NCBI GenBank assembly: GCA_036387335.1
Contig: DASVTZ010000105.1
Location: forward strand, 62,001 to 126,000
Source of the DNA: Longimicrobium sp.
GTDB taxonomy: Bacteria > Gemmatimonadota > Gemmatimonadetes > Longimicrobiales > Longimicrobiaceae
Direction of reading: 5' to 3'
Length of the DNA stretch: 64,000 nt
Position 1 is the stretch's first letter, and every line of letters begins with the position of its first letter. The notes beneath the pieces were generated by a model. The model saw only the letters and a list, made by a program, of their open reading frames with translations, was not told the DNA's origin and searched no databases. Shown here one piece after another: positions 1-64,000 of the stretch. The position numbers were made by a program, and so were the translations under genes.

Positions 1-176
1 AGGGTGAGCTGGGCGCGGTCTTCCTGCGCACCGACGACCTGAACGCCACCTTCGCCAGGGTCGCCGCCGCGCCGGGCGTGGAGGTGCTGGAGGAGCCCGC
101 CGACCGCTTCTGGGGCGCCCGCGACGCCGCCGTGCGCGATCCCGCGGGCAACCTGGTGCGCATCGAGCAGGGCTGA
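1..176 (+). CDS. VOC (glyoxalase/bleomycin-resistance) family protein, C-terminal part
   Basis: This gene enters from the left edge; only the last 57 codons are visible, read from base 3 to the TGA at 174-176. The end has the typical last strand of a vicinal-oxygen-chelate domain: 'AAVRDPAGNLVRIEQ', where the Asp-Pro-x-Gly-Asn turn is followed by a hydrophobic strand and the Glu that usually is a metal ligand in this fold. The reaction cannot be told from this fragment; VOC proteins include glyoxalases, dioxygenases and antibiotic-binding proteins. The last 12 codons are repeated 225 bp downstream as part of a tandem duplication. Confidence 0.8.
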   Translation, partial: GELGAVFLRTDDLNATFARVAAAPGVEVLEEPADRFWGARDAAVRDPAGNLVRIEQG

Positions 177-188
177 GAACCGCATTGC

Positions 189-316
189 CTCACGCGGAGG
201 CGCGGAGACGCAGAGAGAACAGCACGAGTTTTTCTCTGTGGCTTGTAGTTCCCTCTGTGTTCTCTGTGTGAGGCTTTTCGGGGTTCTTTCTCTGCGCCTC
301 CGCGTCTCCGCGTGAG
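189..316. repeat. Palindromic intergenic element, family A, copy 1
   Basis: Two arms, 'CTCACGCGGAGGCGCGGAGA' and its near reverse complement ending '...CTCCGCGTGAG' at 316, enclose inner arms rich in 'CAGAGA' and 'TCTCTGTG'. The whole can fold into one long hairpin. Related elements recur at 17109, 19051, 22308, 46729, 60449 and 61303. It lies downstream of the VOC stop, so it could act as a terminator or be a short mobile repeat. Confidence 0.85.
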
Positions 317-413
317 ACTTCCTTTTTTGGATCTACGATGAGCGAGCCCATGCAGCCGCACGCCGCCCGCGGGCAAGCTGGTGCGCATCGAGCAGGGCTG
401 AGAACCGCATTGC

Positions 414-541
414 CTCACGCGGAGGCGCGGAGACGCAGAGAGAACAGCACGAGTTTTTCTCAGTGGCTTGTAGTTCTCTCTGTGTTCTCTGTGTGAGGCT
501 TTTCGGGGTTCTTTCTCTGCGCCTCCGCGTCTCCGCGTGAG
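414..541. repeat. Palindromic intergenic element, family A, copy 2
   Basis: Second copy created by the 225-bp tandem duplication. Same arms and inner hairpin as 189-316, with a few substitutions (for example CTCAGTGG for CTCTGTGG). It ends 23 bases before the ATG of the uvrA-like gene, so the leader of that gene starts next to a strong hairpin. Confidence 0.85.
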
Positions 542-564
542 ACTTCCTTTTTTTAGGATCTACG

Positions 565-2934
<2,370 letters not shown>

Positions 2935-2976
2935 CCGCCTCAATCCCCTCAGACCCTCGTTCGGAGGAGGTAATCC

Positions 2977-3192
2977 ATGAATGGAAGCAGATTGATCCGG
3001 CAGACGCACCGGTGGGTGTCCATCGTCTTCACGGTGACCGTAATCGCCAACTTCGTCGCCCTCGCGCGCGGAGGAGGAGCGACGCCCCCGCCCTGGATCA
3101 CGTACTCGCCGCTGCTCCCGCTCGCCCTGCTCCTGTTCAGTGGCCTGTACCTGTTCGTGCTGCCCTACGCCAGCCGCCGGGGCACCCGCTAA
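2977..3192 (+). CDS. Small membrane protein, two predicted helices
   Basis: A 71-residue protein with a very good ribosome site (GGAGGAGG at 2963-2970, six bases before the ATG). Two hydrophobic segments (about 15-29 and 45-62) flank a loop with prolines, and the C-terminus is basic (SRRGTR). This is the arrangement of a small inner-membrane protein with two spans. It follows the uvrA-like gene by 42 bases on the same strand, so it may share its transcript. I recognise no family and make no functional claim. Confidence 0.7.
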   Translation: MNGSRLIRQTHRWVSIVFTVTVIANFVALARGGGATPPPWITYSPLLPLALLLFSGLYLFVLPYASRRGTR

Positions 3193-3242
3193 TCCTTAAG
3201 CGGAAGAGATCGCTCACCATATGGCCGTCCGGGAGTAGACGA

Positions 3243-3761
3243 ATGCATGTACGGACGTGGCTCGCGCTACTCGTTCTGCTGGGAGGATCTTCGGGATTTC
3301 GGATCTCCGGGTCCGGGCAGGAGATCTCGCGACGACTTCGCGCGGCGGCGATCAGCGAGGCGGTTCTTGCACGACGGAGCGAAATACGTGAGGAATTCAA
3401 GGTGAATGCCTGCAGCGTATATGCGGCATTGGATCGCCATGCGGATTACGCGAAACTTCTCGACCGCCGAGTCGTGATGATGCTGAGTGGTGAGACCTCG
3501 AATGGATGCGCGGCCCCGAGAGCTTATGTTTCGGGATCGGGCCCGTGGTGGGAGGTGCAAGCTATTACGGAGGGAAGTGGTACTGAGATGATTCTTCGAG
3601 CTAGATTCGTCGCTCCGTTCGCCAGCGAACGGGATGAGGAATATGTAGTTGAGCGAGGGGATCAGGGGAGCGGGGTTCGGGTGACCATGATCCGTCTATT
3701 GCGCACAATCGACAAGATCACTCAACCTCTGGTACCGGGTCGGACAGCTCCGCGGAACTAA
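3243..3761 (+). CDS. Hypothetical secreted protein
   Basis: 172 codons from ATG 3243, preceded by GGGAG seven bases upstream. The first 20 residues look like a signal peptide (short basic start, 'WLALLVLLGG'). The rest is a mixed alpha/beta soluble sequence with two cysteines (in 'VNACSVY' and 'SNGCAAP') that could pair in an oxidising compartment. The base composition is visibly AT-richer than the neighbours, which hints at separate origin. No family is recognised. The same frame is open far upstream, but that part is only an antisense/alternate-frame shadow of the uvrA-like gene. Confidence 0.6.
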   Translation: MHVRTWLALLVLLGGSSGFRISGSGQEISRRLRAAAISEAVLARRSEIREEFKVNACSVYAALDRHADYAKLLDRRVVMMLSGETSNGCAAPRAYVSGSGPWWEVQAITEGSGTEMILRARFVAPFASERDEEYVVERGDQGSGVRVTMIRLLRTIDKITQPLVPGRTAPRN

Positions 3762-3948
3762 GACAGTGACTATCCCGGCAGATGCGTGTCTGCTCGGGAG
3801 CAACCCTGTGAGGATGCTTACGAAAGTTTTCTTGCGCGCGAGACGACGGAGCGCCACCAGCCGCGGGGGGTGGCGCGAGCTGCTGCCGGCCATGCCCTCC
3901 TTCCAGCAGCGGCGGTGACAGGATCAAGCGCGTGGAGCAGGAGTCCAC

Positions 3949-4611
3949 CTACACGCCGCTCCCGAACCCGCCGGAAGCCGGCACGCTCGTCGTCGCGAGG
4001 GCGACAGGGACGGGTGCCGCCGCCGACGATCGAGCCCGGACCGGCCACAGCGAAGCGAACACGCACCACAGGCCGAACAGCGCGATGCCTGCGAAGAGGG
4101 GGCCCAGCTCGTCGTGGCCAAGCACACCCACCACGATGGCCGCCGCGCCGTGCGCCGCCACCCCCGCCACGCCCAGCGGCGCGATCCACCCGGATCCGAG
4201 GGCTCCCGCGCGCGCCGCGGCCACGATCACCCAGATCATCCCGAGCGCGAAGAGCGGATAGACCAAGGGCGTGAGCAGCATGTGCGTGCTCAGCACCGGT
4301 GTGGGGCGCCCGGCCTGGAGATGGTGCGCGTCCACGAAGGCCGCGGCGTGGAATGCGGCCTCCACCACCTGCAGCGCCGCCACTACCACGCCCACCCGCA
4401 GCCACGAGGTTCTCTGCCCGAGCGCCAGTAGCCCCGCCACCAGCGCGACGTGCCCGCCCAGCATCAGGAGGTGGGACGATATCCAGCCCGGGTCGGCGAG
4501 CATCACGGGCATGCCGCCGCCGCGGGGGTGGGTGAGCGCGCCGGGAACCATCATCAGCCCGGAGATGAGGAAGAGCATCCGCCAGGCGGCGGGGCGGGAG
4601 GAGATCGGCAT
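3949..4611 (-). CDS. Hypothetical multi-pass membrane protein
   Basis: 220 residues starting at the ATG at 4611 ('MPISSRPAAW'). A longer in-frame start exists at 4677 but its extra 22 residues are polar and arginine-rich, so the shorter start is preferred. About six hydrophobic segments cover the protein, with short loops and a few histidines ('HLLMLGGH', 'AAFHAAAF', 'DAHHL') that could bind a metal or haem; that is only a suggestion. The tail is low-complexity. It is followed by no close gene on its strand; upstream lies the AraC regulator gene, also minus. The 187 bases from 3762 to 3948 contain nothing I can name. Confidence 0.65.
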   Translation of the reverse strand: MPISSRPAAWRMLFLISGLMMVPGALTHPRGGGMPVMLADPGWISSHLLMLGGHVALVAGLLALGQRTSWLRVGVVVAALQVVEAAFHAAAFVDAHHLQAGRPTPVLSTHMLLTPLVYPLFALGMIWVIVAAARAGALGSGWIAPLGVAGVAAHGAAAIVVGVLGHDELGPLFAGIALFGLWCVFASLWPVRARSSAAAPVPVALATTSVPASGGFGSGV

Positions 4612-4700
4612 GGAGGGCGCACCCCGGGTTGGATGATTGGAGCACCGGACGCGCCAACGTACCGGGTTCCATCCCACCCGTCTTGTACCAGGCGGACACG

Positions 4701-5555
4701 TCAGCCGGGCCGCGCTCCAACTCCTGGCGAAGAAGGCCCTTCACGCTCGGCATCCGGCGCGCCTTCCCCCATTACGTGCCCCACCGCCGGCCGCACCGGC
4801 TGCGCCCGGTACTCCTGTGGCGTCATTCCCGCGATCGCGCGGAAGTCGTGGCAGAAGTGCGCGTGGTCGTAGTAGCCGGCGGCGTGCGCCACGCGGCCGA
4901 TGGTGGCGTGCGGCGCGTGCAGGCGGTGCAGCGAGCGTATGAAGCGCGACAGGCGCAGGTACTCGCCCGGGGATACGCCGACCTGCTGGGTGATGAGCCG
5001 TCGCAGGTGTCGCGGGGAGATAGCGAGCGCGGACGCCGTCTCGCGGAAGGGGTCGGCGGCGCGGCTCTCTCGCAGACGGGCGCACGCCTGCGCCACGAGC
5101 GCCGCGCCACGCGGCGGGCGCAGCCGCGCAAGGAGCCATGCCACCAGCAGCGTGCGCTGGGCATCGAAGATGGCGGTTTCGCGCAGCGCATCGCCCAGGG
5201 ATCCCAGGCCGGGAATGGCCTCGGCGCCGTGCGCCTCCCGGTTCAGCAGCTCGCCCGCCGGCAGGGGGACCAGCGCCGCCGCCCCTTCCGCGTACAGGCT
5301 CACGCCCAGGAGATCCATGGTGCCGGTTGCCCGCACCTGGTACGGCGCCGTGCGCAGCCCGCCTACCCACACGGACCCCTCTTCCGCCGTGGCCGCCCCC
5401 ACGAGCGGGTCGCCCAGGTTGAAGAGCAGGTCCACGTTCCCCTTGGGCAGGATGGTTTCCCGCGCACAGGGGCGCGCCAGGCGGATCCGGAAGATCGCCT
5501 GGATGTAGGGGTGGAGCGGATGGGCCGGCGGAGGCCGGTACTTGTCGACGGGCAT
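4701..5555 (-). CDS. AraC-family transcriptional regulator
   Basis: 284 residues. The N-terminal 150 residues form a sensing region of the type seen in single-protein AraC regulators ('LPKGNVDLLFNLGDPL', then 'GVSLYAEGAAALV'). The C-terminal 100 residues are the double helix-turn-helix of AraC: first helix pair around 'TASALAISPRHLRRLITQQVGVSP', second around 'IGRVAHAAGYYDHAHFCHDFRAIAGMTPQEYR', which matches the family signature GF.D.S.F...F....G..P..YR. It should bind DNA and control nearby genes; the ligand and targets are unknown. It stands upstream of the membrane-protein gene on the same strand, 89 bases apart. Confidence 0.9.
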   Translation of the reverse strand: MPVDKYRPPPAHPLHPYIQAIFRIRLARPCARETILPKGNVDLLFNLGDPLVGAATAEEGSVWVGGLRTAPYQVRATGTMDLLGVSLYAEGAAALVPLPAGELLNREAHGAEAIPGLGSLGDALRETAIFDAQRTLLVAWLLARLRPPRGAALVAQACARLRESRAADPFRETASALAISPRHLRRLITQQVGVSPGEYLRLSRFIRSLHRLHAPHATIGRVAHAAGYYDHAHFCHDFRAIAGMTPQEYRAQPVRPAVGHVMGEGAPDAEREGPSSPGVGARPG

Positions 5556-6019
5556 GGGCGGATCGCCCTGGCGGAGGACGGACTACGAAATCGGCTTACA
5601 GCTTCGCGGCCTGGGTTCCCTGGCTCACGGGACCACTCTAGCAGCGATGGCTTCCGAGAGAAAGGGCCGAACCCCTGCCGGGCTCGGCCAGCACGCCGTC
5701 CAGCTGGCTCACCGCCGACCGGCTGGATACTTCACGGTTCACCCATCACCATTCAACGACCTGACGGCTCGCCGTGAGCCGGACGAAGCGCTTGAGCAGC
5801 TGATAATTCGCCGCCGACGGCTGGACCGTCGCTCCACATATAATGACATTTGACCGCTATCATCGATTTAGGCCCGGCGTCGGTGACAACCGCGTGCGAA
5901 TTCTCTTCCAGCGCACTCCACAGACTGCATGACGGCGGGATCCAGGTTGAGCGGGGAATTCAGCGGCCGGTGATCCGAAGTACTTTCGTCAACTAGAAAA
6001 TCGTCATCGCAGAATTGCA
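5556..6019. other. Intergenic region between AraC gene and PIN-like gene
   Basis: 464 bases without a convincing gene. It contains a relic of an SRPBCC gene end (5657-5730, separate entry) and then AT-richer sequence leading to the PIN-like gene. A TATAAT-like hexamer occurs in 'CACATATAATGAC' near 5835-5847, but no matching -35 box was obvious. The change in composition around 5700-5860 may mark the left edge of imported DNA. Confidence 0.5.
5657..5730 (-). pseudogene. Remnant of a duplicated SRPBCC gene 3' end with its terminator
   Basis: Bases 5661-5675 repeat the left arm of the terminator at 7619-7656 (AAAGGGCCGAACCCC), and 5687-5725 match 7704-7742, the last codons of the SRPBCC gene, with a 22-base identical core (GCCAGCACGCCGTCCAGCTG and on). 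On the minus strand it reads RSAVSQLDGVLA against RSAMGQLDGVLA in the intact gene. The order is the same as in the working locus but the piece between is deleted and the rest of the gene is gone. This looks like a decayed duplicate. Confidence 0.75.
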
Positions 6020-7123
6020 ATGCTCGTCTATCTGGACACTGCGCATTTCTCGTATTTAGCGGACACGGCCGACCCAGGCATGGTGCGAGCGTTCTTCCAG
6101 GCATGGGATCGGGCAGAGTGCGCACTGGCTTTCTCCGTCCCCCATCTGAAGGAGCTCGCCCAGCTGGGCGACTCGCGCGAGCGCCGGCTGGCGAGCCTGG
6201 AGCGATTTTCTGAGATTCGCTTCTCGCCTGAGGTCTCCGTTAAACTGATGCTCGAGGAGATCAAGCACCACTATGACGCGCGTAGCCGAGGCGAGATCGC
6301 TCCCGCGCACGCGCTCCGCAACCGCCTTTTCCCCCGCTCTGATCTCCGGGAGATCCGCGCAACCCTTTCCGATCTGGATGAGATTGTCCCCGAGATTCGG
6401 ACGCTCAACGAGCGCCATGCTGAATTTGTAAACGAGTATTTGAAGATGAGGCCGTTCATCAACGAGTTGAAGCAGATCACCCATGGTAAGCCGTGGCTCG
6501 AGGAGCTCTCACCTGAAGTATTGCGGCTGACCAGTGAAGATGTTGAAGCGGCAAGGCCGAAGGTGCAGAATCCGGAACTCGCACCGCTGAAGGCAATCTA
6601 CGGTCGGGTGAAGCGCGAGCGCGGTCGTGGCGCTCCTCTGCCGAACGGGTTCTACGAGGCGGTGCCGTCGCTTGCCTACTTGCAGCTACTCGATGAGCCC
6701 GGCATCGCGCGGAGACAAATCCCTGAGGAGGACCTCGAAATGGCGGCCGCATTCTATAGGCTGGCGATCGAGGAACTCGGGATTCAGCGATGCGAAAGCT
6801 CGTTTCTGACAACTCCATGGAGCATCGTTACCGATGAGATGGACCCGTACGCGTGCCCAGGTTGGAACCTCTGGATCGCAATTTTACGAGGGTTGCGAAG
6901 CGCCGGGAAAAACGCCGATGCAAGTGATCCGATCGATTGGGAGCATCTTTTCCATCTTCCCTATGTTGACCTAGCGTTCGTGGACAAACGGATCCTCGGT
7001 CACCTCCACGACCAGAGCAGGCGGCCCGGCTTCGGGCTGACTCCAGACGCGGTGTCGCACATTCACCGCGCCCCGAACCTGGAGGCCGTGATTCGCGAGA
7101 TTCAGGCTCATAGCAGAACCTGA
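6020..7123 (+). CDS. PIN-domain-like protein (putative nuclease), function unknown
   Basis: 367 residues. The start 'MLVYLDTAHFSYL' has the first-strand Asp (D6) expected of PIN-like nucleases; E45 in 'PHLKELAQL' fits the second acidic position, and the C-terminal 'YVDLAFVDKRI' supplies further Asp residues in the usual last-strand setting. The long middle is helical and much larger than in VapC toxins (about 130 residues), and no antitoxin gene is adjacent, so it is not a simple toxin-antitoxin pair. The gene is AT-richer than its neighbours, which suggests transfer. No clear ribosome site precedes the ATG. Family assignment rests on motif spacing only. Confidence 0.55.
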   Translation: MLVYLDTAHFSYLADTADPGMVRAFFQAWDRAECALAFSVPHLKELAQLGDSRERRLASLERFSEIRFSPEVSVKLMLEEIKHHYDARSRGEIAPAHALRNRLFPRSDLREIRATLSDLDEIVPEIRTLNERHAEFVNEYLKMRPFINELKQITHGKPWLEELSPEVLRLTSEDVEAARPKVQNPELAPLKAIYGRVKRERGRGAPLPNGFYEAVPSLAYLQLLDEPGIARRQIPEEDLEMAAAFYRLAIEELGIQRCESSFLTTPWSIVTDEMDPYACPGWNLWIAILRGLRSAGKNADASDPIDWEHLFHLPYVDLAFVDKRILGHLHDQSRRPGFGLTPDAVSHIHRAPNLEAVIREIQAHSRT

Positions 7124-7316
7124 TGACACACGGTGCAGCGGTCAAACGGGAGTAGACGAAGCAGCACGGCCCTAAGCCGGCGGTCTTCGGCTGCGATTCG
7201 CACCGTACCCTGCCCCGCTTGCGACGGTACCTCGGATAACGGGAAACGGCTTTGCCGCGGCCGACAAAGCCCCTACAGCATCGTCCAACCGGCAATCCGA
7301 TAATCCAGGAGTCACA

Positions 7317-7526
7317 ATGCTCAGACGAATCCGCATCATCCCTCTGCTCGCCATGATCCTGCTCACCAGCGGCGCGCCGCTCGCGACGGCCTGCGGAGGC
7401 GGGGACGGGCCCACGAACTCCTCGGGGTGCTGCACGGTGTGCAAGGAGGGGAAGGCGTGCGGCGACTCCTGCATCAGCAAGAGCTCGACATGCACGAAAG
7501 GACGCGGCTGCGCCTGTAACGCATAA
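7317..7526 (+). CDS. Small cysteine-rich secreted protein
   Basis: 69 residues with AGGAG six bases before the ATG. The first 26 residues form a signal peptide; 'LATACGGGD' could be a lipobox, giving a Cys-anchored lipoprotein. The mature part has eight more cysteines: a CCxxC, then 'GKACGDSCIS', then a spaced Cys and 'GCACNA'. This compact pattern suggests a disulfide- or metal-stabilised miniprotein; I have seen the GKxCGDSCI motif in short bacterial exported proteins but know of no function. A strong hairpin terminator follows at 7619. The 193 bases before it hold nothing recognisable. Confidence 0.7.
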   Translation: MLRRIRIIPLLAMILLTSGAPLATACGGGDGPTNSSGCCTVCKEGKACGDSCISKSSTCTKGRGCACNA

Positions 7527-7618
7527 CCAGGTGGGTGTACGAGTGGAGTTGCTCCTTCCGGCGAGCACTTCGCGGGGGCGCTGCACCGTGAAGCAAGCGG
7601 CCGGCACATGAGAAGGTG

Positions 7619-7656
7619 AAAAGGGCCGAACCCCATTCCGGGGCTCGGCCCTTTTT
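7619..7656. terminator. Bidirectional rho-independent terminator
   Basis: Hairpin AGGGCCGA...CCCC/GGGG...TCGGCCCT followed by TTTTT on the plus strand and preceded by GAAAA, which gives CTTTTC on the minus strand. It lies between the Cys-rich gene (plus) and the SRPBCC gene (minus), and can end both. Confidence 0.85.
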
Positions 7657-7672
7657 GCATTTCCGGCTTCGA

Positions 7673-8182
7673 TCAGCCGGCGCGCTCCGTCGGGGCGGGT
7701 TCCGCCAGCACGCCGTCCAGCTGGCCCATCGCCGACCGGATGCCCTCCTCCATCCCCATCTCCACCAGTTGCTGCATGGCTTCGGGGCTGGGGAAGGTGG
7801 TCACGGACGTGAACTGGGATCCCGTGGCGGTCGGCGCGAAGGTGAAGACCATGCGCATGCTCGGCATGGCGTCGTTGGGGGTGCCGTCGTCGTGCGCGAA
7901 GCCGTCCTCGACCTCGATGCGGCGCACCGGCTCCACCGCGACGAAGCGCCACCAGCCGCGCGCGGTGGTCCCGTCCGGGCCCGTCATGAAGTACTCGGAG
8001 CGGCCGCCGACCTCCATGTCGTGGCGGGTGAAGGTGGCGGGCCACGTCTCCGGGCCCCAGAACCTTTCCAGCTGCCGCGGGTCCGCATACGCCGCCCAGA
8101 GCCGCTCCACCGGCACGGGATAGTCGCCGACGATGGTCAGGGTGAGGGCGTTCGCGTCGGAGGAGACGGATGTCACGGGCAT
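7673..8182 (-). CDS. SRPBCC / AHSA1-like domain protein
   Basis: 169 residues of the START/Bet v1-like SRPBCC fold, AHSA1 subgroup: 'VERLWAAYADPRQLERFWGPETWPATF' is the characteristic helix and W-G-P turn, then 'GGRSEYFMTGPDG' and a long C-terminal helix. These proteins bind small hydrophobic ligands or polyketide-like molecules. AGGAG eight bases before the ATG is a good ribosome site. It follows the ArsR gene with only five bases between stop and start, so the two form an operon, an arrangement widespread for this pair. A decayed duplicate of its 3' end lies at 5657-5730. Confidence 0.9.
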   Translation of the reverse strand: MPVTSVSSDANALTLTIVGDYPVPVERLWAAYADPRQLERFWGPETWPATFTRHDMEVGGRSEYFMTGPDGTTARGWWRFVAVEPVRRIEVEDGFAHDDGTPNDAMPSMRMVFTFAPTATGSQFTSVTTFPSPEAMQQLVEMGMEEGIRSAMGQLDGVLAEPAPTERAG

Positions 8183-8187
8183 GGCTT

Positions 8188-8538
8188 TTACTCCTGGAGA
8201 CGGGGTTCAGAGAAAAGGGCGTCGATCTGGCTGAAGCGGGCCTTCCACAACTCCTCCAACTGCGCGAGCAGCTCACGCGCTTGCGCGATCCGCTCCGGGT
8301 TGCCGCGGACGATGCGCTCGCGGCCCTGCGTGTGCTTGGTCACCAGCCCCGCTCCTTCCAGGACGGCGACGTGCTTCTGCACCGCCGCGAACGACATCTC
8401 GTACCGCGCCGCGAGCGTCGAAATCGACGCCTGCTCCCCCGCCAGCACCCGCGCGACGATGCTGCGCCGCGTCGCATCGGCGAGGGCGTGGAAGAGGCGG
8501 TCGATTTCCGCATCGCTGAGGGAAGCATATGCAACCAT
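8188..8538 (-). CDS. ArsR/SmtB-family helix-turn-helix regulator
   Basis: 116 residues from ATG 8538. The winged helix is clear: 'DRLFHALADATRRSIVARVLAGEQASISTLA' (helices 1-3), 'MSFAAVQKHVAVLEGAGLV' (recognition helix) and 'KHTQGRERIVRGNPERI' (wing). No metal-binding Cys/His box is visible in helix 3 or 5, so it belongs to the non-metal class usually paired with SRPBCC genes. It likely represses its own operon. A longer in-frame start at 8694 is rejected because the extension is low-complexity. A 14-bp palindrome sits on the start codon. Confidence 0.9.
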   Translation of the reverse strand: MVAYASLSDAEIDRLFHALADATRRSIVARVLAGEQASISTLAARYEMSFAAVQKHVAVLEGAGLVTKHTQGRERIVRGNPERIAQARELLAQLEELWKARFSQIDALFSEPRLQE

Positions 8539-8545
8539 ATGGTTG
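8532..8545. promoter_or_regulatory. Perfect 14-bp palindrome over the arsR-like start codon (candidate operator)
   Basis: CAACCATATGGTTG is a perfect inverted repeat that contains the minus-strand ATG (8536-8538). ArsR-type dimers bind such symmetrical sites near their own promoter, so this is a plausible autoregulatory operator. Binding is inferred, not shown. Confidence 0.5.
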
Positions 8546-8725
8546 TAGGGTAAGTTCGAATTGTGGGCGGCGCAAGCGTCTCGTGTGCGGCGCCTGGCGG
8601 GACTGGGGCGGCCGGGGTGGTTGTAGATGCCGCCGCGCCGATGCACTTTGTGGGATGGAGACGATGCGGGAGCACCGGGTCCGCGTCCTGTCACGCCTCA
8701 CCCTCTGAAGCCGAGCCATCTGACG

Positions 8726-10588
8726 ATGTCGAACGACCCGACCGCACACGGACTCTTCACGCGCCGGGAGATGCTGGCCGCGCTGGCATCCGTCGCCGCG
8801 CTGCCGCTCGTGTCCGCGTGCGGCGCCGCCCGCACGTCGCAGGCGACCGCGGCGGCCCCGGCGACCGACGCCGACCGGAACGCCATCGCGCTCCTCGACC
8901 GCATCGGCAACGACCTCCTGAACCTCTTTCCGGAGTCGGCGACCTCACTGGGGCTCGACGTCGGCGCGCGGGCCGGGCTCCGGTCCCGGCTAGCGGATCG
9001 CTCGCCGGCGGGGCAGAGGCGCGTGGCGCAGCAGCTTCGCGCGGACCTGGGCCAGCTCGCGGCCGTCGATGCCAGCCGCCTCTCGCACCCGGTGCGGACC
9101 AGCGTGGAAGTCGTGCGCAGCGCCTACACGACGGCGCTCGAGGGCTTCGCGCTCCCCTACGGCGACATCACCGTGGGCGGCTGGCGCAACACGCCCTACG
9201 TCGTCATCCAGAACGTCGGCGCGTACCTGGACGTCCCCCGCTTCCTGGACAGCGATCACACCGTCGAGAACGCCGCCGATGCCGAGGCGTACGTCGCGCG
9301 GCTTCAGGCGTACGCGCGGCAGCTGGACGGCGAGCTGGAACGCGTGCGGGAGGCGCGCGCGGCCGGCCTCGTTCCGCCCGCCTTCCTGCTGGACAAGGCG
9401 CTGACGCAGATGCGCCTCTCCGCACAGGGCGCGCGCGACGGCGGGATGCTCGTGGAGTCGCTGGAGCGGCGGACGCGCAACATCCCCGGCGACTGGGCTG
9501 GGCGCGCGCGCCGCATCGCCGCGCAGGAGATCGCGCCGGCGCTGGACCGCCAGATCCGCGAGCTGGAGGCGCAGCGCGCCGTCGCCACGAACGATGCGGG
9601 CATCGGCACGCGGCCGCACGGCGCCGAGTTCTACCGCTGGGCCCTCAAGGCGTCGACCACCACCACGATGTCGCCGGACGAGGTACACGAGCTGGGCCGA
9701 AGCGAGCTTGCGCGGCTGCACGCGCGCATGGACGCGATCCTCAAGGAGAGCGGCTACACGCAGGGCACCGTGGGCGAGCGGATGAACGCGCTGGCCAGGG
9801 ATCCGCGCTACAAGTTCGCCGAGGGAGACCCGGGGCGCGCCGAGATCAGGCGCTTCATCGACGACCGCCTCGCCTGGATCCGCGCGCAGATGCCGCGGGC
9901 GTTCAACACCGTCGTCAATCCGAACATGGAGGTGAAGCGCCTGCCGCCCGAGGAGGAGCCGGGCGCGCCGGCCGCGTACGGCGGCGCCGGGTCGGTGGAC
10001 GGCAAGATCCCCGGCCGCTTCTGGATCAACCTCCGCACCACGGACCTGCACAGCAAGTACAGCCTCGCGGATCTGGCCTTCCACGAGGCGATCCCCGGCC
10101 ACATCTGGCAGGGCGAGTACACGCACGGCATGCCGCTGGTGCGCCAGATGCTGGCGTTCAACGCCTACTCCGAGGGCTGGGCGCTCTACGCCGAGCAGCT
10201 CGCCGACGAGCTGGGCGCGTACGACCGCGATCCCGTCGGCCGGCTGGGCTACCTGCAGTCGATCGCCTTCCGCGCCTGCCGCCTGGTCGTGGATACGGGC
10301 CTGCACGCCAAGGGGTGGACGCGCGAGCAGGGCGTGCGGTTCTTCGTGGAGGTGAACGGCTCCAACCCGCTGGAGGTGGCCAGCGAGGTGGATCGCTACT
10401 GCTCGTGGCCCGGCCAGGCGTGCGGCTACAAGGTGGGCCACAGCGAGATCAACCGGCAGCGCGAGCGGGCGCAGGCCGCGCTCGGCCCGAGGTACGATCT
10501 CAAGGCGTTCAACGACACCGTCGTGCTCGGCGGCAACGTGCCACTCGACGTGCTCGCGAGGAACGTGGACGAGTATCTGCGGCGGTAG
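8726..10588 (+). CDS. DUF885 family lipoprotein (putative metallo-carboxypeptidase-like)
   Basis: 620 residues from ATG 8726. The N-terminus 'FTRREMLAALASVAALPLVSAC' has a twin-arginine pair and a lipobox ending in Cys, so export, perhaps by Tat, and lipid anchoring are likely. The body is a DUF885 protein: 'FHEAIPGHIWQ' is the conserved HExxPGH motif that resembles a zinc-peptidase site, followed by 'YSEGWALYAEQLADELG' and 'CSWPGQACGYKVG'. Members are thought to be metallopeptidases; the substrate is unknown. An in-frame ATG-less extension to 8627 is rejected. The next gene starts 42 bases downstream on the same strand. Confidence 0.9.
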   Translation: MSNDPTAHGLFTRREMLAALASVAALPLVSACGAARTSQATAAAPATDADRNAIALLDRIGNDLLNLFPESATSLGLDVGARAGLRSRLADRSPAGQRRVAQQLRADLGQLAAVDASRLSHPVRTSVEVVRSAYTTALEGFALPYGDITVGGWRNTPYVVIQNVGAYLDVPRFLDSDHTVENAADAEAYVARLQAYARQLDGELERVREARAAGLVPPAFLLDKALTQMRLSAQGARDGGMLVESLERRTRNIPGDWAGRARRIAAQEIAPALDRQIRELEAQRAVATNDAGIGTRPHGAEFYRWALKASTTTTMSPDEVHELGRSELARLHARMDAILKESGYTQGTVGERMNALARDPRYKFAEGDPGRAEIRRFIDDRLAWIRAQMPRAFNTVVNPNMEVKRLPPEEEPGAPAAYGGAGSVDGKIPGRFWINLRTTDLHSKYSLADLAFHEAIPGHIWQGEYTHGMPLVRQMLAFNAYSEGWALYAEQLADELGAYDRDPVGRLGYLQSIAFRACRLVVDTGLHAKGWTREQGVRFFVEVNGSNPLEVASEVDRYCSWPGQACGYKVGHSEINRQRERAQAALGPRYDLKAFNDTVVLGGNVPLDVLARNVDEYLRR

Positions 10589-10630
10589 GCGCCCGTCCTC
10601 CTCGCTCCCTTCCTCCCCCGGAACGTGCGC

Positions 10631-12538
10631 ATGGAAAACAAGGTCCTCGCGGGAACCGTGCAGTCCGGCGCCGCCGGCTTCACGCCGCTGGCGGGTGTTC
10701 CGGTGACGCTCTACCGGGCCACGGCGGACGCCCCCGTCACCATCGGGCAGGCGGTGACGGACGCGGACGGCGCCTTCGCCATTCCCGTCGCCGATGCGGA
10801 GGCGGACACCATCTACTACGCCACGGCCCGGTACCGGCCCACGGCGCTGCTGGTAGCCGTGGTGGGTCCGCGGGTCGAGGGGCCCGTCACCCTCAACGAG
10901 ATGTCGACGGTGGCGGCGGCGTACAGCATGGCGCAGTTCAGCGATGGAAGCCGCATCGCCGGCAACGCGTTCGGGCTGCGCATCGCGGCGGGGATGAACG
11001 GCAACCTCGTCGCGCCGGGGATCGGGATGCAGTCGCCCGTGCTGCTCACCCCGCCCAACGCCAACCAGACCATCGGGCTGCAGACCATCGGCTCGCTGGC
11101 CAATATGCTCTTCCAGTGCCTGCGCTACGGCGGCGAGTTCGAGCGGGAGCTGTTCGAGCTCACCACGATCCACGGCCGCGAAGCCCCCACGGACATCTTC
11201 CAGGCGGTGCAGAACATCGCCCATCATCCCGCCAACAACGTGGCCGAGCTGTTCGCGCTGTCGCGGAGGGCGATGCAGTACTTCGGGCCGGCGCTGGAGA
11301 GCGCGCCCGACGCCTGGACGCTGGCCGTCAAGTTCAACGACACGGGAGACGGGCAGACGCCGTTCGGGGGCCCGGCCAACATCGCGTTCGACCGGAACGG
11401 CTACGCCTGGATCGCCAACAACGTCGTCCAGGGCACGCCGAACTCGGGGCACTTCATCGTCGTCCTGCGGCCGGACGGAAGACCCGCGCGGGGCACGGAG
11501 GGGAAGCCGGCGTCGCCCGTGTACGGCGGGGGGCTCAAGGGCCCGGGGTGGGGGATCACCATCGCCCCGGACGACCACGTGTGGGTGGGCAACTTCGGCT
11601 GGGGCGTCAAGGCGGAGAACCCGCACCACGGCAGCGTGTCGGAGTTCCTGCCGGACGGCACGCCGATCTCGCCCGAGCACGGCTGGCACACGTACGTGAA
11701 CCGCGTGCAGGCCACGGTGGCGGACCGGCACGGCAACATCTGGATGGCGAGCTACGGCAACGGCCGCGTGGTGGTGTACGTGGGCGGCGACCCCGGCCGC
11801 GCGCTCTTCGCCGACAGCGGCAGCTACCCGTTCGGCATCGCGGTCGACGGCGACGACAACGTGTGGGTCACCAACGGCGGCGGGCTGGGATGGCCGGTCG
11901 CCGAGCAGGGCACCGTGGCCCGCTTCCGCCTGCGCGATCCCCACACGCTGGAGACGACGCTGGCCCCGCAGCCCGTGGGGAGCGCCACCAAGGTGATCGT
12001 GACCGACTCCGAAAACCACGTCTGGGTGGCGTCCAGCGGCGACAGCAAGGTGTATCAGGTGGGCTCCGACGGGTCCGTCCTCGGCGCCTACGACGGCGGC
12101 GGCATCGACGGGCCGTGGGGGCTGGCGGTGGATGGCGACGACAACGTCTGGGTGGCCAGCTTCGGGTCAATGGGGGTGACCAGCGAGTTCTCCGGCGCGC
12201 TCTCCACGCTCAAGGGTGCCAACCGTGACGCCAGCCCTGCGGGCGTGGATACCGGCACGCCTCTCTCACCCCCGACCGGCTACACGCTCCGCTCCGGCGG
12301 CGCCCCGGTCACGCTCCCCAGCGGCGAGCCGCTGTACACCGACGGCAAGGTGTGCTACACCCCCTTCATGCGTGCCACGAGCTGCCAGATCGACCAGGCG
12401 GGGAACGTGTGGGTGGTGAACAACTGGAAGCCCGGCTTCGCCACCGACTTCGACCCCAAGAGCGGTGACCCCGGCGGCGACGGCATCGTGATCTTCGTGG
12501 GCCTCGCCCCGCCGCCGCAAAGGCCCGCCGCGGGCTGA
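10631..12538 (+). CDS. NHL/SMP-30-type beta-propeller protein
   Basis: 635 residues from ATG 10631 (a GTG two codons upstream is also possible). The first 80 residues look like a carboxypeptidase-regulatory or Cna-B-like beta sandwich ('LAGVPVTLYRAT', 'VTDADGAFAIPV'). From about 235 on, six-fold repeats of the form 'AFDRNGYAWIAN', 'TIAPDDHVWVGN', 'VADRHGNIWMAS', 'AVDGDDNVWVTN', 'VTDSENHVWVAS' and 'AVDGDDNVWVAS' are the blades of an NHL or streptogramin-lyase-like propeller. No signal peptide is seen. No catalytic residues can be assigned, so it may be a binding scaffold. It probably is co-transcribed with the DUF885 gene. Confidence 0.85.
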   Translation: MENKVLAGTVQSGAAGFTPLAGVPVTLYRATADAPVTIGQAVTDADGAFAIPVADAEADTIYYATARYRPTALLVAVVGPRVEGPVTLNEMSTVAAAYSMAQFSDGSRIAGNAFGLRIAAGMNGNLVAPGIGMQSPVLLTPPNANQTIGLQTIGSLANMLFQCLRYGGEFERELFELTTIHGREAPTDIFQAVQNIAHHPANNVAELFALSRRAMQYFGPALESAPDAWTLAVKFNDTGDGQTPFGGPANIAFDRNGYAWIANNVVQGTPNSGHFIVVLRPDGRPARGTEGKPASPVYGGGLKGPGWGITIAPDDHVWVGNFGWGVKAENPHHGSVSEFLPDGTPISPEHGWHTYVNRVQATVADRHGNIWMASYGNGRVVVYVGGDPGRALFADSGSYPFGIAVDGDDNVWVTNGGGLGWPVAEQGTVARFRLRDPHTLETTLAPQPVGSATKVIVTDSENHVWVASSGDSKVYQVGSDGSVLGAYDGGGIDGPWGLAVDGDDNVWVASFGSMGVTSEFSGALSTLKGANRDASPAGVDTGTPLSPPTGYTLRSGGAPVTLPSGEPLYTDGKVCYTPFMRATSCQIDQAGNVWVVNNWKPGFATDFDPKSGDPGGDGIVIFVGLAPPPQRPAAG

Positions 12539-12916
12539 GCGAGCTCAAACGGAGAGCCGTTGCCGGGGCGGCGGGGCCGGTGCGTGCCGCGTTTTTAGGA
12601 GGAGCAGGACTGGTGACCCAGGCAGGCGCAGGGCGGGGAGTGGATCTTGACGGCGACCTGCTTCTGCACTCCCGCGCACGGTGCGGAGGGCACCCTGCTT
12701 TGCGTGTGCCAGCGTGTACATCCGTGGTTTGGTTGCCCATTAGAGCCCAGCACGGCTATTATTGCCGAACCCGCCGGCTTACGCGCGGTTCGCGTGTGAG
12801 GCAGTCATCATGGCACAAAGCCATCATGGCAGCTGTTGACCAACGATGCTGATACGCGGCCTGAACGCATACGGTGCAAGGTTTGTTGATCGCTTTCGTC
12901 CGGAGACTAGTCGATC
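12539..12916. other. Intergenic region upstream of the reverse transcriptase gene
   Basis: 378 bases. The first 200 are GC-rich and hold a Cys-coding stretch on the minus strand without a start codon. From about 12740 the composition becomes AT-richer, matching the reverse transcriptase gene. A direct repeat CATCATGGCA occurs at 12806-12815 and 12822-12831, and the second copy is part of a short palindrome (GCCATCATGGC). A non-coding RNA template could lie here, but no clear retron-type msr/msd fold was seen by eye. Confidence 0.5.
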
Positions 12917-14497
12917 ATGCAACTCCACGACTTCCTCGCCCGTGGGTACTTTCCGAAAGAACTCCCGCCCCCATTCACGACCGTTCCGTTTGCTGATTTC
13001 GTCACAGCAACCAATCTGACAATTGATCCTCGCCCCGGGACAACAGCGCGAGGCTTAATTACGCGTGCGTGTGCTCATGACCTAGCACGTCCAGGGAATC
13101 TACGTAGAGCACTGCAGATTCCTCATCCATTGAACTATTACCAGCTGTGCGATGTAATTTCGAAAGAGTGGGGGAACATCGATGCGCATTTGAACAAGGC
13201 TGCGTTGTCCCTGACAAGGCCAGTCCAGGACCCACTCGCATTTCGCGCAGTGCGAACACAGCGGGAAGGCGGAGAGCTGCCGCACATCCGAGCTCAGAAC
13301 AGAGCCACTTCAAGAGTGATCTTAAAGGCCGACATTTCGCGCTTTTATCCTTCCATTTACACGCACAGCATACCTTGGGCTCTCGACGGGAAAGCAGCCG
13401 CAAAGAAGGTGCGATCTGGCGGACTCGGCAATGACTTAGATCTTTTTCTCCGGAATTCGCAGGATGGGCAAACACTCGGTATTCCCATAGGCCCGGATGC
13501 ATCGTTAGTTGTAGCAGAAATTATCGGAGCCGCTATTGATTCCGAATTAGAGAAATCTGGTTTGAAGGGCTTCAGATTCATGGACGATTTCGAATTTGTG
13601 TTTCCTTCGCGCCAGCAGGCGGAGGCTGCGATTCCACGGATTGAGCACGTATTACGTGAGTACGAGTTGGCCTTGAACTCGTTCAAAACAAGCGTTGAGG
13701 ATTTGCCCCGCCCCCTCGAGCGTCGGTGGGTTGATACACTGCGCTACTTTGATCCCGCCGAGACTGGTCATATGGACCAGAGCGATGTGTTACGATATTT
13801 TGATCTTGCCTTCAGCCTCCGTGAAGCAGAGCCTTCTGAGGCGATTCTGAGTTATGCTATTGCGCGGTTGCGGTCAGTGGTCGTGGATGGCGACGCCTGG
13901 GAATTATTCCAGGACCTCATGTTCCAATGCGTGATGGTCGAGCCTGGTTGCTTGCAATCTGTCGTGTCTCTTTTCCATCAAAAGGGTACGCGGGCGGTAT
14001 CGCCGAAATTTGGGAACGCACTTGAGCAGGTGATTGCATTGCATGCGCCTCTGGGTCATGCATCAGAGGTGGCCTGGGCAGTGTGGGCCGCCATCTGGTT
14101 CAAGTTAGAGCTATCTGGAGCTACTGCTCTGATCTTATCCACACAAGCAGATTCGGTCGTGGCACTTCTTGCGCTACATGCGCGCGATGCTGGCTACATC
14201 GATGCGGCAGCGGATTTTTCCGACTGGGAGGCGATGATGACTCAGGATAGCCTTTACGATGGGAACTGGCTGCTAGCGTACGAGGCTGAGATCAAGGGCT
14301 GGCTGCCTACGCAGGGGCACGTTGATGCAGACCCGAATTTGTCACAACTGAAAGCCGCAGGTGTTTCCTTTTACGACGTGAACGTCGCCACACCCACGAT
14401 TCGGCCTGTTGCCACAGGTCCTTATGGAGAACCCCTTCCAACTTTCAGCGCTCGAGAGGCTCCGAATGTTGAGGATGATGATGATCTTTCGTTCTGA
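12917..14497 (+). CDS. Reverse transcriptase (RNA-directed DNA polymerase), putative anti-phage DRT/Abi-type
   Basis: 526 residues. The palm motifs are present: motif A 'KADISRFYPSIYTH' with Asp139, motif B 'GIPIGPDASLVVAEI' at 188-202, motif C 'FRFMDDFEFVF' with FMDD at 221-224 (Met in place of the usual Ala), and motif D/E around 'LALNSFKTSVEDLP'. About 240 residues follow the palm; they are mainly helical and end in an acidic tail ('VEDDDDLSF'). The NAxxH and VTG motifs of retron RTs are absent and there is no group-II-intron maturase domain. This fits stand-alone 'unknown group' RTs, several of which are phage-defence proteins (DRT, AbiA/AbiK types). The gene is clearly AT-richer than both neighbours, so it is likely imported. 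GGAG lies 11 bases before the ATG. Confidence 0.85.
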   Translation: MQLHDFLARGYFPKELPPPFTTVPFADFVTATNLTIDPRPGTTARGLITRACAHDLARPGNLRRALQIPHPLNYYQLCDVISKEWGNIDAHLNKAALSLTRPVQDPLAFRAVRTQREGGELPHIRAQNRATSRVILKADISRFYPSIYTHSIPWALDGKAAAKKVRSGGLGNDLDLFLRNSQDGQTLGIPIGPDASLVVAEIIGAAIDSELEKSGLKGFRFMDDFEFVFPSRQQAEAAIPRIEHVLREYELALNSFKTSVEDLPRPLERRWVDTLRYFDPAETGHMDQSDVLRYFDLAFSLREAEPSEAILSYAIARLRSVVVDGDAWELFQDLMFQCVMVEPGCLQSVVSLFHQKGTRAVSPKFGNALEQVIALHAPLGHASEVAWAVWAAIWFKLELSGATALILSTQADSVVALLALHARDAGYIDAAADFSDWEAMMTQDSLYDGNWLLAYEAEIKGWLPTQGHVDADPNLSQLKAAGVSFYDVNVATPTIRPVATGPYGEPLPTFSAREAPNVEDDDDLSF

Positions 14498-14776
14498 GCG
14501 GGTGCGTTGCATTTGGGGTGCATCGATCGGGTGCGCCTTGTAATCCAGAGCGCTGAGATCGAGCAGCATCCCATTCGCTGGTGTCGGGAACACATGTCGA
14601 GATCGAGGCGCACTCTGGGCGCACCAGCGTCGTGCTGCCGCGTGCCGATCATCCTTCCAGGGATGGCTCGCCCCGGTGGGTCGCGTTTCCCATGAAATGA
14701 TCTTACTTACGCAGCCTCCGGTGCGGTTGTTCGGTGCTTTCAGGGATAGGCCATTCACATCCTCCCCATCGCCCCT
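14498..14776. other. Intergenic region after the reverse transcriptase gene
   Basis: 279 bases with no gene. The AT-richer composition of the RT gene continues for part of it and returns to GC-rich sequence near 14760, so the right border of the imported segment probably lies here. No strong terminator or attachment-site repeat was seen. Confidence 0.4.
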
Positions 14777-16138
14777 ATGCCCTCCCCCACACGCGTAACC
14801 TTCTTCCCCCGCTGGACCCCCGTCGCGAGTGGTGTAATCGGCCCTGAGGAGCGGCTGCCGTGGGGGCAGACGCTGGTGGTGGGGCTGCAGCACGTGTTCG
14901 CCATGTTCGGGGCGACGGTGCTGGTGCCGATTCTCATGGGGTTCGATCCCAACACATCCGTGTTCTTTTCGGGGATCGGGACGCTGCTGTTTTTCGCGGT
15001 GGTGGGCGGAAGAGTGCCGAGCTACCTGGGGAGCAGCTTCGCGTTTGTGGCGGTCACGCTCGCGGCGACGGGGTACGCCGGGAAGGGGCCGAATCCCAAC
15101 ATCGGCGTGGCGCTGGGCGGGATCATCGCGGCGGGGGCGCTGTACGCGGTGATCGGGCTGATCGTGATGGCGACGGGGTACCGGTGGATCGAGCGGCTGA
15201 TGCCTCCCGTCGTCACCGGCTCGGTGGTGGCGGTGATCGGGCTGAACCTGGCGCCGGTCGCGGTGCGCGCCATCAGCGGGAGCGGCTTCGACTCCGCCAT
15301 CGGGCTGGCGACGGTGCTGGCCACGTGCGCGGTGGCCGTCTACGCGCCCGGGCTGCTGCGCCGCGTGCCGATCCTGCTGGGCGGGGTCATCGGCTACCTG
15401 CTGTACCTGGTGCTGGCCAACGGGATGGGGTTGGGGCCCGCGGTCGACTTCGCGGCGCTGCGCGATGCGGCGTGGATCGGGCTGCCCAACTTCTCGCGCC
15501 CCGTCTTCCGCTGGGACGTGGCGCTGCTCTTTGCGCCGGCGGCGCTGGTGCTGGTGGCGGAGAACCTGGGGCACGTCAAGGCGGTGGGCGCCATGACGGG
15601 GCAGTCGCTGGACCGCTACCTGGGCCGCGCCTTCCTGGGCGATGGGCTGGCGTGCATGCTGGCCGCGTCCGGCGGCGGTACGGGCGTGACGACGTACGCC
15701 GAGAACATCGGGGTGATGGCGGTGACGCGCATCTACTCGACGCTCATCTTCCTGGTGGCGGCGATGGCGGCGGTGGTGATGGGGCTGTCGCCCAAGTTCG
15801 GGGCGCTGGTGGGGACGATTCCGGGGCCGGTGCTGGGCGGGCTTTCGGTGGTGCTGTTCGGGCTGATCGCGGCGACCGGCGGGCGCATCTGGGTGCAGAA
15901 CCGGGTGGACTTCTCCAATAGCCGCAACCTGGTGACGGCCGCGGTGACGCTCACCGTGGGCGCGGGCGACCTGGTGCTCAAGCTGGGCGGGTTCTCCGTC
16001 GGCGGCATCGGCACCGCGACGTTCGGGGCGATCATCATCTACCAGCTTCTGCGCGAGCCCGCGGAGCGCCACGATGCCCTGGGCACCGCGGACTCCGGCG
16101 TGGATCCCGAGACGGTGCGGGCCGCGGCACCGCACTGA
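14777..16138 (+). CDS. NCS2-family nucleobase permease (uracil/xanthine type)
   Basis: 453 residues, almost all transmembrane, about 14 segments. The NCS2 (solute carrier 23) hallmarks are seen: 'QTLVVGLQHVFAMFGATVLVP' near the start, the substrate-site Glu in 'VLVAENLGHVKAV', and 'TGVTTYAENIGVMAVTRIYS', the form typical of uracil permease UraA rather than of xanthine or purine carriers. It should import a nucleobase with protons across the inner membrane; uracil is the best guess. No pyrimidine genes are next to it. The last 30 residues form a polar cytoplasmic tail. Confidence 0.92.
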   Translation: MPSPTRVTFFPRWTPVASGVIGPEERLPWGQTLVVGLQHVFAMFGATVLVPILMGFDPNTSVFFSGIGTLLFFAVVGGRVPSYLGSSFAFVAVTLAATGYAGKGPNPNIGVALGGIIAAGALYAVIGLIVMATGYRWIERLMPPVVTGSVVAVIGLNLAPVAVRAISGSGFDSAIGLATVLATCAVAVYAPGLLRRVPILLGGVIGYLLYLVLANGMGLGPAVDFAALRDAAWIGLPNFSRPVFRWDVALLFAPAALVLVAENLGHVKAVGAMTGQSLDRYLGRAFLGDGLACMLAASGGGTGVTTYAENIGVMAVTRIYSTLIFLVAAMAAVVMGLSPKFGALVGTIPGPVLGGLSVVLFGLIAATGGRIWVQNRVDFSNSRNLVTAAVTLTVGAGDLVLKLGGFSVGGIGTATFGAIIIYQLLREPAERHDALGTADSGVDPETVRAAAPH

Positions 16139-16156
16139 GCTCCCGCGGCGTCCGGC

Positions 16157-17065
16157 TTACTTGATCACGCGGTTGAAGGCGGCGCCATGCGCGGCCGCTT
16201 TTGCATGCCGTTCCCGCTCCACCGTGGCGGCGGCTTCGTTCGCGGCCGCGAACAGCTCCTCGAACCGGCGCAGGTCCTCCTCGCGCTGGAAGCGCAGCTC
16301 GCGGCCCCCGGCGTACTCCACCCGCGGGTCGATGCGGACCAGGTGGCGGTGAATATCCAGCAGTGCCTCCGCCAGCCGCACCGATCCCTGCACCGGGCGC
16401 ACGGGCTCGGGCGGGACGATGTCGCGGATCTCGCTGGCGGGGAGCCCCGACTCCCGCGCCAGCGCCGCGATGTGCTCGTCCGTCCACGCCGCCGCGGTCC
16501 TGTCGATCTCGGTGATGGCGGCGAGGCGGGCTTCCAGGTGCTTCCCCACTTCGGGGTGGGCGCGCGCGTTCGCCTGGTACTGCCCGGTCTCCCAGGCCGC
16601 GATCATCTTCTCGCTCGCCAGGCCGTGCCGCTTCATCACCTCCCGGGTCCAGAGCGTGCCGTCCAACGTTATCCGGCTCAAGACCCAGATCCGCTTCGCC
16701 CGGGTGGTGGTGGGGACGGGCCGGCCGGTGCTCTCCGGCGGCGGGGCGCTGCCCGTGGTGTCCTGCCCCCACACGCGCAGGTCGACCAGGTGCTCGATCT
16801 CCCGCGCCACCTCGTCCTTTTCCGTGACGGCCCGGTCGGTGTTCGTGGACACGCGGTAGAAGAAGGTCCCGACGACCGCGCACGCGGCTACGAGGAGGGC
16901 CCAATCGAGGGCCGTACGCCACCTGGGGCGCTCCGGCGGCGGAGGTGGGCGGGGCGGCAGCGGCCGCTGCACGGGGAGCGGAGGCATGCCGGCTCCACAG
17001 GTGGCGCATGCGGTGGAGCCGTCGGGCAGGGCGGCGCCGCACTCGCGGCAGGCGGTCGAGGACAT
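16157..17065 (-). CDS. Zinc-ribbon membrane protein, function unknown
   Basis: 302 residues. The N-terminus has a zinc ribbon made of two CxxC pairs ('CRECGAALPDGSTACATCGAG'), then a proline-rich linker, one transmembrane helix ('ALLVAACAVVGTFFY', about 53-69) and a long helical region rich in Glu, Arg and Ala with coiled-coil character near the end. The plan (cytoplasmic zinc ribbon, single span, outer helical domain) is common among uncharacterised envelope proteins. It converges with the permease gene, leaving 18 bases between the stops. No family is recognised. Confidence 0.7.
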   Translation of the reverse strand: MSSTACRECGAALPDGSTACATCGAGMPPLPVQRPLPPRPPPPPERPRWRTALDWALLVAACAVVGTFFYRVSTNTDRAVTEKDEVAREIEHLVDLRVWGQDTTGSAPPPESTGRPVPTTTRAKRIWVLSRITLDGTLWTREVMKRHGLASEKMIAAWETGQYQANARAHPEVGKHLEARLAAITEIDRTAAAWTDEHIAALARESGLPASEIRDIVPPEPVRPVQGSVRLAEALLDIHRHLVRIDPRVEYAGGRELRFQREEDLRRFEELFAAANEAAATVERERHAKAAAHGAAFNRVIK

Positions 17066-17108
17066 CGCGGGTGGGGCAAGAGGTTGTGATCCGTCAAAGG
17101 ATCAAGAT

Positions 17109-17178
17109 GTCACGCAAAGGCGCAAAGACGCGAAGGAAAGGCACGACTTTATTTGCGCCTTTGCGTCTTTGCGTGAGA
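17109..17178. repeat. Palindromic intergenic element, family A (variant)
   Basis: 'TCACGCAAAGGCGCAAAGAC' and its reverse complement ending in 'GTCTTTGCGTGAG' form a long hairpin with a short loop. It is a variant of the family A repeat in which the GGAG units are replaced by AAAG/CAAAG. It lies between two minus-strand genes. Confidence 0.8.
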
Positions 17179-17211
17179 CCTTCTTTCCTTCGATGCACAC
17201 GGATGGCGGCT

Positions 17212-17661
17212 TCAGGGGCTCTCGCTTGCGAGCAGCGCTTGCAGGCGGTCCAGGTTCTGCTCGTTGGCGGGATCGCAGATGGGGCGAAGCCGTTCAGCGG
17301 TCTCGGGGGTCTCGAACTCCTGAACCCAGGTGAGATGCGTGTGGCCATCCTGGGGGGTCAGGGTCACCGTCAGCGTGAACAACGGCTCGACGACGTGCTC
17401 GATCACGATGCGGGTGTCGGGCTGGATCTCGCGGAAGACGCTCTCGTTGGGGTAGTCGGCGCCGTTCGGTCCGTGCATCACGAAGACCCACCGCCCGCCG
17501 GGCTTGAACTCGAACCGCTCAAAGGTGTTTGTGAAGCCGCTCGGGCCCCACCACCGGGCGAGCTGTTCCGGCTGCTCGAAGGCAGCGAATATCGCTCGCG
17601 GGCTGGCCGGCAAAAGGCGCTCGGTGCTGAGGGCGGCGCTCGGGTTGTTCGCTTGGGACAT
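17212..17661 (-). CDS. SRPBCC / AHSA1-like domain protein
   Basis: 149 residues with the family landmarks 'ERLLPASPRAIFAAFEQPEQLARWWGPSGFTNTF', 'FEFKPGGRWVFVMHGPNG' and 'LTPQDGHTHLTWVQEFE', the last being the usual strand before the C-terminal helix. It should be a small cytoplasmic ligand-binding protein. Unlike the gene at 7673 it has no ArsR gene beside it, so its control is unknown. It differs clearly in sequence from the other SRPBCC protein in the window and is not a recent duplicate. Confidence 0.88.
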   Translation of the reverse strand: MSQANNPSAALSTERLLPASPRAIFAAFEQPEQLARWWGPSGFTNTFERFEFKPGGRWVFVMHGPNGADYPNESVFREIQPDTRIVIEHVVEPLFTLTVTLTPQDGHTHLTWVQEFETPETAERLRPICDPANEQNLDRLQALLASESP

Positions 17662-17789
17662 CGGCGGCTCTGCTGGAGGATGGGCGGGTCGCGCTCCGGA
17701 CGACGGTGCACTAGCCTTGCGCGCGCAGCCGCTCGAAGCAAGGGTTATCGCTGACGGCTGTCCCTTTTCTCACGCTTGTTGGAGGCCAC

Positions 17790-18197
17790 GTGCCGCTCTC
17801 CCTCGCCCGGATCCGCACACACACGGCTGCACTGGCCCTCGGGGCCGCGCTCCTTGCGCCGGCGGGTGCACAGGCGCAGTGGCGCACCGCACCGTCCGCG
17901 GAATTCGGCGGCACGGCGCGGCATCCGTTCGAAGCTCGCCACACGCTTCCGCTCACGCCGACTGAGAGGGTCGCGCAGGCGGGTCCGCTCTACGGCACCA
18001 GCACCGATCTGCAGCTGGTCGCCTTCGGCGCCGCGCTCCTCTACGGCGGGTACCGGCTCAAGGAGGCGGATCACCCGTACCTGGGCGGAACGGTTGGATT
18101 CTTTGGCCTGCTCAGCTTCGTTTTCGGCTTCGTAGATCTGATCGATCCACACCGCTACCCCGCCCCGGCTCCGCGCGACACCGCACGAGCCCCCTGA
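17790..18197 (+). CDS. Hypothetical exported or membrane protein
   Basis: 135 residues from a GTG start with GGAGG four bases upstream. Residues 1-30 form a clear signal peptide ending in 'AGAQAQ'. Two further hydrophobic stretches ('LVAFGAALLYGGY', 'GFFGLLSFVFGFVDLI') suggest a small membrane protein. The tail is Pro/Ala-rich. The good ribosome site and signal peptide decide for this strand over the open frame opposite. No family is recognised. Confidence 0.6.
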   Translation: MPLSLARIRTHTAALALGAALLAPAGAQAQWRTAPSAEFGGTARHPFEARHTLPLTPTERVAQAGPLYGTSTDLQLVAFGAALLYGGYRLKEADHPYLGGTVGFFGLLSFVFGFVDLIDPHRYPAPAPRDTARAP

Positions 18198-18213
18198 CGG
18201 GTCGCGCCACCGT

Positions 18214-18963
18214 TCAGGTCGTCCGTGCCGGATCGGGCCCGCTCCGACAGGAGGCATGGCGGACGATGCGTATCTCCATGCTGTTGGACGAATAGCCGAG
18301 CAGCGATCGGGTGCTCTGCTCGATCCAGTAGACGGATTCGGTACCGTTCTCGTCCACCGTCTCCAACCGCCACGCCTGGCAGCGCGCGCCGTCGCCCGCC
18401 TGCACCGACTCCGCGCGCGCCACGCGAACGGAGATCACCCCGTCGACTCCCGCCGGGGTCCACGTGGCCAGATCGTACGAGCGGCCCGCCTCCAGCGGCA
18501 GCGACGCGAGCACGAGGTCGATGGAGTTCCCGTAGAACAGTGGTTCGCTCAGCGTCTCGTCGATCGTGCGCTCCTCCCTTTCGGGCGGGGTGTGCGTCCC
18601 CTTCGCGCGTCCGGGCGGGAAGGCCAGGCGGCTGATTCCGTTCAACCCCCGGCTCTCCACGAAGAGCGGCGCCAGGCCCGGCCGGCGCACGGCGAACGAA
18701 TCCACGCTGATCTCTCGCGCGCCGAACGACATCCGCTCCACGCGCAGCAGAGCCGTATCGCCGAGCGCGGCGGTGCGGATCACGAGCTCGATCGGGTCGG
18801 CCCCGTCCACTTTCATCGTAAAGGTGTCGGTGCGCGCGGCGATGCGCGATGCGTCGAGGAGCGGGCTTCCGGGGCGCACTTCCACTCCCGGCGGGTCCTG
18901 CGCGCACGCGGCGAGGGGGAAGAGCACGGATGCCGCGAGCGTGGCGGCCAGGATGAGGCGCAT
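18214..18963 (-). CDS. Exported DUF3108-like protein
   Basis: 249 residues from ATG 18963. The N-terminus 'MRLILAATLAASVLFPLAACAQ' is a lipoprotein-type signal ('LAAC'). The rest is beta-rich: 'SFGAREISVDSFAVRRPGLAPLFVES', 'GNSIDLVLASLPLEAGRSY' and 'CQAWRLETVDENGTESVYWIEQSTRSLLGYS' resemble the beta-barrel-like DUF3108 fold, in which a sugar- or lipid-like ligand has been suggested but not shown. Assignment is by overall pattern only. It converges with the gene at 17790, with 16 bases between stops. Confidence 0.65.
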   Translation of the reverse strand: MRLILAATLAASVLFPLAACAQDPPGVEVRPGSPLLDASRIAARTDTFTMKVDGADPIELVIRTAALGDTALLRVERMSFGAREISVDSFAVRRPGLAPLFVESRGLNGISRLAFPPGRAKGTHTPPEREERTIDETLSEPLFYGNSIDLVLASLPLEAGRSYDLATWTPAGVDGVISVRVARAESVQAGDGARCQAWRLETVDENGTESVYWIEQSTRSLLGYSSNSMEIRIVRHASCRSGPDPARTT

Positions 18964-19050
18964 CAGGGTTTCTCGGGCTGGCGGGGATGGGGAGCGGAAC
19001 GATGGCTGAATTCCGCTCCCCGGACAAGGCCGGGAACCGCAACTGCATGG

Positions 19051-19110
19051 CTCACACAGAGACACAGAGACACAGAGAGAACCGCGAAGGGCTTCTCTGT
19101 GGCTGTTCAG
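19051..19110. repeat. Short palindromic element, family A (CACAGAGA type)
   Basis: 'CACACAGAGACACAGAGACA' and 'TTCTCTGTGGCTGTTC' are the inner arms of the family A element without the outer GC-rich arms. It sits right after the stop of the ADOP permease gene (19112, minus strand). Confidence 0.65.
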
Positions 19111-19111
19111 G

Positions 19112-21835
19112 TCACTCGATCCGCAGCGCCAGCACCGGGTCGATGGTGCTGGCGCGGTGGGCGGGGATCCAGACGGCGACCGACGCGACCACGAACACCA
19201 GCGCACCCACCGCGATGCCGAGCAGCGGCGAGCTGGACAGCGGCACGTTCAGCTTCGCGTCGATCAGGCGCGTGGCGAGCAGGCTGAGCGGCAGGCCCAG
19301 GAGGAGGCCGAGCGCGCTCAGGGCGAGCCCTTTAGCGAAGAACATCCGCACCACCTGGCGCCGCTGCGCACCGAGCGCCGTGCGGATGCCGATCTCGCGC
19401 GTGCGCTGGCCGACGGCGAACGACACGACCGCGTACAGACCGATTGCGGAGAGGAGGAGGGCGAGAACGCCGCCCACCGCCACGGCCCCGCCGGCCCGCA
19501 TGACGGAGCGCCGCGCCTCTGCTTCGCGCTGCTCCAGCGTCTGGGCACGGTTGATGGACATCTGCGGCGCTTCGGCGGCGACGGCTTCGCGCATGGCGTT
19601 CAGCATGGGGAGCGCCGGGCCCGCCGTGCGCGCGACCACCCCCATGTTCATGGACGAATACGGCACGTACACGCGGACTTGGCCGTTGGCCTCGCTCGGG
19701 CCCGCGGCCGCTTCGTCCACCACGCCCACCACGACCATCGCGGCGGAGCCCGGGCGGTTCGGCTGGCCGATGACGAGGCGGCGGCCCAGCGGGTCGGCGC
19801 CGCCCCACAGCCGCCGTGCCAGGTCGCGGCCGATGATCGCACGATCGTACGACGGTGCGCGCGCCATGCCGTCCGCCGGGTGCGCGTACTCGGGGGCGTC
19901 GAAGTCGCGCCCGCGCACCACCGGAATTCCGAACGCGCCGAAGTAGCCCCGTGGCGCGGAGGTCAGGTGCGACTCCATGGCCTCGTAGTTGATGCCGGCG
20001 ACGCGTTCGGCGGGGTGCACGGAGAGCGGGGCGAGGATGGTGCCCGCCTGCATCGGCATGGCGGCGACGACGCCGGGCATCGCGGCCACGCGCTCGACGG
20101 CCGCGGCGATGCGGGACTCGCGCTCCGCACCGGCCACCCTGCCCGACCACGCGTCGAGCTCGATCTCGGCGATCTGGCCGGCCACGCTGGACACCGCGCC
20201 GCGGCCAATGTCGGTGAGCATCGTGGCGACCACCGCGCCCAGCCCCACCAGCAGCGGCTGCGTGAGGGTGATCTGCGCCACGACGAGCGCCCGCTGCAGC
20301 CGCGATCGTGTCGCCGCGACGGACCACGACGAACTCTTGAGCACCTCGCCCACGGATACGCGCGTGGCGTGCAGCGCCGGCGAGAGGCCGAGCAGCACGC
20401 CGGTGACGAGGGCGACCGTGCACGTGGCGGCGGTCACGCGCCAGTCCACCACGAGCTGCACGCCCTCCAGCATCGCGCCGAGCACGCGGATCCCGCCCGC
20501 CGTCACCGCGAGCCCGACCGCCGCGGCGCCGAGAGCCAGCAGCACGCTCTCGGTGAGGAGCTGCCGGATCAGCCGCTTGCGGGGCGCACCCAGCGACAAC
20601 CGCACGCCGATCTCCCGCCGCCGCGCGACGGCCATCCCTACCATGAGCGCGCTGACGTTGGTGCAGGTGATGAGCAGCACGAGCAACGCGAACCCGCCGG
20701 CCGCCACCCCCGACACGAGCAGGTCCGCGCGCTGGCTGATCCGGCCGTTGCTGGCGAGCATCGGCACGACGTCGGCGCCGGGCGTCTCGTTGCGCGCGAG
20801 CTCCGTCCCCGCGTCCTCGTTCCGCCGCGAGACGGGCGCGCGCCCCGCGATGCCGGCGACCACCGGCGTCGCGTCCCTGGCCGTGACTCCCGCGCGCAGC
20901 CGGGCGGCCGCGCCCAGGAACTGGCTGTCGCGGCTCATGAACGCGGCCGGCGTGCGCTTCTGGATCAGGGGATACGCGGCGAGCGGCATCCACATCGTCA
21001 TCCCGCCGCCGCCGTCCGTGCCGGTGAAGCGCGGCGGCGCGACGCCCACGACCTCCACCGGAAAGCCGTTGACGCGAATCGTGCGGCCGATCACGCTGCG
21101 CTCGCCCCCGAATCGCTGCCGCCACATCGCGTGGCTGATCATCGCGGTCGGCGGCGACGTCATGCGCATCACGTCCCTCTCCGCGGGCGGCGCGGCGCCG
21201 AGTGCCGGGTGCACGCCCAGGATGCCGAAGTAGTTGGGCGTCGCGTAGATCAGCCGCACGGTGACGGCGTCCGCATCGCCGAGGTTCACGAGGGCGGACT
21301 CGCTGGCGTACGCCGCCACGCCGCCGAACAGCTCCGCGCGGCCCGCGTACTCCTGCACCTCCGGCCACGACAGCAGGCGCGGCTGCTCCCCCATCCCCTC
21401 CGCGCGCACGGTCCCGCGGATGCGCACCAGCGACGCGTCGCGCGCGATCCCCGGCGCGGGCATCGTGGCGATCGAGTTGAGAAAGGTGAAGAGCACCACG
21501 TTGGTGCCGATCCCCAGCGACAGCACGACGACGATGGTGAGGGTGGAGAGCGGCGTGCGGCGGTAGTGGCGGACGGCGTAGCGCAGGTCGGCGGCGAGGC
21601 CCTCGATCCAGGGAAGGCCGCGCTGCTCGCGCACGCTCTCCACTGCCTGCGTGAGCCCGCCCGACGCGATCAGCGCCCGCCGCCGCGCCTCGGCCGGGGT
21701 CATGCCGCGGCGGACGTTCTCGTCGGTCTCCATCTGTAGGTGCGCCTCCATCTCCGCGCGCAGGTCGTCATCGGCGCCCGTGTGGCCCCGGAAGACGGCG
21801 CTCACGCGCGCCAGCGCCCTGCGTATCGCTTTCAT
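19112..21835 (-). CDS. ADOP-family ABC transporter permease (FtsX/MacB-like, duplicated)
   Basis: 907 residues from ATG 21835. The first 80 residues are the soluble N-terminal region found in acidobacterial-type duplicated orphan permeases ('DDDLRAEMEAHLQMETDENVRRGMTPAEARRRAL'). Then come a transmembrane helix ('TLTIVVVLSLGIGTNVVLF'), a MacB-like periplasmic domain, an FtsX domain with three helices (about 420-570), a second periplasmic domain and a second FtsX domain ending 'IPAHRASTIDPVLALRIE'. Such proteins act with an ATPase encoded elsewhere, perhaps in export or mechanotransmission across the envelope. The start overlaps the stop of the PadR gene by four bases (ATGA), so the pair is translationally coupled and PadR most likely controls it. 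Confidence 0.92.
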   Translation of the reverse strand: MKAIRRALARVSAVFRGHTGADDDLRAEMEAHLQMETDENVRRGMTPAEARRRALIASGGLTQAVESVREQRGLPWIEGLAADLRYAVRHYRRTPLSTLTIVVVLSLGIGTNVVLFTFLNSIATMPAPGIARDASLVRIRGTVRAEGMGEQPRLLSWPEVQEYAGRAELFGGVAAYASESALVNLGDADAVTVRLIYATPNYFGILGVHPALGAAPPAERDVMRMTSPPTAMISHAMWRQRFGGERSVIGRTIRVNGFPVEVVGVAPPRFTGTDGGGGMTMWMPLAAYPLIQKRTPAAFMSRDSQFLGAAARLRAGVTARDATPVVAGIAGRAPVSRRNEDAGTELARNETPGADVVPMLASNGRISQRADLLVSGVAAGGFALLVLLITCTNVSALMVGMAVARRREIGVRLSLGAPRKRLIRQLLTESVLLALGAAAVGLAVTAGGIRVLGAMLEGVQLVVDWRVTAATCTVALVTGVLLGLSPALHATRVSVGEVLKSSSWSVAATRSRLQRALVVAQITLTQPLLVGLGAVVATMLTDIGRGAVSSVAGQIAEIELDAWSGRVAGAERESRIAAAVERVAAMPGVVAAMPMQAGTILAPLSVHPAERVAGINYEAMESHLTSAPRGYFGAFGIPVVRGRDFDAPEYAHPADGMARAPSYDRAIIGRDLARRLWGGADPLGRRLVIGQPNRPGSAAMVVVGVVDEAAAGPSEANGQVRVYVPYSSMNMGVVARTAGPALPMLNAMREAVAAEAPQMSINRAQTLEQREAEARRSVMRAGGAVAVGGVLALLLSAIGLYAVVSFAVGQRTREIGIRTALGAQRRQVVRMFFAKGLALSALGLLLGLPLSLLATRLIDAKLNVPLSSSPLLGIAVGALVFVVASVAVWIPAHRASTIDPVLALRIE

Positions 21836-22173
21836 GCGGGCTCCCGCTTCAGTGCGAAAAAGGTTGCGATCAGCTCCGCCGTCCGCTGCCATTCGTGGAG
21901 CTCGCGCGCCAGCTCCTTGCGGCCCGCGGGCGTGAGCGAGTAGAACTTGGCGCGGCGATTGTTCTCCGACTGGCCCCACTCGGCCGTCACGAAGCCCTCC
22001 TGCTCCAGCTTCAGCAGGGCGGGGTAGAGCGTGCCGTAGTTCAGCTCCAGCTGGTGCCTGCTCGTCTCCTCGATCCGCCGCGCCACGCCGTAGCCGTGCA
22101 GCGGCCCCAGCACGTCGAGGGTCTTCAGGATCATGAGCGCGAGCGTCCCCGGCTGAACGTCGCGTTTTTCCAT
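21832..22173 (-). CDS. PadR-family transcriptional repressor
   Basis: 113 residues. The winged helix-turn-helix is typical: 'GTLALMILKTLDVLGPLHGYGVARRIEE', 'LNYGTLYPALLKLEQEGFV' and 'RRAKFYSLTPAGRKELAREL', the last part being the wing and dimer helix of the short PadR-S2 class. It is the first gene of a two-gene operon with the ADOP permease. Two operator-like palindromes lie just upstream at 22185-22247, which suggests it represses its own operon in response to an unknown ligand, likely something handled by the transporter. Confidence 0.92.
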   Translation of the reverse strand: MEKRDVQPGTLALMILKTLDVLGPLHGYGVARRIEETSRHQLELNYGTLYPALLKLEQEGFVTAEWGQSENNRRAKFYSLTPAGRKELARELHEWQRTAELIATFFALKREPA

Positions 22174-22184
22174 CCGTTCTCTCC

Positions 22185-22247
22185 TATGGGTTGCCCATAC
22201 GTGAGGGGCGCGATTTCGGTTTCATCTCCCTATGGTTAGCCAATAGG
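22185..22247. promoter_or_regulatory. Tandem palindromes upstream of padR-ADOP operon (candidate operators)
   Basis: TATGGG-TTG-CCCATA (22185-22199) is a perfect inverted repeat; a related site TATGGTTAGCCAATA lies at 22231-22245, 46 bases further upstream of the operon. Both share the form TATGG..T.GCC.ATA. Two similar symmetric sites just before a padR start are what an autoregulated PadR operon would show. The role is inferred. Confidence 0.6.
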
Positions 22248-22307
22248 ATGATGGAAACGGCGGCCGAGCGCAAGCATCTCGAGGTCAGCGCGCGTCCTGA
22301 ACGGCTT

Positions 22308-22387
22308 GCCTCACGCGGAGACGCGGAGACGCGGAAGAGAAAAGCGGAGAAAGCCCCACGCCGGGCCTGGCGTGGGGCTCCTTTTGA
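22308..22387 (-). terminator. Half copy of family A repeat followed by a terminator hairpin
   Basis: 22308-22340 is a single arm of the family A element (CTCACGCGGAGACGCGGAGA and on). Next, AGCCCCACGCC (22352-22362) pairs with GGCGTGGGGCT (22369-22379). On the minus strand the hairpin is followed by CTTTCTC, so it can end transcription of the gene at 22412-23101. Confidence 0.7.
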
Positions 22388-22411
22388 TGCTCCGCGCGGA
22401 TGAACCGGAGC

Positions 22412-23101
22412 TCAGCTTGTCGCGGGCGGGTCGCCGTCGATGATGGCGGCGGCGCGGGCGGCGATGAAGTCCATCTGCCGGCGGCGGGTGTCGGCCCAGC
22501 GGGGGAGGCGAAGGATGTTGGCGCCGAACGCCGCGACGCTCGATGCGGCGATGAAGACCGGCACGAACAGGTCCTGCGGCGCTCCGCCCAGGAACGCGGA
22601 GCCCAGCCCCAGCGCCCCCGTCACGAATCCGATGCCGGCGACGGCGTTCAGGGAGCGCGCGTCGCCCTTTACCGTGCCCAGCCGGAGCCGGTAGCCGTTC
22701 CCCGTCGGCTCCACGCAGGCGTGCAGGTTCCCGTTGGCCCACTCCCGCAGCCCGCCCTGCGATGCCACTCGTCCGCGCGCGCCGAACGTCGCCCTGAGCT
22801 CGCCCACGAGCTGCTCCCACTCCGCGTCCCGGGGCGCGCGCGGCAGCGGGACGACGCGGATCACCTCGATGGGCATCCCCAGCGACGTGCGTGCAGGCGC
22901 CTCCAGGGCACGCGTCTCGAGAGCCGCCGCCGCGCGGGCCACTTCCCCCGCGTCCAGCCCGGCCTCGCGCCCGATCTGCTGCAGCTCCGCCAGCGTCAGC
23001 CCCGGCGCGGCCGTCGGCTGCGGATTCGCCAGCTCCCGGCGCGCCGCCACCGCGAAAATCTCCCGGACTTCATCGTCGTCGTAGGTGCGCTGCGGTGCCA
23101 T
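22412..23101 (-). CDS. Hypothetical membrane protein
   Basis: 229 residues. The N-terminal half is soluble: a helical region that resembles a SHOCT- or helix-hairpin-like segment ('DDEVREIFAVAARREL', 'LTLAELQQIGREAGLDAGEVARAA'), then a mixed region with 'LVGELRATFGARGRV'. Two transmembrane helices follow at about 155-190 ('AVAGIGFVTGALGLGSAFL', 'VPVFIAASSVAAFGANIL'), with a basic C-terminal tail. The same plan is frequent in this kind of genome but has no assigned function. It has a terminator downstream and no close partner on its strand. Confidence 0.7.
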   Translation of the reverse strand: MAPQRTYDDDEVREIFAVAARRELANPQPTAAPGLTLAELQQIGREAGLDAGEVARAAAALETRALEAPARTSLGMPIEVIRVVPLPRAPRDAEWEQLVGELRATFGARGRVASQGGLREWANGNLHACVEPTGNGYRLRLGTVKGDARSLNAVAGIGFVTGALGLGSAFLGGAPQDLFVPVFIAASSVAAFGANILRLPRWADTRRRQMDFIAARAAAIIDGDPPATS

Positions 23102-23212
23102 GGTTTTCTCTCGTGCGGCGGTTCGGCGTGACGGCTGCCTGTATGATATACGAAAAAGGCTTCGGCCGCCCGGGTGTACGAGGCCAGGGCCTCCGCGGGT
23201 TCACGGTGCGCG

Positions 23213-23245
23213 AAGGGGCGGCGCCCGATGAGCGCCGCCCCTTTC
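23213..23245. terminator. Hairpin terminator downstream of DUF4242 gene
   Basis: GGGGCGGCGC (23215-23224) and GCGCCGCCCC (23232-23241) form a ten-pair stem. On the plus strand TTTCT follows; on the minus strand the T-run is short. It sits 18 bases after the stop of the gene at 23264-23572. Confidence 0.65.
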
Positions 23246-23263
23246 TCTCGCGGTCCAGCGCGT

Positions 23264-23572
23264 TCAGCCCGGCAGCGGAACGGCGGGTCGGGCGTTGGTT
23301 CCCTCCGCGGTCGTGGGGTCGATGACCTCGAGCACCTCCTGCACGGAGTCCGCGGGGAAGCCGCCCTGCCGCGCGTGCTCCCGGATCATCTCCTCGTTCG
23401 GCGCGATGTAGAGGCAGGTGATCTTGTCGCCGGTCACGTAGCTCTGCACCCACTGGATCTGCGGCCCGAGTCCCTGCAGCACGCCGCACGACTTCTGCGC
23501 GATCGCGGTGAGATCCTGCGTGGAGAGTTGGCCGGCGCCTGGAATGTTGCGCTCGATCAGGTATTTCGGCAT
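23264..23572 (-). CDS. DUF4242 domain protein (SCO4226-like)
   Basis: 102 residues from ATG 23572. 'MPKYLIERNIPGAGQLSTQDL' at the start and 'IQWVQSYVTGDKITCLYIAPNEEMIREHARQGGFP' are characteristic of the DUF4242 ferredoxin-like fold. A Streptomyces member binds nickel, so metal binding is possible here. The 'YIAPNEEMIREHARQGG' motif is well conserved in the family. The much longer open frame upstream is antisense to the Sel1-repeat gene and is not used. It is divergent from that gene, with about 210 bases between the starts. Confidence 0.88.
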   Translation of the reverse strand: MPKYLIERNIPGAGQLSTQDLTAIAQKSCGVLQGLGPQIQWVQSYVTGDKITCLYIAPNEEMIREHARQGGFPADSVQEVLEVIDPTTAEGTNARPAVPLPG

Positions 23573-23784
23573 GAGTCCATCGCTCCGGATGTGAGGGTTA
23601 GGGGAGCAGGCGGAGCCAGGATTATGCGCGCGCCGTGTCGGCAGAACAAGAGTGGTGTGCGCCGGAAGGTGCCGGGTCCTGCGACGAGTGTTTCCTGCGA
23701 TCTTGCGGTGTTCCGCGCCGGGCGCGACTCTGTACGTGCTGGCCGTAGCTTCACGGCGCCGAACCTCTACCCGCCGATCCCGCC

Positions 23785-25353
23785 ATGCCGCAACGCCTCC
23801 TCCTGAGCGCCCTGCTGGTGCTCGCCACGCTCTGCGCCGGGCCGGCGCGCGCGCAGCAGGACACCGCCGCGCTGGCCGCCGCCTGCGACCGCGGCACCGC
23901 GCAGTCGTGCTTCGACCTCGCCAAGCGGCTGCACAGTGGGACGCCACGCGACGCACCCCGTGCCGCCGCCCTGTACCGCCGCGCGTGCGAGCGGGGCAAC
24001 CTGTGGGGATGCACCAACCTCGGGTCGATGCTGGAGAATGCCGAAGGGGTTGCGGCCGACAGCGCGCAGGCGCTCGCGCTCTACCGGCGGGCGTGCGAGG
24101 GCGGCGACTTCCTCGGCTGCGCCAACGCGGGCGGCGCCTTCGAGTACGGTGTGGGCACGGCGCGCGATGCACGGCAGGCGACCGGGTTCTACCGCCGGGC
24201 GTGCGAGGGAGGCGAGGCGCGCGGGTGCTACGGGATGGGCGACCTGCTCTGGCGGGGTGAGGGCGTCGCGCAGGACTCCGCGCAGGCGGTGGCGCACTAC
24301 CGCCGCGCGTGCGAAGGGAACCACCTGCCCGGGTGCCGCAACCTCGGGGTGCTGTACGAGCATGGCAGCGGCGTGCCGCGCGATGTGGCGCAGGCGGTGG
24401 CCCTGTACCGCCGCGCCTGCGATGGAGACGAGCCGCACGCCTGCGTCTACCTCGGCTATCTGTACGAGCGCGGCGAGGGCGCTCCCGAGAACCCGGCAGG
24501 GGCGGTGGAGCTGTACCGGCGCGGCTGCGAGGGCGGCAGTCCCATGGGATGCAAGTACCTGGGCGACATGTACTGGAACGGCATCGGCGTGGCGGAGGAC
24601 CACGCGGCGGCCACCCCGTACTTCCGCCGCTCCTGCGACGACCGCTACGCGGAAGGATGCAGGGCGCTCGGCGTATCGTACGAGAACGGCGCGGGCGTAC
24701 CCAAGGACCTGCCGCGGGCGCTCGCGCTCTTCTCACAGGCGTGCGAGAGCGGCGATGCGGTCGCGTGCCGCTACCAGGGCGACTTCTACGCCGAGGGCAC
24801 CGGCACCGCGCGCGACGAGCCGCGGGCCAGGGCGCTCTTTCGCAGGGCGTGCGAGGGTGGAGACCAGGAGGCGTGCCCCCTCGCCGCCGGAGCGGGCGCG
24901 GCCGCGGAGGGGAACACGGGCGCCGCGCCGCCCGCCGACTCCGTCCTGGCGATCTTTCGCGACCCCGAAGTCGCCGGCTACCGCCTGACCGCCGCGAGCA
25001 TGGTGAAGTTCATGGCGGCGACGCGCGCCATCGAGGCGCTCTCCGCCGCCGACTCGTCGCTCCGCACCGTGCTGCAGCCCGCCTCCCCCTCCGGCGCCGG
25101 CCTCACGCTCGCGCAGATCGTCGCGAAGTTGAGCGGGACGCCGGCCATCCGGGCGGAGATCGCGCGCGTTGGGATGGAGACGCGGGAGTACGCCCTCTTC
25201 ATGCTCGCCACGCTGCGCGCGATCCCCGGCGCGGTGATGGCGGAGGTGAACGGCGGCGAGACGCGGGTCGCCCCCGGCGTGGAAGCGGACAACGTGCGCT
25301 TCCTCCGTGAGCACCGGCAGGAGATGGAGTTCCTGGTGGGAGTCCGGCCCTAG
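23785..25353 (+). CDS. Exported Sel1-repeat protein, cysteine-rich
   Basis: 522 residues with a signal peptide (1-23, ending 'ARAQ'). Residues 30-375 are about nine to ten Sel1-like repeats of 36 residues, each with the core 'A..LYRRACEGG...GC.NLG..YE.G.GV..D'. The paired cysteines in every repeat match the disulfide-linked type of Sel1 protein (as in Helicobacter cysteine-rich proteins), which fits the periplasm or outside. The C-terminal 130 residues are helical and unlike the repeats ('MVKFMAATRAIEALSAADSS'). Sel1 arrays bind proteins or peptidoglycan-related partners. It starts a run of three same-strand genes with short gaps (13 and 37 bases). Confidence 0.9.
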   Translation: MPQRLLLSALLVLATLCAGPARAQQDTAALAAACDRGTAQSCFDLAKRLHSGTPRDAPRAAALYRRACERGNLWGCTNLGSMLENAEGVAADSAQALALYRRACEGGDFLGCANAGGAFEYGVGTARDARQATGFYRRACEGGEARGCYGMGDLLWRGEGVAQDSAQAVAHYRRACEGNHLPGCRNLGVLYEHGSGVPRDVAQAVALYRRACDGDEPHACVYLGYLYERGEGAPENPAGAVELYRRGCEGGSPMGCKYLGDMYWNGIGVAEDHAAATPYFRRSCDDRYAEGCRALGVSYENGAGVPKDLPRALALFSQACESGDAVACRYQGDFYAEGTGTARDEPRARALFRRACEGGDQEACPLAAGAGAAAEGNTGAAPPADSVLAIFRDPEVAGYRLTAASMVKFMAATRAIEALSAADSSLRTVLQPASPSGAGLTLAQIVAKLSGTPAIRAEIARVGMETREYALFMLATLRAIPGAVMAEVNGGETRVAPGVEADNVRFLREHRQEMEFLVGVRP

Positions 25354-25366
25354 CGCGCGCTAAGCG

Positions 25367-25966
25367 ATGAGCGGCCAAGCGCAAGACGTGCTCATGTACG
25401 TGCCCGTCATCGCCGCCGGGCTCTACCTGCTGCGCCGGCTGTGGACGCTGGCGCGGCCGCGGAGGACGGGGGACGAGGTGGCGAAGAAGCGGGAGGCGGA
25501 GCTCTACGACGCCGTCCTGCGCCGCGACGTCACCTCCGCGGCCGAGGCGCTGATGAACGGCGCGTCGGCCAACCATGCCCGCGTGGACCGCTGGAACTAC
25601 GGGGAGTCGAGCGAGCCGGTGCTCCACCTCGCGTGCAAGCAGCACGACCTGGAGATGGTGGAGCTCCTGATCTCGCACGGGGCCAACCCGGACGCGCAGT
25701 ACGAGAAGCTCGCCAGCGGCTACTTCGAGTACGAACCGTGTCTGCACGCCGCGGCGAGGGGGCCGGTGCCGGATTACGACGCCGGCCTGGGCCGCGTGAC
25801 GCCGCGGCACCTGGAGATCATGCGCATCCTGCTGGAGAACGGCGCGGACCCGAACGTCCCGTACCGCGACCGTGACGACGCGTACCGCGAGCTCAACCTT
25901 CTCGGCAGCGTGCAGGACAATCCGGAGCTGGTGGCGCTGCTGTTGAAGCACGGCGCCCGCGCGTGA
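25367..25966 (+). CDS. Membrane-anchored ankyrin-repeat protein
   Basis: 199 residues. One transmembrane helix at the N-terminus ('VLMYVPVIAAGLYLLRRLW', about 8-26) is followed by basic residues and then ankyrin repeats: 'LYDAVLRRDVTSAAEALMNGASAN', 'PVLHLACKQHDLEMVELLISHGANPD', 'CLHAAARGP...HLEIMRILLENGADPN' and 'NPELVALLLKHGARA'. The basic flank suggests that the repeats face the cytoplasm, which makes a protein-binding adaptor at the membrane likely. It begins 13 bases after the Sel1 gene and probably shares its transcript. Confidence 0.88.
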   Translation: MSGQAQDVLMYVPVIAAGLYLLRRLWTLARPRRTGDEVAKKREAELYDAVLRRDVTSAAEALMNGASANHARVDRWNYGESSEPVLHLACKQHDLEMVELLISHGANPDAQYEKLASGYFEYEPCLHAAARGPVPDYDAGLGRVTPRHLEIMRILLENGADPNVPYRDRDDAYRELNLLGSVQDNPELVALLLKHGARA

Positions 25967-26003
25967 GACACCCCCGATCCCAAGCCACCAAGCCCCGCGC
26001 CCC

Positions 26004-27137
26004 ATGAGATACCTCTCGACCTCGTCCGGGCGCCTTCGCAAGACGTGGGGAATCCGCGTGGGAATGGTCGCCGCGGGCGCGGTGTGGCTGGCGCTGGTGT
26101 CGACGACGCTGCCGATCCAGCAGGGGGACACGGTGGGGCCGTACACGCTGGCGCGACGGTGGGCGCTGGCGGGGTGTCTGCTGGGGCTGGCGATCGGATG
26201 GATGGCACGGGGGCGGCGCCGCGTGCGCAACCTCCTCGCGCTGGCGACCGTGACGAGCGGGGTGTTCGCCGCCACGTTCGCGCCCGTCCAGACAGAGGCG
26301 CCGATGGAGAACTTCCTCGGCGGCGCATTCGTGGGGCTGACGATGTTCGCGCTTCCCATCCTGCTGGTGCTGTACGGACTGCGCGGTGGCATCGCGCGCA
26401 GCGCGGAGGGCGAGCCGGCTCCGCTCCCCGCCGCCGCGCCCGATCCACAGACACCCACACTTGCGGGGCTGCGCGAGGACGAGGAGCGGATCCGCGGCCG
26501 GCTGAGGGAGATCGCGGCGCAGCGCCAGCGCCTGGACGCGGCCGATGCGCTGCTCGCGCGTGAGCTGGACGCGGCCACGCGCGCGCCGATCCGCGCCCGG
26601 CTGGACCACGCGCGCGGCGTGCTCGGCGAGCAGGAAGCGAGGCACGAGGCCCGTCTCTGGTCCATCGCCCTGGTGCACTGGCAGCATCGCCTGGCGCCGC
26701 TGGCCGAAACGCGCGACACCGCCGGCACCGACCCCCGCGCGCGGCTGGACGCGCTCGCCGCCATCGAGCGCGACGGCAGGGCGCTGCTGGACCGCTGGCG
26801 CGCGAACGGGGACGCGGCGGCCACGCACGAGGGCGAGCGCTGCATCACCCACATGCGCGACCTGCTGGAGCGGTGCTCGGAGCTTCGCCAGCAGATCGCG
26901 GTGGAGCAGGCGATGCTCGCCCTGCGCGGCATCAGCCCCGACGAGGACGAGCGGCGCACCACCGCCCTCTCCACCGAGCCGCTGGAGAGCCTGCGCACGA
27001 GCCGGGGCCTCGCCGCCGAGCTGGCCGCGCTGGAGATGGAGCACGCGCGCCTCGCGGAAGACCACGACGAGGCCCGCGACGTGGAACGCTTCCTCCGCGA
27101 GCTGGAAGGCAAGGCGGGCGGGCGCCAGGATCGCTGA
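26004..27137 (+). CDS. Membrane protein with long coiled-coil domain
   Basis: 377 residues. The N-terminal 135 residues hold about four transmembrane helices ('MVAAGAVWLALVSTTL', 'WALAGCLLGLAIGWMA', 'LLALATVTSGVFAATF', 'FVGLTMFALPILLVLYGL'). From about 150 to the end the protein is strongly helical with heptad-like Leu, Ala, Arg and Glu spacing, so it should form coiled coils in the cytoplasm ('REDEERIRGRLREIAAQRQRLDAADALL'). No enzyme motif is seen. It follows the ankyrin gene by 37 bases. Together with the Sel1 and ankyrin proteins it makes a set of scaffold-like envelope proteins. Confidence 0.75.
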   Translation: MRYLSTSSGRLRKTWGIRVGMVAAGAVWLALVSTTLPIQQGDTVGPYTLARRWALAGCLLGLAIGWMARGRRRVRNLLALATVTSGVFAATFAPVQTEAPMENFLGGAFVGLTMFALPILLVLYGLRGGIARSAEGEPAPLPAAAPDPQTPTLAGLREDEERIRGRLREIAAQRQRLDAADALLARELDAATRAPIRARLDHARGVLGEQEARHEARLWSIALVHWQHRLAPLAETRDTAGTDPRARLDALAAIERDGRALLDRWRANGDAAATHEGERCITHMRDLLERCSELRQQIAVEQAMLALRGISPDEDERRTTALSTEPLESLRTSRGLAAELAALEMEHARLAEDHDEARDVERFLRELEGKAGGRQDR

Positions 27138-27145
27138 ACGGCGCC

Positions 27146-27757
27146 TCAGCCCGGCTTCCGCAGCAGCGCCAGCGAAAAGAAACCGCCGAGCCCCGCCGTC
27201 TCCCGGTGCTCCACGACGAGGGACGTCTGCGCGACGAGGGGGCCGAGCTGGCGGGTGATGTCGGTGGCCACGATGCGCGCCACCCCGTTCGCGGCGCGGC
27301 GCAGCAGGGACGGCTGCGCGCCCTCGGGAACCCACTTGTCCAGCACGGTCGCGCGTCCGCCCGGGCGCAGCACGCGCTCCGCCTCGCGCAGCGCCGCCAG
27401 CGGATCGGGTACTACGGCGAGAATCAGGTGCAGGAGGACGGCATCGTACGACGCGTCGGGCAGATCCAGCGCCTGCGCGTCCATCACCCGCGCATCGGCG
27501 GGGCGGCCGAGGGCGGCGGCGCGGCGGCGGGTGCGCTCCACCATGACGGGCGTCAGGTCCGTCGCGGTCACGAGCACGCCGGGCGGAAGGTGATCCAGGT
27601 CCGCCCCGGTGCCGCACCCGTCCACCAGCACCCGCTCGCCCGCCCGCAGATCCAGCAGCGCCGCCGCCCGCCGCCGATGCGCATCCATCCGCACCACCGC
27701 GTCGTAGACGGGCGCGATCAGTGTGTAGCGGATGCGGTTCCAGGCCAGCGCATCCAC
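27146..27757 (-). CDS. Class I SAM-dependent methyltransferase
   Basis: 203 residues from a GTG start. SAM-binding motif I is 'VLVDGCGTGADLDHL', followed by the acidic end of strand 2 in 'VTATDLTPVMVERT', 'RVMDAQALDLPDASYDAVLLH' (motifs II-III) and 'LREAERVLRPGGRATVLDKW'. The pattern is that of the UbiE/PmtA-like Methyltransf_11 group, which includes phospholipid and quinone methylases; the N-terminal 'NRIRYTLIAPVYDAVV' resembles PmtA-type enzymes. The position close to a plsC-like gene on the same strand makes a lipid substrate attractive, but this is inference. Confidence 0.85.
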   Translation of the reverse strand: MDALAWNRIRYTLIAPVYDAVVRMDAHRRRAAALLDLRAGERVLVDGCGTGADLDHLPPGVLVTATDLTPVMVERTRRRAAALGRPADARVMDAQALDLPDASYDAVLLHLILAVVPDPLAALREAERVLRPGGRATVLDKWVPEGAQPSLLRRAANGVARIVATDITRQLGPLVAQTSLVVEHRETAGLGGFFSLALLRKPG

Positions 27758-27778
27758 GAGCTCAGCTCCTCACACACC

Positions 27779-27866
27779 GCCCCCTCTCTCGATAACGGCG
27801 AGGGCGCAGCCCTCTCCTGTTATCGGGAGAGGGGGCAGCGAGGAACGAGCGGGGGTGAGGGCCCCT
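27779..27866. repeat. Palindromic intergenic element, family B, copy 1
   Basis: 'CCCCTCTCTCGATAACGGCG' pairs with 'CTCCTGTTATCGGGAGAGGG'; the outer part 'GCAGCGAGGAACGAGCGGGG' and 'GTGAGGGCCC' follows. Further copies are at 37709-37801 and 56556-56765. Its end reaches the stop codon of the acyltransferase gene (27866). Confidence 0.85.
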
Positions 27867-28678
27867 CACGCCAGCTCCCTGAACAACCGCTCCCGCGCCT
27901 CGCCGATCATGGCGCGCACCCGGTCGCGCAGCGCGGGCACGTCCGCCAGCGTCAGCCCCGTCGTCTCCACCGGATCCAGGACGTGGGCGACGGCGCGGGC
28001 GCGGTTGATCAGCCAGGTGCCCTTGGGGATGGCGTCGCGCGTGCCCGCCACGGCGATGGGAAGGATGGGGCACCCCAGCTCCACGGCCAGTCGAAAGGCG
28101 CCGTCGCGAAAGGGCTGCATCTCGCCGGTAGCGGATCGCGTGCCCTCGGGCATGATCATCACGCTGACGCCCTTGGCCAGCCGGTCGCGGCACTCCTCCA
28201 GCGCCGATGCGCGGCTGCGCACGTCGCCACGCCGCACGGCGATGTCGCCGGCCATGCGCATCATCCATCCCATCATGGGGATCTTGAAGATGGCCTCCTT
28301 GGAAAGCCACTTCATCTCCCACGGCAGGTGCGAGATCAGGAAGATGTCCGCGAACGACTCGTGGTTCGCCACCGCCACGTAGGGGCGGCGCGGATCCTGG
28401 ATGCGCACGCCGGTCGTGCGGAACTTCCACAGCGGATTGAGCGCCACCAGCGCCACCGCGGCACGCCGGAACCAGCGGCCCACCGTGTAGCGCCCCGGAT
28501 CGCCCGGCACGGTGAAGACGTACACGATCCCCAGCAGCGGCACCCACAGGAGCACGATGACCGCGCTGCAGAGCCACACCCAGACCGAAGCAAGACGCTG
28601 GATCACGAAAACAGAGAGTCGAAGCGGGAGGTGACGGACCGCGGCCCGGGTCCGCACAGGACGGGCCAGGGCGTGCAT
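27866..28678 (-). CDS. plsC: 1-acyl-sn-glycerol-3-phosphate acyltransferase (PlsC-like)
   Basis: 270 residues from ATG 28678. The N-terminal 60 residues carry one hydrophobic hairpin ('VWVWLCSAVIVLLWVPLLGIVYVF'). The PlsC acyltransferase blocks are in order: block I 'VANHESFADIF' with the catalytic His and Asp (HX4D), block II 'IMRMAGDIAVRRGD' like the GxxFIxR region, block III 'MIMPEGTRSATGEM' (xPEGTR), and block IV 'CPILPIAVAG'. It should move an acyl chain onto lysophosphatidate at the inner membrane in phospholipid synthesis. The symbol is given for the family; other lysophospholipid acceptors are possible. Confidence 0.88.
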   Translation of the reverse strand: MHALARPVRTRAAVRHLPLRLSVFVIQRLASVWVWLCSAVIVLLWVPLLGIVYVFTVPGDPGRYTVGRWFRRAAVALVALNPLWKFRTTGVRIQDPRRPYVAVANHESFADIFLISHLPWEMKWLSKEAIFKIPMMGWMMRMAGDIAVRRGDVRSRASALEECRDRLAKGVSVMIMPEGTRSATGEMQPFRDGAFRLAVELGCPILPIAVAGTRDAIPKGTWLINRARAVAHVLDPVETTGLTLADVPALRDRVRAMIGEARERLFRELA

Positions 28679-28753
28679 ACACCCCACCTGTGTCAGAGGT
28701 CGCCCGCCTCGCTCGTTCCCACGCCGTTCGTCCCGGATCACAGGAGCCCATCG

Positions 28754-29128
28754 ATGCGCACCCGATTCTTCGCCGCTATGCTGATCGCGCTCGCCGCGTG
28801 CGGGGGCGAGGAGGCGCCGCACATTCCGCCCGAGCACGCGCGCGCCTTCGCCATCTGCCAGGGGACGATGCGCGAGCGGTACGAGGACTGGAGAAAGGTC
28901 CATCGCAAGGAGATGAGCCCCGCCGAGTTCGCGCGCCGCATACGCTTCGGCGAGCTGGGGAGCGAGGGGACGGCGGTGCGCGCGCTGGGCGGAGGCGTGT
29001 ACGAGGTGCAGGGCTGGGCGGACCGCCCCAACGGTTCGCGCCAGCGAGAGGGCACCTTTCGCGGCCAGTTCACCTGCACGCTGCGTGAAAGCTGGACCCA
29101 CGCGGCGCCGATGCAGGTGGTCGGCTGA
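28754..29128 (+). CDS. Small lipoprotein, function unknown
   Basis: 124 residues with AGGAG about seven bases before the ATG. 'MRTRFFAAMLIALAACGGE' is a lipoprotein signal with lipobox LAAC. The mature part has two more cysteines ('FAICQGT' and 'FTCTLRE') that may pair, and ends with a beta-rich segment that describes a small sandwich ('GGGVYEVQGWADRPNGS', 'REGTFRGQFTCTLR'). No family is recognised. It is divergent from the plsC-like gene with 75 bases between the starts. Confidence 0.75.
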   Translation: MRTRFFAAMLIALAACGGEEAPHIPPEHARAFAICQGTMRERYEDWRKVHRKEMSPAEFARRIRFGELGSEGTAVRALGGGVYEVQGWADRPNGSRQREGTFRGQFTCTLRESWTHAAPMQVVG

Positions 29129-29169
29129 TGACGGGGCAGCGCGCCTACGCCGTCCTACACGCGCAGCCC

Positions 29170-29245
29170 GCCACGCGAAAAATCAAGCCACAGTGGACAG
29201 GCCTTCCTTCCGTGGCTTGCAGTTCCCTCTGTGTTATGCTGTTGC
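29170..29245. repeat. Degenerate family A repeat fragment
   Basis: 'TTCCGTGGCTTGCAGTTCCC' followed by 'TCTGTGTTATGCTG' matches the inner arm of the family A element (compare 'GTGGCTTGTAGTTCCCTCTG' at 239-258). The rest of the element is missing. It lies in the 189-base gap between the small lipoprotein and the DksA/TraR-type gene. Confidence 0.6.
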
Positions 29246-29317
29246 GGTTCGCGCGCAGGCACCGCGGCGGCCGTCGGGGGCCACCGCGGGATCGCGAAAT
29301 CTGTGGAGCGGGATCGG

Positions 29318-29680
29318 TCAGGCCGCGCGCGCGCAGGTGGTGCAGGCGCGCGTCTCGGGGAACACCAGCAGGCGCTCGAAGGGGATGGGCCCACCGCACG
29401 CGTTGCACGCGCCGTAGGTGCCTTCCTCGATGCGGCGCAGCGCGTCCACCACGTGCGAGAGCTGCGCGCGCTCGCGCTCGGCCAGCGTCTTGGTGAGCCC
29501 CTGCGTCTGCAGCGCGTCGATGCGCGACAGGCGCCCCACCGTGTCCTGCTCCAGGTCGCGCGGGCGCGCGCTCTCGCCGCTGATCTTGAGGCTCCGCTCC
29601 AGCTTGGTGAGCGTGCGGAGGAGCTCCGTACGGATCGTATCCACCTGCTCCGGGCGGAGCGGGCTCTGCACTGCGGTCAT
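29318..29680 (-). CDS. DksA/TraR-type C4 zinc-finger protein
   Basis: 120 residues. The N-terminal 75 residues are a helical hairpin ('RTELLRTLTKLERSLK', 'ERERAQLSHVVDALRRIEEGTYG') and the C-terminus is the C4 zinc finger 'CNACGG...ACTTC', as in DksA/TraR. DksA-like proteins enter the RNA polymerase secondary channel with the coiled-coil tip and tune stringent-response promoters; the canonical DxxDxA tip of DksA is not evident here, so this may be a relative of the YocK/TraR type with a different role. It stands alone, 67 bases downstream of the start-distal end of the xdhC-like gene. Confidence 0.85.
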   Translation of the reverse strand: MTAVQSPLRPEQVDTIRTELLRTLTKLERSLKISGESARPRDLEQDTVGRLSRIDALQTQGLTKTLAERERAQLSHVVDALRRIEEGTYGACNACGGPIPFERLLVFPETRACTTCARAA

Positions 29681-29747
29681 GCGCGTCCTTCGCGTTTCGG
29701 GGGGATGAATCAGATACGGGAAACTAATGTAGCAGGGGCGGGTTTGG

Positions 29748-30098
29748 TCAAGGTGCGCCCGCCGGGTCCAGCCGCGCGGGGGCCACCCGCTCGATGAAGA
29801 CGTCGAACACGCCGCCGCACACCGCGGGGCTCCACGAGAAGAGGTCCTCGGTGAGGTCGATGCGCAGGAGCCGCGGGGCGCCGGACTCCAGCACCTCGGC
29901 GGCGGCCTCGATCACCTGGGCCTCGCCGCACCCGCCGCCCACGGTGCCGGTAAGGCCGCGCTGGGGGTCCACGAGCATCTTGCTTCCCGCGCCGCGCGGC
30001 ACGGAGCCGCGGCAGTGGACGATGGTCGCCAGCACCACCGCCCGCCCCGCGCGCGCCGCCTCTTCCGCCGCTTCGAACACCGCCAGGTCTTCGGTCAT
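29748..30098 (-). CDS. XdhC/CoxI-family domain protein, short form
   Basis: 116 residues made of only the XdhC/CoxI N-terminal domain: 'RAGRAVVLATIVHCRGSVPRGAGSKMLVDPQRGLTGTVGGGCGEAQVI' holds the typical GSxPRxxGxKM and GTVGGGCxE motifs. Full XdhC also has a Rossmann C-terminal domain, missing here. XdhC proteins bind molybdenum cofactor and help insert its sulfurated form into xanthine dehydrogenase-type enzymes. The start overlaps the stop of the zinc-ribbon gene by four bases (ATGA), so the two are coupled. A longer XdhC lies 1.5 kb upstream on the same strand, and target enzyme genes are at 41297. Confidence 0.88.
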   Translation of the reverse strand: MTEDLAVFEAAEEAARAGRAVVLATIVHCRGSVPRGAGSKMLVDPQRGLTGTVGGGCGEAQVIEAAAEVLESGAPRLLRIDLTEDLFSWSPAVCGGVFDVFIERVAPARLDPAGAP

Positions 30099-31108
30099 TC
30101 CGTCTGCGTGGGTGCGATGGCCAGCCGGTCCGCGATGTCGGCGATCGGCTCGGCGTCGCGCCAGGCCGCTTCCAGGATGGAGAGCTCGCCGGCCAGGGCG
30201 CGCCGCTCCTGCTCCTCGTGCAGCGCCATCTCCAGCGCCAGCGATGCGATGGGGTCGAGGCGCCGATCCTCTTTCCCCGGGCGTTTCCCCAGCGACGAGC
30301 CGCGGCGCGCCTTTTCGCGGATGTATTCCTCGGGGGAGCTGAGGGCGATGAGGCGCACCGCGTGCGTCAACTCCTCGCGCTTGCCCCCTTTTTCGTTCAC
30401 CCCCACCAGCGTGCGTTCGAGCGCACGCCGCGCGTGCTGTCCGGTGAGCGCCAGCACTCGTCCGTCGGCGGGCGACGCGACGGCCCTGCGCTTCTTCGGT
30501 TTGACGTGGTCGGTTCCAGGAACGTGGAGGACGATGTCGCCCGAACCATCCTCGCCCAGCCACGCTCCATCGACGTGCCAGCGGCGGATGTCGCGCGGCA
30601 TCCCGTCCGGCGAGGCTTCGGCGGGTACGCGGTGCACCACGCGCCTGCGCTGGTGCGCGTGCCAGGCGTTGATCCCCACGGACATCAGGCCCCCCATCCC
30701 CGCCCACGCGAGCCCGCCGAGGACTGCGACCGCCCCCACCGCCAGCGCACCGGACGCGATCAGGTACTTCTTCCGCCGCTGCTCCAGCGTGGCGCCGTAT
30801 CGCCAGGCGGCCAGCTCGCCCTGGAGCGCGGCGCCCACGCGGATCAGCCGCGTGCCGTCGCGCAGCTTCGCCAGCCCCACGTTCTCCGACTGCACGCGGA
30901 GGCGGGTATCGCGAAACGTCCGCTCGGCGTCTTCGATGGCTTCCCAGCGCTCTTCGATGGGCGCCAGGTTCCACCGCGCGCACTTGCCGCACACGGCCCA
31001 GAGCCGCCCCTTCGCCGGGTCGAAGGCGAGCGTGCGGCCGATGGGGAACGCCTCCACCGCCTCGTTGGCGCCGAGGTCGGCCGAGCAGTAGATGCAGTGA
31101 CGGTACAT
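30095..31108 (-). CDS. Zinc-ribbon membrane protein, function unknown
   Basis: 337 residues from ATG 31108. The first 45 residues are a zinc ribbon with cysteines in 'HCIYCSADLG' and 'VCGKCARWNL'. One transmembrane helix or hairpin follows at about 135-160 ('YLIASGALAVGAVAVLGGLAWAGMGG'). The C-terminal 180 residues are helical and charged, with 'GEDGSGDIVLHVPGTDH' as a possible beta segment. It is translationally coupled to the short XdhC gene, a pairing I do not recognise; co-function with molybdo-enzyme maturation is only suggested by this coupling. Confidence 0.72.
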   Translation of the reverse strand: MYRHCIYCSADLGANEAVEAFPIGRTLAFDPAKGRLWAVCGKCARWNLAPIEERWEAIEDAERTFRDTRLRVQSENVGLAKLRDGTRLIRVGAALQGELAAWRYGATLEQRRKKYLIASGALAVGAVAVLGGLAWAGMGGLMSVGINAWHAHQRRRVVHRVPAEASPDGMPRDIRRWHVDGAWLGEDGSGDIVLHVPGTDHVKPKKRRAVASPADGRVLALTGQHARRALERTLVGVNEKGGKREELTHAVRLIALSSPEEYIREKARRGSSLGKRPGKEDRRLDPIASLALEMALHEEQERRALAGELSILEAAWRDAEPIADIADRLAIAPTQTE

Positions 31109-31592
31109 CGGGGTCCTTCGAGGGGTGGCCGGGCGAGTGAACTCGCTGCAACAACGGCACAAAGTCCGCCTTCGCGGACTCCACACAAAGGGCGGCGCGC
31201 AATCCCACGCTTTTGTCATCCTGAGAGAGCCGCCTCGCGAATGCCCACGTTGCACCCTACTCCGGCGGCGACCGAAGGATCTAGCCGGAGCCGGGCCGGG
31301 GACCGCATCGCACCCTGGGCCCCTCGGAACGCGCAGTAGATCCTTCGCTACGCGCCAGAGATCGGAGACGAGGCGAGTACCGAGTGGCGCGTCGCTCAGG
31401 ATGACAAGATGAGGGAATGCCGCATTGATCGAGCCGGCTTCAGCCGGCTTCGCGTGGTTAAAGCCGGGGGATTCATCCCCCGGACCCGGCGCCCGCACCA
31501 AACCCAGCGCCCGGACCAAACCCCGCCGCCGCACACCCCCATCCATGCGTGCAACCTGCGAAGGCAGGTTTCCCGCGGTTGTTGCAGCGGTT
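31109..31592. repeat. Repeat-only intergenic region: families C and D
   Basis: 484 bases without a gene. 31132-31195 is a short family C unit (CTCGCTGCAACAACGGCAC and a CGCCTTCGCGGACT hairpin). 31217-31410 is family D: 'GTCATCCTGAG', 'GAAGGATCTAGC', 'TAGATCCTTCG' and 'CTCAGGATGAC' in mirrored order. 31426-31612 is family C, with nested hairpins 'GCCGGCTTCAGCCGGC', 'AAGCCGGGGGATTCATCCCC', 'CTGCGAAGGCAGG' and 'CGGTTTCAACCG'. It runs into the 3' end of the following xdhC gene. Confidence 0.8.
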
Positions 31593-32423
31593 TCAACCGC
31601 CGGCCCCTCCCTTCCCCACCCACCGCTCCGCCACCCGCTCCCGGTCCCGAAGCGGCACCCCCGTCCCCCCGCGGCGCACGAGGATCATCTCGGCGGCGAT
31701 GGAGATGGCGATCTCCTCGGGGGTCTCGGCGTGGACGTCGAGGCCGATGGGGGCGTGGACGGCGGCGAGGCGCTCGTGCGGAATCCCCTCGCGGATGAGC
31801 TGCTCCAGCGCGGCGCGCACCCGGCGGCGGCTTCCCACCATCCCGACGTAGGCCGGCGCCTCGGGGCCCAGCAGGAGACCGCGCAGCGCCTCGAAGTCGT
31901 ACTTGTGGCCGCGCGTCACCAGCACCAGGTGCGTGCCGGCATGGATGGGCACGCCGCGGAACGGGTCCGCGAAGTCGGCGCGCAGCACCTCGGCGGCCTC
32001 GGGAAAGCGCTCGCGGGTGGCGAACTCGGGCCGGTCGTCCAGCACCACCACGCGAAAGCCCAGCAGCGCACCCACCCTGCACAGCGGCCGCGCGATGTGC
32101 CCCGCGCCCACGATCACCAGCTCCGGACGCGGGCGGTGCGGCTCCAGGTAGACGGTGCAGCGCAGGCCTTCCGCCTCCAGCACCTGCGTCCCCGCGGGCG
32201 CAGAAGGGGGGATGCGCGAGCGCGCGGCCTCGACGGCGGCGGCGTCCAGCGCGGCGGAGCCCAGGGTGCCGGCGTGCTCGGCGGCCCACACCACCATCCG
32301 CTCCCCCGCGGCGGGGCCACCATCGGACGACTCCAGCACCACCACGCTCACCGCGGGCGGGCCCGCCGCCACGGCCTGGCGCGCGTGGTGGAGCGCGTCG
32401 GCCACCTCCAGCCTTCCGCTCAC
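31593..32423 (-). CDS. xdhC: XdhC-family molybdo-enzyme maturation factor
   Basis: 276 residues from GTG 32423. The N-terminal third is a divergent XdhC/CoxI domain; the C-terminal part is the XdhC Rossmann domain: 'ELVIVGAGHIARPLCRVGALLGFRVVVLDDRPEFA', 'THLVLVTRGHKYDFEALR', 'APAYVGMVGSRRRVRAALEQL' and 'IGLDVHAETPEEIAISIAAEMI' are all family signatures. It should bind molybdenum cofactor and deliver it to a xanthine dehydrogenase-family enzyme in the cytoplasm. The GTG overlaps the stop of the MocA-like gene by four bases (GTGA), so both act in the same step. The C-terminal residues run into a family C repeat. Confidence 0.93.
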   Translation of the reverse strand: MSGRLEVADALHHARQAVAAGPPAVSVVVLESSDGGPAAGERMVVWAAEHAGTLGSAALDAAAVEAARSRIPPSAPAGTQVLEAEGLRCTVYLEPHRPRPELVIVGAGHIARPLCRVGALLGFRVVVLDDRPEFATRERFPEAAEVLRADFADPFRGVPIHAGTHLVLVTRGHKYDFEALRGLLLGPEAPAYVGMVGSRRRVRAALEQLIREGIPHERLAAVHAPIGLDVHAETPEEIAISIAAEMILVRRGGTGVPLRDRERVAERWVGKGGAGG

Positions 32424-32998
32424 GCGCCCGTCCGCTCGCGCAGGCGGCGCAGGTCGTCCGGCGTGTCCACGTCGTGCGGGAGCGCGGCAACGGGAACCTC
32501 GACCCGGTCGTGCGCGTGGGCGTGGACGACGGTGCGGGCGCCGTCCGGCAGATCCGCATCGAGCAGCTCGGGCCACGAGGCGCGCGCGAACAGCACCGGG
32601 TGGCCGTGCTTCCCCTCCCGCGCGGGGACGACCACGGGCGCGCGGGTGGCGCGGAACGCATCCACCACCGCGCGCACGGCATCCGCCTCGGGGATGTCCA
32701 CCGGGAGCACCGCCGCCGCCTCGGCCTCAACCGGGAGCGCGCGCAGGGCGACGCGAAGCGAGTCGAGCTGCTCCGAATCCGCGTCCGGGTTGAGCACGAC
32801 GCGAGCGCCCAGCGCGGACGCGGCCTCGGCCACCCGCTCGTCGCCGGCCGCGGCGACCACCCACACTGGATCGCAGCCGCCGTCGCGCAGGGCGTGGACG
32901 GCGCGCTCCAGAAAGGTTGCCCCGCCCAGGAGGAGGAAGGGCTTGGGCTCCCCCATGCGCCGCGAGCGGCCCGCGGCGAGCACGATCCCGGCGATCAT
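32420..32998 (-). CDS. MocA-like molybdenum cofactor nucleotidyltransferase
   Basis: 192 residues. The NTP-transferase start 'IAGIVLAAGRSRRMGEPKPFLLLGG' is the MobA/MocA signature (LAAGxSxRMGxxK), followed by 'VVLNPDADSEQLDSLRVAL' and 'AAVLPVDIPEADAVRAVV' (metal-binding PVD), then 'GKHGHPVLFARASWPEL' and 'DVDTPDDLRRL', all typical of MocA, which adds CMP to molybdopterin to give the cytosine dinucleotide form used by xanthine dehydrogenase-type enzymes. Whether it uses CTP or GTP cannot be decided here. It is coupled to xdhC. Confidence 0.9.
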   Translation of the reverse strand: MIAGIVLAAGRSRRMGEPKPFLLLGGATFLERAVHALRDGGCDPVWVVAAAGDERVAEAASALGARVVLNPDADSEQLDSLRVALRALPVEAEAAAVLPVDIPEADAVRAVVDAFRATRAPVVVPAREGKHGHPVLFARASWPELLDADLPDGARTVVHAHAHDRVEVPVAALPHDVDTPDDLRRLRERTGA

Positions 32999-33020
32999 GG
33001 GCGGCAGGCGCGGCAAGACC

Positions 33021-33056
33021 GAAAGAAAGCCCGCCGGGGGGTTGGCCCCGGCGGGA
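33021..33056 (-). terminator. Terminator of the kinase operon
   Basis: On the minus strand CCCGCCGGGG-CCAACC-CCCCGGCGGG is followed by CTTTCTTTC. It lies between the hybrid kinase stop (33124) and the MocA-like start (32998). Confidence 0.8.
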
Positions 33057-33123
33057 ATGGTTGGAACGTCCGTACGAGGACGTTGCTTCGAGTATCGCAC
33101 CGTAACCGCCGTTTCGTCAAGCG

Positions 33124-36100
33124 CTATCCGGCGGGGGCCATCCCGGCCTCCAACCCCGCCCCGGCGAGCACCGGCTCTGGGTCGCGGCGGTGCATGGCGG
33201 CCACCACCACCGGCGGCGCCACCCCGCCGCGGCGCGAGCGGTCGTGCAGGGCGCGGATCAGCTCGCGCCCGTCTGGCACCGAGACGGGGGTGTCGAGGAG
33301 GACGAGGTCCGGCGAGAAGGTGTCCAGCATGCGCATGGCGGCGCGGGGGTGGGCGGCCATCCGCACCTCGACGCCATCGGCGCGCAGCAGGTCGGCGGCG
33401 GCGGTGCGGGCGGCGGGGTCTCCATCCACCACCAGCGCCCGCTGCACGCCACGGGCGAGCGCCCGGCGTAGCGCGGCGAGGAGCGGACCGCGGCCCACCG
33501 GCTTGTCCACCAGCTCCGCGGCGCCGTCCAGGTCGCGGCGGCTCTCGCCCGCCAGCACGCTCACCACCACCACGGGGATGTGGCGCAGCTCCGCATCGGC
33601 CTGCAGCTCGCGCAGCGTGTTCCAGCCGTTCATCCCCGGCATCAGCAGGTCCAGCGTGATGAGGTCGGGGCGAAGCTCGCGGGCCAGCCGCAGCCCCTCC
33701 TCGCCCGACGCCGCGGTGACGGTGCGGCACCCCATCTCCTCCGTGTGATGGGCGAGGAGGATGCGCGAGTCGGCCTCGTCGTCGATCACCAGCACCAGCC
33801 GCCCCCCGAAGTCGGCGGCGGCCTCGTCCAGGAACGACGCCTCCACCGGCTCAGCGGGGGCGGCGTGCGCCACCGCGACGGCCGGGGCCACCAGCGACGG
33901 CGCCAGCTCGGGCTGCGGCGCGTGCGGCGCCAGGATCACGCTGAACACCGAGCCCACCCCCACCTCACTCCTCACCTGGAGCCGGTACCCCATCAGCTCG
34001 CAGAGCGAAGCGGAGATGGCAAGCCCCAGCCCTGTGCCCCCGAACCTGCGCGCCGTCCCCACCTCGGCCTGCTCGAAGGGCTGGAAGATCGCCGTCAGCC
34101 GGTCGTGCGGAATGCCGACGCCCGTGTCCGCCACGTCGATGCGCACCGCGCGCCCCGCCGCGTCCGTCGTGACCGCCAGCGTCACGCTGCCGCGCTCGGT
34201 GAACTTGAGCGCGTTCCCCACCAGGTTGATCAGCACCTGCTTGAGCTTCACCGGGTCCGCCTGCAGCGTGGCGAGACTCGTGGGCACCATGGCGCGCAGC
34301 TCGATGGGACGGTCGCGCACCGCGCCCTGCAGCTCGGTCATGATGCACTTCACCGTCTCGTCCAGCGCCACCGGGGCCAGGTCCACCTCCACCTTGCCGG
34401 CCTCCACCTTGGAAAGGTCCAGGATGTCGTTGATCAGCCCCAGCAGGTGCACGCCGTTGCTGGCGATGCGGTCCAGGAAGCCGAGCTCCTGGTCGCCCAG
34501 CGCGCCTCGCTTGTTCTTGCGCAGCACGTTGGTGAAGCCGATCACGGAGTTGAGCGGCGTGCGCAGCTCGTGGCTCATCTGCGAGAGGAACTCGCTCTTG
34601 GCGCGGTTGGCGGCCTCGGCGCTCTCCTTGGCGCGCACCAGCTCCGCCTCCGCCTGCTTGCGCTCGGTGACGTCTGCGATGAAGCCCTCCAGCGCGACCA
34701 GCTCCTCGGTGGCCGAGCGCACGCCCAGCCCCTGCTCCCACACCCAGCGCACCTCGCCCGATGCGGTGAGGATGCGGTACTCCAGCTCGAAGGGGCGCCC
34801 CTCGGCCAGCGCGGCCTCCACCTGGCGGCGCACGTACTCCGCGTCGCCCGGGTGCACCAGCGATGCGTAGGAGACCGTCCCGCCCGGCACCAGCTCGGCC
34901 GGGGTGTAGCCGGTGAGGGCGGTGGCGCCGCCGCTCACGAACTCCATCGGCCACCCCGCGCCCTCGTTCCGGCGGCGGTAGGCCATCCCGGGAAGGTTGC
35001 GCATGAGCGTGGCGAGCATGCGCTGGCTCTCGCCGAGCGCTTCCTTGGCGGCGCGGCTGGCGGTGATGTCGCGCGAGTTGACCACCACGCCGCCGACCGC
35101 CGGGTGCTCCAGCAGGTTGGTGCCGCGGGCGCCCAGCCACCGCCACGAGCCGTCCTTGTGCAGGAAGCGGAAGGGGACCTCGTGGCTCGTGCCCGGCTGG
35201 CTGAGGATCTCTCCGAAGACGGCGAGCACCGCGCCCACGTCTTCGGGGTGGATCAGCTCGAAGGCGTTGCGGCCCCGCAGCTCCTCGCCCTCGTAGCCGA
35301 AGAGCTCGTACACGGCCGGGCTCTCGTATCGGAACATCCCCTGGATGTCGAGGATGGTGATGAGGTCGGAAGCCTTCTCGATCAGCGCGCGGAAGTACTC
35401 CTCCTTGCGGCGCAGCTCTTCCTGGCCGCGCCGGCGCTCGCTGATGTCGTGAAGGAACGCGGTGAAGATCTGCGACCCGCCCACGCGGATGGGCGTCACC
35501 GTCATCTCCACGGGAAAGGTGCTGCCGTCGCGGTGGATGGCCGGCACCTCCACGCGGCGGTTGAGGATCGGCCCCTCGCCCGTCTGGAAGAGGTGCGCCA
35601 TTCCGCGCCGGTGTGCCTCGCGGTGCTCCGGGGGGACGATCAGCTCGGACACGCAGCGGCCCTTCGCCTCCTCGCGCGTCCACCCGAAGGTGAGCTCTGC
35701 GCAGGCGTTCCAGTCCGTCACGCGCCCCTCCGCGTCCATCGCCACGAAGGCGTCGTGCGCGGACTCCACGATGCGGCGGGTGCGCTCCTCGCTCTGGCGC
35801 AGCCCTTCCTGTGCGTGCGCGCGCTCGGCCACGCGGCCCATCTGCGTCCCCACGTGGCGCATCACGTCCAGCACCGCGGCGTCCGGCTCGCGGTTGCTTT
35901 CCGTAAAGAACTCCAGCACGGCCGCCACCTTGCCGCGCGCCTGCACGGGAAAGGCGAATGCGCCGTGCAGTCCGCACTCCGCGGCGGCGCTGGCCCGCAT
36001 GAAGCCGGGGTCGCTGGCCACGTCCACCCCCCACGCCGGCTCGCCTGTGGCCAGCGCGCGCCCCGGCAGCCCCTCGCCCGGTGCGAAGCGCGCCGCCTCG

Positions 36101-36843
36101 GACGCTTCGCGGAACGACGCGTAGCGCTCCGCCTCGTCCAGGTGCCAGATGCGCCCCGACACCAGCCCGCCCGCGACGTCCACGAAGCATGCGTGCCCCA
36201 CCGGCCACCCCGTGTACGTGCAGACCCGCTCCAGGCACGCCGCGACCGCCTCCTCCACGCTGGCGGCCTGGTTGGCGTCGTCGGCCACGCCGCGCAGCAG
36301 CTCCAGCAGCTCGTTGCGGCGGCTGAGGGCCTGCTCGGCGGCGCGCCTCTCCTGCAGGTCGCGCCGCAGCCGGATCTCGGCGGCCACGGAGGCGGCCAGC
36401 GCCTCCAGCGTCTCCGCATGCTCGGCGGTCCAGGCGCGGGGGCGCTGGTCCACCACGCACAGCGTGCCCAGCACGTGCCCGTCCTGGGTGCGCAGCGGGG
36501 CGCCCAGGTACGCGATCGACTCGTAGTACGACGCCGTCAGCGGGTGCACGCGCGCGTCCTCGATGGCCAGCGTCTCCCCCGCCGCCACGGTGTGCCGGCA
36601 GTACGAGGTGCTGACGGGCGACTCGCGGGTGTCGCAGAGAGGGGCGGCCAGCCCCACCTGACTCTTGAAGAACTGCCGCTCCGCGTCAACGAGCGACACC
36701 AGCGCGACGGGCGTGTCCAGCAGGCGCGCGGCCAGGCGGGTGAGGCGGTCGAAGGCTTCCTCGGGCGGGGAGTCCAGCAGCCCGGTGGCGCGCAACTCGG
36801 CGAGGCGCGCGGGGTCGAGTACCGCGTTCATTTCATGCGACAT
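33124..36843 (-). CDS. Hybrid sensor histidine kinase, GAF-GAF-PAS-PAS-PAS-HisKA-HATPase-REC-REC
   Basis: 1239 residues, soluble, no membrane helix. Domains in order: GAF (about 25-165, 'TPVALVSLVDAERQFFKSQVG'), GAF (185-345), PAS (355-470), PAS/PAC (485-600), PAS/PAC (615-735), HisKA with 'MSHELRTPLNSVIGF' and the phospho-accepting His758, HATPase with N box 'LINLVGNALKFTE', 'DVADTGVGIP' and 'FGGTGLGLAI', a receiver with Asp1065 in 'LITLDLLMPGMNGW', and a final shortened receiver-like domain ('LVLLDTPVSVPDGREL') that lacks a clear conserved Lys end. The start overlaps the receiver gene upstream by 11 bases (an ATG at 36831 is the alternative), so both are co-translated. It should sense a cytoplasmic signal through GAF/PAS and pass phosphate through a relay. 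Confidence 0.93.
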   Translation of the reverse strand: MSHEMNAVLDPARLAELRATGLLDSPPEEAFDRLTRLAARLLDTPVALVSLVDAERQFFKSQVGLAAPLCDTRESPVSTSYCRHTVAAGETLAIEDARVHPLTASYYESIAYLGAPLRTQDGHVLGTLCVVDQRPRAWTAEHAETLEALAASVAAEIRLRRDLQERRAAEQALSRRNELLELLRGVADDANQAASVEEAVAACLERVCTYTGWPVGHACFVDVAGGLVSGRIWHLDEAERYASFREASEAARFAPGEGLPGRALATGEPAWGVDVASDPGFMRASAAAECGLHGAFAFPVQARGKVAAVLEFFTESNREPDAAVLDVMRHVGTQMGRVAERAHAQEGLRQSEERTRRIVESAHDAFVAMDAEGRVTDWNACAELTFGWTREEAKGRCVSELIVPPEHREAHRRGMAHLFQTGEGPILNRRVEVPAIHRDGSTFPVEMTVTPIRVGGSQIFTAFLHDISERRRGQEELRRKEEYFRALIEKASDLITILDIQGMFRYESPAVYELFGYEGEELRGRNAFELIHPEDVGAVLAVFGEILSQPGTSHEVPFRFLHKDGSWRWLGARGTNLLEHPAVGGVVVNSRDITASRAAKEALGESQRMLATLMRNLPGMAYRRRNEGAGWPMEFVSGGATALTGYTPAELVPGGTVSYASLVHPGDAEYVRRQVEAALAEGRPFELEYRILTASGEVRWVWEQGLGVRSATEELVALEGFIADVTERKQAEAELVRAKESAEAANRAKSEFLSQMSHELRTPLNSVIGFTNVLRKNKRGALGDQELGFLDRIASNGVHLLGLINDILDLSKVEAGKVEVDLAPVALDETVKCIMTELQGAVRDRPIELRAMVPTSLATLQADPVKLKQVLINLVGNALKFTERGSVTLAVTTDAAGRAVRIDVADTGVGIPHDRLTAIFQPFEQAEVGTARRFGGTGLGLAISASLCELMGYRLQVRSEVGVGSVFSVILAPHAPQPELAPSLVAPAVAVAHAAPAEPVEASFLDEAAADFGGRLVLVIDDEADSRILLAHHTEEMGCRTVTAASGEEGLRLARELRPDLITLDLLMPGMNGWNTLRELQADAELRHIPVVVVSVLAGESRRDLDGAAELVDKPVGRGPLLAALRRALARGVQRALVVDGDPAARTAAADLLRADGVEVRMAAHPRAAMRMLDTFSPDLVLLDTPVSVPDGRELIRALHDRSRRGGVAPPVVVAAMHRRDPEPVLAGAGLEAGMAPAG

Positions 36844-37195
36844 GGCGCTTGATCGCTCCCAGCAGGAGCTCCTCGTCGATGATGGGCTTGGTGACGTAGT
36901 CGTCGAAGCCGGCGTCCAGGAAGCGGTCGCGGTCGCCGCTCATGGCGTGCGCCGTCAATGCGATGACGGGAAGCCCACGCAGCGCCTCGTCCGTGCGCAG
37001 GATGCGGAGCACCTCCACGCCATCCAGCCCGGGAAGGGAGATGTCGAGGAGCACCAGGTCCGGCTGCTCGCGCCGGATCCCGTCCAGCGCCTCGGGACCG
37101 TCCGGGTACTCGGTCACGCAGTACTCCCCGTCGAGGAGCGCCTGCACGAGCATGCGGTTGTCCGGATTGTCTTCGACCAGGGCGATGTTCTTCAT
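36833..37195 (-). CDS. Single-domain response regulator (receiver only)
   Basis: 120 residues from ATG 37195. A complete CheY-like receiver: acidic pair in 'ALVEDNPDNRML', phospho-acceptor Asp51 in 'LVLLDISLPGLDGVEVL', switch Thr in 'VIALTAHAMSGD', and the conserved Lys in 'YVTKPI'. There is no output domain. It is the first gene of an operon with the hybrid kinase and resembles DivK-type receivers that pass phosphate or control a kinase by binding. Confidence 0.93.
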   Translation of the reverse strand: MKNIALVEDNPDNRMLVQALLDGEYCVTEYPDGPEALDGIRREQPDLVLLDISLPGLDGVEVLRILRTDEALRGLPVIALTAHAMSGDRDRFLDAGFDDYVTKPIIDEELLLGAIKRHVA

Positions 37196-37799
37196 GGCGG
37201 GGCTGCGTTTCTGCGGGGAAGTGATTCGTGGCGCTTTTCCCCAAGGCGATCTCCGCGCCATCCCGGACCGTTTCGCTAACCTGTTGCGCGGGTGAGGCTT
37301 GCGCGTTGCGGCGCGAGGGAGGCGGGGACGGCGGAGCGTCTACGATCTGTACGGCTGTGGGAGGTCGAGACGCGGAAAACGGCGGTGGGGGGGCGGATGG
37401 GGGGCGGGTGTTCAGCTTTCGTACGGCGTCAGGGGGGGGAGAGAGCCGGAGGAGGCCGGCGGTTGAAACCGCTGCAACAACCGCGGGAAGCCTGCCTTCG
37501 CAGGCTCCGGGCGGGATCGGTGCGGGGGGCGCGCCGCGGCGGCGGACGCGTGCCGGGGGCTAAAGCCCCCGGCTGGAACTACGCGAAGGCGGCTGAAGCC
37601 GGCTCGTGCGGGCGGGACGGATGGGAGCAGCGGTGGTTGGTGAGTACGGAAATTTCCGGTCCGACATTTTCCGTACCCTCGTTGCAACGATTATCGGAAG
37701 TGATGACGGACAAGCCCCCTCTCTCGATAACGGCGAGGGCGGAGCCCTCTCCTGTTATCGGGAGAGGGGGCAGCGAGGAACGAGCGGGGGTGAGGGCCC
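37196..37799. repeat. Long intergenic region with families C and B repeats and a nested palindrome
   Basis: 604 bases without a gene. 37196-37440 is plain GC-rich DNA that should hold the promoter of the receiver-kinase operon. 37441-37620 is family C (GGCGGTTGAAACCGCTGCAA, CCTGCCTTCGCAGG, GGGGGCTAAAGCCCCC, AAGGCGGCTGAAGCCGG), in the opposite orientation to the copy at 31426. 37644-37676 holds the inverted repeat GTACGGAAA...TTTTCCGTAC. 37709-37801 is a family B element that abuts the stop of the HPt gene. Confidence 0.8.
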
Positions 37800-38183
37800 T
37801 CACATCCCACCTCCCTCCGCATCGTACAGCCACGCGCGGAACCGCTCCAGCTCGTTCGCCAGGGTGTGCACCAGGGGGACGAGCGACGAGCTCTCGCCGG
37901 ATTCGGCGCGGTGCTCGGCGTCCTGGCAGAGGCGCTGCACGGTAACGGCGCCGAGCTGGCCGGCGCTGGACTTGAGGGTGTGGGCGACCTTGCGCACCTC
38001 CTCCGCGTCGCCGCGCTGGGCGGCGGCGAGGGCGGCGGCGATCTGGGCGGGGGCGCGGGCCAGGAACATCTCCACGATCTGCGTGCGGAGCGCGTCGCCG
38101 CCCCAGCGGTGGAGCCGCTCCAGCGCGGCGGGGTCTCCCGGCGATTCCACGCGGAATGGGTCTTCAGTCATAGGTTCCGGCAT
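37800..38183 (-). CDS. Stand-alone histidine phosphotransfer (HPt) protein
   Basis: 127 residues from 38183; an ATG at 38171 is equally possible. The HPt helix bundle carries 'KVAHTLKSSAGQLGA', with the phospho-accepting His68 and the usual Lys-Ser-Ser-x-G. 'LRTQIVEMFLARAPAQIAAALAAA' is the preceding helix. It should shuttle phosphate between the receiver domains of the nearby hybrid kinases and the free receivers. It is divergent from the receiver gene at 38277, and between them lie about 93 bases that may contain both promoters. Confidence 0.9.
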   Translation of the reverse strand: MPEPMTEDPFRVESPGDPAALERLHRWGGDALRTQIVEMFLARAPAQIAAALAAAQRGDAEEVRKVAHTLKSSAGQLGAVTVQRLCQDAEHRAESGESSSLVPLVHTLANELERFRAWLYDAEGGGM

Positions 38184-38276
38184 CCTGGCTTGACAATGCG
38201 GGGGCGCGTGACGAACGTGCTCGGCTCCCCGCCGCGTGCGGGAAAATTATCGGGGAAGGTACCGCATGGCGAGACG

Positions 38277-38642
38277 ATGAAGATTCTGGTTGCGGACGAC
38301 GATCCGCTGATCGTACAGATCCTCCGCGCGGGGCTGCGTGCCCAGGGGTGGGACGTGGTCGTGGCCGCGGACGCCATGCAGGTGTCGATGTTCGCCATGA
38401 ACGCCGCTCCCGACGCGATCCTGCTGGACATCAACATGCCCGGCGGCACGGGTGTCACGGCCCTCAAGCGCCTCAAGCAGTCGGTGAAGACGGCACACAT
38501 CCCCGTCGTCGTGCTGAGCGGCACCACCGATCCACAGATCCCCGACACCGTGCGCGAAATGGGCGCCCAGACCTTTCTGCCGAAGCCGGTGGACCTGGAC
38601 GAGGTGGTGCGGGTGCTGAACGGGCTGCTGGGCACGGGCTGA
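38277..38642 (+). CDS. Single-domain response regulator (receiver only)
   Basis: 121 residues. Receiver landmarks: 'ILVADDDPLIVQIL' (acidic pair), Asp51 in 'AILLDINMPGGTGVTAL', Ser/Thr in 'VVVLSGTTDPQ', and Lys in 'FLPKPVDLDEVV'. No output domain is attached. It is divergent from the HPt gene and is likely one end point of the same relay. A MITE-like element begins two bases after its stop. Confidence 0.92.
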   Translation: MKILVADDDPLIVQILRAGLRAQGWDVVVAADAMQVSMFAMNAAPDAILLDINMPGGTGVTALKRLKQSVKTAHIPVVVLSGTTDPQIPDTVREMGAQTFLPKPVDLDEVVRVLNGLLGTG

Positions 38643-38643
38643 A

Positions 38644-38929
38644 GGAAGTGCGTTAGTGCGTTAGTGCGTTAGTGCGGGTGGACGGCGCGTTGCCTCGGTT
38701 TGTCATCCCGAGCGACGCGCTTCTCCGTTCTGGCCCGTGCCGCGAACCGCGGCGCGGAGCGAAGGATCTACTGCGCGTACCGAGAACCCGTGGTCACCCG
38801 CAGGCCTCCTGCCTCACGGGCTAGATCCTTCGGTCGCCGCGCAAGTATGGTGTGCACGGCGGCGGCGGGTGGGCGGCTCCCTCAGGATGACATGAACGCA
38901 CGTACGCACTAACGCACTAACGCACTTCC
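38644..38929. repeat. MITE-like element with GGAAGTGCGTTAG terminal inverted repeats
   Basis: 286 bases bounded by 'GGAAGTGCGTTAGTGCG' (38644) and 'CGCACTAACGCACTTCC' (to 38929), with the 8-mer GTGCGTTA repeated three times at the left and about twice at the right. Inside is family D: 'GTCATCCCGAGCGACGCG', 'GAAGGATCTACTGCGCG', 'CTAGATCCTTCGGTCGC' and 'CTCAGGATGACAT'. Its right end encodes the last six residues and stop of the minus-strand kinase at 38909. It fills the gap between two convergent genes and lacks any coding sequence, as expected for a non-autonomous mobile repeat. Confidence 0.82.
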
Positions 38930-41002
38930 ATCCAGCACCCGCCGCACGGCGTGCAGCAGCGTCGACGGGTCGAACGGCTTCTGGAGGAAGGCCATGCCGT
39001 CGTCGAGCACGCCGTGGTGGACGATGGCGTCGTCGGTGTAGCCGGAGGTGAAGAGGACGCCGGCTTCAGGACGCAGCGACGCCATGCGCTCGGCGACTTC
39101 GCGGCCGCTCATCCCCGGCATCACCACGTCGGTCACCAGCAGGTGGATGGGGCCGGGGTGCGCCTCCGCCACGGTGAGCGCCTCGGCGCCGGCGGCGGCG
39201 GCGAGCACGGTGTAGCCGGCGCGGGTGAGTACGCGATGGCCCAGGCGGCGCACGCTCTCCTCGTCCTCCACCAGCAGGATCGTCTCGGTGCCGCCGCGAA
39301 GTTCGCCGCCGCGGGCGGGGCCCTGCGGCGCGGGCACGCCGTCCACGCGGGGAAGGTAGACCTTGAAGCTGGTTCCCCGCCCCACCTCGCTGTACACCCA
39401 CACGTGCCCGCCGCTCTGGTGCACGATCCCGTACACGGTCGCCAGCCCCAGCCCCGTTCCCCGCCCCGGCTCCTTGGTGGTGAAGAACGGGTCGAAGGCG
39501 CGCGCCCGCGTCTCGGCGTCCATCCCCTGCCCGGAGTCGCTCACCGCCACCATCACGTACGCCCCCGGCTTCACCGAGGGGTGGCGGCGGGCGTAGTCCT
39601 CGTCCAGCCAGACGTTGCGCGTCTCCACCGTCAGCTTGCCGCCACCGGGCATGGCGTCGCGGGCGTTCAGGGCCAGGTTCATCAGCACCTGCTCCATCTG
39701 CCCGGGGTCCGCGCGCACGGCGCCCAGCCCGGGGTCGGCGCTGGTGCGGAAGTCGATGTCCTCGCCCAGCAGGCGGCGCAGGAGCCGGTCGGCGCGCGCT
39801 ACGGTGTCGTTCAGGTCCACCACGCGCATCTGCAGCACCTGGCGGCGGCTGAAGGCGAGGAGCTGCTGTGTCAGCTCGGCGGCGCGCCCGCTCACCGTCT
39901 CGATCTCCTCCAGGTCCTCCCGCATCGGGCTCCCCTCCGGGAGGTCGATGAGGAGGAGCTGCGCGTTTCCCTTGATGACGGTGAGCAGGTTGTTGAAGTC
40001 GTGCGCCACGCCCCCCGCAAGCCGCCCCACCGTCTCCATCTTCTGCGCCTGCTGCAGGTCGTACTGGCTCTGGCGAAGCGCTTCCTCGGCCCGCCTGCGC
40101 TCGGTGGTGTCCTCCATGATCCCGACGGTGAAGCAGGGGGCGCCCGCCGCGTCCCGCACCAGCGACACGTTCAGGTGGGTCCACAGGATGGCGCCGTCGC
40201 TGCGGAAGTAGCGCTTCTCCACCTGGTAGTGCGTGCACTCGCCCGCCACCAGGTCGCCGAACAGCTCCCAGTCCGCCGCCACGTCCTCCGGGTGGGTGAT
40301 CTGGCTGAAGAGCATCTCGTGGAGCTCTTCGGCGGAGTAGCCCAGCATCGACTGGAGGGCGCGGTTGGTGCGCACCAGGCGGCCGTGCAGGTCCACGATG
40401 GCCATCCCCACCGCCGCCTCGTCGAAGAGGGCGCGGAGCTGCGATTCGCTGGCGCGCAGCGACTCCTCGGTGCGCAGGCGCTCCGCCCGGTCGCTCCGCG
40501 CGTCGAACTCGCTGGAGACCGCCACGGCCAGGTCGCGCAGCATCGCCACTTCGTCGCCGGTCCACTCGCGCGGCCCTGGAGCGGTCACGCAGAGCGAGCC
40601 CAGCGTCTCCCCATCCGCGCCGGTGAGGGGGACTCCGGCGTAGGCCACCACGCCGTACTCGGCCACCGCGGGGTTGTGCCTCAGCACGGGATGCTGGCGC
40701 GCGTCGGCCACGACCAGCGGCTCGCCGGTCTCCACCACGTACCGGCAGAAGGAGTGCGACAGCGGCGAGTGGCGGCCGGCGGGGTGCGGCCCATCGCCGG
40801 CGCACCCCCTGAAGATCTGCCGCGCGCCGTCGATCACCGTCACCATCCCCGCGGGCGCGCGAAGGAGCCGCGCGGCCAGCCGGGCGAAGCGGTCGAACGC
40901 CTCGTCACCGCCGGCCGCCTGCTCTGGATCCGGCATGGACTCGTGAAGAGGTGCGGTATCGATCATGCCTCCCAGTGCGGGGAGGTACGGGTTTGCTGTC
41001 AT
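38909..41002 (-). CDS. Hybrid sensor histidine kinase, GAF-PAS-HisKA-HATPase-REC
   Basis: 697 residues. GAF domain about 35-170 ('PAGMVTVIDGARQIFRGCAG', 'SFCRYVVETGEPLVVADAR'), PAS/PAC about 190-310, HisKA with 'GRLAGGVAHDFNNLLTVI' and His334, HATPase with 'LMNLALNARDAMPGGG', 'VSDSGQGMDAE' and 'GRGTGLGLATVYGIV', then a receiver with Asp625 in 'LLVTDVVMPGMSGREV'. The HDFNNLL form of the H box marks the HWE-independent NtrB-like HisKA group common in soil bacteria. No transmembrane helix is seen. The last residues 'GSALVR' and the stop are encoded by the repeat at 38644-38929, so the original C-terminus may have been longer or different. Confidence 0.93.
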   Translation of the reverse strand: MTANPYLPALGGMIDTAPLHESMPDPEQAAGGDEAFDRFARLAARLLRAPAGMVTVIDGARQIFRGCAGDGPHPAGRHSPLSHSFCRYVVETGEPLVVADARQHPVLRHNPAVAEYGVVAYAGVPLTGADGETLGSLCVTAPGPREWTGDEVAMLRDLAVAVSSEFDARSDRAERLRTEESLRASESQLRALFDEAAVGMAIVDLHGRLVRTNRALQSMLGYSAEELHEMLFSQITHPEDVAADWELFGDLVAGECTHYQVEKRYFRSDGAILWTHLNVSLVRDAAGAPCFTVGIMEDTTERRRAEEALRQSQYDLQQAQKMETVGRLAGGVAHDFNNLLTVIKGNAQLLLIDLPEGSPMREDLEEIETVSGRAAELTQQLLAFSRRQVLQMRVVDLNDTVARADRLLRRLLGEDIDFRTSADPGLGAVRADPGQMEQVLMNLALNARDAMPGGGKLTVETRNVWLDEDYARRHPSVKPGAYVMVAVSDSGQGMDAETRARAFDPFFTTKEPGRGTGLGLATVYGIVHQSGGHVWVYSEVGRGTSFKVYLPRVDGVPAPQGPARGGELRGGTETILLVEDEESVRRLGHRVLTRAGYTVLAAAAGAEALTVAEAHPGPIHLLVTDVVMPGMSGREVAERMASLRPEAGVLFTSGYTDDAIVHHGVLDDGMAFLQKPFDPSTLLHAVRRVLDGSALVR

Positions 41003-41296
41003 CTATTCCTGCGTGGAAAAGCGGTGCTGGTTGAGTCCGCGAGATTCGGCGTCAAGCGTGAGTGTAGTGGTGGTTCAGCACGGATCGGGCCAGGTTGTAC
41101 AGACCGTATGCACTTGCTCCCCGGTCACCCACCGCCGGTTCCGCAGGGCGCGAAAGGCGCGTCGCACCGCCGGCGGCACCGTCTTGCGGCCCGTGAAACG
41201 GAGAGCGCCGGGGGATGGCGTACAAGCCGTTGACACGCTTACTTCTACGGTCTAGCGTTACTCGAGCCCCGCGCACCCGTCACCCGTGCCCCGCCC
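41003..41296. other. Intergenic region before the molybdo-hydroxylase operon
   Basis: 294 bases, divergent between the hybrid kinase (minus) and the [2Fe-2S] subunit gene (plus). It must hold both promoters. 'TTGACACGCTTACTTCTACGGTCTAGCGTTAC' lies at about 41231-41262, with a TTGACA at 41231-41236 that could be a -35 box for the operon; a clear -10 box is not evident. Confidence 0.5.
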
Positions 41297-41821
41297 ATGA
41301 AGGACCTGCTCACCCTACGCGTAAACGGCGACGTGCACGAGGTGGCCGTCCCCACGCACTGGACGCTCCTGGAAGCGCTGCGCTACGCCGTGGGGCTCAC
41401 CGGCAGCAAGCAGGGGTGCGACAAGGGCGACTGCGGCGCGTGCACCGTGTGGGTGGACGGCGTGCCGACGCTCTCGTGCATCACCCCCGTCTACGAGGGT
41501 GTAGGCCACGAGGTGAGGACGGTGGAGGGCCTCGCCGGCTTCCGCACGCCGCCGGGGACGCCGCACCCGCTGCAGGACGCCTTCGACCTGTGCGGCGCCG
41601 CGCAGTGCGGCTTCTGTACGCCGGGGATCCTGATGAGTGCGGCGGCGCTGCTGGAAGAGAACACGGCCCCCACGCGTGACGAGATCCGCGAGGCGCTCTC
41701 CGGCAACCTGTGCCGGTGCACCGGCTACACCAAGATCCTGGACGCGGTGGAGATGGCGGCCGGGCGCATGGTCCCCCCCACCCCCGGCGGCGTAGGGGAG
41801 GGGAGCACTCCGCGTGCGTAA
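41297..41821 (+). CDS. [2Fe-2S] iron-sulfur subunit of a xanthine dehydrogenase-family enzyme
   Basis: 174 residues. The plant-type [2Fe-2S] cluster is bound by C41, C46, C49 and C61 ('GCDKGDCGACTVWV'), and the second cluster by C99-x4-region C104, C107, C139 and C141 ('CGFCTPG' and 'LCRCTGY', with the exact CX2C-X31-CXC spacing). This is the small electron-transfer subunit that links the molybdenum site to an acceptor. No signal peptide is seen, so it acts in the cytoplasm. It is the first gene of the operon. The large subunit follows after a short inserted gene. Confidence 0.93.
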   Translation: MKDLLTLRVNGDVHEVAVPTHWTLLEALRYAVGLTGSKQGCDKGDCGACTVWVDGVPTLSCITPVYEGVGHEVRTVEGLAGFRTPPGTPHPLQDAFDLCGAAQCGFCTPGILMSAAALLEENTAPTRDEIREALSGNLCRCTGYTKILDAVEMAAGRMVPPTPGGVGEGSTPRA

Positions 41822-42263
41822 GGAAGATCGGAACCGTTGGGTGGTCTCGCCGGCGCTCAAGGCCAGGATGACGGAGGTGGCGCGGGGCTTCCGCAAGGCG
41901 CCCACCCCCCAGCGAGGCGATCCTCTGGCGGGCGTTGCGGGGAGAGGCGCTGGACGGCGCAAGTTCCGGCGCCAGCAGCCGATCGGTCCGTTCATCGTGG
42001 ACTTCTACTGCTCCACCGAGCGCCTGATCGTCGAAGTGGACGGCGGCGTGCACGAGACGCAGCGCGAGCGTGATTCCGAGCGCCAGGCGCTGCTGGAGTC
42101 CCTGGATCTCCGCTTCGTTCGCCTGCCCGCCGTCATAGTCGAGACCAACCTGCCCGCCGCGCTCCGCGCGATAGGCCGGGCATTCACGAGCAGTTCTCCC
42201 CTCCCCCACCCCGCCCCCCTTGTGGGGGAGGGGCCGGGGGAGGGGGGTACGGAGGCCGCATGA
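41814..42263 (+). CDS. DUF559 domain protein (Vsr/restriction-endonuclease-like fold)
   Basis: 149 residues from a GTG that overlaps the stop of the previous gene by eight bases; GGGGAGGGGAG lies about ten bases upstream. The family core is 'RRKFRRQQPIGPFIVDFYC', 'RLIVEVDGGVHETQ' and 'LRFVRLPAVIV', where Asp, Glu and Asp of FIVDFYC and IVEVDG mark the endonuclease-like active site. The fold is shared with Vsr mismatch endonuclease, but the role of DUF559 is unknown. The last 25 residues ('PLPHPAPLVGEGPGEGG') are encoded by a GC palindrome of the intergenic type. Its place inside a molybdo-enzyme operon is unusual. Confidence 0.88.
   Translation: MRKEDRNRWVVSPALKARMTEVARGFRKAPTPQRGDPLAGVAGRGAGRRKFRRQQPIGPFIVDFYCSTERLIVEVDGGVHETQRERDSERQALLESLDLRFVRLPAVIVETNLPAALRAIGRAFTSSSPLPHPAPLVGEGPGEGGTEAA
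42196..42246. repeat. GC palindrome (family F) within the end of the DUF559 gene
   Basis: 'CTCCCCCACCCCGCCCCCCT'-like and 'GTGGGGGAGGGGCCGGGGGA' form a mirrored C-run/G-run hairpin that encodes the tail of the DUF559 protein. A sister copy is at 59382-59441 between genes. Confidence 0.7.
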
Positions 42264-44761
42264 GCACTGATCCGCAGGAGTTCGAGAGCGCCCGCGGCGG
42301 CGTGCCGCTGGACGAGCCGGAGGTCGCCGAGCGTGGCACCCCGGTGATCGACCACGCCCCCTCGCACGCCGGCGAGCCGGTGGACGACGTGGACGAGGCG
42401 GAGGAGAGCGCGCCGCTGAACGTCATCGGGAGCCGGCAGCGCAAGACGGACGGGTTGGAGAAGTCCACCGGCCGCGCGCGCTACACCGACGACCTGGCGT
42501 TCCCCGGGATGCTGCACGGCAAGATCCTGCGCTCGCCGCACCCGCACGCCCGCATCGTCAGCATCGACGCGTCGCGGGCGCTGGCGCTCCCGGGCGTGCA
42601 CGCGGTGGTCACCGGCGACGAGATGCCGATCCCGTTCGGCATCATCGTGTGGACGCCGGACGAGCAGGCGCTCGCCACCGAAAAGGTGCGCTACATCGGC
42701 GACGCGGTGGCGGCGGTGGCGGCCGTGGATGAGGACACGGCCAACCGCGCGCTGGGCCTCATCCGTGTGGAGTACGAGGTGCTGGAGGCGATCCTCGATC
42801 CCTTCGAGTCCGCGCGCCGCACCGACGTGCAGATCCACGAGGCCAAGAAGGCGGGCCACAACGGCAACATCTCCAAGATCGTAAAGCTGGACTTCGGCGA
42901 GGTGGACCGCGGGCTGGCCGAGAGCGACCTGGTGATCGGGGGCGAGTACTTCTTCGAGGGGACCACGCACACCCCCATCGAGCCGCACTGCGCCATCGGG
43001 CAGTGGGAGGAGGGCGGCGCGCCGGGCGGGCGGCTGACGGTGTGGTCGTCCACGCAGGTGCCGCACTACCTGCACCGCGAGCTGGCCAAGGTGCTGGAGC
43101 TGCATCCCGCCAAGGTGCGCGTGGTGCAGCCGCACGTGGGCGGCGGCTTCGGCGGCAAGAGCGAGCCGTTCGACCTGGAGTTCTGCGTCGCCAAGCTGGC
43201 GATGAAGACGGGGCGCCCCGTCAAGATCCTGTACACTCGCGAGGAGGTGTTCCTGGCCCACCGCGGCCGGCACCCCTTCCACATGAAGTACCGGGTGGGC
43301 GCCACCGCCGATGGCAAGCTCAAGGCGGTGGACGCGAAGACGCTGCTGGACGGCGGCGCGTACTCGTCGTTCGGGCTGGTGACGACGTACTACAGCGGCC
43401 AGCTCCTGGCCGCGCCGTACGAGATCCCGGCGTACCGCTTCGACAGCACGCGCGTCTTCACCAACAAGCCGGCGTGCGGCCCCAAGCGCGGACACGGCAG
43501 CGTGCAGCCGCGCTTCGCCTTCGAAGTCACGCTCGACAAGCTGGCCGAGCGGCTGCGCATCGACCCCATCGAGCTGCGCCGCCGCAACTTCATGGGGAGC
43601 TTCCGGCGGACCGTGAACGAGCTGCGCGTGACCTCCAACGGCTTCATGGAGTGCCTGGACTCGGTGGAGGCGGCGAGCGGGTGGCGGGAGCGGCGCGGGA
43701 AGCTGGGCTTCGGGCGCGGGCTGGGGGTGGCGGGATCGTGCTACATCAGCGGCACCAACTACCCCATCTACCCCAACCGTATGCCGCAGTCCGCCGTGCA
43801 GCTCCAGGTGGACCGCTCGGGGCGCGTGGCCGTCTTCAGCGGCGCGTCGGACATCGGGCAGGGCTCCACCTCGCTGGTGGCGTACATCGTCTGCGAGGAG
43901 CTGGGCGTGCCGCTGGACCACGTGCGCGTCCTCCCCTCGGACACGGACTTCACGCCGGTCGACCTGGGAAGCTACTCCAGCCGCGTGACCTTCATGCTGG
44001 GGAACGCGTGCATCGACGCCGCGCGCAAGCTCAAGGCGCAGGTGCAGGAGGCGGTGGGCGAGGAGTGGGGCGTATCCCCCAAGCGCGTCCTCCTGGCCGG
44101 CGGCCGCGCGATGGACGCGCGCGACACGGGGCGCAACATCTCCATCGTCGAGGCGTTCAACCTGGCCGAGGCGAAGCACGGCACCCTCGGATCAGTTGGC
44201 TCCTACAACACTCCGCGCGACGTGCACGGCGAGTACCGCGGCGGCACCATCGGCGCGTCGCCGGCCTACTCCTTTACCGCGCACGTGGCGGAGGTGGAGG
44301 TGGACGTGGAGACCGGCTTCGTGGACGTGAAGTCGATCTGGATCGCGCACGACTGCGGGCGCGCGCTGAACCCCACCATCGTCGAGGGGCAGATCGAGGG
44401 CTCGGCGTACATGGGCTTCGGCGAGGCGCTGATGGAGGAGCACGTCTTCAAGGACGCGGACCATGGGCGCGCGGGGCTGCACAACGCGCCCTCGCTCCTG
44501 GACTACCGCGTCCCCACCTCGCTGGACACGCCGGAGATGACGGCGCTGATCGTGGAATCGATCGACCCGGAGGGCCCGTACGGCGCCAAGGAGGCGGGCG
44601 AGGGTCCGCTGCACTCCACCATCCCCGCCATCGCCAACGCCATCTACGACGCGGTGGGCGTGCGCATGGACTCGCTTCCCTTCTCGCCCCCCCGCGTCTG
44701 GCGCGCCCTGCAGCAGAAGGCCGCACAAGCGCACGAGCCCGAGCGCATCGCCGCAGACTGA
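42260..44761 (+). CDS. Molybdopterin-binding large subunit, xanthine dehydrogenase / 4-hydroxybenzoyl-CoA reductase family
   Basis: 833 residues. The N-terminal 55 residues are an acidic extension. Then 'RARYTDDLAFPGMLHGKILRSPHPHARI' and 'VRYIGDAVAAVAA' are the Ald_Xan_dh_C domain; 'HYLHRELAKVLELHPAKVRVVQPHVGGGFGGKSEPFDLE' and 'GAYSSFG' are the MoCo-binding domain, and 'GPYGAKEAGEGPLHS' holds the catalytic Glu781 that activates water. Several stretches resemble 4-hydroxybenzoyl-CoA reductase alpha subunits more than true xanthine dehydrogenase, but the substrate is not settled. It oxidises or reduces a (hetero)aromatic compound with the [2Fe-2S] subunit. No FAD subunit gene is in the window. 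The start overlaps the DUF559 stop by four bases (ATGA). Confidence 0.92.
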   Translation: MSTDPQEFESARGGVPLDEPEVAERGTPVIDHAPSHAGEPVDDVDEAEESAPLNVIGSRQRKTDGLEKSTGRARYTDDLAFPGMLHGKILRSPHPHARIVSIDASRALALPGVHAVVTGDEMPIPFGIIVWTPDEQALATEKVRYIGDAVAAVAAVDEDTANRALGLIRVEYEVLEAILDPFESARRTDVQIHEAKKAGHNGNISKIVKLDFGEVDRGLAESDLVIGGEYFFEGTTHTPIEPHCAIGQWEEGGAPGGRLTVWSSTQVPHYLHRELAKVLELHPAKVRVVQPHVGGGFGGKSEPFDLEFCVAKLAMKTGRPVKILYTREEVFLAHRGRHPFHMKYRVGATADGKLKAVDAKTLLDGGAYSSFGLVTTYYSGQLLAAPYEIPAYRFDSTRVFTNKPACGPKRGHGSVQPRFAFEVTLDKLAERLRIDPIELRRRNFMGSFRRTVNELRVTSNGFMECLDSVEAASGWRERRGKLGFGRGLGVAGSCYISGTNYPIYPNRMPQSAVQLQVDRSGRVAVFSGASDIGQGSTSLVAYIVCEELGVPLDHVRVLPSDTDFTPVDLGSYSSRVTFMLGNACIDAARKLKAQVQEAVGEEWGVSPKRVLLAGGRAMDARDTGRNISIVEAFNLAEAKHGTLGSVGSYNTPRDVHGEYRGGTIGASPAYSFTAHVAEVEVDVETGFVDVKSIWIAHDCGRALNPTIVEGQIEGSAYMGFGEALMEEHVFKDADHGRAGLHNAPSLLDYRVPTSLDTPEMTALIVESIDPEGPYGAKEAGEGPLHSTIPAIANAIYDAVGVRMDSLPFSPPRVWRALQQKAAQAHEPERIAAD

Positions 44762-44771
44762 GAGCGACTCG

Positions 44772-45323
44772 ATGAAGATCCTGAAGCTGCCTCGCGAAGC
44801 TACGGTTGAAGACCTTTACGAGCTCGATCAGAAGGGGGAGCTCGTCAACGGAGAGATCGTTCTGATGACGCCGACGGGATTTCTGCCGCACCGTGCGGCG
44901 CTGAACGTCACCTTCCACCTACGGGCGCTCGAGGCGGAGCGCGCCGGCTACGCCATCGGCGACGGTGCGGCGTTCGTGGTGGATCTTCCGAGCCGCAAGT
45001 CGTTCAGCCCGGATGCCGCATGGTACACCGGCGAGCCCACCGGCGGCCGATTCATGCAGGGTGCCCCCGAGTTCGCCGTGGAGGTGCGCAGCGAGGGCGA
45101 CTACGGTCTGCGCGCCGAGCGCGAGCTTATGGCGAAGCGCGCCGACTACTTCGCTGCCGGAACGCAGGTGGTGTGGGACGTGGATGTGCTGCGCGATGAG
45201 GTGATTCGCGTGTTCAGGGCGACCGAGCCGGACACGCCCGTGATCTACCATCGCGGCGAGACGGCGGAGGCGGAGCCCGCGGTACCCGGCTGGCGCTTTC
45301 TCGTCAATAATCTGTGGCTCTGA
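44772..45323 (+). CDS. Uma2 family (DUF820) restriction-endonuclease-fold protein
   Basis: 183 residues. The DUF820/Uma2 pattern is clear: 'ATVEDLYELDQKGELVNGEIVLMTPTG', 'KSFSPDAAWYTGEP' (Asp of the nuclease-like core), 'GAPEFAVEVRSEGDYG' (E-V-R as the ExK-type motif) and 'KRADYFAAGTQVVWDVDVLRDEVIRVF'. The fold is that of PD-(D/E)XK nucleases; the family is abundant in cyanobacteria and other bacteria with unknown role. It starts 11 bases after the large-subunit stop and may belong to that transcript, though a functional tie is not obvious. Confidence 0.9.
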   Translation: MKILKLPREATVEDLYELDQKGELVNGEIVLMTPTGFLPHRAALNVTFHLRALEAERAGYAIGDGAAFVVDLPSRKSFSPDAAWYTGEPTGGRFMQGAPEFAVEVRSEGDYGLRAERELMAKRADYFAAGTQVVWDVDVLRDEVIRVFRATEPDTPVIYHRGETAEAEPAVPGWRFLVNNLWL

Positions 45324-45384
45324 CGCTGGCCCGGACGTAAACACCCCCTCCCGATCGTGCCGCTTCCCACCACCCCCCAGGACC

Positions 45385-46041
45385 ATGCGAGCACTTGCAC
45401 GGGTAGCAGCGCTAGCCGCACTCTCCGCCTGCTCGGCCAATGCGCCGGAGCAGGAGGAGGCTGCGCAGGGCTCCCCGCGAGCGGCACAAAGCTCCACCCC
45501 GGTAGCGCAGGTTGCGGCGCTTCCAGGCATAGAGGACCGGGCCGGGTGGCGTGCGCTCCTTGGCTGGGGAGAGGACTGCGAGGAGCGCCGCAGCGCGACG
45601 GCGGCCGCCGAGATGGGCGCCGGACTCGAGGTGGATACGCTCGGCGAGGGGCGCTACCTCGTACAGGTGCTGTGTTACCCGGGCGCATACCAGCCCGGGA
45701 AGCTCGTCTTCGTCCAGGGGCCGGGCCGCTCGTCCGCCCCGCTGCGCCTTCCGGGCGACGGCGAGGAAATCTCCCCCGAAGACTCCATCCCGTACGTGAA
45801 CGGCATCACCGAGTTCGACCGCGCCACGAGAGAGCTGGAGGTCTTTTCGAAGTCGCGCGGAATCGGTGACTGCGGCAAGCTCGTCCGCTTCGCCTTCCCG
45901 CGCGGTGTTCCCACGGTGAAGTGGCAGCGCGGCCAGGGGTGCGGGGACGCGGACCCGCCCATCATGGAGCCGCATGAGTGGCCGCTCATCCCGCCCGGCT
46001 CGGGCGCAGCGCCGGGAGCTGGAGGTACGGCGGGTCTTTGA
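45385..46041 (+). CDS. Lipoprotein, DUF1176-like
   Basis: 218 residues. 'MRALARVAALAALSACSAN' is a lipoprotein signal with Cys16. The mature part has 'YLVQVLCYPGAYQPGKLVFVQ' and 'GITEFDRATRELEVFSKSRGIGDCGKLVRFAF', which follow the order of motifs in DUF1176 proteins (strand ending in a Cys, 'SKGRGxGDCG', a strand before the C-terminal loop). That family has no known function. Cys pairs are likely disulfides. The tail is Gly/Pro-rich. The LON-substrate-binding gene starts 58 bases downstream on the same strand. Confidence 0.75.
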   Translation: MRALARVAALAALSACSANAPEQEEAAQGSPRAAQSSTPVAQVAALPGIEDRAGWRALLGWGEDCEERRSATAAAEMGAGLEVDTLGEGRYLVQVLCYPGAYQPGKLVFVQGPGRSSAPLRLPGDGEEISPEDSIPYVNGITEFDRATRELEVFSKSRGIGDCGKLVRFAFPRGVPTVKWQRGQGCGDADPPIMEPHEWPLIPPGSGAAPGAGGTAGL

Positions 46042-46099
46042 GGATGCGGGGGCATTCCGCGCGGAGTGCAGCACGACTTACGAGCGACCTGGAGCCTTC

Positions 46100-46702
46100 A
46101 TGCGCCGCCTTCCGCTCTTTCCGCTGCCGGTGGTGCTCTTTCCAGGCGGGCCGATGCCGCTGCACATCTTTGAGCCGCGGTACAGGCAGATGATGGCGCA
46201 CTGCGTGGAGGGCGACCGCACGTTCGGGCTGGTGTACCACGATCCGGACCGCGCGGGGCCGTACGTCGTGGAGCCCGGCCACGTGGGATGCACGGCAAAG
46301 ATCCTCAACTACCAGCCGCTCCCCGATGGGCGCTCGCTGGTGCTCGTTCGCGGCGGAGAGCGGTTCGAGGTGGAGGACGGCATCGAGTCGCCCAACCTGT
46401 ACTGGGAGTGCGTCGCCGTGCCGTACGCGGACGAGGACGCGGCGGAGTTCGGGCTGATGGAGCACCGGCGCCGCTCCATCGAGCTCTTTTACGATGTGCT
46501 GGACCAGGTCGTCCGCCATCCGCGGCCCTTCCCGGAGATCGATGCGGAGGAGGAGACGGCGTTCCAGCTTGCGCAGGCGATCCGCGTGGATCCCGCGTGG
46601 CAGCAGCGCCTCTTGGAGCTCCGCTCCGAGCGCGAGCGGCTGGACCATCTCGATCACCTTCTTCGCTCCGTGCTCGAGGCCGGCCCAGATGACGAGGATT
46701 GA
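46100..46702 (+). CDS. LON-substrate-binding-domain protein
   Basis: 200 residues from ATG 46100, with GGAG five bases before. 'LPLFPLPVVLFPGGPMPLHIFEPRYRQMMAHCV' is the hallmark start of the LON N-terminal (substrate-binding) domain, followed by 'RTFGLVYHDPD', 'VGCTAKILNYQPLPDGRSLVLVRGGERFEVED' and a C-terminal helical part. No ATPase or protease domain is attached, so it is a stand-alone domain whose partners are unknown. The start at 45974, which would add a stretch overlapping the lipoprotein gene, is rejected because the domain begins exactly at the chosen Met. Confidence 0.92.
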   Translation: MRRLPLFPLPVVLFPGGPMPLHIFEPRYRQMMAHCVEGDRTFGLVYHDPDRAGPYVVEPGHVGCTAKILNYQPLPDGRSLVLVRGGERFEVEDGIESPNLYWECVAVPYADEDAAEFGLMEHRRRSIELFYDVLDQVVRHPRPFPEIDAEEETAFQLAQAIRVDPAWQQRLLELRSERERLDHLDHLLRSVLEAGPDDED

Positions 46703-46728
46703 TGCAATGCCGGCATCCTTTGGCCTCA

Positions 46729-46886
46729 CGCGGAGACGCGGAGACGCAGAGAAGAGCGACGGCCTCACACAGAGAACACAGAGGGAACTGAAAGCCACAG
46801 AGAAAAACTTTGCTGTTCTTTCTCTGTGCCTCTGTGTCTCTGTGTGGGCCTGCTTTTCTTCGCGTCTCCGCGCCTCCGCGTGAGAT
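46729..46886. repeat. Large nested palindrome, family A (complete form)
   Basis: Outer arms 'CTCACGCGGAGACGCGGAGA' and '...CGCCTCCGCGTGAG', middle arms 'CTCACACAGAGAACACAGAG' and 'CTCTGTGTCTCTGTGTGGG', and an inner 'AGCCACAGAGAAAAAC...GTTCTTTCTCTGTG'. The nesting of GC-type arms outside CACAGAG-type arms shows that the simpler elements elsewhere are parts of one larger unit. It lies between the LON-domain gene and the DUF1460 gene (both plus). Confidence 0.85.
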
Positions 46887-46919
46887 GCAGTTTACACCCT
46901 TTCCCCCGCGCAGAACCCA

Positions 46920-47831
46920 ATGATCGACTCGCATGACTCGATAGGCCGCCGCGAGATGCTGCGGCGCGCGATGTTGGCGGCGGGGGCGCTGGTGGCCCAC
47001 CCGCTGTTCGGCTCCGCGACGACGCCCGCGGACGACCGCGCGCGGCTGGCGAGCTGGGTGCGCACCCTGCGCGCGGAGCGGCTCACGACGTCGCGCGTGC
47101 CGCTGGGGCGCGCCGTGGCCCGCGTGGGCGAGCTGTCGCTCGGGTCGCCGTACGTGGCCGGGATGCTGGACGCGTACGCCAAGGAGGGCGGAGACCCGCG
47201 CAGCGAGCCCCTCACGCTGGACCTGTCGCGCTTCGACTGCGTGCTGCTGGTGGAAGGGTGCCTGGCGGTGGCGCGTGCGGCGCAGGGGCAGGGGCGGTGG
47301 AGCGACTTCGCCCGCGAGGTGGAGCGGATGCGCTACCGCGGCGGCGTGAGGAACGGGTACGCCAGCCGCCTGCACTACTTCAGCGAGTGGATACAGGACA
47401 ACGCCCGCCGCGGCCTGCTGCGCGACCTGGGCGCGGAGCTGGGCGGCTCCCGCGACGAGCGCCCGCTGCGCTTCATGACGGAGCACCGCTCCAGCTACCC
47501 CGCCCTGCGCGACGACGCCACCTTTCAGGCCATCGCCGAGCGCGAGCGCGCGCTGGACTCCATGCGCCGCACCGTGATCCCCACCGACCGGATCGCGGCG
47601 GTGCAGAACCGCATCCAGACGGGCGACGTGCTCGCCTTCGCCACGCGCATCGCCGGGCTGGACGCGACGCACACGGGGTTCGCGTACCGCGATCGCGCGG
47701 GGGTGATGCGCGTGCTGCACGCCCCGCTCTCCGGCGGCGCGGTGGAGGTGAGCCGCCGGACTTTGCCGGAGTACGTGGCCGCCATCCGCAACGCCACCGG
47801 GATCATGGTGGCGAGGCCGCTGCGGGGGTAG
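46920..47831 (+). CDS. DUF1460 family N-acetylmuramoyl-L-alanine amidase-like protein
   Basis: 303 residues. The first 35 residues, 'SIGRREMLRRAMLAAGALVAHPLFGSATT', look like a Tat-type signal (RREMLRR). The NlpC/P60-like core of DUF1460 follows: 'LTLDLSRFDCVLLVEGCLAV' with the nucleophile Cys of the FDCxTLxE motif, 'DVLAFATRIAGLDATHTGFAYRD' with the catalytic His, and the closing 'EVSRRTLPEYVAAIRNATGIMVARP'. Members cleave peptidoglycan amide bonds in the periplasm. There is no strong ribosome site before the ATG, and the family A palindrome ends 34 bases upstream. Confidence 0.88.
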   Translation: MIDSHDSIGRREMLRRAMLAAGALVAHPLFGSATTPADDRARLASWVRTLRAERLTTSRVPLGRAVARVGELSLGSPYVAGMLDAYAKEGGDPRSEPLTLDLSRFDCVLLVEGCLAVARAAQGQGRWSDFAREVERMRYRGGVRNGYASRLHYFSEWIQDNARRGLLRDLGAELGGSRDERPLRFMTEHRSSYPALRDDATFQAIAERERALDSMRRTVIPTDRIAAVQNRIQTGDVLAFATRIAGLDATHTGFAYRDRAGVMRVLHAPLSGGAVEVSRRTLPEYVAAIRNATGIMVARPLRG

Positions 47832-47894
47832 GGGCGGTCTTTGTGAGGACGGGCAGGGTTCGATTGCGCGGAGGACGGGTTCGACGATGCGGAG

Positions 47895-48012
47895 GGCACG
47901 GGCAGCCACGTGGGGCTGCCCCTACAGGGCTTTGGTGCGGAAGGGCGAGGATCGGGGTGGGGGAGAGGGCGGGCGTGATGAATCACGCCCCTACGAGGGT
48001 GTCGTAGGGGCG
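47895..48012. repeat. Pair of palindromes, GGGGCAGCC and GGGGCGTGA types
   Basis: 'CACGGGCAGCCACGTGGGGCTGCCCCTACAG' (47898-47928) folds on GGGCAGCC/GGCTGCCC; 'GGGCGTGATGAATCACGCCC' (about 47970-47989) is a near-perfect palindrome, followed by 'CTACGAGGGTGTCGTAG'. They lie in the 197-base gap between convergent genes and could end both. A sister of the first type is near 59503. Confidence 0.75.
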
Positions 48013-48028
48013 TGAGGTGGAGCGGGGG

Positions 48029-48595
48029 TCAGCGGGTGCGGACGGTGAGGCCGACGGTGGTGGCGCCGTCGGGGTCGACGCTGACGCGGGCGGCGGCGGG
48101 GGGCTGGAACTCCTGCCACTCCTCCCGCGCCAGCGCCCATCCCAGCGCCCCGCCGATGGCGCCCCCCAGCACCGCCCCGCTCGCCGCGGCGACGGCCGTG
48201 GTGCCGGGGATCTCCCAGCGGTCGCCCGATACGGATGTGGCCAGGAGGGGGCCGCTCACCAGCCCCGCGGCGCCCAGCGAGATGGCCCCCATGCGCGCGC
48301 CGCGCCACGCGGTGTGCTGGCGGCGCACACCCAGGCTCCGCGCCAGCCCGCGCACGTCGGCGAAGGGGATCGTGCGCTCCACCCCGGTGCCCCGCTGGCG
48401 AACCGTGAGGCCCTGCCACTCGTAGGCGGTCAGCACCCCCGTGAAGGGGCCCTCCCCCTGGTCCGGCGTGATTACGCGCACGGTGTCGCCCACTACCAGC
48501 GCGCGGACGCGGCTGTGCTGCGCGTGGGCCGCGCCCGGCACGGCGGCCAGGAGGAGAAGGACTGCAAGAAAGCGGTTCGAGATCGTCTTCGTCAT
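48029..48595 (-). CDS. Exported protein with glycine-rich membrane-like segment
   Basis: 188 residues from ATG 48595, with a signal peptide ('FLAVLLLLAAVPGAAHAQ', 9-26). The N-terminal half ('VRALVVGDTVRVITPDQGEGPFTGVLTAYEWQGLTVR') is a small beta-barrel-like domain with a repeating V-x-V pattern. The C-terminal half has 'GARMGAISLGAAGLVSGPLLA' and 'TTAVAAASGAVLGGAIGGALGWAL', glycine-rich helices typical of outer-membrane-associated or 'glycine-zipper' proteins. No family is assigned. It converges with the DUF1460 gene. Confidence 0.7.
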   Translation of the reverse strand: MTKTISNRFLAVLLLLAAVPGAAHAQHSRVRALVVGDTVRVITPDQGEGPFTGVLTAYEWQGLTVRQRGTGVERTIPFADVRGLARSLGVRRQHTAWRGARMGAISLGAAGLVSGPLLATSVSGDRWEIPGTTAVAAASGAVLGGAIGGALGWALAREEWQEFQPPAAARVSVDPDGATTVGLTVRTR

Positions 48596-49005
48596 CGGGA
48601 GAGCGGCGGGTTGAGCGGCGTGCGAGCCCGTATGGTGGCGCACGAAACGAGCCCGGGCAAGGGCAACGGACTCGCCACGTGCTTCCGCGGCGGGTCCGGA
48701 GCTCCGCTCCCGATCCGACATTCGCCGTCGGGAGGTCCCTTGCTTCACGCTTGACACAATCTCATCGCGCCTTTATTGTCTCAATCAGACATACCGAAAC
48801 CTGAAGCGGGGCACATCGCCTCGTCCGGCACAGCGGCCGGGCGGGGCCTTTTTGCGTCGTGCAGGCGGACGGAACAGAGACGGGCCGCCTCCAGGCCCCC
48901 CGGCAGAGCGATCCGGGACCGGATGCAGACCCGCCGCGGCGAATGCCCGCGGCGGGTACGGAAACCGTCCGCCACTCGCGCGGCGGACCCGGCCCGGAGG
49001 CGAGC
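48596..49005. other. Leader region of the haloperoxidase-family gene
   Basis: 410 bases, divergent between an exported-protein gene and the haloperoxidase gene. AT-rich 'ACAATCTCATCGCGCCTTTATTGTCTC' around 48754-48780 is the only AT-rich patch and may hold promoters. 'GGCCGGGCGGGGCCTTTTTG' (48837-48856) could be a weak attenuator-type hairpin followed by a T-run, 150 bases before the start. Open frames here are low-complexity and rejected. Confidence 0.5.
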
Positions 49006-51288
49006 ATGGCAAAGGCGCACACGCTGGTGGAGGACTTCAACGACAACGCCGTGGACAACACGCGGTGGTGGGTGTTCGGCGACGCAAGGGAGGTGAACCG
49101 CAGGCTGGAGCTCTGGATCCCCAGCAGCAAGGCGGACAGCTACGCGGGCTACACCGCCAAAGACGCGTACGACCTCACCGCCTCGCGCATCTGGGTGGAG
49201 CTGGTGCGGGCGCCGCGCACGGGGCAGGCGCAGCTGCGGGCGTACGTCAGCGAGGGAAACGAGCTCGCCATCGGGCTTGTCAACGGGCTCCTGCGCTGCG
49301 AGCAGCAGACCGGGGGCGCGTACCTGGTCTTCCTCACGGTGCCGTACGACTTCCAGGCGCACCGCTGGCTCCAGATCCGCGAGCAGCACGGCACCGTGTT
49401 CTGGGAGGTCTCGCGCGACGGGTGGGAGTGGACGACGCTGTTCAGCAACGCTGCCCCGTTTTCACTCACCGCCATCAAGCCGGGGCTGTTCAGCGGCACG
49501 TACCAGGCGGCGCCCGCGCCGGGGCTGGTGGTCTTCGACAACCTGAACGTGCGGGAGACGAGCCTCTCGCGCCGCGTGGACCAGCGCCGCCTCTCCGCGC
49601 GCGACGTCCGGCAGCAGGCGGCGGAGCTGGCGGCGCGCCGACCCCACGAAGAGCACTTCAACAACAACGACGAGGTCGACTACCCCGCCACGCCGCTGGT
49701 GGGGAACTACTCCAAGAGCCTCAAGCACGACTCGCTCGGCGATCCGGTGGGCTATTCGTACGCGTCGCTGCTGCGCGCGCTGCAGAGCCAGGATCCCGGC
49801 GACTTCGAAGAGATCGTGCTGGCCTCTTCCGACGCGCTCAAGCTGACCAACCCGCAGTCGGGGCTGGCGTTCGACGTGGAGGGGCCGGATGCGCAGGAGC
49901 TGACCATGGCGCCCGCGCCGCGCTTCGACAGCGAGCAGGCGGCGCACGAGGCGGCGGAGCTGTACTGGATGGCGGCGGCGCGCGACGTCCACTTCGCCTC
50001 GTACGGCAGCAACTCCACCATCACCGCCGCCATCGCGTCGATGAACGGTGAATTCCCCTGGTTCGGAGGCACCACGCCCGTGACGGCGCAGAACGTCTTC
50101 CGTGGGATCTACCCCGGCGAGCAGACGGGGCCGTACGTCAGCCAGTTCCTGCTCAAGGGCAACACCGACCCGCGCAAGCCGGCCGGGTTCGGGCGCGATG
50201 CCACGGACGGCTTCATCTCCTACGGTGCCCGCGTCATCGACCAGCGCCTGGTTCCCGCGCTCGCAGGCAAGAACTGGATGGGAGGGTTCCCCGTCTGGCT
50301 GGACGTGCAGAACGGGATGGACCGGCGCGGCATGGACCTGTTCGAGAGCACCCGCGTCTTTATCCGCAACCTGCGCGACGGCGCCACCTTCGTGCACTTC
50401 GACCAGGTGCTCGACGCCTACTACAACACGGCGTGGATCCTCATGTCCGAGCCCATGGGCAACCAGCTCAGCTTCCAGTCCGGCGTCACCAGGCGGCCGC
50501 AGATCGACGTGGAGTTCGCCAAGAACGCGGGCAACCCGTACGACCCGCCGGGCATGCTGATGGACGCGCGCAAGCAGGCGGGGTTCGGCACATTCGGGCC
50601 CATCCACCTGCTGCAGGTGCTGGGTGAGGTGCTGGGCCGCGCGCTGCGGGCGGTGTGGTGGCAGAAGTGGGGGGTGCACCGCCGGCTGCGGCCCGAGGAG
50701 TACGGCGGGCGCGTGCACAACCAGATGGTGTTCAACCAGAGCTCGGGTACGCAGGGGCGAGCCTACCCTCTCCACACGAGCATCATCAACTCGCTGCAGG
50801 GTGGCGGTCTGGCTCCGTACTACGGCCAGCCGGGGGAGTTCTCCCCCTCCTCGTACCTGCTGCCCCAGGCGTACTCCGAGGGCTCGCCCACGCACCCGGC
50901 GTACGGCGCGGGGCACGCCACCGGCTCGGGAGCGCTCGCGACGATGCTCAAGGCGTTCTTCGACGAGACGGCCCCCATCGAGAACCCGCTCGTGGCCAGC
51001 ACCGACGGCCTGTCGCTGGTGCCGTACACGGGCGCCGACGCGGGGCAGATGACGTTGGGCGGCGAGATGAACAAGCTGGCGGGGAACATCGCCATCTTCC
51101 GCAACGCGGCGGGGGTGCACTGGCGCAGCGACTACACGGAGTCGCTCCCCTTCGGCGAGGCCATCGCCATCCGCATGCTCCAGGAGATGTCGCTGGGCTT
51201 CAACGAGGACGACGCCTACTTCCAGCTCACCCGGTTCGACGGCCAGACCATCCGCATCTTCGACGGCAAGGTGGTGGCGCTGGTGTAA
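49006..51288 (+). CDS. Vanadium-dependent haloperoxidase-family protein with extra N-terminal beta domain
   Basis: 760 residues from ATG 49006, with a GGAGG run ending a few bases upstream. Residues 1-190 are beta-rich ('TLVEDFNDNAVDNTRWWVFGDAREVN', 'ELVRAPRTGQAQLRAYVS'), similar to concanavalin-like or LamG folds. Residues 250-760 form the haloperoxidase/PAP2 helical domain. Vanadate-binding motifs are 'WQKWGVHRRLRPEEYGG' (Lys and Arg), 'PTHPAYGAGHATGSGA' with the acid-base His637, and 'GVHWRSDYTE' with His705, the residue that binds vanadate. It may oxidise halides with peroxide or act as an acid phosphatase; no signal peptide is visible. Family is certain, activity is not. Confidence 0.88.
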   Translation: MAKAHTLVEDFNDNAVDNTRWWVFGDAREVNRRLELWIPSSKADSYAGYTAKDAYDLTASRIWVELVRAPRTGQAQLRAYVSEGNELAIGLVNGLLRCEQQTGGAYLVFLTVPYDFQAHRWLQIREQHGTVFWEVSRDGWEWTTLFSNAAPFSLTAIKPGLFSGTYQAAPAPGLVVFDNLNVRETSLSRRVDQRRLSARDVRQQAAELAARRPHEEHFNNNDEVDYPATPLVGNYSKSLKHDSLGDPVGYSYASLLRALQSQDPGDFEEIVLASSDALKLTNPQSGLAFDVEGPDAQELTMAPAPRFDSEQAAHEAAELYWMAAARDVHFASYGSNSTITAAIASMNGEFPWFGGTTPVTAQNVFRGIYPGEQTGPYVSQFLLKGNTDPRKPAGFGRDATDGFISYGARVIDQRLVPALAGKNWMGGFPVWLDVQNGMDRRGMDLFESTRVFIRNLRDGATFVHFDQVLDAYYNTAWILMSEPMGNQLSFQSGVTRRPQIDVEFAKNAGNPYDPPGMLMDARKQAGFGTFGPIHLLQVLGEVLGRALRAVWWQKWGVHRRLRPEEYGGRVHNQMVFNQSSGTQGRAYPLHTSIINSLQGGGLAPYYGQPGEFSPSSYLLPQAYSEGSPTHPAYGAGHATGSGALATMLKAFFDETAPIENPLVASTDGLSLVPYTGADAGQMTLGGEMNKLAGNIAIFRNAAGVHWRSDYTESLPFGEAIAIRMLQEMSLGFNEDDAYFQLTRFDGQTIRIFDGKVVALV

Positions 51289-51317
51289 GGGAAGCGGACG
51301 TCGCGCAGGCGCCTGGC

Positions 51318-51350
51318 AAAGACGGCCCCGCCAGTTGGCGGGGCCGTTTC
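51318..51350. terminator. Bidirectional terminator
   Basis: ACGGCCCCGCC-AGTT-GGCGGGGCCGT (51322-51347) with TTTC after on the plus strand and AAAG before. It can end both the haloperoxidase gene and the two-gene unit on the minus strand. Confidence 0.9.
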
Positions 51351-51516
51351 ACCTGAACTTTCGGATTGGCGCGGCACCATAACGGGCGGCCCAATCCTCG
51401 ATCTTTTTGATCTCCTCCGGGGTGAGGCGCGGCGGCGGCGGAATCGGCGGCTTGGATCCGCCCCGCGGGGGCACCGGCGCCGGAAGCGGCGGCGCGCCTG
51501 GCTTACTCTCGCTCAT
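51349..51516 (-). CDS. Small proline-rich protein coupled to a proteasome-like hydrolase
   Basis: 55 residues from ATG 51516. The first 33 are Pro/Gly/Ser/Lys-rich and should be disordered ('PGAPPLPAPVPPRGGSKPPI'); the last 22 form one amphipathic helix and a basic tail ('LTPEEIKKIEDWAARYGAAPIRKFR'). The ATG overlaps the stop of the preceding Ntn-hydrolase-like gene (ATGA), so it is translated with it and is very likely its partner. The terminator at 51318 follows two bases after its stop. No family is recognised. Confidence 0.7.
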   Translation of the reverse strand: MSESKPGAPPLPAPVPPRGGSKPPIPPPPRLTPEEIKKIEDWAARYGAAPIRKFR

Positions 51517-52454
51517 ATCGCTCCCATGCGCTTGTTTGTTCGAGCGGTACCATCGGCGGGAGGGTTGAGGTCCCGAGTGAAGTAGTGTTTGCGAGCAACC
51601 CACTTGAACCCCTGGTGCCGCGTGACCACCGCGATGTCGATGGGCGGAGCCACCGCCGGTACCCCTTGCTTGAACCTTACATACCCGACCGTTACGTCCG
51701 CCAGGTACTCCACGAGATCGATGGCGTCCTGCAAGGGCATGCCGGGATGGGCAAGCTCCGTTCGCGAAACGAGGAGCTGATCCGCCATTTCCGGCGCGAT
51801 ACCCGCCTGCACCACGCGAAGGTGCGCTTCGTGCGACCAGCCGTATACCAGCCGGTACAACGCTTCCGGCATTCCCCAGAAGTCGGCTACGCCCGATTCG
51901 CCCTGGCCGAACCTCTGTTCTGGCCCCGTGCACCGGCCATCCGATTCTATAGTGACGGTCCAGACCTCCGAATAGTAGCTAGCCGCCGAGAGCCCGGCAA
52001 CGACAAAACCGAGCGTCGGGAACTCAGGGGCCTCCGCCCCGGGAGCGCCTCCCTCTCCGTCCCACTCCGCGTCAGGTTCGGATGTGTCAGGGCCGAGTGC
52101 CATGGGGTTGCCGAATTCGGGAGCGTACAGCCCATCGTAAAAGAAATCGCGGACCCGCTGGGCGACTTCTTCAACCGTGTACTCCGAGGGATCGAGCGCC
52201 CATTCCGGATGCGCGGGATCCTCCCCACTGAGGCGCTGCCGCAGGTCTCGCGCGAGACTTCCGATCGATAGCCCAGCGAGGCCGCCCAGCCCGTACGTCA
52301 TGAGCCCGATGGGGAGGCCCTTCACCAGGTTGATGGTCTTTTCGGCGTTGTTGTATACGTTGAAGTACCTGTCGTTCTCGCCGATCAGCGACGCCGCGCT
52401 GTCCGTGCCGAGTACCACTCCGTCTCCAACTTTCAGGCAGATGGCGATCGTCAC
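51513..52454 (-). CDS. Proteasome beta-subunit-like Ntn-hydrolase, orphan
   Basis: 313 residues if started at GTG 52454, which puts Thr at position 2 (potential Thr1 nucleophile after Met removal). 'TIAICLKVGDGVVLGTDSAAS' matches the first strands of proteasome beta subunits: Thr1, then Asp17 at exactly the catalytic spacing, and a Lys in 'NNAEKTINLV' that could be the Lys33 equivalent with a five-residue insertion, followed by 'IGLMTYGLGGLAGLSIGSLARDLR' like the G-rich strand and helix 1. A GTG at 52523 would add a 23-residue prosegment. The middle and C-terminal parts (to 313) are larger than in HslV or Anbu (about 170-245) and carry 'EFPTLGFVVAGLSAAS' like the second core strand. No alpha subunit or ATPase gene is near. 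It reads into a 55-residue Pro-rich gene. The composition is somewhat AT-richer than the surroundings. Confidence 0.65.
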   Translation of the reverse strand: MTIAICLKVGDGVVLGTDSAASLIGENDRYFNVYNNAEKTINLVKGLPIGLMTYGLGGLAGLSIGSLARDLRQRLSGEDPAHPEWALDPSEYTVEEVAQRVRDFFYDGLYAPEFGNPMALGPDTSEPDAEWDGEGGAPGAEAPEFPTLGFVVAGLSAASYYSEVWTVTIESDGRCTGPEQRFGQGESGVADFWGMPEALYRLVYGWSHEAHLRVVQAGIAPEMADQLLVSRTELAHPGMPLQDAIDLVEYLADVTVGYVRFKQGVPAVAPPIDIAVVTRHQGFKWVARKHYFTRDLNPPADGTARTNKRMGAI

Positions 52455-52532
52455 GGCACGTTCCGGGAAGAAAGTGGACCTTTCGAGGCTAAGCTCGTCA
52501 GGAACAGATACCCCGGACGGCACCGACCGGTG

Positions 52533-53180
52533 CTAGGCCCCGCGCAGCACCTCGTCGCCCGCCACGACGAACACCTGGTCGCCGGGCAGAGGGGCGACGG
52601 TGGCGGCGCCGGTGAAGGCGCCGAAGGCGGGGAGGATTCCCACGTCCGCGCCGAAGTGGAAGCAGGGGAGGCGCTCCCTCGCCCGGCCGCGGCCGCGCAG
52701 GATGGCGGCGGGGTGCACGTGGCCGGCCAGCACGTAGCCCCGTGCGTCGGGCTCCGGGTGGTGCGCGTAGACGAACGGCGGGGACGGGAGCGGCGGGTCC
52801 GCCACGCGGAAGCCGAGGTCGGGCGGGGGATCGCCGGCGCCGCGGTCGTGGTTGCCGCGCACCAGCGTCAGCCGCAGGGCCGGGTGCCGCGCCCGCCACC
52901 CGCGCACCTCCGCCAGCACCGCCGCGGACTTCCCCTGGCGCGCGTGGAAGAGGTCGCCCAGGAAGACGATCTCCTCCGCCCCCGTGCGTTCCAGCGCCGC
53001 GTCCAGCCGTGCGAGCCCCTCGGCGGTGGTGCCGCCGGGCACCGCGATGCCGGCGGCGCGGAATGTGGCCGCCTTGCCCCAGTGCGCATCCGCCACCAGC
53101 AGCTCCCCCGTCGCCGGCCGGAAGAGCGCCCGCTCCGCCAGCAGCACCACCCGCTCCCCCGCGACCTCCGTATCGATCAC
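52533..53180 (-). CDS. pdeM: Ligase-associated DNA damage response endonuclease PdeM
   Basis: 215 residues from a GTG. It is a calcineurin-like metallophosphoesterase with the metal-binding motifs D31-x-H33 ('LVADAHWGKAATF'), Asp76 and His79 ('FLGDLFHARQGK'), Asn110-His111 ('VRGNHDRG') and 'VLAGHVHPA'. This motif set with DAHWGK and DLFH is typical of PdeM, which is encoded with an Lhr-type helicase and an ATP-dependent DNA ligase in a bacterial DNA-repair cassette. Both partners are present at 56766 and 61373. Here pdeM begins two bases after the stop of the TerY-type kinase gene, so it is transcribed with that triad. Confidence 0.92.
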   Translation of the reverse strand: MIDTEVAGERVVLLAERALFRPATGELLVADAHWGKAATFRAAGIAVPGGTTAEGLARLDAALERTGAEEIVFLGDLFHARQGKSAAVLAEVRGWRARHPALRLTLVRGNHDRGAGDPPPDLGFRVADPPLPSPPFVYAHHPEPDARGYVLAGHVHPAAILRGRGRARERLPCFHFGADVGILPAFGAFTGAATVAPLPGDQVFVVAGDEVLRGA

Positions 53181-53182
53181 GC

Positions 53183-54991
53183 TCAGTACGTCTGCACTTG
53201 ATAGGTGATCGGGAGCTGCACGGTGGTGCGGACGGGGCGGTCGTTCACCATCCCCGTGGTGAAGCGCATCCTCTCGGCCACCTCTATGGCCGCCTGGGAG
53301 AACTGCGGGTTGTCGCTCTCCAGCACCTCCACGCTCGCGGGGTCCACGGATCCGTCCTCCATGATGGTGAAGCGCAGGCTCACGGACCCGCCGACGCCGG
53401 CGTCGCGCAGGAGCGGCGGGTAGGTGCGCTCCAGGGCCCGCTGCACCACCGCGTGGTTGCTGAGCTGCGGCGGCTCGTCGACGTCCGAGATGTCATACGT
53501 CTGCCCGTCGCTCACCGGAGGAGGGAAGCGGGGCGGAAGGGGCGGCATGACGTCTTCGTCTTCGTGGTAGGGAGCCGGACCGGGGCCCCCGCTCACCGCA
53601 TCCGCCGTCAGGCCGGCGGCGACGGTCAGGAGGAGCATGACGGCGGCGAGCTGGCTCCAGTTGCGCGGGTTGCTGCGCGGCTGCAGTGCCGCCAGCGCCG
53701 CGACGAGCGCCAGGATGCCCGCGAAGAGCTGCCCCAGCCCCAGCGGCATCATCGCCAGCAGGAGGAGGGGAAAGATCCAGACGGCCGGGTCCGCGAGGGA
53801 GCTCTGCACCGCCGCCATGGCGCGCGCCGCGAGCGGGGCCGCGGGGGGTGCCGGCCTGCGCGGGCGCGGAGCGGGCGCCGGTGCGGGAATGGGCGGTGGC
53901 GCGGGGCGCCGCATGCGCGTGCCCACGCGGCTCGCGGCCTCAGCGGTGGCTGGGAAGGGGTCGCGGCCGCGCAGCAGGCGGGCGCGCTCGCACCACGGAC
54001 AGATCCCCAGGTGCGCGCCGAAACGGTGCTGCGGGTTCAGGTCGCAGCGGCGCAGCTCGCCCTCGGCTTCCCTGAGCGCGGCGCGCCAGCTCTCCGCGCT
54101 CGGCCGGACGGCGGGGTCCTGGTGGCCGTCCACGAAGCAGCGCACGAACAGCTCGCGTACGCCCGGATGCAGTACCTCGAACGGGAGCGCCAGCCGCGGC
54201 GGCGTGGCCGTGCGCCCGGGGCGGTCGCTGGCGTACGGGAACATCCCCGCGCGCAGCCGCTCCTCCAGCGGCTCCGGCTCCGCGCCGCCCACCGTGCGCA
54301 CGGCGAAGGGGTGCGTCCCCTCCATCAGCAGGAGGAAGAGGAGGACGGCAAGGCCGAAGCGGTCGTGCTCCGGCGTGCGGTCCACCGCGCCAAAGGGGAC
54401 GCCCTGGAGCTCGGGCGCGGTGAACTCCGGCCGCCCCACGCGCGAGCGGTAGACGGCGCCGGCGGCGGGGTCGGGGACCTGGAAGCCGTCCGTGTCCACC
54501 AGCGTGATCGCGCCGTCGGGGGCCACCAGGATGTTGGACTCGTTGACGTCGCCCACCACGTAGCCGCGCTCATGCAGCGCGGCGAAGGCGGCGGCGAGGT
54601 TGGACCCCGCCCGATGCAGCAGCCCGTAGTGGAAGAGCGGCGCCCGGGTGCGGCGCGTCACCGGGTTGTAGAACTCGAAGACGCGCGGCCCCTCCGCCCG
54701 TGGCATCAGGAACCCGACGGGCCGCCCCTCCTCGTCGACGACCCCCTCCTGCGGCCACGCGAGCCGAACCGCGCCCTCAGGGTCGGGCCCGAGCAGCGGC
54801 GGCGCCGCGATCATGCGCGCGATCTTGCGGGCGCGCTCGGGCGTGGGCTGGCGGAAGAGCTTGACCACCCGCTCCGCATCGCCCGGCAGCGCAAAGACGC
54901 GCGCCTCCCCGCCGGCGCCGAGCAGCAGCGACGGATCCAGCCGCAGCGTGACGCCGCGAGCGCGAAGCAAGGGGATCGGTGGGTCAGCCAT
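53183..54991 (-). CDS. TerY-type protein kinase with zinc-ribbon, membrane helices and a C-terminal TonB-like domain
   Basis: 602 residues. Kinase domain 15-300: glycine loop 'GAGGEARVFALP', ATP-binding Lys in 'RVVKLFRQ', catalytic loop 'YVVGDVNESNILVA' (Asp and Asn kept, HRD replaced by VGD), metal-binding Asp in 'LVDTDGFQV' and activation segment end 'PEFTAPEL'. Next is a ribbon-like 'CDLNPQHRFGAHLGICPWC', a Pro-rich linker, and about two membrane segments (about 410-470). The last 110 residues, 'YPPLLRDAGVGGSVSLRFTIMEDGSVDPASVEVLES' to 'QLPITYQVQTY', are a TonB/TolA C-terminal-type domain. The kinase forms a triad with the PP2C and vWA genes upstream. A kinase-TonB fusion of this kind is new to me. 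The start has no ribosome site, because a repeat element ends five bases before it. Confidence 0.88.
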   Translation of the reverse strand: MADPPIPLLRARGVTLRLDPSLLLGAGGEARVFALPGDAERVVKLFRQPTPERARKIARMIAAPPLLGPDPEGAVRLAWPQEGVVDEEGRPVGFLMPRAEGPRVFEFYNPVTRRTRAPLFHYGLLHRAGSNLAAAFAALHERGYVVGDVNESNILVAPDGAITLVDTDGFQVPDPAAGAVYRSRVGRPEFTAPELQGVPFGAVDRTPEHDRFGLAVLLFLLLMEGTHPFAVRTVGGAEPEPLEERLRAGMFPYASDRPGRTATPPRLALPFEVLHPGVRELFVRCFVDGHQDPAVRPSAESWRAALREAEGELRRCDLNPQHRFGAHLGICPWCERARLLRGRDPFPATAEAASRVGTRMRRPAPPPIPAPAPAPRPRRPAPPAAPLAARAMAAVQSSLADPAVWIFPLLLLAMMPLGLGQLFAGILALVAALAALQPRSNPRNWSQLAAVMLLLTVAAGLTADAVSGGPGPAPYHEDEDVMPPLPPRFPPPVSDGQTYDISDVDEPPQLSNHAVVQRALERTYPPLLRDAGVGGSVSLRFTIMEDGSVDPASVEVLESDNPQFSQAAIEVAERMRFTTGMVNDRPVRTTVQLPITYQVQTY

Positions 54992-54995
54992 CGAA

Positions 54996-55093
54996 TAGTG
55001 CGTAAGTGCGTAAGTGCGTAAGTGCGTTAGTCCTGAGTCCTAAGTGCTAAACTACACATACTTAGCACTTGGGACTTAGGACTTGGCACTTCC
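54996..55093. repeat. GTGCGTAA-type repeat element between kinase and PP2C genes
   Basis: On the minus strand it begins 'GGAAGTGCCAAGTCCTAAGT' (the last codons and stop of the PP2C gene) and ends with four copies of 'CGCACTTA'-like units. It includes the hairpin 'CTTAGCACTT'/'AAGTGCTAAA' with an ATGTGTAGT loop. It shares the GGAAGTGC border and 8-mer repeats with 38644-38929. It lies inside an otherwise tightly packed operon. Confidence 0.8.
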
Positions 55094-55813
55094 AGTTCTT
55101 GCCGCGATCACCAGCGTCAGGTCGTCGTCCGCGCGGGCGGTGACGCGCGGGCCGGCGAGGAAGGCGGCCAGCTCGGCTTCGCCCGCCTGCGCATCGTCGG
55201 TGTCGCCGGCGAAGCGGAAGAGCGGGGCGAAAAAGGGCGCGTGCGGCGCATTGTCCGGACGGCGGAGCGCGAGGCCCTGCAGCCCGTCGCTGAACGCGGC
55301 CAGGTGCAGCGGGGTGCCGCTCCAGCTGCTCCGCTGCACCGCGTCCAGCGCGCCCGGCGAGGTGAGGAAGACCGTCTCGTTCACGAACTCGCCTCCCATC
55401 GGCACCGTGACCGAGTGCATTCCATCGGCCCCCTCCACCACGAGCGCGCCATCGCCCACCTGCGCCGCGGACACGCCGTCGTCGCCCGCCAGCGCGAGGA
55501 TCAGCGTAGTCGCCAACTCGCGAGGGGCGGCGTTGCGGCGGGCGGCTTCCTCCTCGACGGCGGCCAGCGCGGCGATCAGTGCGCGGTCCAGCGACGGGCC
55601 CGCATCGCCGCCATCGCCGAGCGCTTCGATGGCGGCGCGCGCGGCGGCGGCGGCTCCCGCGGCGGCGTGCGTGGCGGAACCGGCGCCATCCGCCACCGCC
55701 AGCGCGACCGTGCCGCAGGGTAGAACGCGCCAGGCATGCGCATCTTGGCACGGCGTACCCTCACGCACGTGCCGGGTGCCGCGGACGGAAGCGCCCAGCA
55801 CGCGCCAGGTCAC
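55076..55813 (-). CDS. PP2C-type serine/threonine phosphatase of the TerY triad
   Basis: 245 residues from GTG 55813. PP2C motifs run in order: 'GTPCQDAHAWRVLP' (first metal-binding Asp), 'ALAVADGAGSATHAAAGA' (DGxG), 'LATTLILALAGDDGVSAAQVGDGALVV' and 'TARADDDLTLVIAART' (last Asp pair). This is the compact PP2C_2-type domain found in TerY phosphorylation triads. It should remove phosphate from the targets of the partner kinase in the cytoplasm. The GTG overlaps the vWA gene stop by four bases (GTGA). The last six residues and stop come from the repeat element at 54996-55093. Confidence 0.92.
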   Translation of the reverse strand: MTWRVLGASVRGTRHVREGTPCQDAHAWRVLPCGTVALAVADGAGSATHAAAGAAAAARAAIEALGDGGDAGPSLDRALIAALAAVEEEAARRNAAPRELATTLILALAGDDGVSAAQVGDGALVVEGADGMHSVTVPMGGEFVNETVFLTSPGALDAVQRSSWSGTPLHLAAFSDGLQGLALRRPDNAPHAPFFAPLFRFAGDTDDAQAGEAELAAFLAGPRVTARADDDLTLVIAARTGSAKS

Positions 55814-56487
55814 AGCTGCGCCCAGCCGCTGGGCGGCGGAAGCGCGATCTCGTCGCCGGGGCGCGAGTGCGCGATCCCCTGCATGCTCCGCGACAGCCAC
55901 ACGAACATCTCGCGGAAGTTGAGCCCCTTCAGCCGTAGCGGCGCGCGCACCGAGATCTTCGCCAGCCGCTGCAGGTTCGCGCCCTCCACCCCCACGGCGA
56001 AAAAGGCCACGCGCTTCGCCGCCTCCGCCTCGCGCAGCTCCTTCGCCGCCGCGGCCACGGCCTCGGACGGCTCCCCCTGCGGCTCGCCATCGGTCACCAT
56101 GAAGATCCAGGGCCGGTAGTAGCCGATGTCGTACGCGCGGTACGCGGCCTTCCGCTCCTCCACGAGCTGGAGCGCGCGGCCGATGGCGGCGGCCATGCGC
56201 GTCTGCCCCTCGGCGCGCAGGGCGGGGACCTCCCACTGGTCGGGCGGCGCGAAGTCCTGCACCACGCGCACGGCGTTGTCGAACGTCACCACCGCCACCT
56301 CCACCCGCCGTGCGGCCAGCGGATCGATGGCCAGGTCGAAGCGAAAGGTCTCCAGCCCGTCCAGCATCGCCTCCAGCGGCTCCCCGGCCATGGAGCCACT
56401 GGTGTCCAGCAGGAGGACGCACGGGCAGCGCGGCTCGGGGTTCTCGGCGAATTCCACGGCTTCGTCCAGCCGCGACAGCATCGACAT
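55810..56487 (-). CDS. TerY-like von Willebrand factor A domain protein
   Basis: 225 residues from ATG 56487. The MIDAS is 'CVLLLDTSGSMAGEPLEAM' (D28, S30, S32), with Thr in 'RAEGQTRMAAAIGRALQLV' and Asp in 'FMVTDGEPQGEPS'. The sequence follows TerY proteins through the end ('KISVRAPLRLKGLNFREMFVWLSRSM'). TerY is a metal-binding cytoplasmic protein linked to tellurium-type stress-response systems and is regulated by its partner kinase and PP2C phosphatase. It is the first gene of the minus-strand operon that runs to pdeM. A longer start at 56559 adds only an unstructured stretch and is rejected. Confidence 0.93.
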   Translation of the reverse strand: MSMLSRLDEAVEFAENPEPRCPCVLLLDTSGSMAGEPLEAMLDGLETFRFDLAIDPLAARRVEVAVVTFDNAVRVVQDFAPPDQWEVPALRAEGQTRMAAAIGRALQLVEERKAAYRAYDIGYYRPWIFMVTDGEPQGEPSEAVAAAAKELREAEAAKRVAFFAVGVEGANLQRLAKISVRAPLRLKGLNFREMFVWLSRSMQGIAHSRPGDEIALPPPSGWAQL

Positions 56488-56555
56488 CGTTGGCTCGATT
56501 GGTTCGGGTTCCACCGTTGTACGTTCGGGCGCCGCAGAGGTTGCGCAGAGTGCCC

Positions 56556-56765
56556 TCACCCCCGCTCGTCACCTCGCTGCCCCCTCTCCCGATAACAGGA
56601 GAGGGCTCCGCCCTCGCCGTTATCATGAGAGGGGGCGTAACGGCCGGCGCTGGTGCCGTGTCAAGCTGCGTCTGAGCTCACTCGGTAAAAACTCCCCCCT
56701 CTCTCGATAACAGAGGCGCCAGCCTCTCCTGTTATCGGGAGAGGGGGGTCGGGGGGGTGAGGGCC
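56556..56765. repeat. Two family B palindromic elements, back to back
   Basis: 56556-56640 is a family B unit in reverse orientation ('CCCCTCTCCCGATAACAGGA' and 'GCCGTTATCATGAGAGGGGG'); 56693-56765 is a second one ('CCCTCTCTCGATAACAGAGG' and 'CCTGTTATCGGGAGAGGGGG'). The latter ends at the stop codon of the Lhr-like helicase. Together they fill most of the 278-base gap between the TerY-like start and the helicase stop. Confidence 0.85.
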
Positions 56766-59252
56766 CTACCCCGCCGCCCTCTCCAGCCGCACCTGCATCT
56801 TCCTCACCCGGTCCCCCAGCGACTCGCTCGACACTCGGTTGCGCGCGCGGTCCACCAGCAGCGGAAAGGCGAGTGGCGGCGTGCGCTCCGGGCTCGTGAC
56901 GACCACGCGGCTGGCGGCGAGGCGCTCCAGGGTGCGGCCCAGGCGGCTGCTCTCCAGCTGGCGCTCCAGGACCTCGCGATGCGCCTGGCTCAGCAGCAGG
57001 TTCTGCGGGTCGAACCGCTGGAAGACGTCGAAGAAGAGGCCGCTCGACGCCTGGAGCTGCCGCGCCGTCTTTCCCGCGTGCGGCAGGCCGGGAAAGACGA
57101 GCCCCGCCACCCGCGCGATCTCGCGGAACTGCCGCTTCGCCATCTCGGTGGCGTTCAGTGACGCGGGGATGTCGTCCACCAGGTCGCGCGGGCTCAGCAG
57201 GCCGGCCGCCAGAGCCTCTTCGAGCGGCGCCTCGTCGGCCGAGAGGAGCTCCACGCCGTAGTCGTTGGCCGCCAGCGTGAACGAGATGGGGCGCATCCGC
57301 GAGATGCGGTACGCCAGGAGCGCGGCCAACCCCTCGTGCACCAGCCGGCCCTCGAAGGGGAAGAAGAAGAGGTGGAACCCCTCGCGCGTCTTCACCCGCT
57401 CCACCAGCAGCTCGTCCGCGGCGGGGATGCGGCTCCAGCGCGCCTGGATGTCGAGGATGGGCTTCACCGCCTCCATCTCGGGATCGCGAAAGATCCCCTC
57501 GCGCGCCTCCTCCAGCCGCCGCCGCAGCGCCGCCGCCAGCTCGGTAGAGAGCGGCATGCGCGCACCCATCCAGCGGGGGATGAAGCCCTTGATGCTCCCC
57601 GCTTTGCGCACCCAAGCCGTCATGTCGCGCACGCGCACGAACTCCACCGGCTTGCCGCTGAAGATGAAGCGGTCGCCGGGGCGCAGGCGCGCGATGAACG
57701 ACTCCTCCACCGATCCCAGCCGCGCGCCCTTGAGGTACTTCACGCTGACGGACGCGTCGCTCACGATGGTGCCCACCGCCTGACGGTGCCGCCGCGCCAC
57801 GCCGCCGTCCTCAACGCGCCACCAGCCGTCCTCGCCCGGGACGACGCGGGAGTACTCGGGGTACGCGCGCAGCGCCTCGCCCCCCCGCGACACGAAGTCC
57901 AGCGTCCACTCCCACTCGTCATCCAGAAGCCCGGCGTAGGCGCGGGTAGAGCGCACCTCCTCGCGCAGGTCGTCGGGCCGGAAGCCGCCGCCCAGCGCAA
58001 CCGTCACCACGTGCTGCGCCAGTACGTCCAGCGGGCGCTCCACGGGAAGGCGGCTCTCGATGGAGCCCGCCGTCACCGCGTCGCGCGCGGCGGCCACCTC
58101 CACCAGCTCCAACGCGTTGGTGGGGACGCAGGTGACGCGGCTCTCCACGCCCGGACGGTGGCCGCTGCGGCCCGCCCGCTGGAGGAGGCGTGCCACCCCT
58201 TTTGGGCTCCCCACCTGGAGCACGCGGTCCACGGGCGAGAAGTCGACGCCCAGGTCCAGCGACGAGGTGGCCACCACGCAGCGCAGGCGGCCGGTGCGCA
58301 GCCCCTCTTCCACGAAGTCGCGTGTGGAACGATCGAGCGAGCCGTGATGCAACGCGATCACCCCCGCCCACTCCGGCCGCGCGGCCAGGATCGCCTGGAA
58401 CCAGATCTCCGTCTGCGAGCGCGTGTTGGTGAAGACGATGGCGGTCTGCCCCTCCTCCACGGCCGCGACCACCTGCGGCAGCATCTGCGTCCCCAGGTGC
58501 CCGGCCCAGGGGAAGCGCTCGATGGTGCCGGGGATCAGCGCGTCGATCCGCACCGGCTTCGGCTCCTCGCCGCGTACGATGCGCCCCGGACCGGTCGCGC
58601 CCAGCAGCGTGTCCAGCGCCTCACCCAGGTTGCCGATGGTGGCGGAGAGCGCCCAGGTGCGCAGCCCCGGCCGCCAGCCGCGCAGCCTCGCCAGCGCCAG
58701 CTCCGTCTGCACGCCGCGCTTGCTCCCCATCAGCTCGTGCCACTCGTCCACCACCACCGCACGCAGGTCGCGAAAGAGCTCCGGCGCATCCGGCCGCGTC
58801 AGGAAGAGCGACAGCGACTCCGGTGTCGTGAGCAGTGCGCTCGGAAGCCGCCGCCGCTGCCTCGCCCTCGTCGCCTGCGAGGTGTCGCCCGTCCTGGACT
58901 CCAGCGTCCAGCCGATCCCGAGCGCCTCCAGCGCGTTGCCGAGCGCGACCTCGGTGTCCGCGGCCAGGGCGCGCAGCGGGGTGATCCACAGCACGCGCAG
59001 CCCCGGCGCCTTGCCGCCGGTCGGTTGCTCCTCCATCCACTCCAGCAGCGGCCCCATCCACGCGGCGTACGTCTTTCCCGTGCCGGTGGCGGCGTGCACC
59101 AGCCCGCTCTCGCCGTTGCGGTACGCATCCCAAACCTCGCGCTGGAACCCGAACGGCGTCCACCCGCGCGACACAAACCACGCCTCCACCCTTCCGAGCG
59201 CGGCGTCGCGTGCAGCCATCGGTGCGGCGGGTGCGGTGCGGGCCAAGATCAT
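56766..59252 (-). CDS. Ligase-associated DEXH-box helicase (Lhr-core type)
   Basis: 828 residues from ATG 59252 (59219 is another option). Helicase motifs: Q-like 'FGFQREVWDAY', I 'VHAATGTGKTYAAWM', Ia 'LWITPLRALA', II 'AVVVDEWHELMGS' (DEWH), III 'ALSATIGNLGE', then 'AIVFTNTRSQTE', V 'VATSSLDLGVDF' and VI 'QRAGRSGHRPG'. A large C-terminal region of winged-helix and Lhr-core type follows. It belongs to the Lhr superfamily-2 3'-5' helicases that associate with an ATP-dependent ligase and PdeM in bacterial DNA repair. Here, unlike the compact cassette, it is separated from both by unrelated genes. Confidence 0.93.
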   Translation of the reverse strand: MILARTAPAAPMAARDAALGRVEAWFVSRGWTPFGFQREVWDAYRNGESGLVHAATGTGKTYAAWMGPLLEWMEEQPTGGKAPGLRVLWITPLRALAADTEVALGNALEALGIGWTLESRTGDTSQATRARQRRRLPSALLTTPESLSLFLTRPDAPELFRDLRAVVVDEWHELMGSKRGVQTELALARLRGWRPGLRTWALSATIGNLGEALDTLLGATGPGRIVRGEEPKPVRIDALIPGTIERFPWAGHLGTQMLPQVVAAVEEGQTAIVFTNTRSQTEIWFQAILAARPEWAGVIALHHGSLDRSTRDFVEEGLRTGRLRCVVATSSLDLGVDFSPVDRVLQVGSPKGVARLLQRAGRSGHRPGVESRVTCVPTNALELVEVAAARDAVTAGSIESRLPVERPLDVLAQHVVTVALGGGFRPDDLREEVRSTRAYAGLLDDEWEWTLDFVSRGGEALRAYPEYSRVVPGEDGWWRVEDGGVARRHRQAVGTIVSDASVSVKYLKGARLGSVEESFIARLRPGDRFIFSGKPVEFVRVRDMTAWVRKAGSIKGFIPRWMGARMPLSTELAAALRRRLEEAREGIFRDPEMEAVKPILDIQARWSRIPAADELLVERVKTREGFHLFFFPFEGRLVHEGLAALLAYRISRMRPISFTLAANDYGVELLSADEAPLEEALAAGLLSPRDLVDDIPASLNATEMAKRQFREIARVAGLVFPGLPHAGKTARQLQASSGLFFDVFQRFDPQNLLLSQAHREVLERQLESSRLGRTLERLAASRVVVTSPERTPPLAFPLLVDRARNRVSSESLGDRVRKMQVRLERAAG

Positions 59253-59556
59253 GTCCCGGTGCGGGTGGATGCGACGGACCCCGCCACACGAGGCAACGAC
59301 CGCGCCCGCGCGAAATGCAGCCGTTCCGCGATGTGTCCGCGCCCCCGAAAACAAAGCGGCCGTCCACTGAACGTCCAGTGAACGGCCCCCACCCCCCGGC
59401 CCCCTCCCCCGCACGCGGGGGAGCGTGGGGGAGGGGGAGACTACGCGCGAGGTGGCGCACCCGCCCTGCCTCGAATACCCGCCTCCGCACGCCGATGCCG
59501 TAGGGGCAGACCTGCGTGTCTGCCCGCCCTCGCCGCCGCACCTACGCCCGAAACCG
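59253..59556. other. Intergenic region with family F and GGGGCAGAC palindromes
   Basis: 304 bases. 59350-59375 repeats 'AAGCGGCCGTCCACTGAACG' with 'CCAGTGAACGGCC' (a short hairpin). 59382-59441 is family F (CCCCACCCCCCGGCCCCCTC and GCGTGGGGGAGGGGG). 59503-59527 is 'GGGGCAGACCTGCGTGTCTG' with CCC, a hairpin like that at 47898. The promoter of the helicase gene should lie near the right of the helicase start. No gene is seen. Confidence 0.7.
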
Positions 59557-60417
59557 TCACGCCTTCCGCGCCGCCACGCCGAACATCAACGGCAGGTCGG
59601 GGACGCCGGCCGGCGGATGGAAGCGGCGGTGCTCGTCGGGGCGCGTCGCGGCGGGAAGCAGGCATCCGTTGCTGTACGGCCACTCGCGCAGCGCCTCCAG
59701 GGTGAGCCCGGCGTCCAGCAGCGCCGTCGCCACGTCCGAGATGCCCCACGCGAACTCCCAGGTGGGGTGCGGGTTGCGGAAGTCCTGCACGCCCGGCTCA
59801 CCCTGCGCGCCGTGCAGCAGCCCCTCGCCCGAGGCGGCCACATAGTCGCCGATCCCATCCGGCTCGGGGATCGGCGTGCCGTAGGAGCGGTACGGGTGGC
59901 GCGGGCGCAGGTCCTCCCCCAGCGTCATCGTCGCGGGGTGGAACTCCACCAGCACGAACCTCCCGCCCGGCCGCAGCACCCCCGCGATCCCCCGCCCCCA
60001 CGCATTCAGGTCAGAGAGCCACCCCACCGCGCCGTACGACGAGAAGACGCGGTCGAACGTGCGCCCCGCCTCCGCCGCCTCACGCAGCCAGTCGTACACG
60101 TCCGCGCGCTCGAACTCCGCCGCGATCCCGCTCCCCGCCGACAGCTCGCGCGCGAAGCGGATCGCCTCGTCGCTGATGTCCACCCCCGTCGCGCGGGCGC
60201 CCCGGCGAGCTAGGGAGAGCGTGTCCTGCCCCGCGTTGCACTGCAGGTGCAGCAGCTCCAATCCATCCAGCTCCCCCAGCAACTCCAGCTCCTCGGGAAA
60301 GAGGGTGTCGCCGCCGGCGCGAAAGAACGCCGCCTGGTCGCCCTTGTGGCTGTTGTGCGCGACGGTGGCGGCGTTCCACGAAACCCGGTTCTGCTCGTGT
60401 AGATCGCGCTGCGTCAT
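59557..60417 (-). CDS. Class I SAM-dependent methyltransferase
   Basis: 286 residues. SAM-binding site: 'LLHLQCNAGQDTLSLARRGARATGVDISDEAIRFAREL' (motif I with N-A-G-x-D-T and acidic end of strand 2), then 'FDRVFSSYGAVGWLSDLNAWGRGIAGVLRPGGRFVLVEFHP'. This 'HNSHKGDQAAFFRAGGDTL' to 'LHLQCNAGQDTLSLA' pattern is a well-known group of uncharacterised bacterial methyltransferases. The substrate is unknown. It lies between the helicase and ligase genes on the same strand but shows no tie to DNA repair. Confidence 0.88.
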   Translation of the reverse strand: MTQRDLHEQNRVSWNAATVAHNSHKGDQAAFFRAGGDTLFPEELELLGELDGLELLHLQCNAGQDTLSLARRGARATGVDISDEAIRFARELSAGSGIAAEFERADVYDWLREAAEAGRTFDRVFSSYGAVGWLSDLNAWGRGIAGVLRPGGRFVLVEFHPATMTLGEDLRPRHPYRSYGTPIPEPDGIGDYVAASGEGLLHGAQGEPGVQDFRNPHPTWEFAWGISDVATALLDAGLTLEALREWPYSNGCLLPAATRPDEHRRFHPPAGVPDLPLMFGVAARKA

Positions 60418-60448
60418 TTTTCAGAAAGAAGATGTCGACGAACGGCGT

Positions 60449-60533
60449 CACACAGAGGCACAGAGATGAACTACAAGGCGCAGAGAACGCCTTCCGCGGT
60501 TCCTTCCGTGCCCCTCTTCGTCTCTGTGTAAAA
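60449..60533. repeat. Degenerate family A palindrome
   Basis: 'CACACAGAGGCACAGAGATG' and 'TCTTCGTCTCTGTGTAAAAT' are the inner arms of the family A element, with a GGCGCAGAGAACGCCTTCCG core. It lies between two minus-strand genes, right before the stop of the membrane protein at 60543. Confidence 0.7.
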
Positions 60534-60542
60534 TGTTACGAT

Positions 60543-61280
60543 TCAGCCATCCGCGAACTCCAGCGCGACCGCGGGTCCTACGATCGAGCCCGGGATGCTG
60601 GCCAGGAAGAACATCATCCCGACGTCGAAATGCTCTTCCTTCAACAGCAGCACGACCGGTACCATCGCGCCGTAGACGCAGAAGCCACCCAGAACCCCGA
60701 TGAGGTACCTTCGAATGGCCAGGTGCGCCACACGCTGGAGCAGCCAGTATACCGTGGCTGCGGTCAGCGTTCCCGCGAAGTAGCCGGGATACACCAGAAG
60801 GACCGGCGCTGCGCCCCAGCCGTCGGTGAGGAAGCCTATCGCGATGGGTATGGTGGCGATCGCGCTCAGCCCGGCCGCGGCAAGCAGAGAGACGCCCCAC
60901 GCGTCGCGCAGCGGAGTACGCTTTTTCGCCGGCGGACGCGGGTTCCAGCGGCTCGCAGCCCACAGAAGCACCGTGGCCTGCACGCCGAGGACAGCCAGCG
61001 GCACCGCGGCCGCGTGCCGCGCCGCGAACGCGGGGGCCACGAGCACCACGGCCGAACCGACAGCCACGGCCAACACGCTCATCCCGTGGACCTTGCCGGG
61101 GCCTACCGTCCGCGCGATCAGCACCACAACGACGAACACCGCCAGACCCACGCCCAGCGCGTGCGGGTATGCGCGGAGCGGCAGCACGACGGCGGAAAGG
61201 ACCAGGTAGAGCGCGGCGACGGATATCGCGACGCGAGAGTCCACGTCCGAGGGCACCACGCTCAGCCTGGTCCACCTCAT
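60543..61280 (-). CDS. Hypothetical multi-pass membrane protein
   Basis: 245 residues from ATG 61280. About seven hydrophobic segments span the protein ('ISVAALYLVLSAVVLPL', 'VGLAVFVVVVLIARTV', 'VLAVAVGSAVVLVAPAF', 'VPLAVLGVQATVLLW', 'GVSLLAAAGLSAIATIPIAIGF', 'LIGVLGGFCVYGAMVPVVLLL'). The last residues are acidic. No transporter motif is recognised. The much longer open frame upstream in the same register is antisense to the ligase gene and is rejected. Confidence 0.7.
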   Translation of the reverse strand: MRWTRLSVVPSDVDSRVAISVAALYLVLSAVVLPLRAYPHALGVGLAVFVVVVLIARTVGPGKVHGMSVLAVAVGSAVVLVAPAFAARHAAAVPLAVLGVQATVLLWAASRWNPRPPAKKRTPLRDAWGVSLLAAAGLSAIATIPIAIGFLTDGWGAAPVLLVYPGYFAGTLTAATVYWLLQRVAHLAIRRYLIGVLGGFCVYGAMVPVVLLLKEEHFDVGMMFFLASIPGSIVGPAVALEFADG

Positions 61281-61302
61281 AGACACTCGGTTTAGGATGG
61301 GC

Positions 61303-61372
61303 TGAAGAAAGCCACGCAGGAACCCCTCCCGCTGTTCTTTCGGTTTTCTTTGCGGCTCTGTGTGAGGCTTTT
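61303..61372. repeat. Family A repeat fragment
   Basis: 'GCTGTTCTTTCGGTTTTCTT' and 'TGCGGCTCTGTGTGAGGCTT' match one arm of the family A element. The opposite arm is reduced to 'AAAGCCACGCAGGAAC'. It sits just downstream of the ligase stop. Confidence 0.6.
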
Positions 61373-62971
61373 TCACCCCTCCAGCAGCCCGATGATCGTC
61401 TCCAGCGAGTCGGCGTCCTCGGGCTTCTTGTCGGTGCGCCAGCGCAGGATGCGGGGGAAGCGCACCGCCACGCCGCTCTTGTGGCGCGGCGAGCGCTGGA
61501 TCCCCTCGAAGGCCAGCTCGAACACCAGCTCCGGCTTCACCGTGCGCACCGGCCCGAACTTCTGCAGCGAGTTGCGCCGCACCCACGCATCCACCTGGCG
61601 GATCTCCGCGTCGGTGAGGCCGCTGTACGCCTTGGCGAAGGGCACCAGCTCGCCGTCCTTCCACACGGCGAAAGTGTAGTCGGTGTAGAGCGACGCGCGC
61701 CGTCCATGCCCCCGCTGCGCGTACACCATCACCGCGTCCAGCGTGAACGGCTCCACCTTCCACTTCCACCAGTCGCCGCGCCGCCGGCCGGTGCGATAGG
61801 GTGAGTCGAGGCGCTTCAGCATCAGCCCCTCCGATGCGCGCTCGCGGGCGCCGCGGTACGCCTCGATCACCGCGTCCCAGTCGCTTGCCGGCACGATGGG
61901 GGAGAGCGGGATGCGGTCCGCGGCGCCGGTGGGTACGGAGGCGATCAGCTCCTCCAGCCGTGCGCGGCGCCAGCGTAGCGGCTCCTCGCGCACGTCGCGG
62001 CCCTCGATCTCCAACAGGTCGTAGGCGAGGATGACGACGGGGACCTCGGCCAGGATCTTGGGGCCCAGCACCTTGCGCCCGATGCGCCGCTGGAGCTGCG
62101 CAAAGGGGAGCGGGCCGCCTTCCTTCCACGGAAGGATCTCGCCGTCGAGCACGGTGCCGTCGGGCAGGAGGCCGGCGGCGCGCGCCAGCTCGGGGAAGCG
62201 CTCCGTGATCAGCTCCTCGCCGCGCGACCAGAGGTAGACGTTGCCGCGCCGGCGAATCATCTGCGCGCGGATGCCGTCCCACTTCCACTCCGCCTGCCAC
62301 TCGCCGGCATCGCCCAGCGACTCGGGGCCGGCTTCGAGGGCGTAGGCCAGGTAGAATGGGTAGGGACGGCTGGCGTCCGCGTCGCTGGTGTCGGCGCCGA
62401 AGAGGCGAGTGTAGAAGCCGGGCGTGGGCTCCCACGCGCCCATCAGCCGGTGCGCCACCGTGGGCTCGTCCACATTGCCGACGCGGGCGAGGGCGCGCAC
62501 CACCAGGTTCTGCGACACGCCCACGCGAAAGGCGCCGGTGATCAGCTTGTTCCACACGTACGCCTCGGGGCCGCTGAGCTCGGCCCACGCACCCCGCATC
62601 GCCGCGCGCTGGCCGGCCTCGTCCTCGTGGCGCATGGGCAGGAGGCGCTCCTCCACCCAGCGGTGCAGCGGAAGGTCCTCGCGCTCCTCGGAGGGCGGCG
62701 GAAGGAGGAGGGTAATCGTCTCCGCCAGGTCGCCCACGGCCTCGTGGCACTCGGCGAACATCCACTCCGGCACGCCGCCCATCTCCATCGCCCACTCCGC
62801 CAGCCTGCGCGCCGGCACCAGCCGCTTGGGCCGCCTTCCAATCAGGAAGTGCACCGCCCACGCCGCGTCCTCCGGCGCCGCCGACGCGAAGTAGCGCGCC
62901 AGCGCGTCGACCTTTTCGCTGGTGCGCGTCGTCTCGTCCAGCTCGGCGTACAGCTCGGCGAACGCTCTCAT
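61373..62971 (-). CDS. ATP-dependent DNA ligase (cassette type)
   Basis: 532 residues from ATG 62971. The N-terminal 200 residues are the helical DNA-binding domain ('AWAVHFLIGRRPKRLVP'). The adenylation domain starts with 'AEWKWDGIRAQMI', where Lys230 of KWDG is the AMP-accepting residue, followed by 'WSRGEELITERFPEL' (motif III region), 'VLDGEILPW', 'LILAYDLLEIEG'-like motif and 'EGLMLKRLDSPYRTGRRRGDWWKWKVEP' (motifs IV-V). The OB domain follows. The length and order match the ATP-dependent ligase found with Lhr-type helicase and PdeM. It should seal nicks in DNA repair. A second start at 63028 is less likely since the domain begins at Met 62971. Confidence 0.93.
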   Translation of the reverse strand: MRAFAELYAELDETTRTSEKVDALARYFASAAPEDAAWAVHFLIGRRPKRLVPARRLAEWAMEMGGVPEWMFAECHEAVGDLAETITLLLPPPSEEREDLPLHRWVEERLLPMRHEDEAGQRAAMRGAWAELSGPEAYVWNKLITGAFRVGVSQNLVVRALARVGNVDEPTVAHRLMGAWEPTPGFYTRLFGADTSDADASRPYPFYLAYALEAGPESLGDAGEWQAEWKWDGIRAQMIRRRGNVYLWSRGEELITERFPELARAAGLLPDGTVLDGEILPWKEGGPLPFAQLQRRIGRKVLGPKILAEVPVVILAYDLLEIEGRDVREEPLRWRRARLEELIASVPTGAADRIPLSPIVPASDWDAVIEAYRGARERASEGLMLKRLDSPYRTGRRRGDWWKWKVEPFTLDAVMVYAQRGHGRRASLYTDYTFAVWKDGELVPFAKAYSGLTDAEIRQVDAWVRRNSLQKFGPVRTVKPELVFELAFEGIQRSPRHKSGVAVRFPRILRWRTDKKPEDADSLETIIGLLEG

Positions 62972-63029
62972 CGCGGCGACCCTCCGCACGATCCACACCT
63001 GAACGGCAATCTCAGAGGGTCCCTGCATC

Positions 63030-63074
63030 CCTCTTCCTTTCTTGCCGTTTCCTCTGTGGCTCTGGTGTGAGGCT
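63030..63074. repeat. Family A repeat fragment
   Basis: 'CCGTTTCCTCTGTGGCTCTG' with 'GTGTGAGGCTTTACTGG' is a half-arm of the family A element. It precedes the stop of the BNR-repeat gene. Confidence 0.55.
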
Positions 63075-64000
63075 TTACTGGACGATCACGTCGCGCTTCA
63101 TCCAGATGTCGTAGTCGTTGGCTCCCGCAACTACCTGGTGACCCCAGGACAGGAGCACCTGCCCCGCGGTAGTCCCCAGCACCGCATGCGGCTCCACGTC
63201 GGCGAGGTCCGCATCGGCGGTCAGGGCGGTCGCGGCGCTCCAGGTGAGGCCGTCCGCGCTGGTGCGGTAGACGACGTTGTAGTTCCCCGTGCCCTGCGCC
63301 ACGATGTACGGCAGGAAGAAGCTCCCGTTCGGCATCACGATGGGCGCCGAGTCGTGGTTGTCGTCGGCCTGCGAGATCGGCCTGGCGGCGGCGGTCCAGT
63401 TGTACGGATCGGACGAGGTCTCCACGAACAGGTCCATCTTGCCGTCGCTTCCGGCGGACTGGTACGTCACCAGGTACAGCCCGTCGCTGGCGCGCTTCGC
63501 GATGCGGGGGAGCGCGGCGGACGTGGTGGTGATGGCGGTCTTGCGCGTGTCCCACGTGGCGCCGCCATCCATGGAGCGCGCGATGTAGGAGGCGCCGTTC
63601 AGGCGGTGGTACGTCATCGTCAGCGAGCCGTCCGCCTCCACGATGACCGCGGGGTTGATCTCGCCGCCGGTGGTCCATCCCAGGCCGATGCGCCCGCGCG
63701 CCGTCCACGTCGTCCCGTCCGGCGAGGTGGAGCGGTGGATGCGGTAGCCGCCCTTGTTCCCCTCGTTGTACAGGTAGAAGAGCGCAAACCCGCCCGTCGA
63801 CAGCTCCACCAGCGCGGGATGCCGCTCTGTGGTCGTGGTGGCCACGATGGCGCGCGGCACGCTCCAGGTGGCGCCCTCGTCCGCGGAGCTGGTGACGAAC
63901 AGGTCGCCGGAGTTGCTGGAGTTGAGGCGCTCGATCACCATCATCAGCGACCCCGCGCGCGTGCGGATCAGCGACGGCTGGTAGTCGTTCTCGGGCCCGG
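63075..64000 (-). CDS. BNR/sialidase-like beta-propeller protein, 3' part
   Basis: The gene continues past the right edge; about 308 residues are visible on the minus strand, and the visible part begins inside the reading frame (upstream residues 'ENDYQPSLIRTRAGS' before the first Met). Asp-box motifs (S/T-x-D-x-G-x-T-W) recur: 'SADEGATW', 'SPDGTTW', 'SMDGGATW' and 'SADGLTW', spaced about 50-60 residues apart, so at least four blades of a six-blade sialidase-type propeller are here. 'YNEGNKGGYRIHR' and 'QADDNHDSAPIVMPNGSF' are typical BNR loops. Catalytic residues of sialidases cannot be judged from this part, so it is only 'sialidase-like'. Whether it is exported lies beyond the window. Confidence 0.85.
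   Translation of the reverse strand, partial: GPENDYQPSLIRTRAGSLMMVIERLNSSNSGDLFVTSSADEGATWSVPRAIVATTTTERHPALVELSTGGFALFYLYNEGNKGGYRIHRSTSPDGTTWTARGRIGLGWTTGGEINPAVIVEADGSLTMTYHRLNGASYIARSMDGGATWDTRKTAITTTSAALPRIAKRASDGLYLVTYQSAGSDGKMDLFVETSSDPYNWTAAARPISQADDNHDSAPIVMPNGSFFLPYIVAQGTGNYNVVYRTSADGLTWSAATALTADADLADVEPHAVLGTTAGQVLLSWGHQVVAGANDYDIWMKRDVIVQ

Follow-up and report, generated by a model that had tools for sequence, protein, structure and literature searches.

The window analysed here, a 64-kb stretch of DNA, carries a complete, full-length open reading frame for a reverse transcriptase (RT), whose product matches the Pfam RVT_1 model at 32.1 bits (cut-off 29.6); it is the sole RVT_1 match in the 5.8 Mb host genome. 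The initial annotation had described an AT-rich gene with RT palm motifs, set between gaps of 378 and 279 bases, and all of these points were borne out. The RVT_1 match lies above its cut-off and FMDD is found at residues 221-224 (Table 1), and the gene has a GC content of 0.535 compared with 0.701 for the whole window. At the first, second and third codon positions the GC content is 0.62, 0.44 and 0.54, against a third-position value of 0.92-0.965 in native genes (n=15), and the codon-adaptation index is 0.20 against 0.67-0.83 in native genes. Two further open reading frames in the window have low third-position GC (6020-7123, 0.70; 51513-52523, 0.74) and no Pfam match; they were possibly acquired too.

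Table 1. Features of the RT locus; positions are those of the window.
Feature	Position	Strand	Basis
DRT6/UG12 reverse transcriptase gene, 526 aa	12917..14497	+	ATG start; PADLOC profile, sequence and fold matches
Fingers and palm, about residues 1-285	12917..13771	+	AF2 model; RVT_1 at residues 126-260; boundary approximate
Motif A and class 1 signature IYTHSIPWA, residues 139-155	13331..13381	+	D139 catalytic; invariance in 60 relatives
FMDD, residues 221-224, catalytic D223 and D224	13577..13588	+	conservation in 60 relatives
C-terminal helical-repeat (alpha-Rep/HEAT-like) domain, about residues 286-493	13772..14395	+	predicted all-helical, high pLDDT
Disordered acidic C-terminal tail, residues 494-526	14396..14494	+	pLDDT <50
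SSB-C-terminal-tip-like peptide EDDDDLSF	14471..14494	+	likeness to host SSB; shuffle and background tests
Upstream gap	12539..12916	+	no structured RNA detected
Downstream gap	14498..14776	+	no structured RNA detected

The catalytic residues D139, D223 and D224 are intact. Among 60 aligned relatives D139 and the run I147-Y148-T149-H150-S151-I152-P153-W154 are invariant, as are G188, R220, D223, K257, W451 and F485, and D224 is nearly so. The FMDD centre had been called unusual; the exact form is indeed unique to this protein among the 60 relatives, but other forms with F in the first place are common (FIDD in 9, FVDD in 2) and most relatives have Y or F at residue 221, which makes FMDD a mild variant. 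Y144 is the probable steric gate, by analogy with RTs generally. In an AF2 monomer model built from the 60 relatives (pLDDT 89.5, pTM 0.90) the C-terminal region is all-helical, as had been supposed, although the helical part ends at about residue 493 and gives way to a disordered tail. The model superposes along the full length on DRT6, DRT4/UG15 and AbiK. Three UG12 relatives, L044 (758 aa), L079 (673 aa) and L057 (637 aa), have long extensions beyond the RT domain with no Pfam match.

The initial annotation left the protein without a named group, and here our results go further: by profile, sequence and predicted fold the RT is a member of DRT6/UG12 (class 1). The PADLOC Drt6 profile PDLC03748 matches residues 1-500 at 540.7 bits (E 9.5e-163) and the UG15-derived Drt4 profile PDLC03752 gives 287.3 bits, the assignment of these two profiles to UG12 and UG15 being read from the profile names. 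The solved 'hexameric DRT6' structure, PDB 9wy8, is matched by sequence (5e-68) and is also the best fold match of the model (TM 0.86/0.92, rmsd 2.3 A over 508 columns); UG15/DRT4 comes next, then AbiK and Abi-P2, with group II intron and retron RTs far behind. Like the RT studied here, 9wy8 is the product of a single gene, and the two agree in a full-length sequence match, whole-chain fold, catalytic residues and an acidic tail, which in 9wy8 (...DSDHSDDDDDD) can be followed as far as the alignment reaches, short of its last residues. They differ in that identity is only about 30%, the two fall on different supported UG12 branches, and the RT ends in a tip like that of single-stranded DNA-binding protein (SSB). 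As the initial annotation had it, the protein is neither a retron nor a group II intron RT: the retron profile gives 23 bits against a cut-off of 235 in a locus where no RNA was found in the gaps, and the group II intron profile gives 37.9 bits against a cut-off of 300, with no Rfam intron match nearby.

We considered whether the RT might instead belong to DRT4 (UG15), which would change the named group and leave the mechanism the same. PADLOC profiles labelled Drt4 reach 527 and 481 bits on the RT, close to the Drt6 score, but 9wy8 itself scores 732 with a 'Drt4'-labelled profile and 606 with Drt6, and we therefore regard the near-tie as a matter of labels that overlap UG12. True UG15 proteins prefer the UG15 profile over the UG12 profile (428 vs 241; 392 vs 306), and the NCBIfam Drt4 model (NF041749) gives the RT 251 bits against a cut-off of 450. 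In a quick tree with UG12 and UG15 rows the RT belongs to a group of 18 UG12 rows from many phyla (support 99), and the four UG15 rows cluster on a branch of their own (support 100) that does not include it. UG12 as one clade without UG15 is neither shown nor rejected by the AU test (p 0.40), which leaves its monophyly unsettled, and the branches of AbiK and Abi-P2 are too long for rooting the tree. DRT4/UG15 (9vdo, 9l9s, 21ou) shares class 1 architecture and a single gene with the RT, and the same product and ORF55 trigger are proposed for both; it is second-best by fold, and differs in its lower profile score and separate branch. Taking these points together, we think a DRT4 assignment very unlikely. 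Within DRT6/UG12 the RT is at most 46% identical to complete relatives and shares 50% identity with the interrupted homologue of one congener.

It had also been suggested that the flanks of the gene could hold a non-coding RNA, and the gaps on either side do leave room for one; the RT would then resemble the class 2 systems DRT2, DRT9 and DRT10, with a flanking RNA template that went undetected. Our evidence is against this: (i) folding of the upstream and downstream gaps gave z-scores of +0.75 and -0.23 against shuffles, that is, no signal, and an Rfam search of both gaps returned no match at E<=1; (ii) in congeners the upstream gap has no counterpart beyond scraps of 30-47 nt, and among 10 genomes of the genus the downstream gap is present solely in this one; (iii) in close pairs of relatives the flanks are unrelated, lying at about the shuffled-control level on both sides of L021 and L027 (open reading frames 94% identical to each other) and at about the shuffled level for L003 and L058 (84% identical) and for six betaproteobacterial copies (74-86% identical); and (iv) gap length varies freely among relatives. 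Flanks were kept in L004/L006 and L049/L052, as expected of close or syntenic genomes. The comparison of flanks across related genomes gave no conserved RNA signal, the nearest known proteins by fold are class 1, and we reject a flanking RNA as highly improbable.

Relatives of the RT occur in genome contigs of many phyla (240) and at 20 loci in viral contigs, and are scattered within its own phylum. The gene is absent from eight of nine congeners. The ninth (G005) has a 50% identical homologue with an in-frame TGA at another location (L100:9132-10667; also L083), and a DndB-like gene lies near it (L100:6268-7248). In the closest congener the same DUF885 and uracil/xanthine permease genes are separated by about 5 kb of other genes (L096:3694-8686, corresponding to window 10589-14777), by eye a multicopper oxidase-like gene and one for a propeller-like protein; there is accordingly no clean empty site, and the interval between the DUF885 and permease genes is a possible variable locus. 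A search for mobile-element ends at the gene gave only short, chance-like pairs of direct and inverted repeats, and there is no tRNA within the 64-kb window. Clustering of neighbours at about 80 loci, with the alternative and split reading frames of the RT itself (which recur) set aside, gave no family present at more than a few of them as a conserved operon partner. The RT is a single-gene element: neither a partner gene nor a flanking RNA is conserved. In relatives the genes immediately next to it include CAP12 TIR, Cap4-like, AbiEii-like, HerA and NERD-UvrD genes, and restriction, Hachiman and NucC genes are also found nearby, a picture of defence neighbours that is drawn without a matched control and is to be read knowing that 44 window genes also give generic PADLOC matches.

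The gene was horizontally acquired, and probably recently, because its composition is still foreign; that it is a foreign, stand-alone, UG-class RT of the defence type, as first described, was likewise supported. Decay does occur in the lineage, as seen in the TGA-interrupted homologue of G005 and in a Gemmatimonadota homologue (G015; L011/L101) in which MWDE replaces xxDD and which may be catalytically altered, and the present gene could likewise have decayed or been domesticated and have no role in defence today. However, this copy is full length, has all family-invariant residues and still bears the composition of what is probably a recent arrival, and we regard this reading as very unlikely.

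The explanation that best accounts for the locus, and one in which we have considerable confidence, is that the gene, gained by horizontal transfer, encodes a DRT6 (UG12, class 1) RT of the single-gene kind whose probable anti-phage action would follow that of DRT4, DRT6 and AbiK. The helical domain is common to class 1 RTs, several of which form hexamers (PMC13174585), and for AbiK and Abi-P2 synthesis is known to need no template (PMC9508834). The product chemistry of DRT4, together with the activation of both DRT4 and DRT6 by phage ORF55, is described in reviews, where the product chemistry of DRT6 is less resolved than that of DRT4 (PMC13213688, PMC13314766). By extension from DRT4, DRT6 and AbiK, the RT would assemble as a hexamer and make single-stranded DNA (ssDNA) without a template; the ssDNA would be harmless as long as host nucleases clear it, and growth would stop once a phage DNA-binding protein protects it.

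The initiation step of the RT may differ from that of AbiK and Abi-P2. Both resemble it in having an RT palm and a C-terminal helical domain, but the AbiK profile gives only 152 bits and their priming tyrosines, Y44 in AbiK and Y61 in Abi-P2 (PMC9508834), have no Tyr counterpart in the RT, in which residues 21-62 are free of Tyr. In the N-terminal region of UG12 (residues 11-62) the AbiK and Abi-P2 priming positions are not kept, and the priming stretch is without Tyr in 21 of 60 aligned members, the RT included. If DRT6 is protein-primed, the primer would therefore have to lie elsewhere. Among the aligned members Tyr columns are conserved throughout at Y148 and Y455, and in most at Y486 and Y11.

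While the kind of enzyme is already known, the SSB-like tip is a novel part and worth specialist attention. The RT ends in EAPNVEDDDDLSF and the host's own SSB in QAPGMDDDDDLPF, with 8 of 13 residues identical, against at most 5 for the other SSBs tested; congener SSBs end in a similar way (EDDDDLPF, DDDDLPF). Compared with the host tip DDDDDLPF, EDDDDLSF retains the acidic run, the hydrophobic residue and the terminal Phe (Leu-X-Phe at the C-terminus), and differs in having Ser in place of the penultimate Pro and in being carried by a reverse transcriptase. Many DNA-maintenance proteins dock on the SSB tip, whose terminal Phe is essential (PMC10164576). The likeness of the tail suggests a link between the RT and the host machinery for handling DNA.

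Strict SSB-tip-like ends were found in 5 of 91 UG12-like proteins, a count in which one hit is non-independent (the pattern was defined after seeing the RT) and two others, L037 and L047, are related to each other. Besides the RT these are L037 (EDLPFI), L047 (YDDLPF), L070 (GDDIPY) and the viral L126 (DDDDDLPF), with L216 (TDLPF) as a looser case. One of 475 neighbouring open reading frames has such an end (Fisher p 5e-4 against the relatives), and it is a CAP12-TIR gene that immediately follows a DRT6 RT. This CAP12/Pycsar TIR protein (L028:6643-7506) begins 34 nt 3' of the RT and ends in ...EPADDFDDDIPF, which matches the E. coli type of SSB tip exactly; given its presence on this effector, the SSB tip may be wider among defence proteins. 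No SSB tip in a defence RT came up in a search of part of the literature, a result that carries little weight given that coverage.

A more speculative reading is that the acidic tail of the RT would copy the host SSB tip at its end and dock on a host SSB-interacting protein (an ssDNA exonuclease, or a factor in repair or replication), linking the ssDNA product with the machinery that normally follows SSB. Such putative docking has roughly an even chance of being right, and recruitment of an SSB-interacting nuclease to the ssDNA product is the form of it that we prefer. A plain acidic tail is about equally likely. In that case, which bears on the tail part only, the end would belong to a general acidic tail, holding the enzyme away from nucleic acid or acting as a gate to its DNA channel, and the likeness to SSB would be convergent, with no role related to SSB; we find the scales evenly balanced here. 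Acidic tails are common in UG12, 9wy8 included, with 24% D/E in the last 14 residues compared with 12% in neighbouring open reading frames, and most relatives have no SSB-like end. The penultimate Ser of the RT is the ssb-113 change (penultimate Pro to Ser), which weakens RecG binding from 3.1 to 23 uM (PMC10164576), and for L037 and L047 the SSB of their own host is not the best match. Against convergence, however, shuffles of each tail's own last ten residues gave a mean of 0.09 hits and none of 5000 reached five, the tips are exactly C-terminal and four of the five end in an aromatic residue, the RT and L070 match the SSB of their own host above any other tested (at most 6 for the others in the case of L070), and the sole tip-bearing neighbour, lying next to a DRT6 RT, is a defence gene too. 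Going beyond docking by this one protein, we propose tentatively, and with clearly less than an even chance, that a subset of DRT6 enzymes carries, on a disordered acidic tail, a functional, host-adapted copy of the SSB tip that would recruit SSB-interacting proteins, for instance an ssDNA exonuclease clearing the product until blocked by a phage protein, and couple untemplated ssDNA synthesis to the host's DNA-maintenance hub.

With regard to the family, the locus adds a further bacterial lineage to the range of DRT6 and speaks for these systems being single-gene and mobile. The SSB-like tip bears on how cells that make random ssDNA, as in class 1, survive in the time before phage infection; binding of a host nuclease by the tip, if real, would account for the off state.
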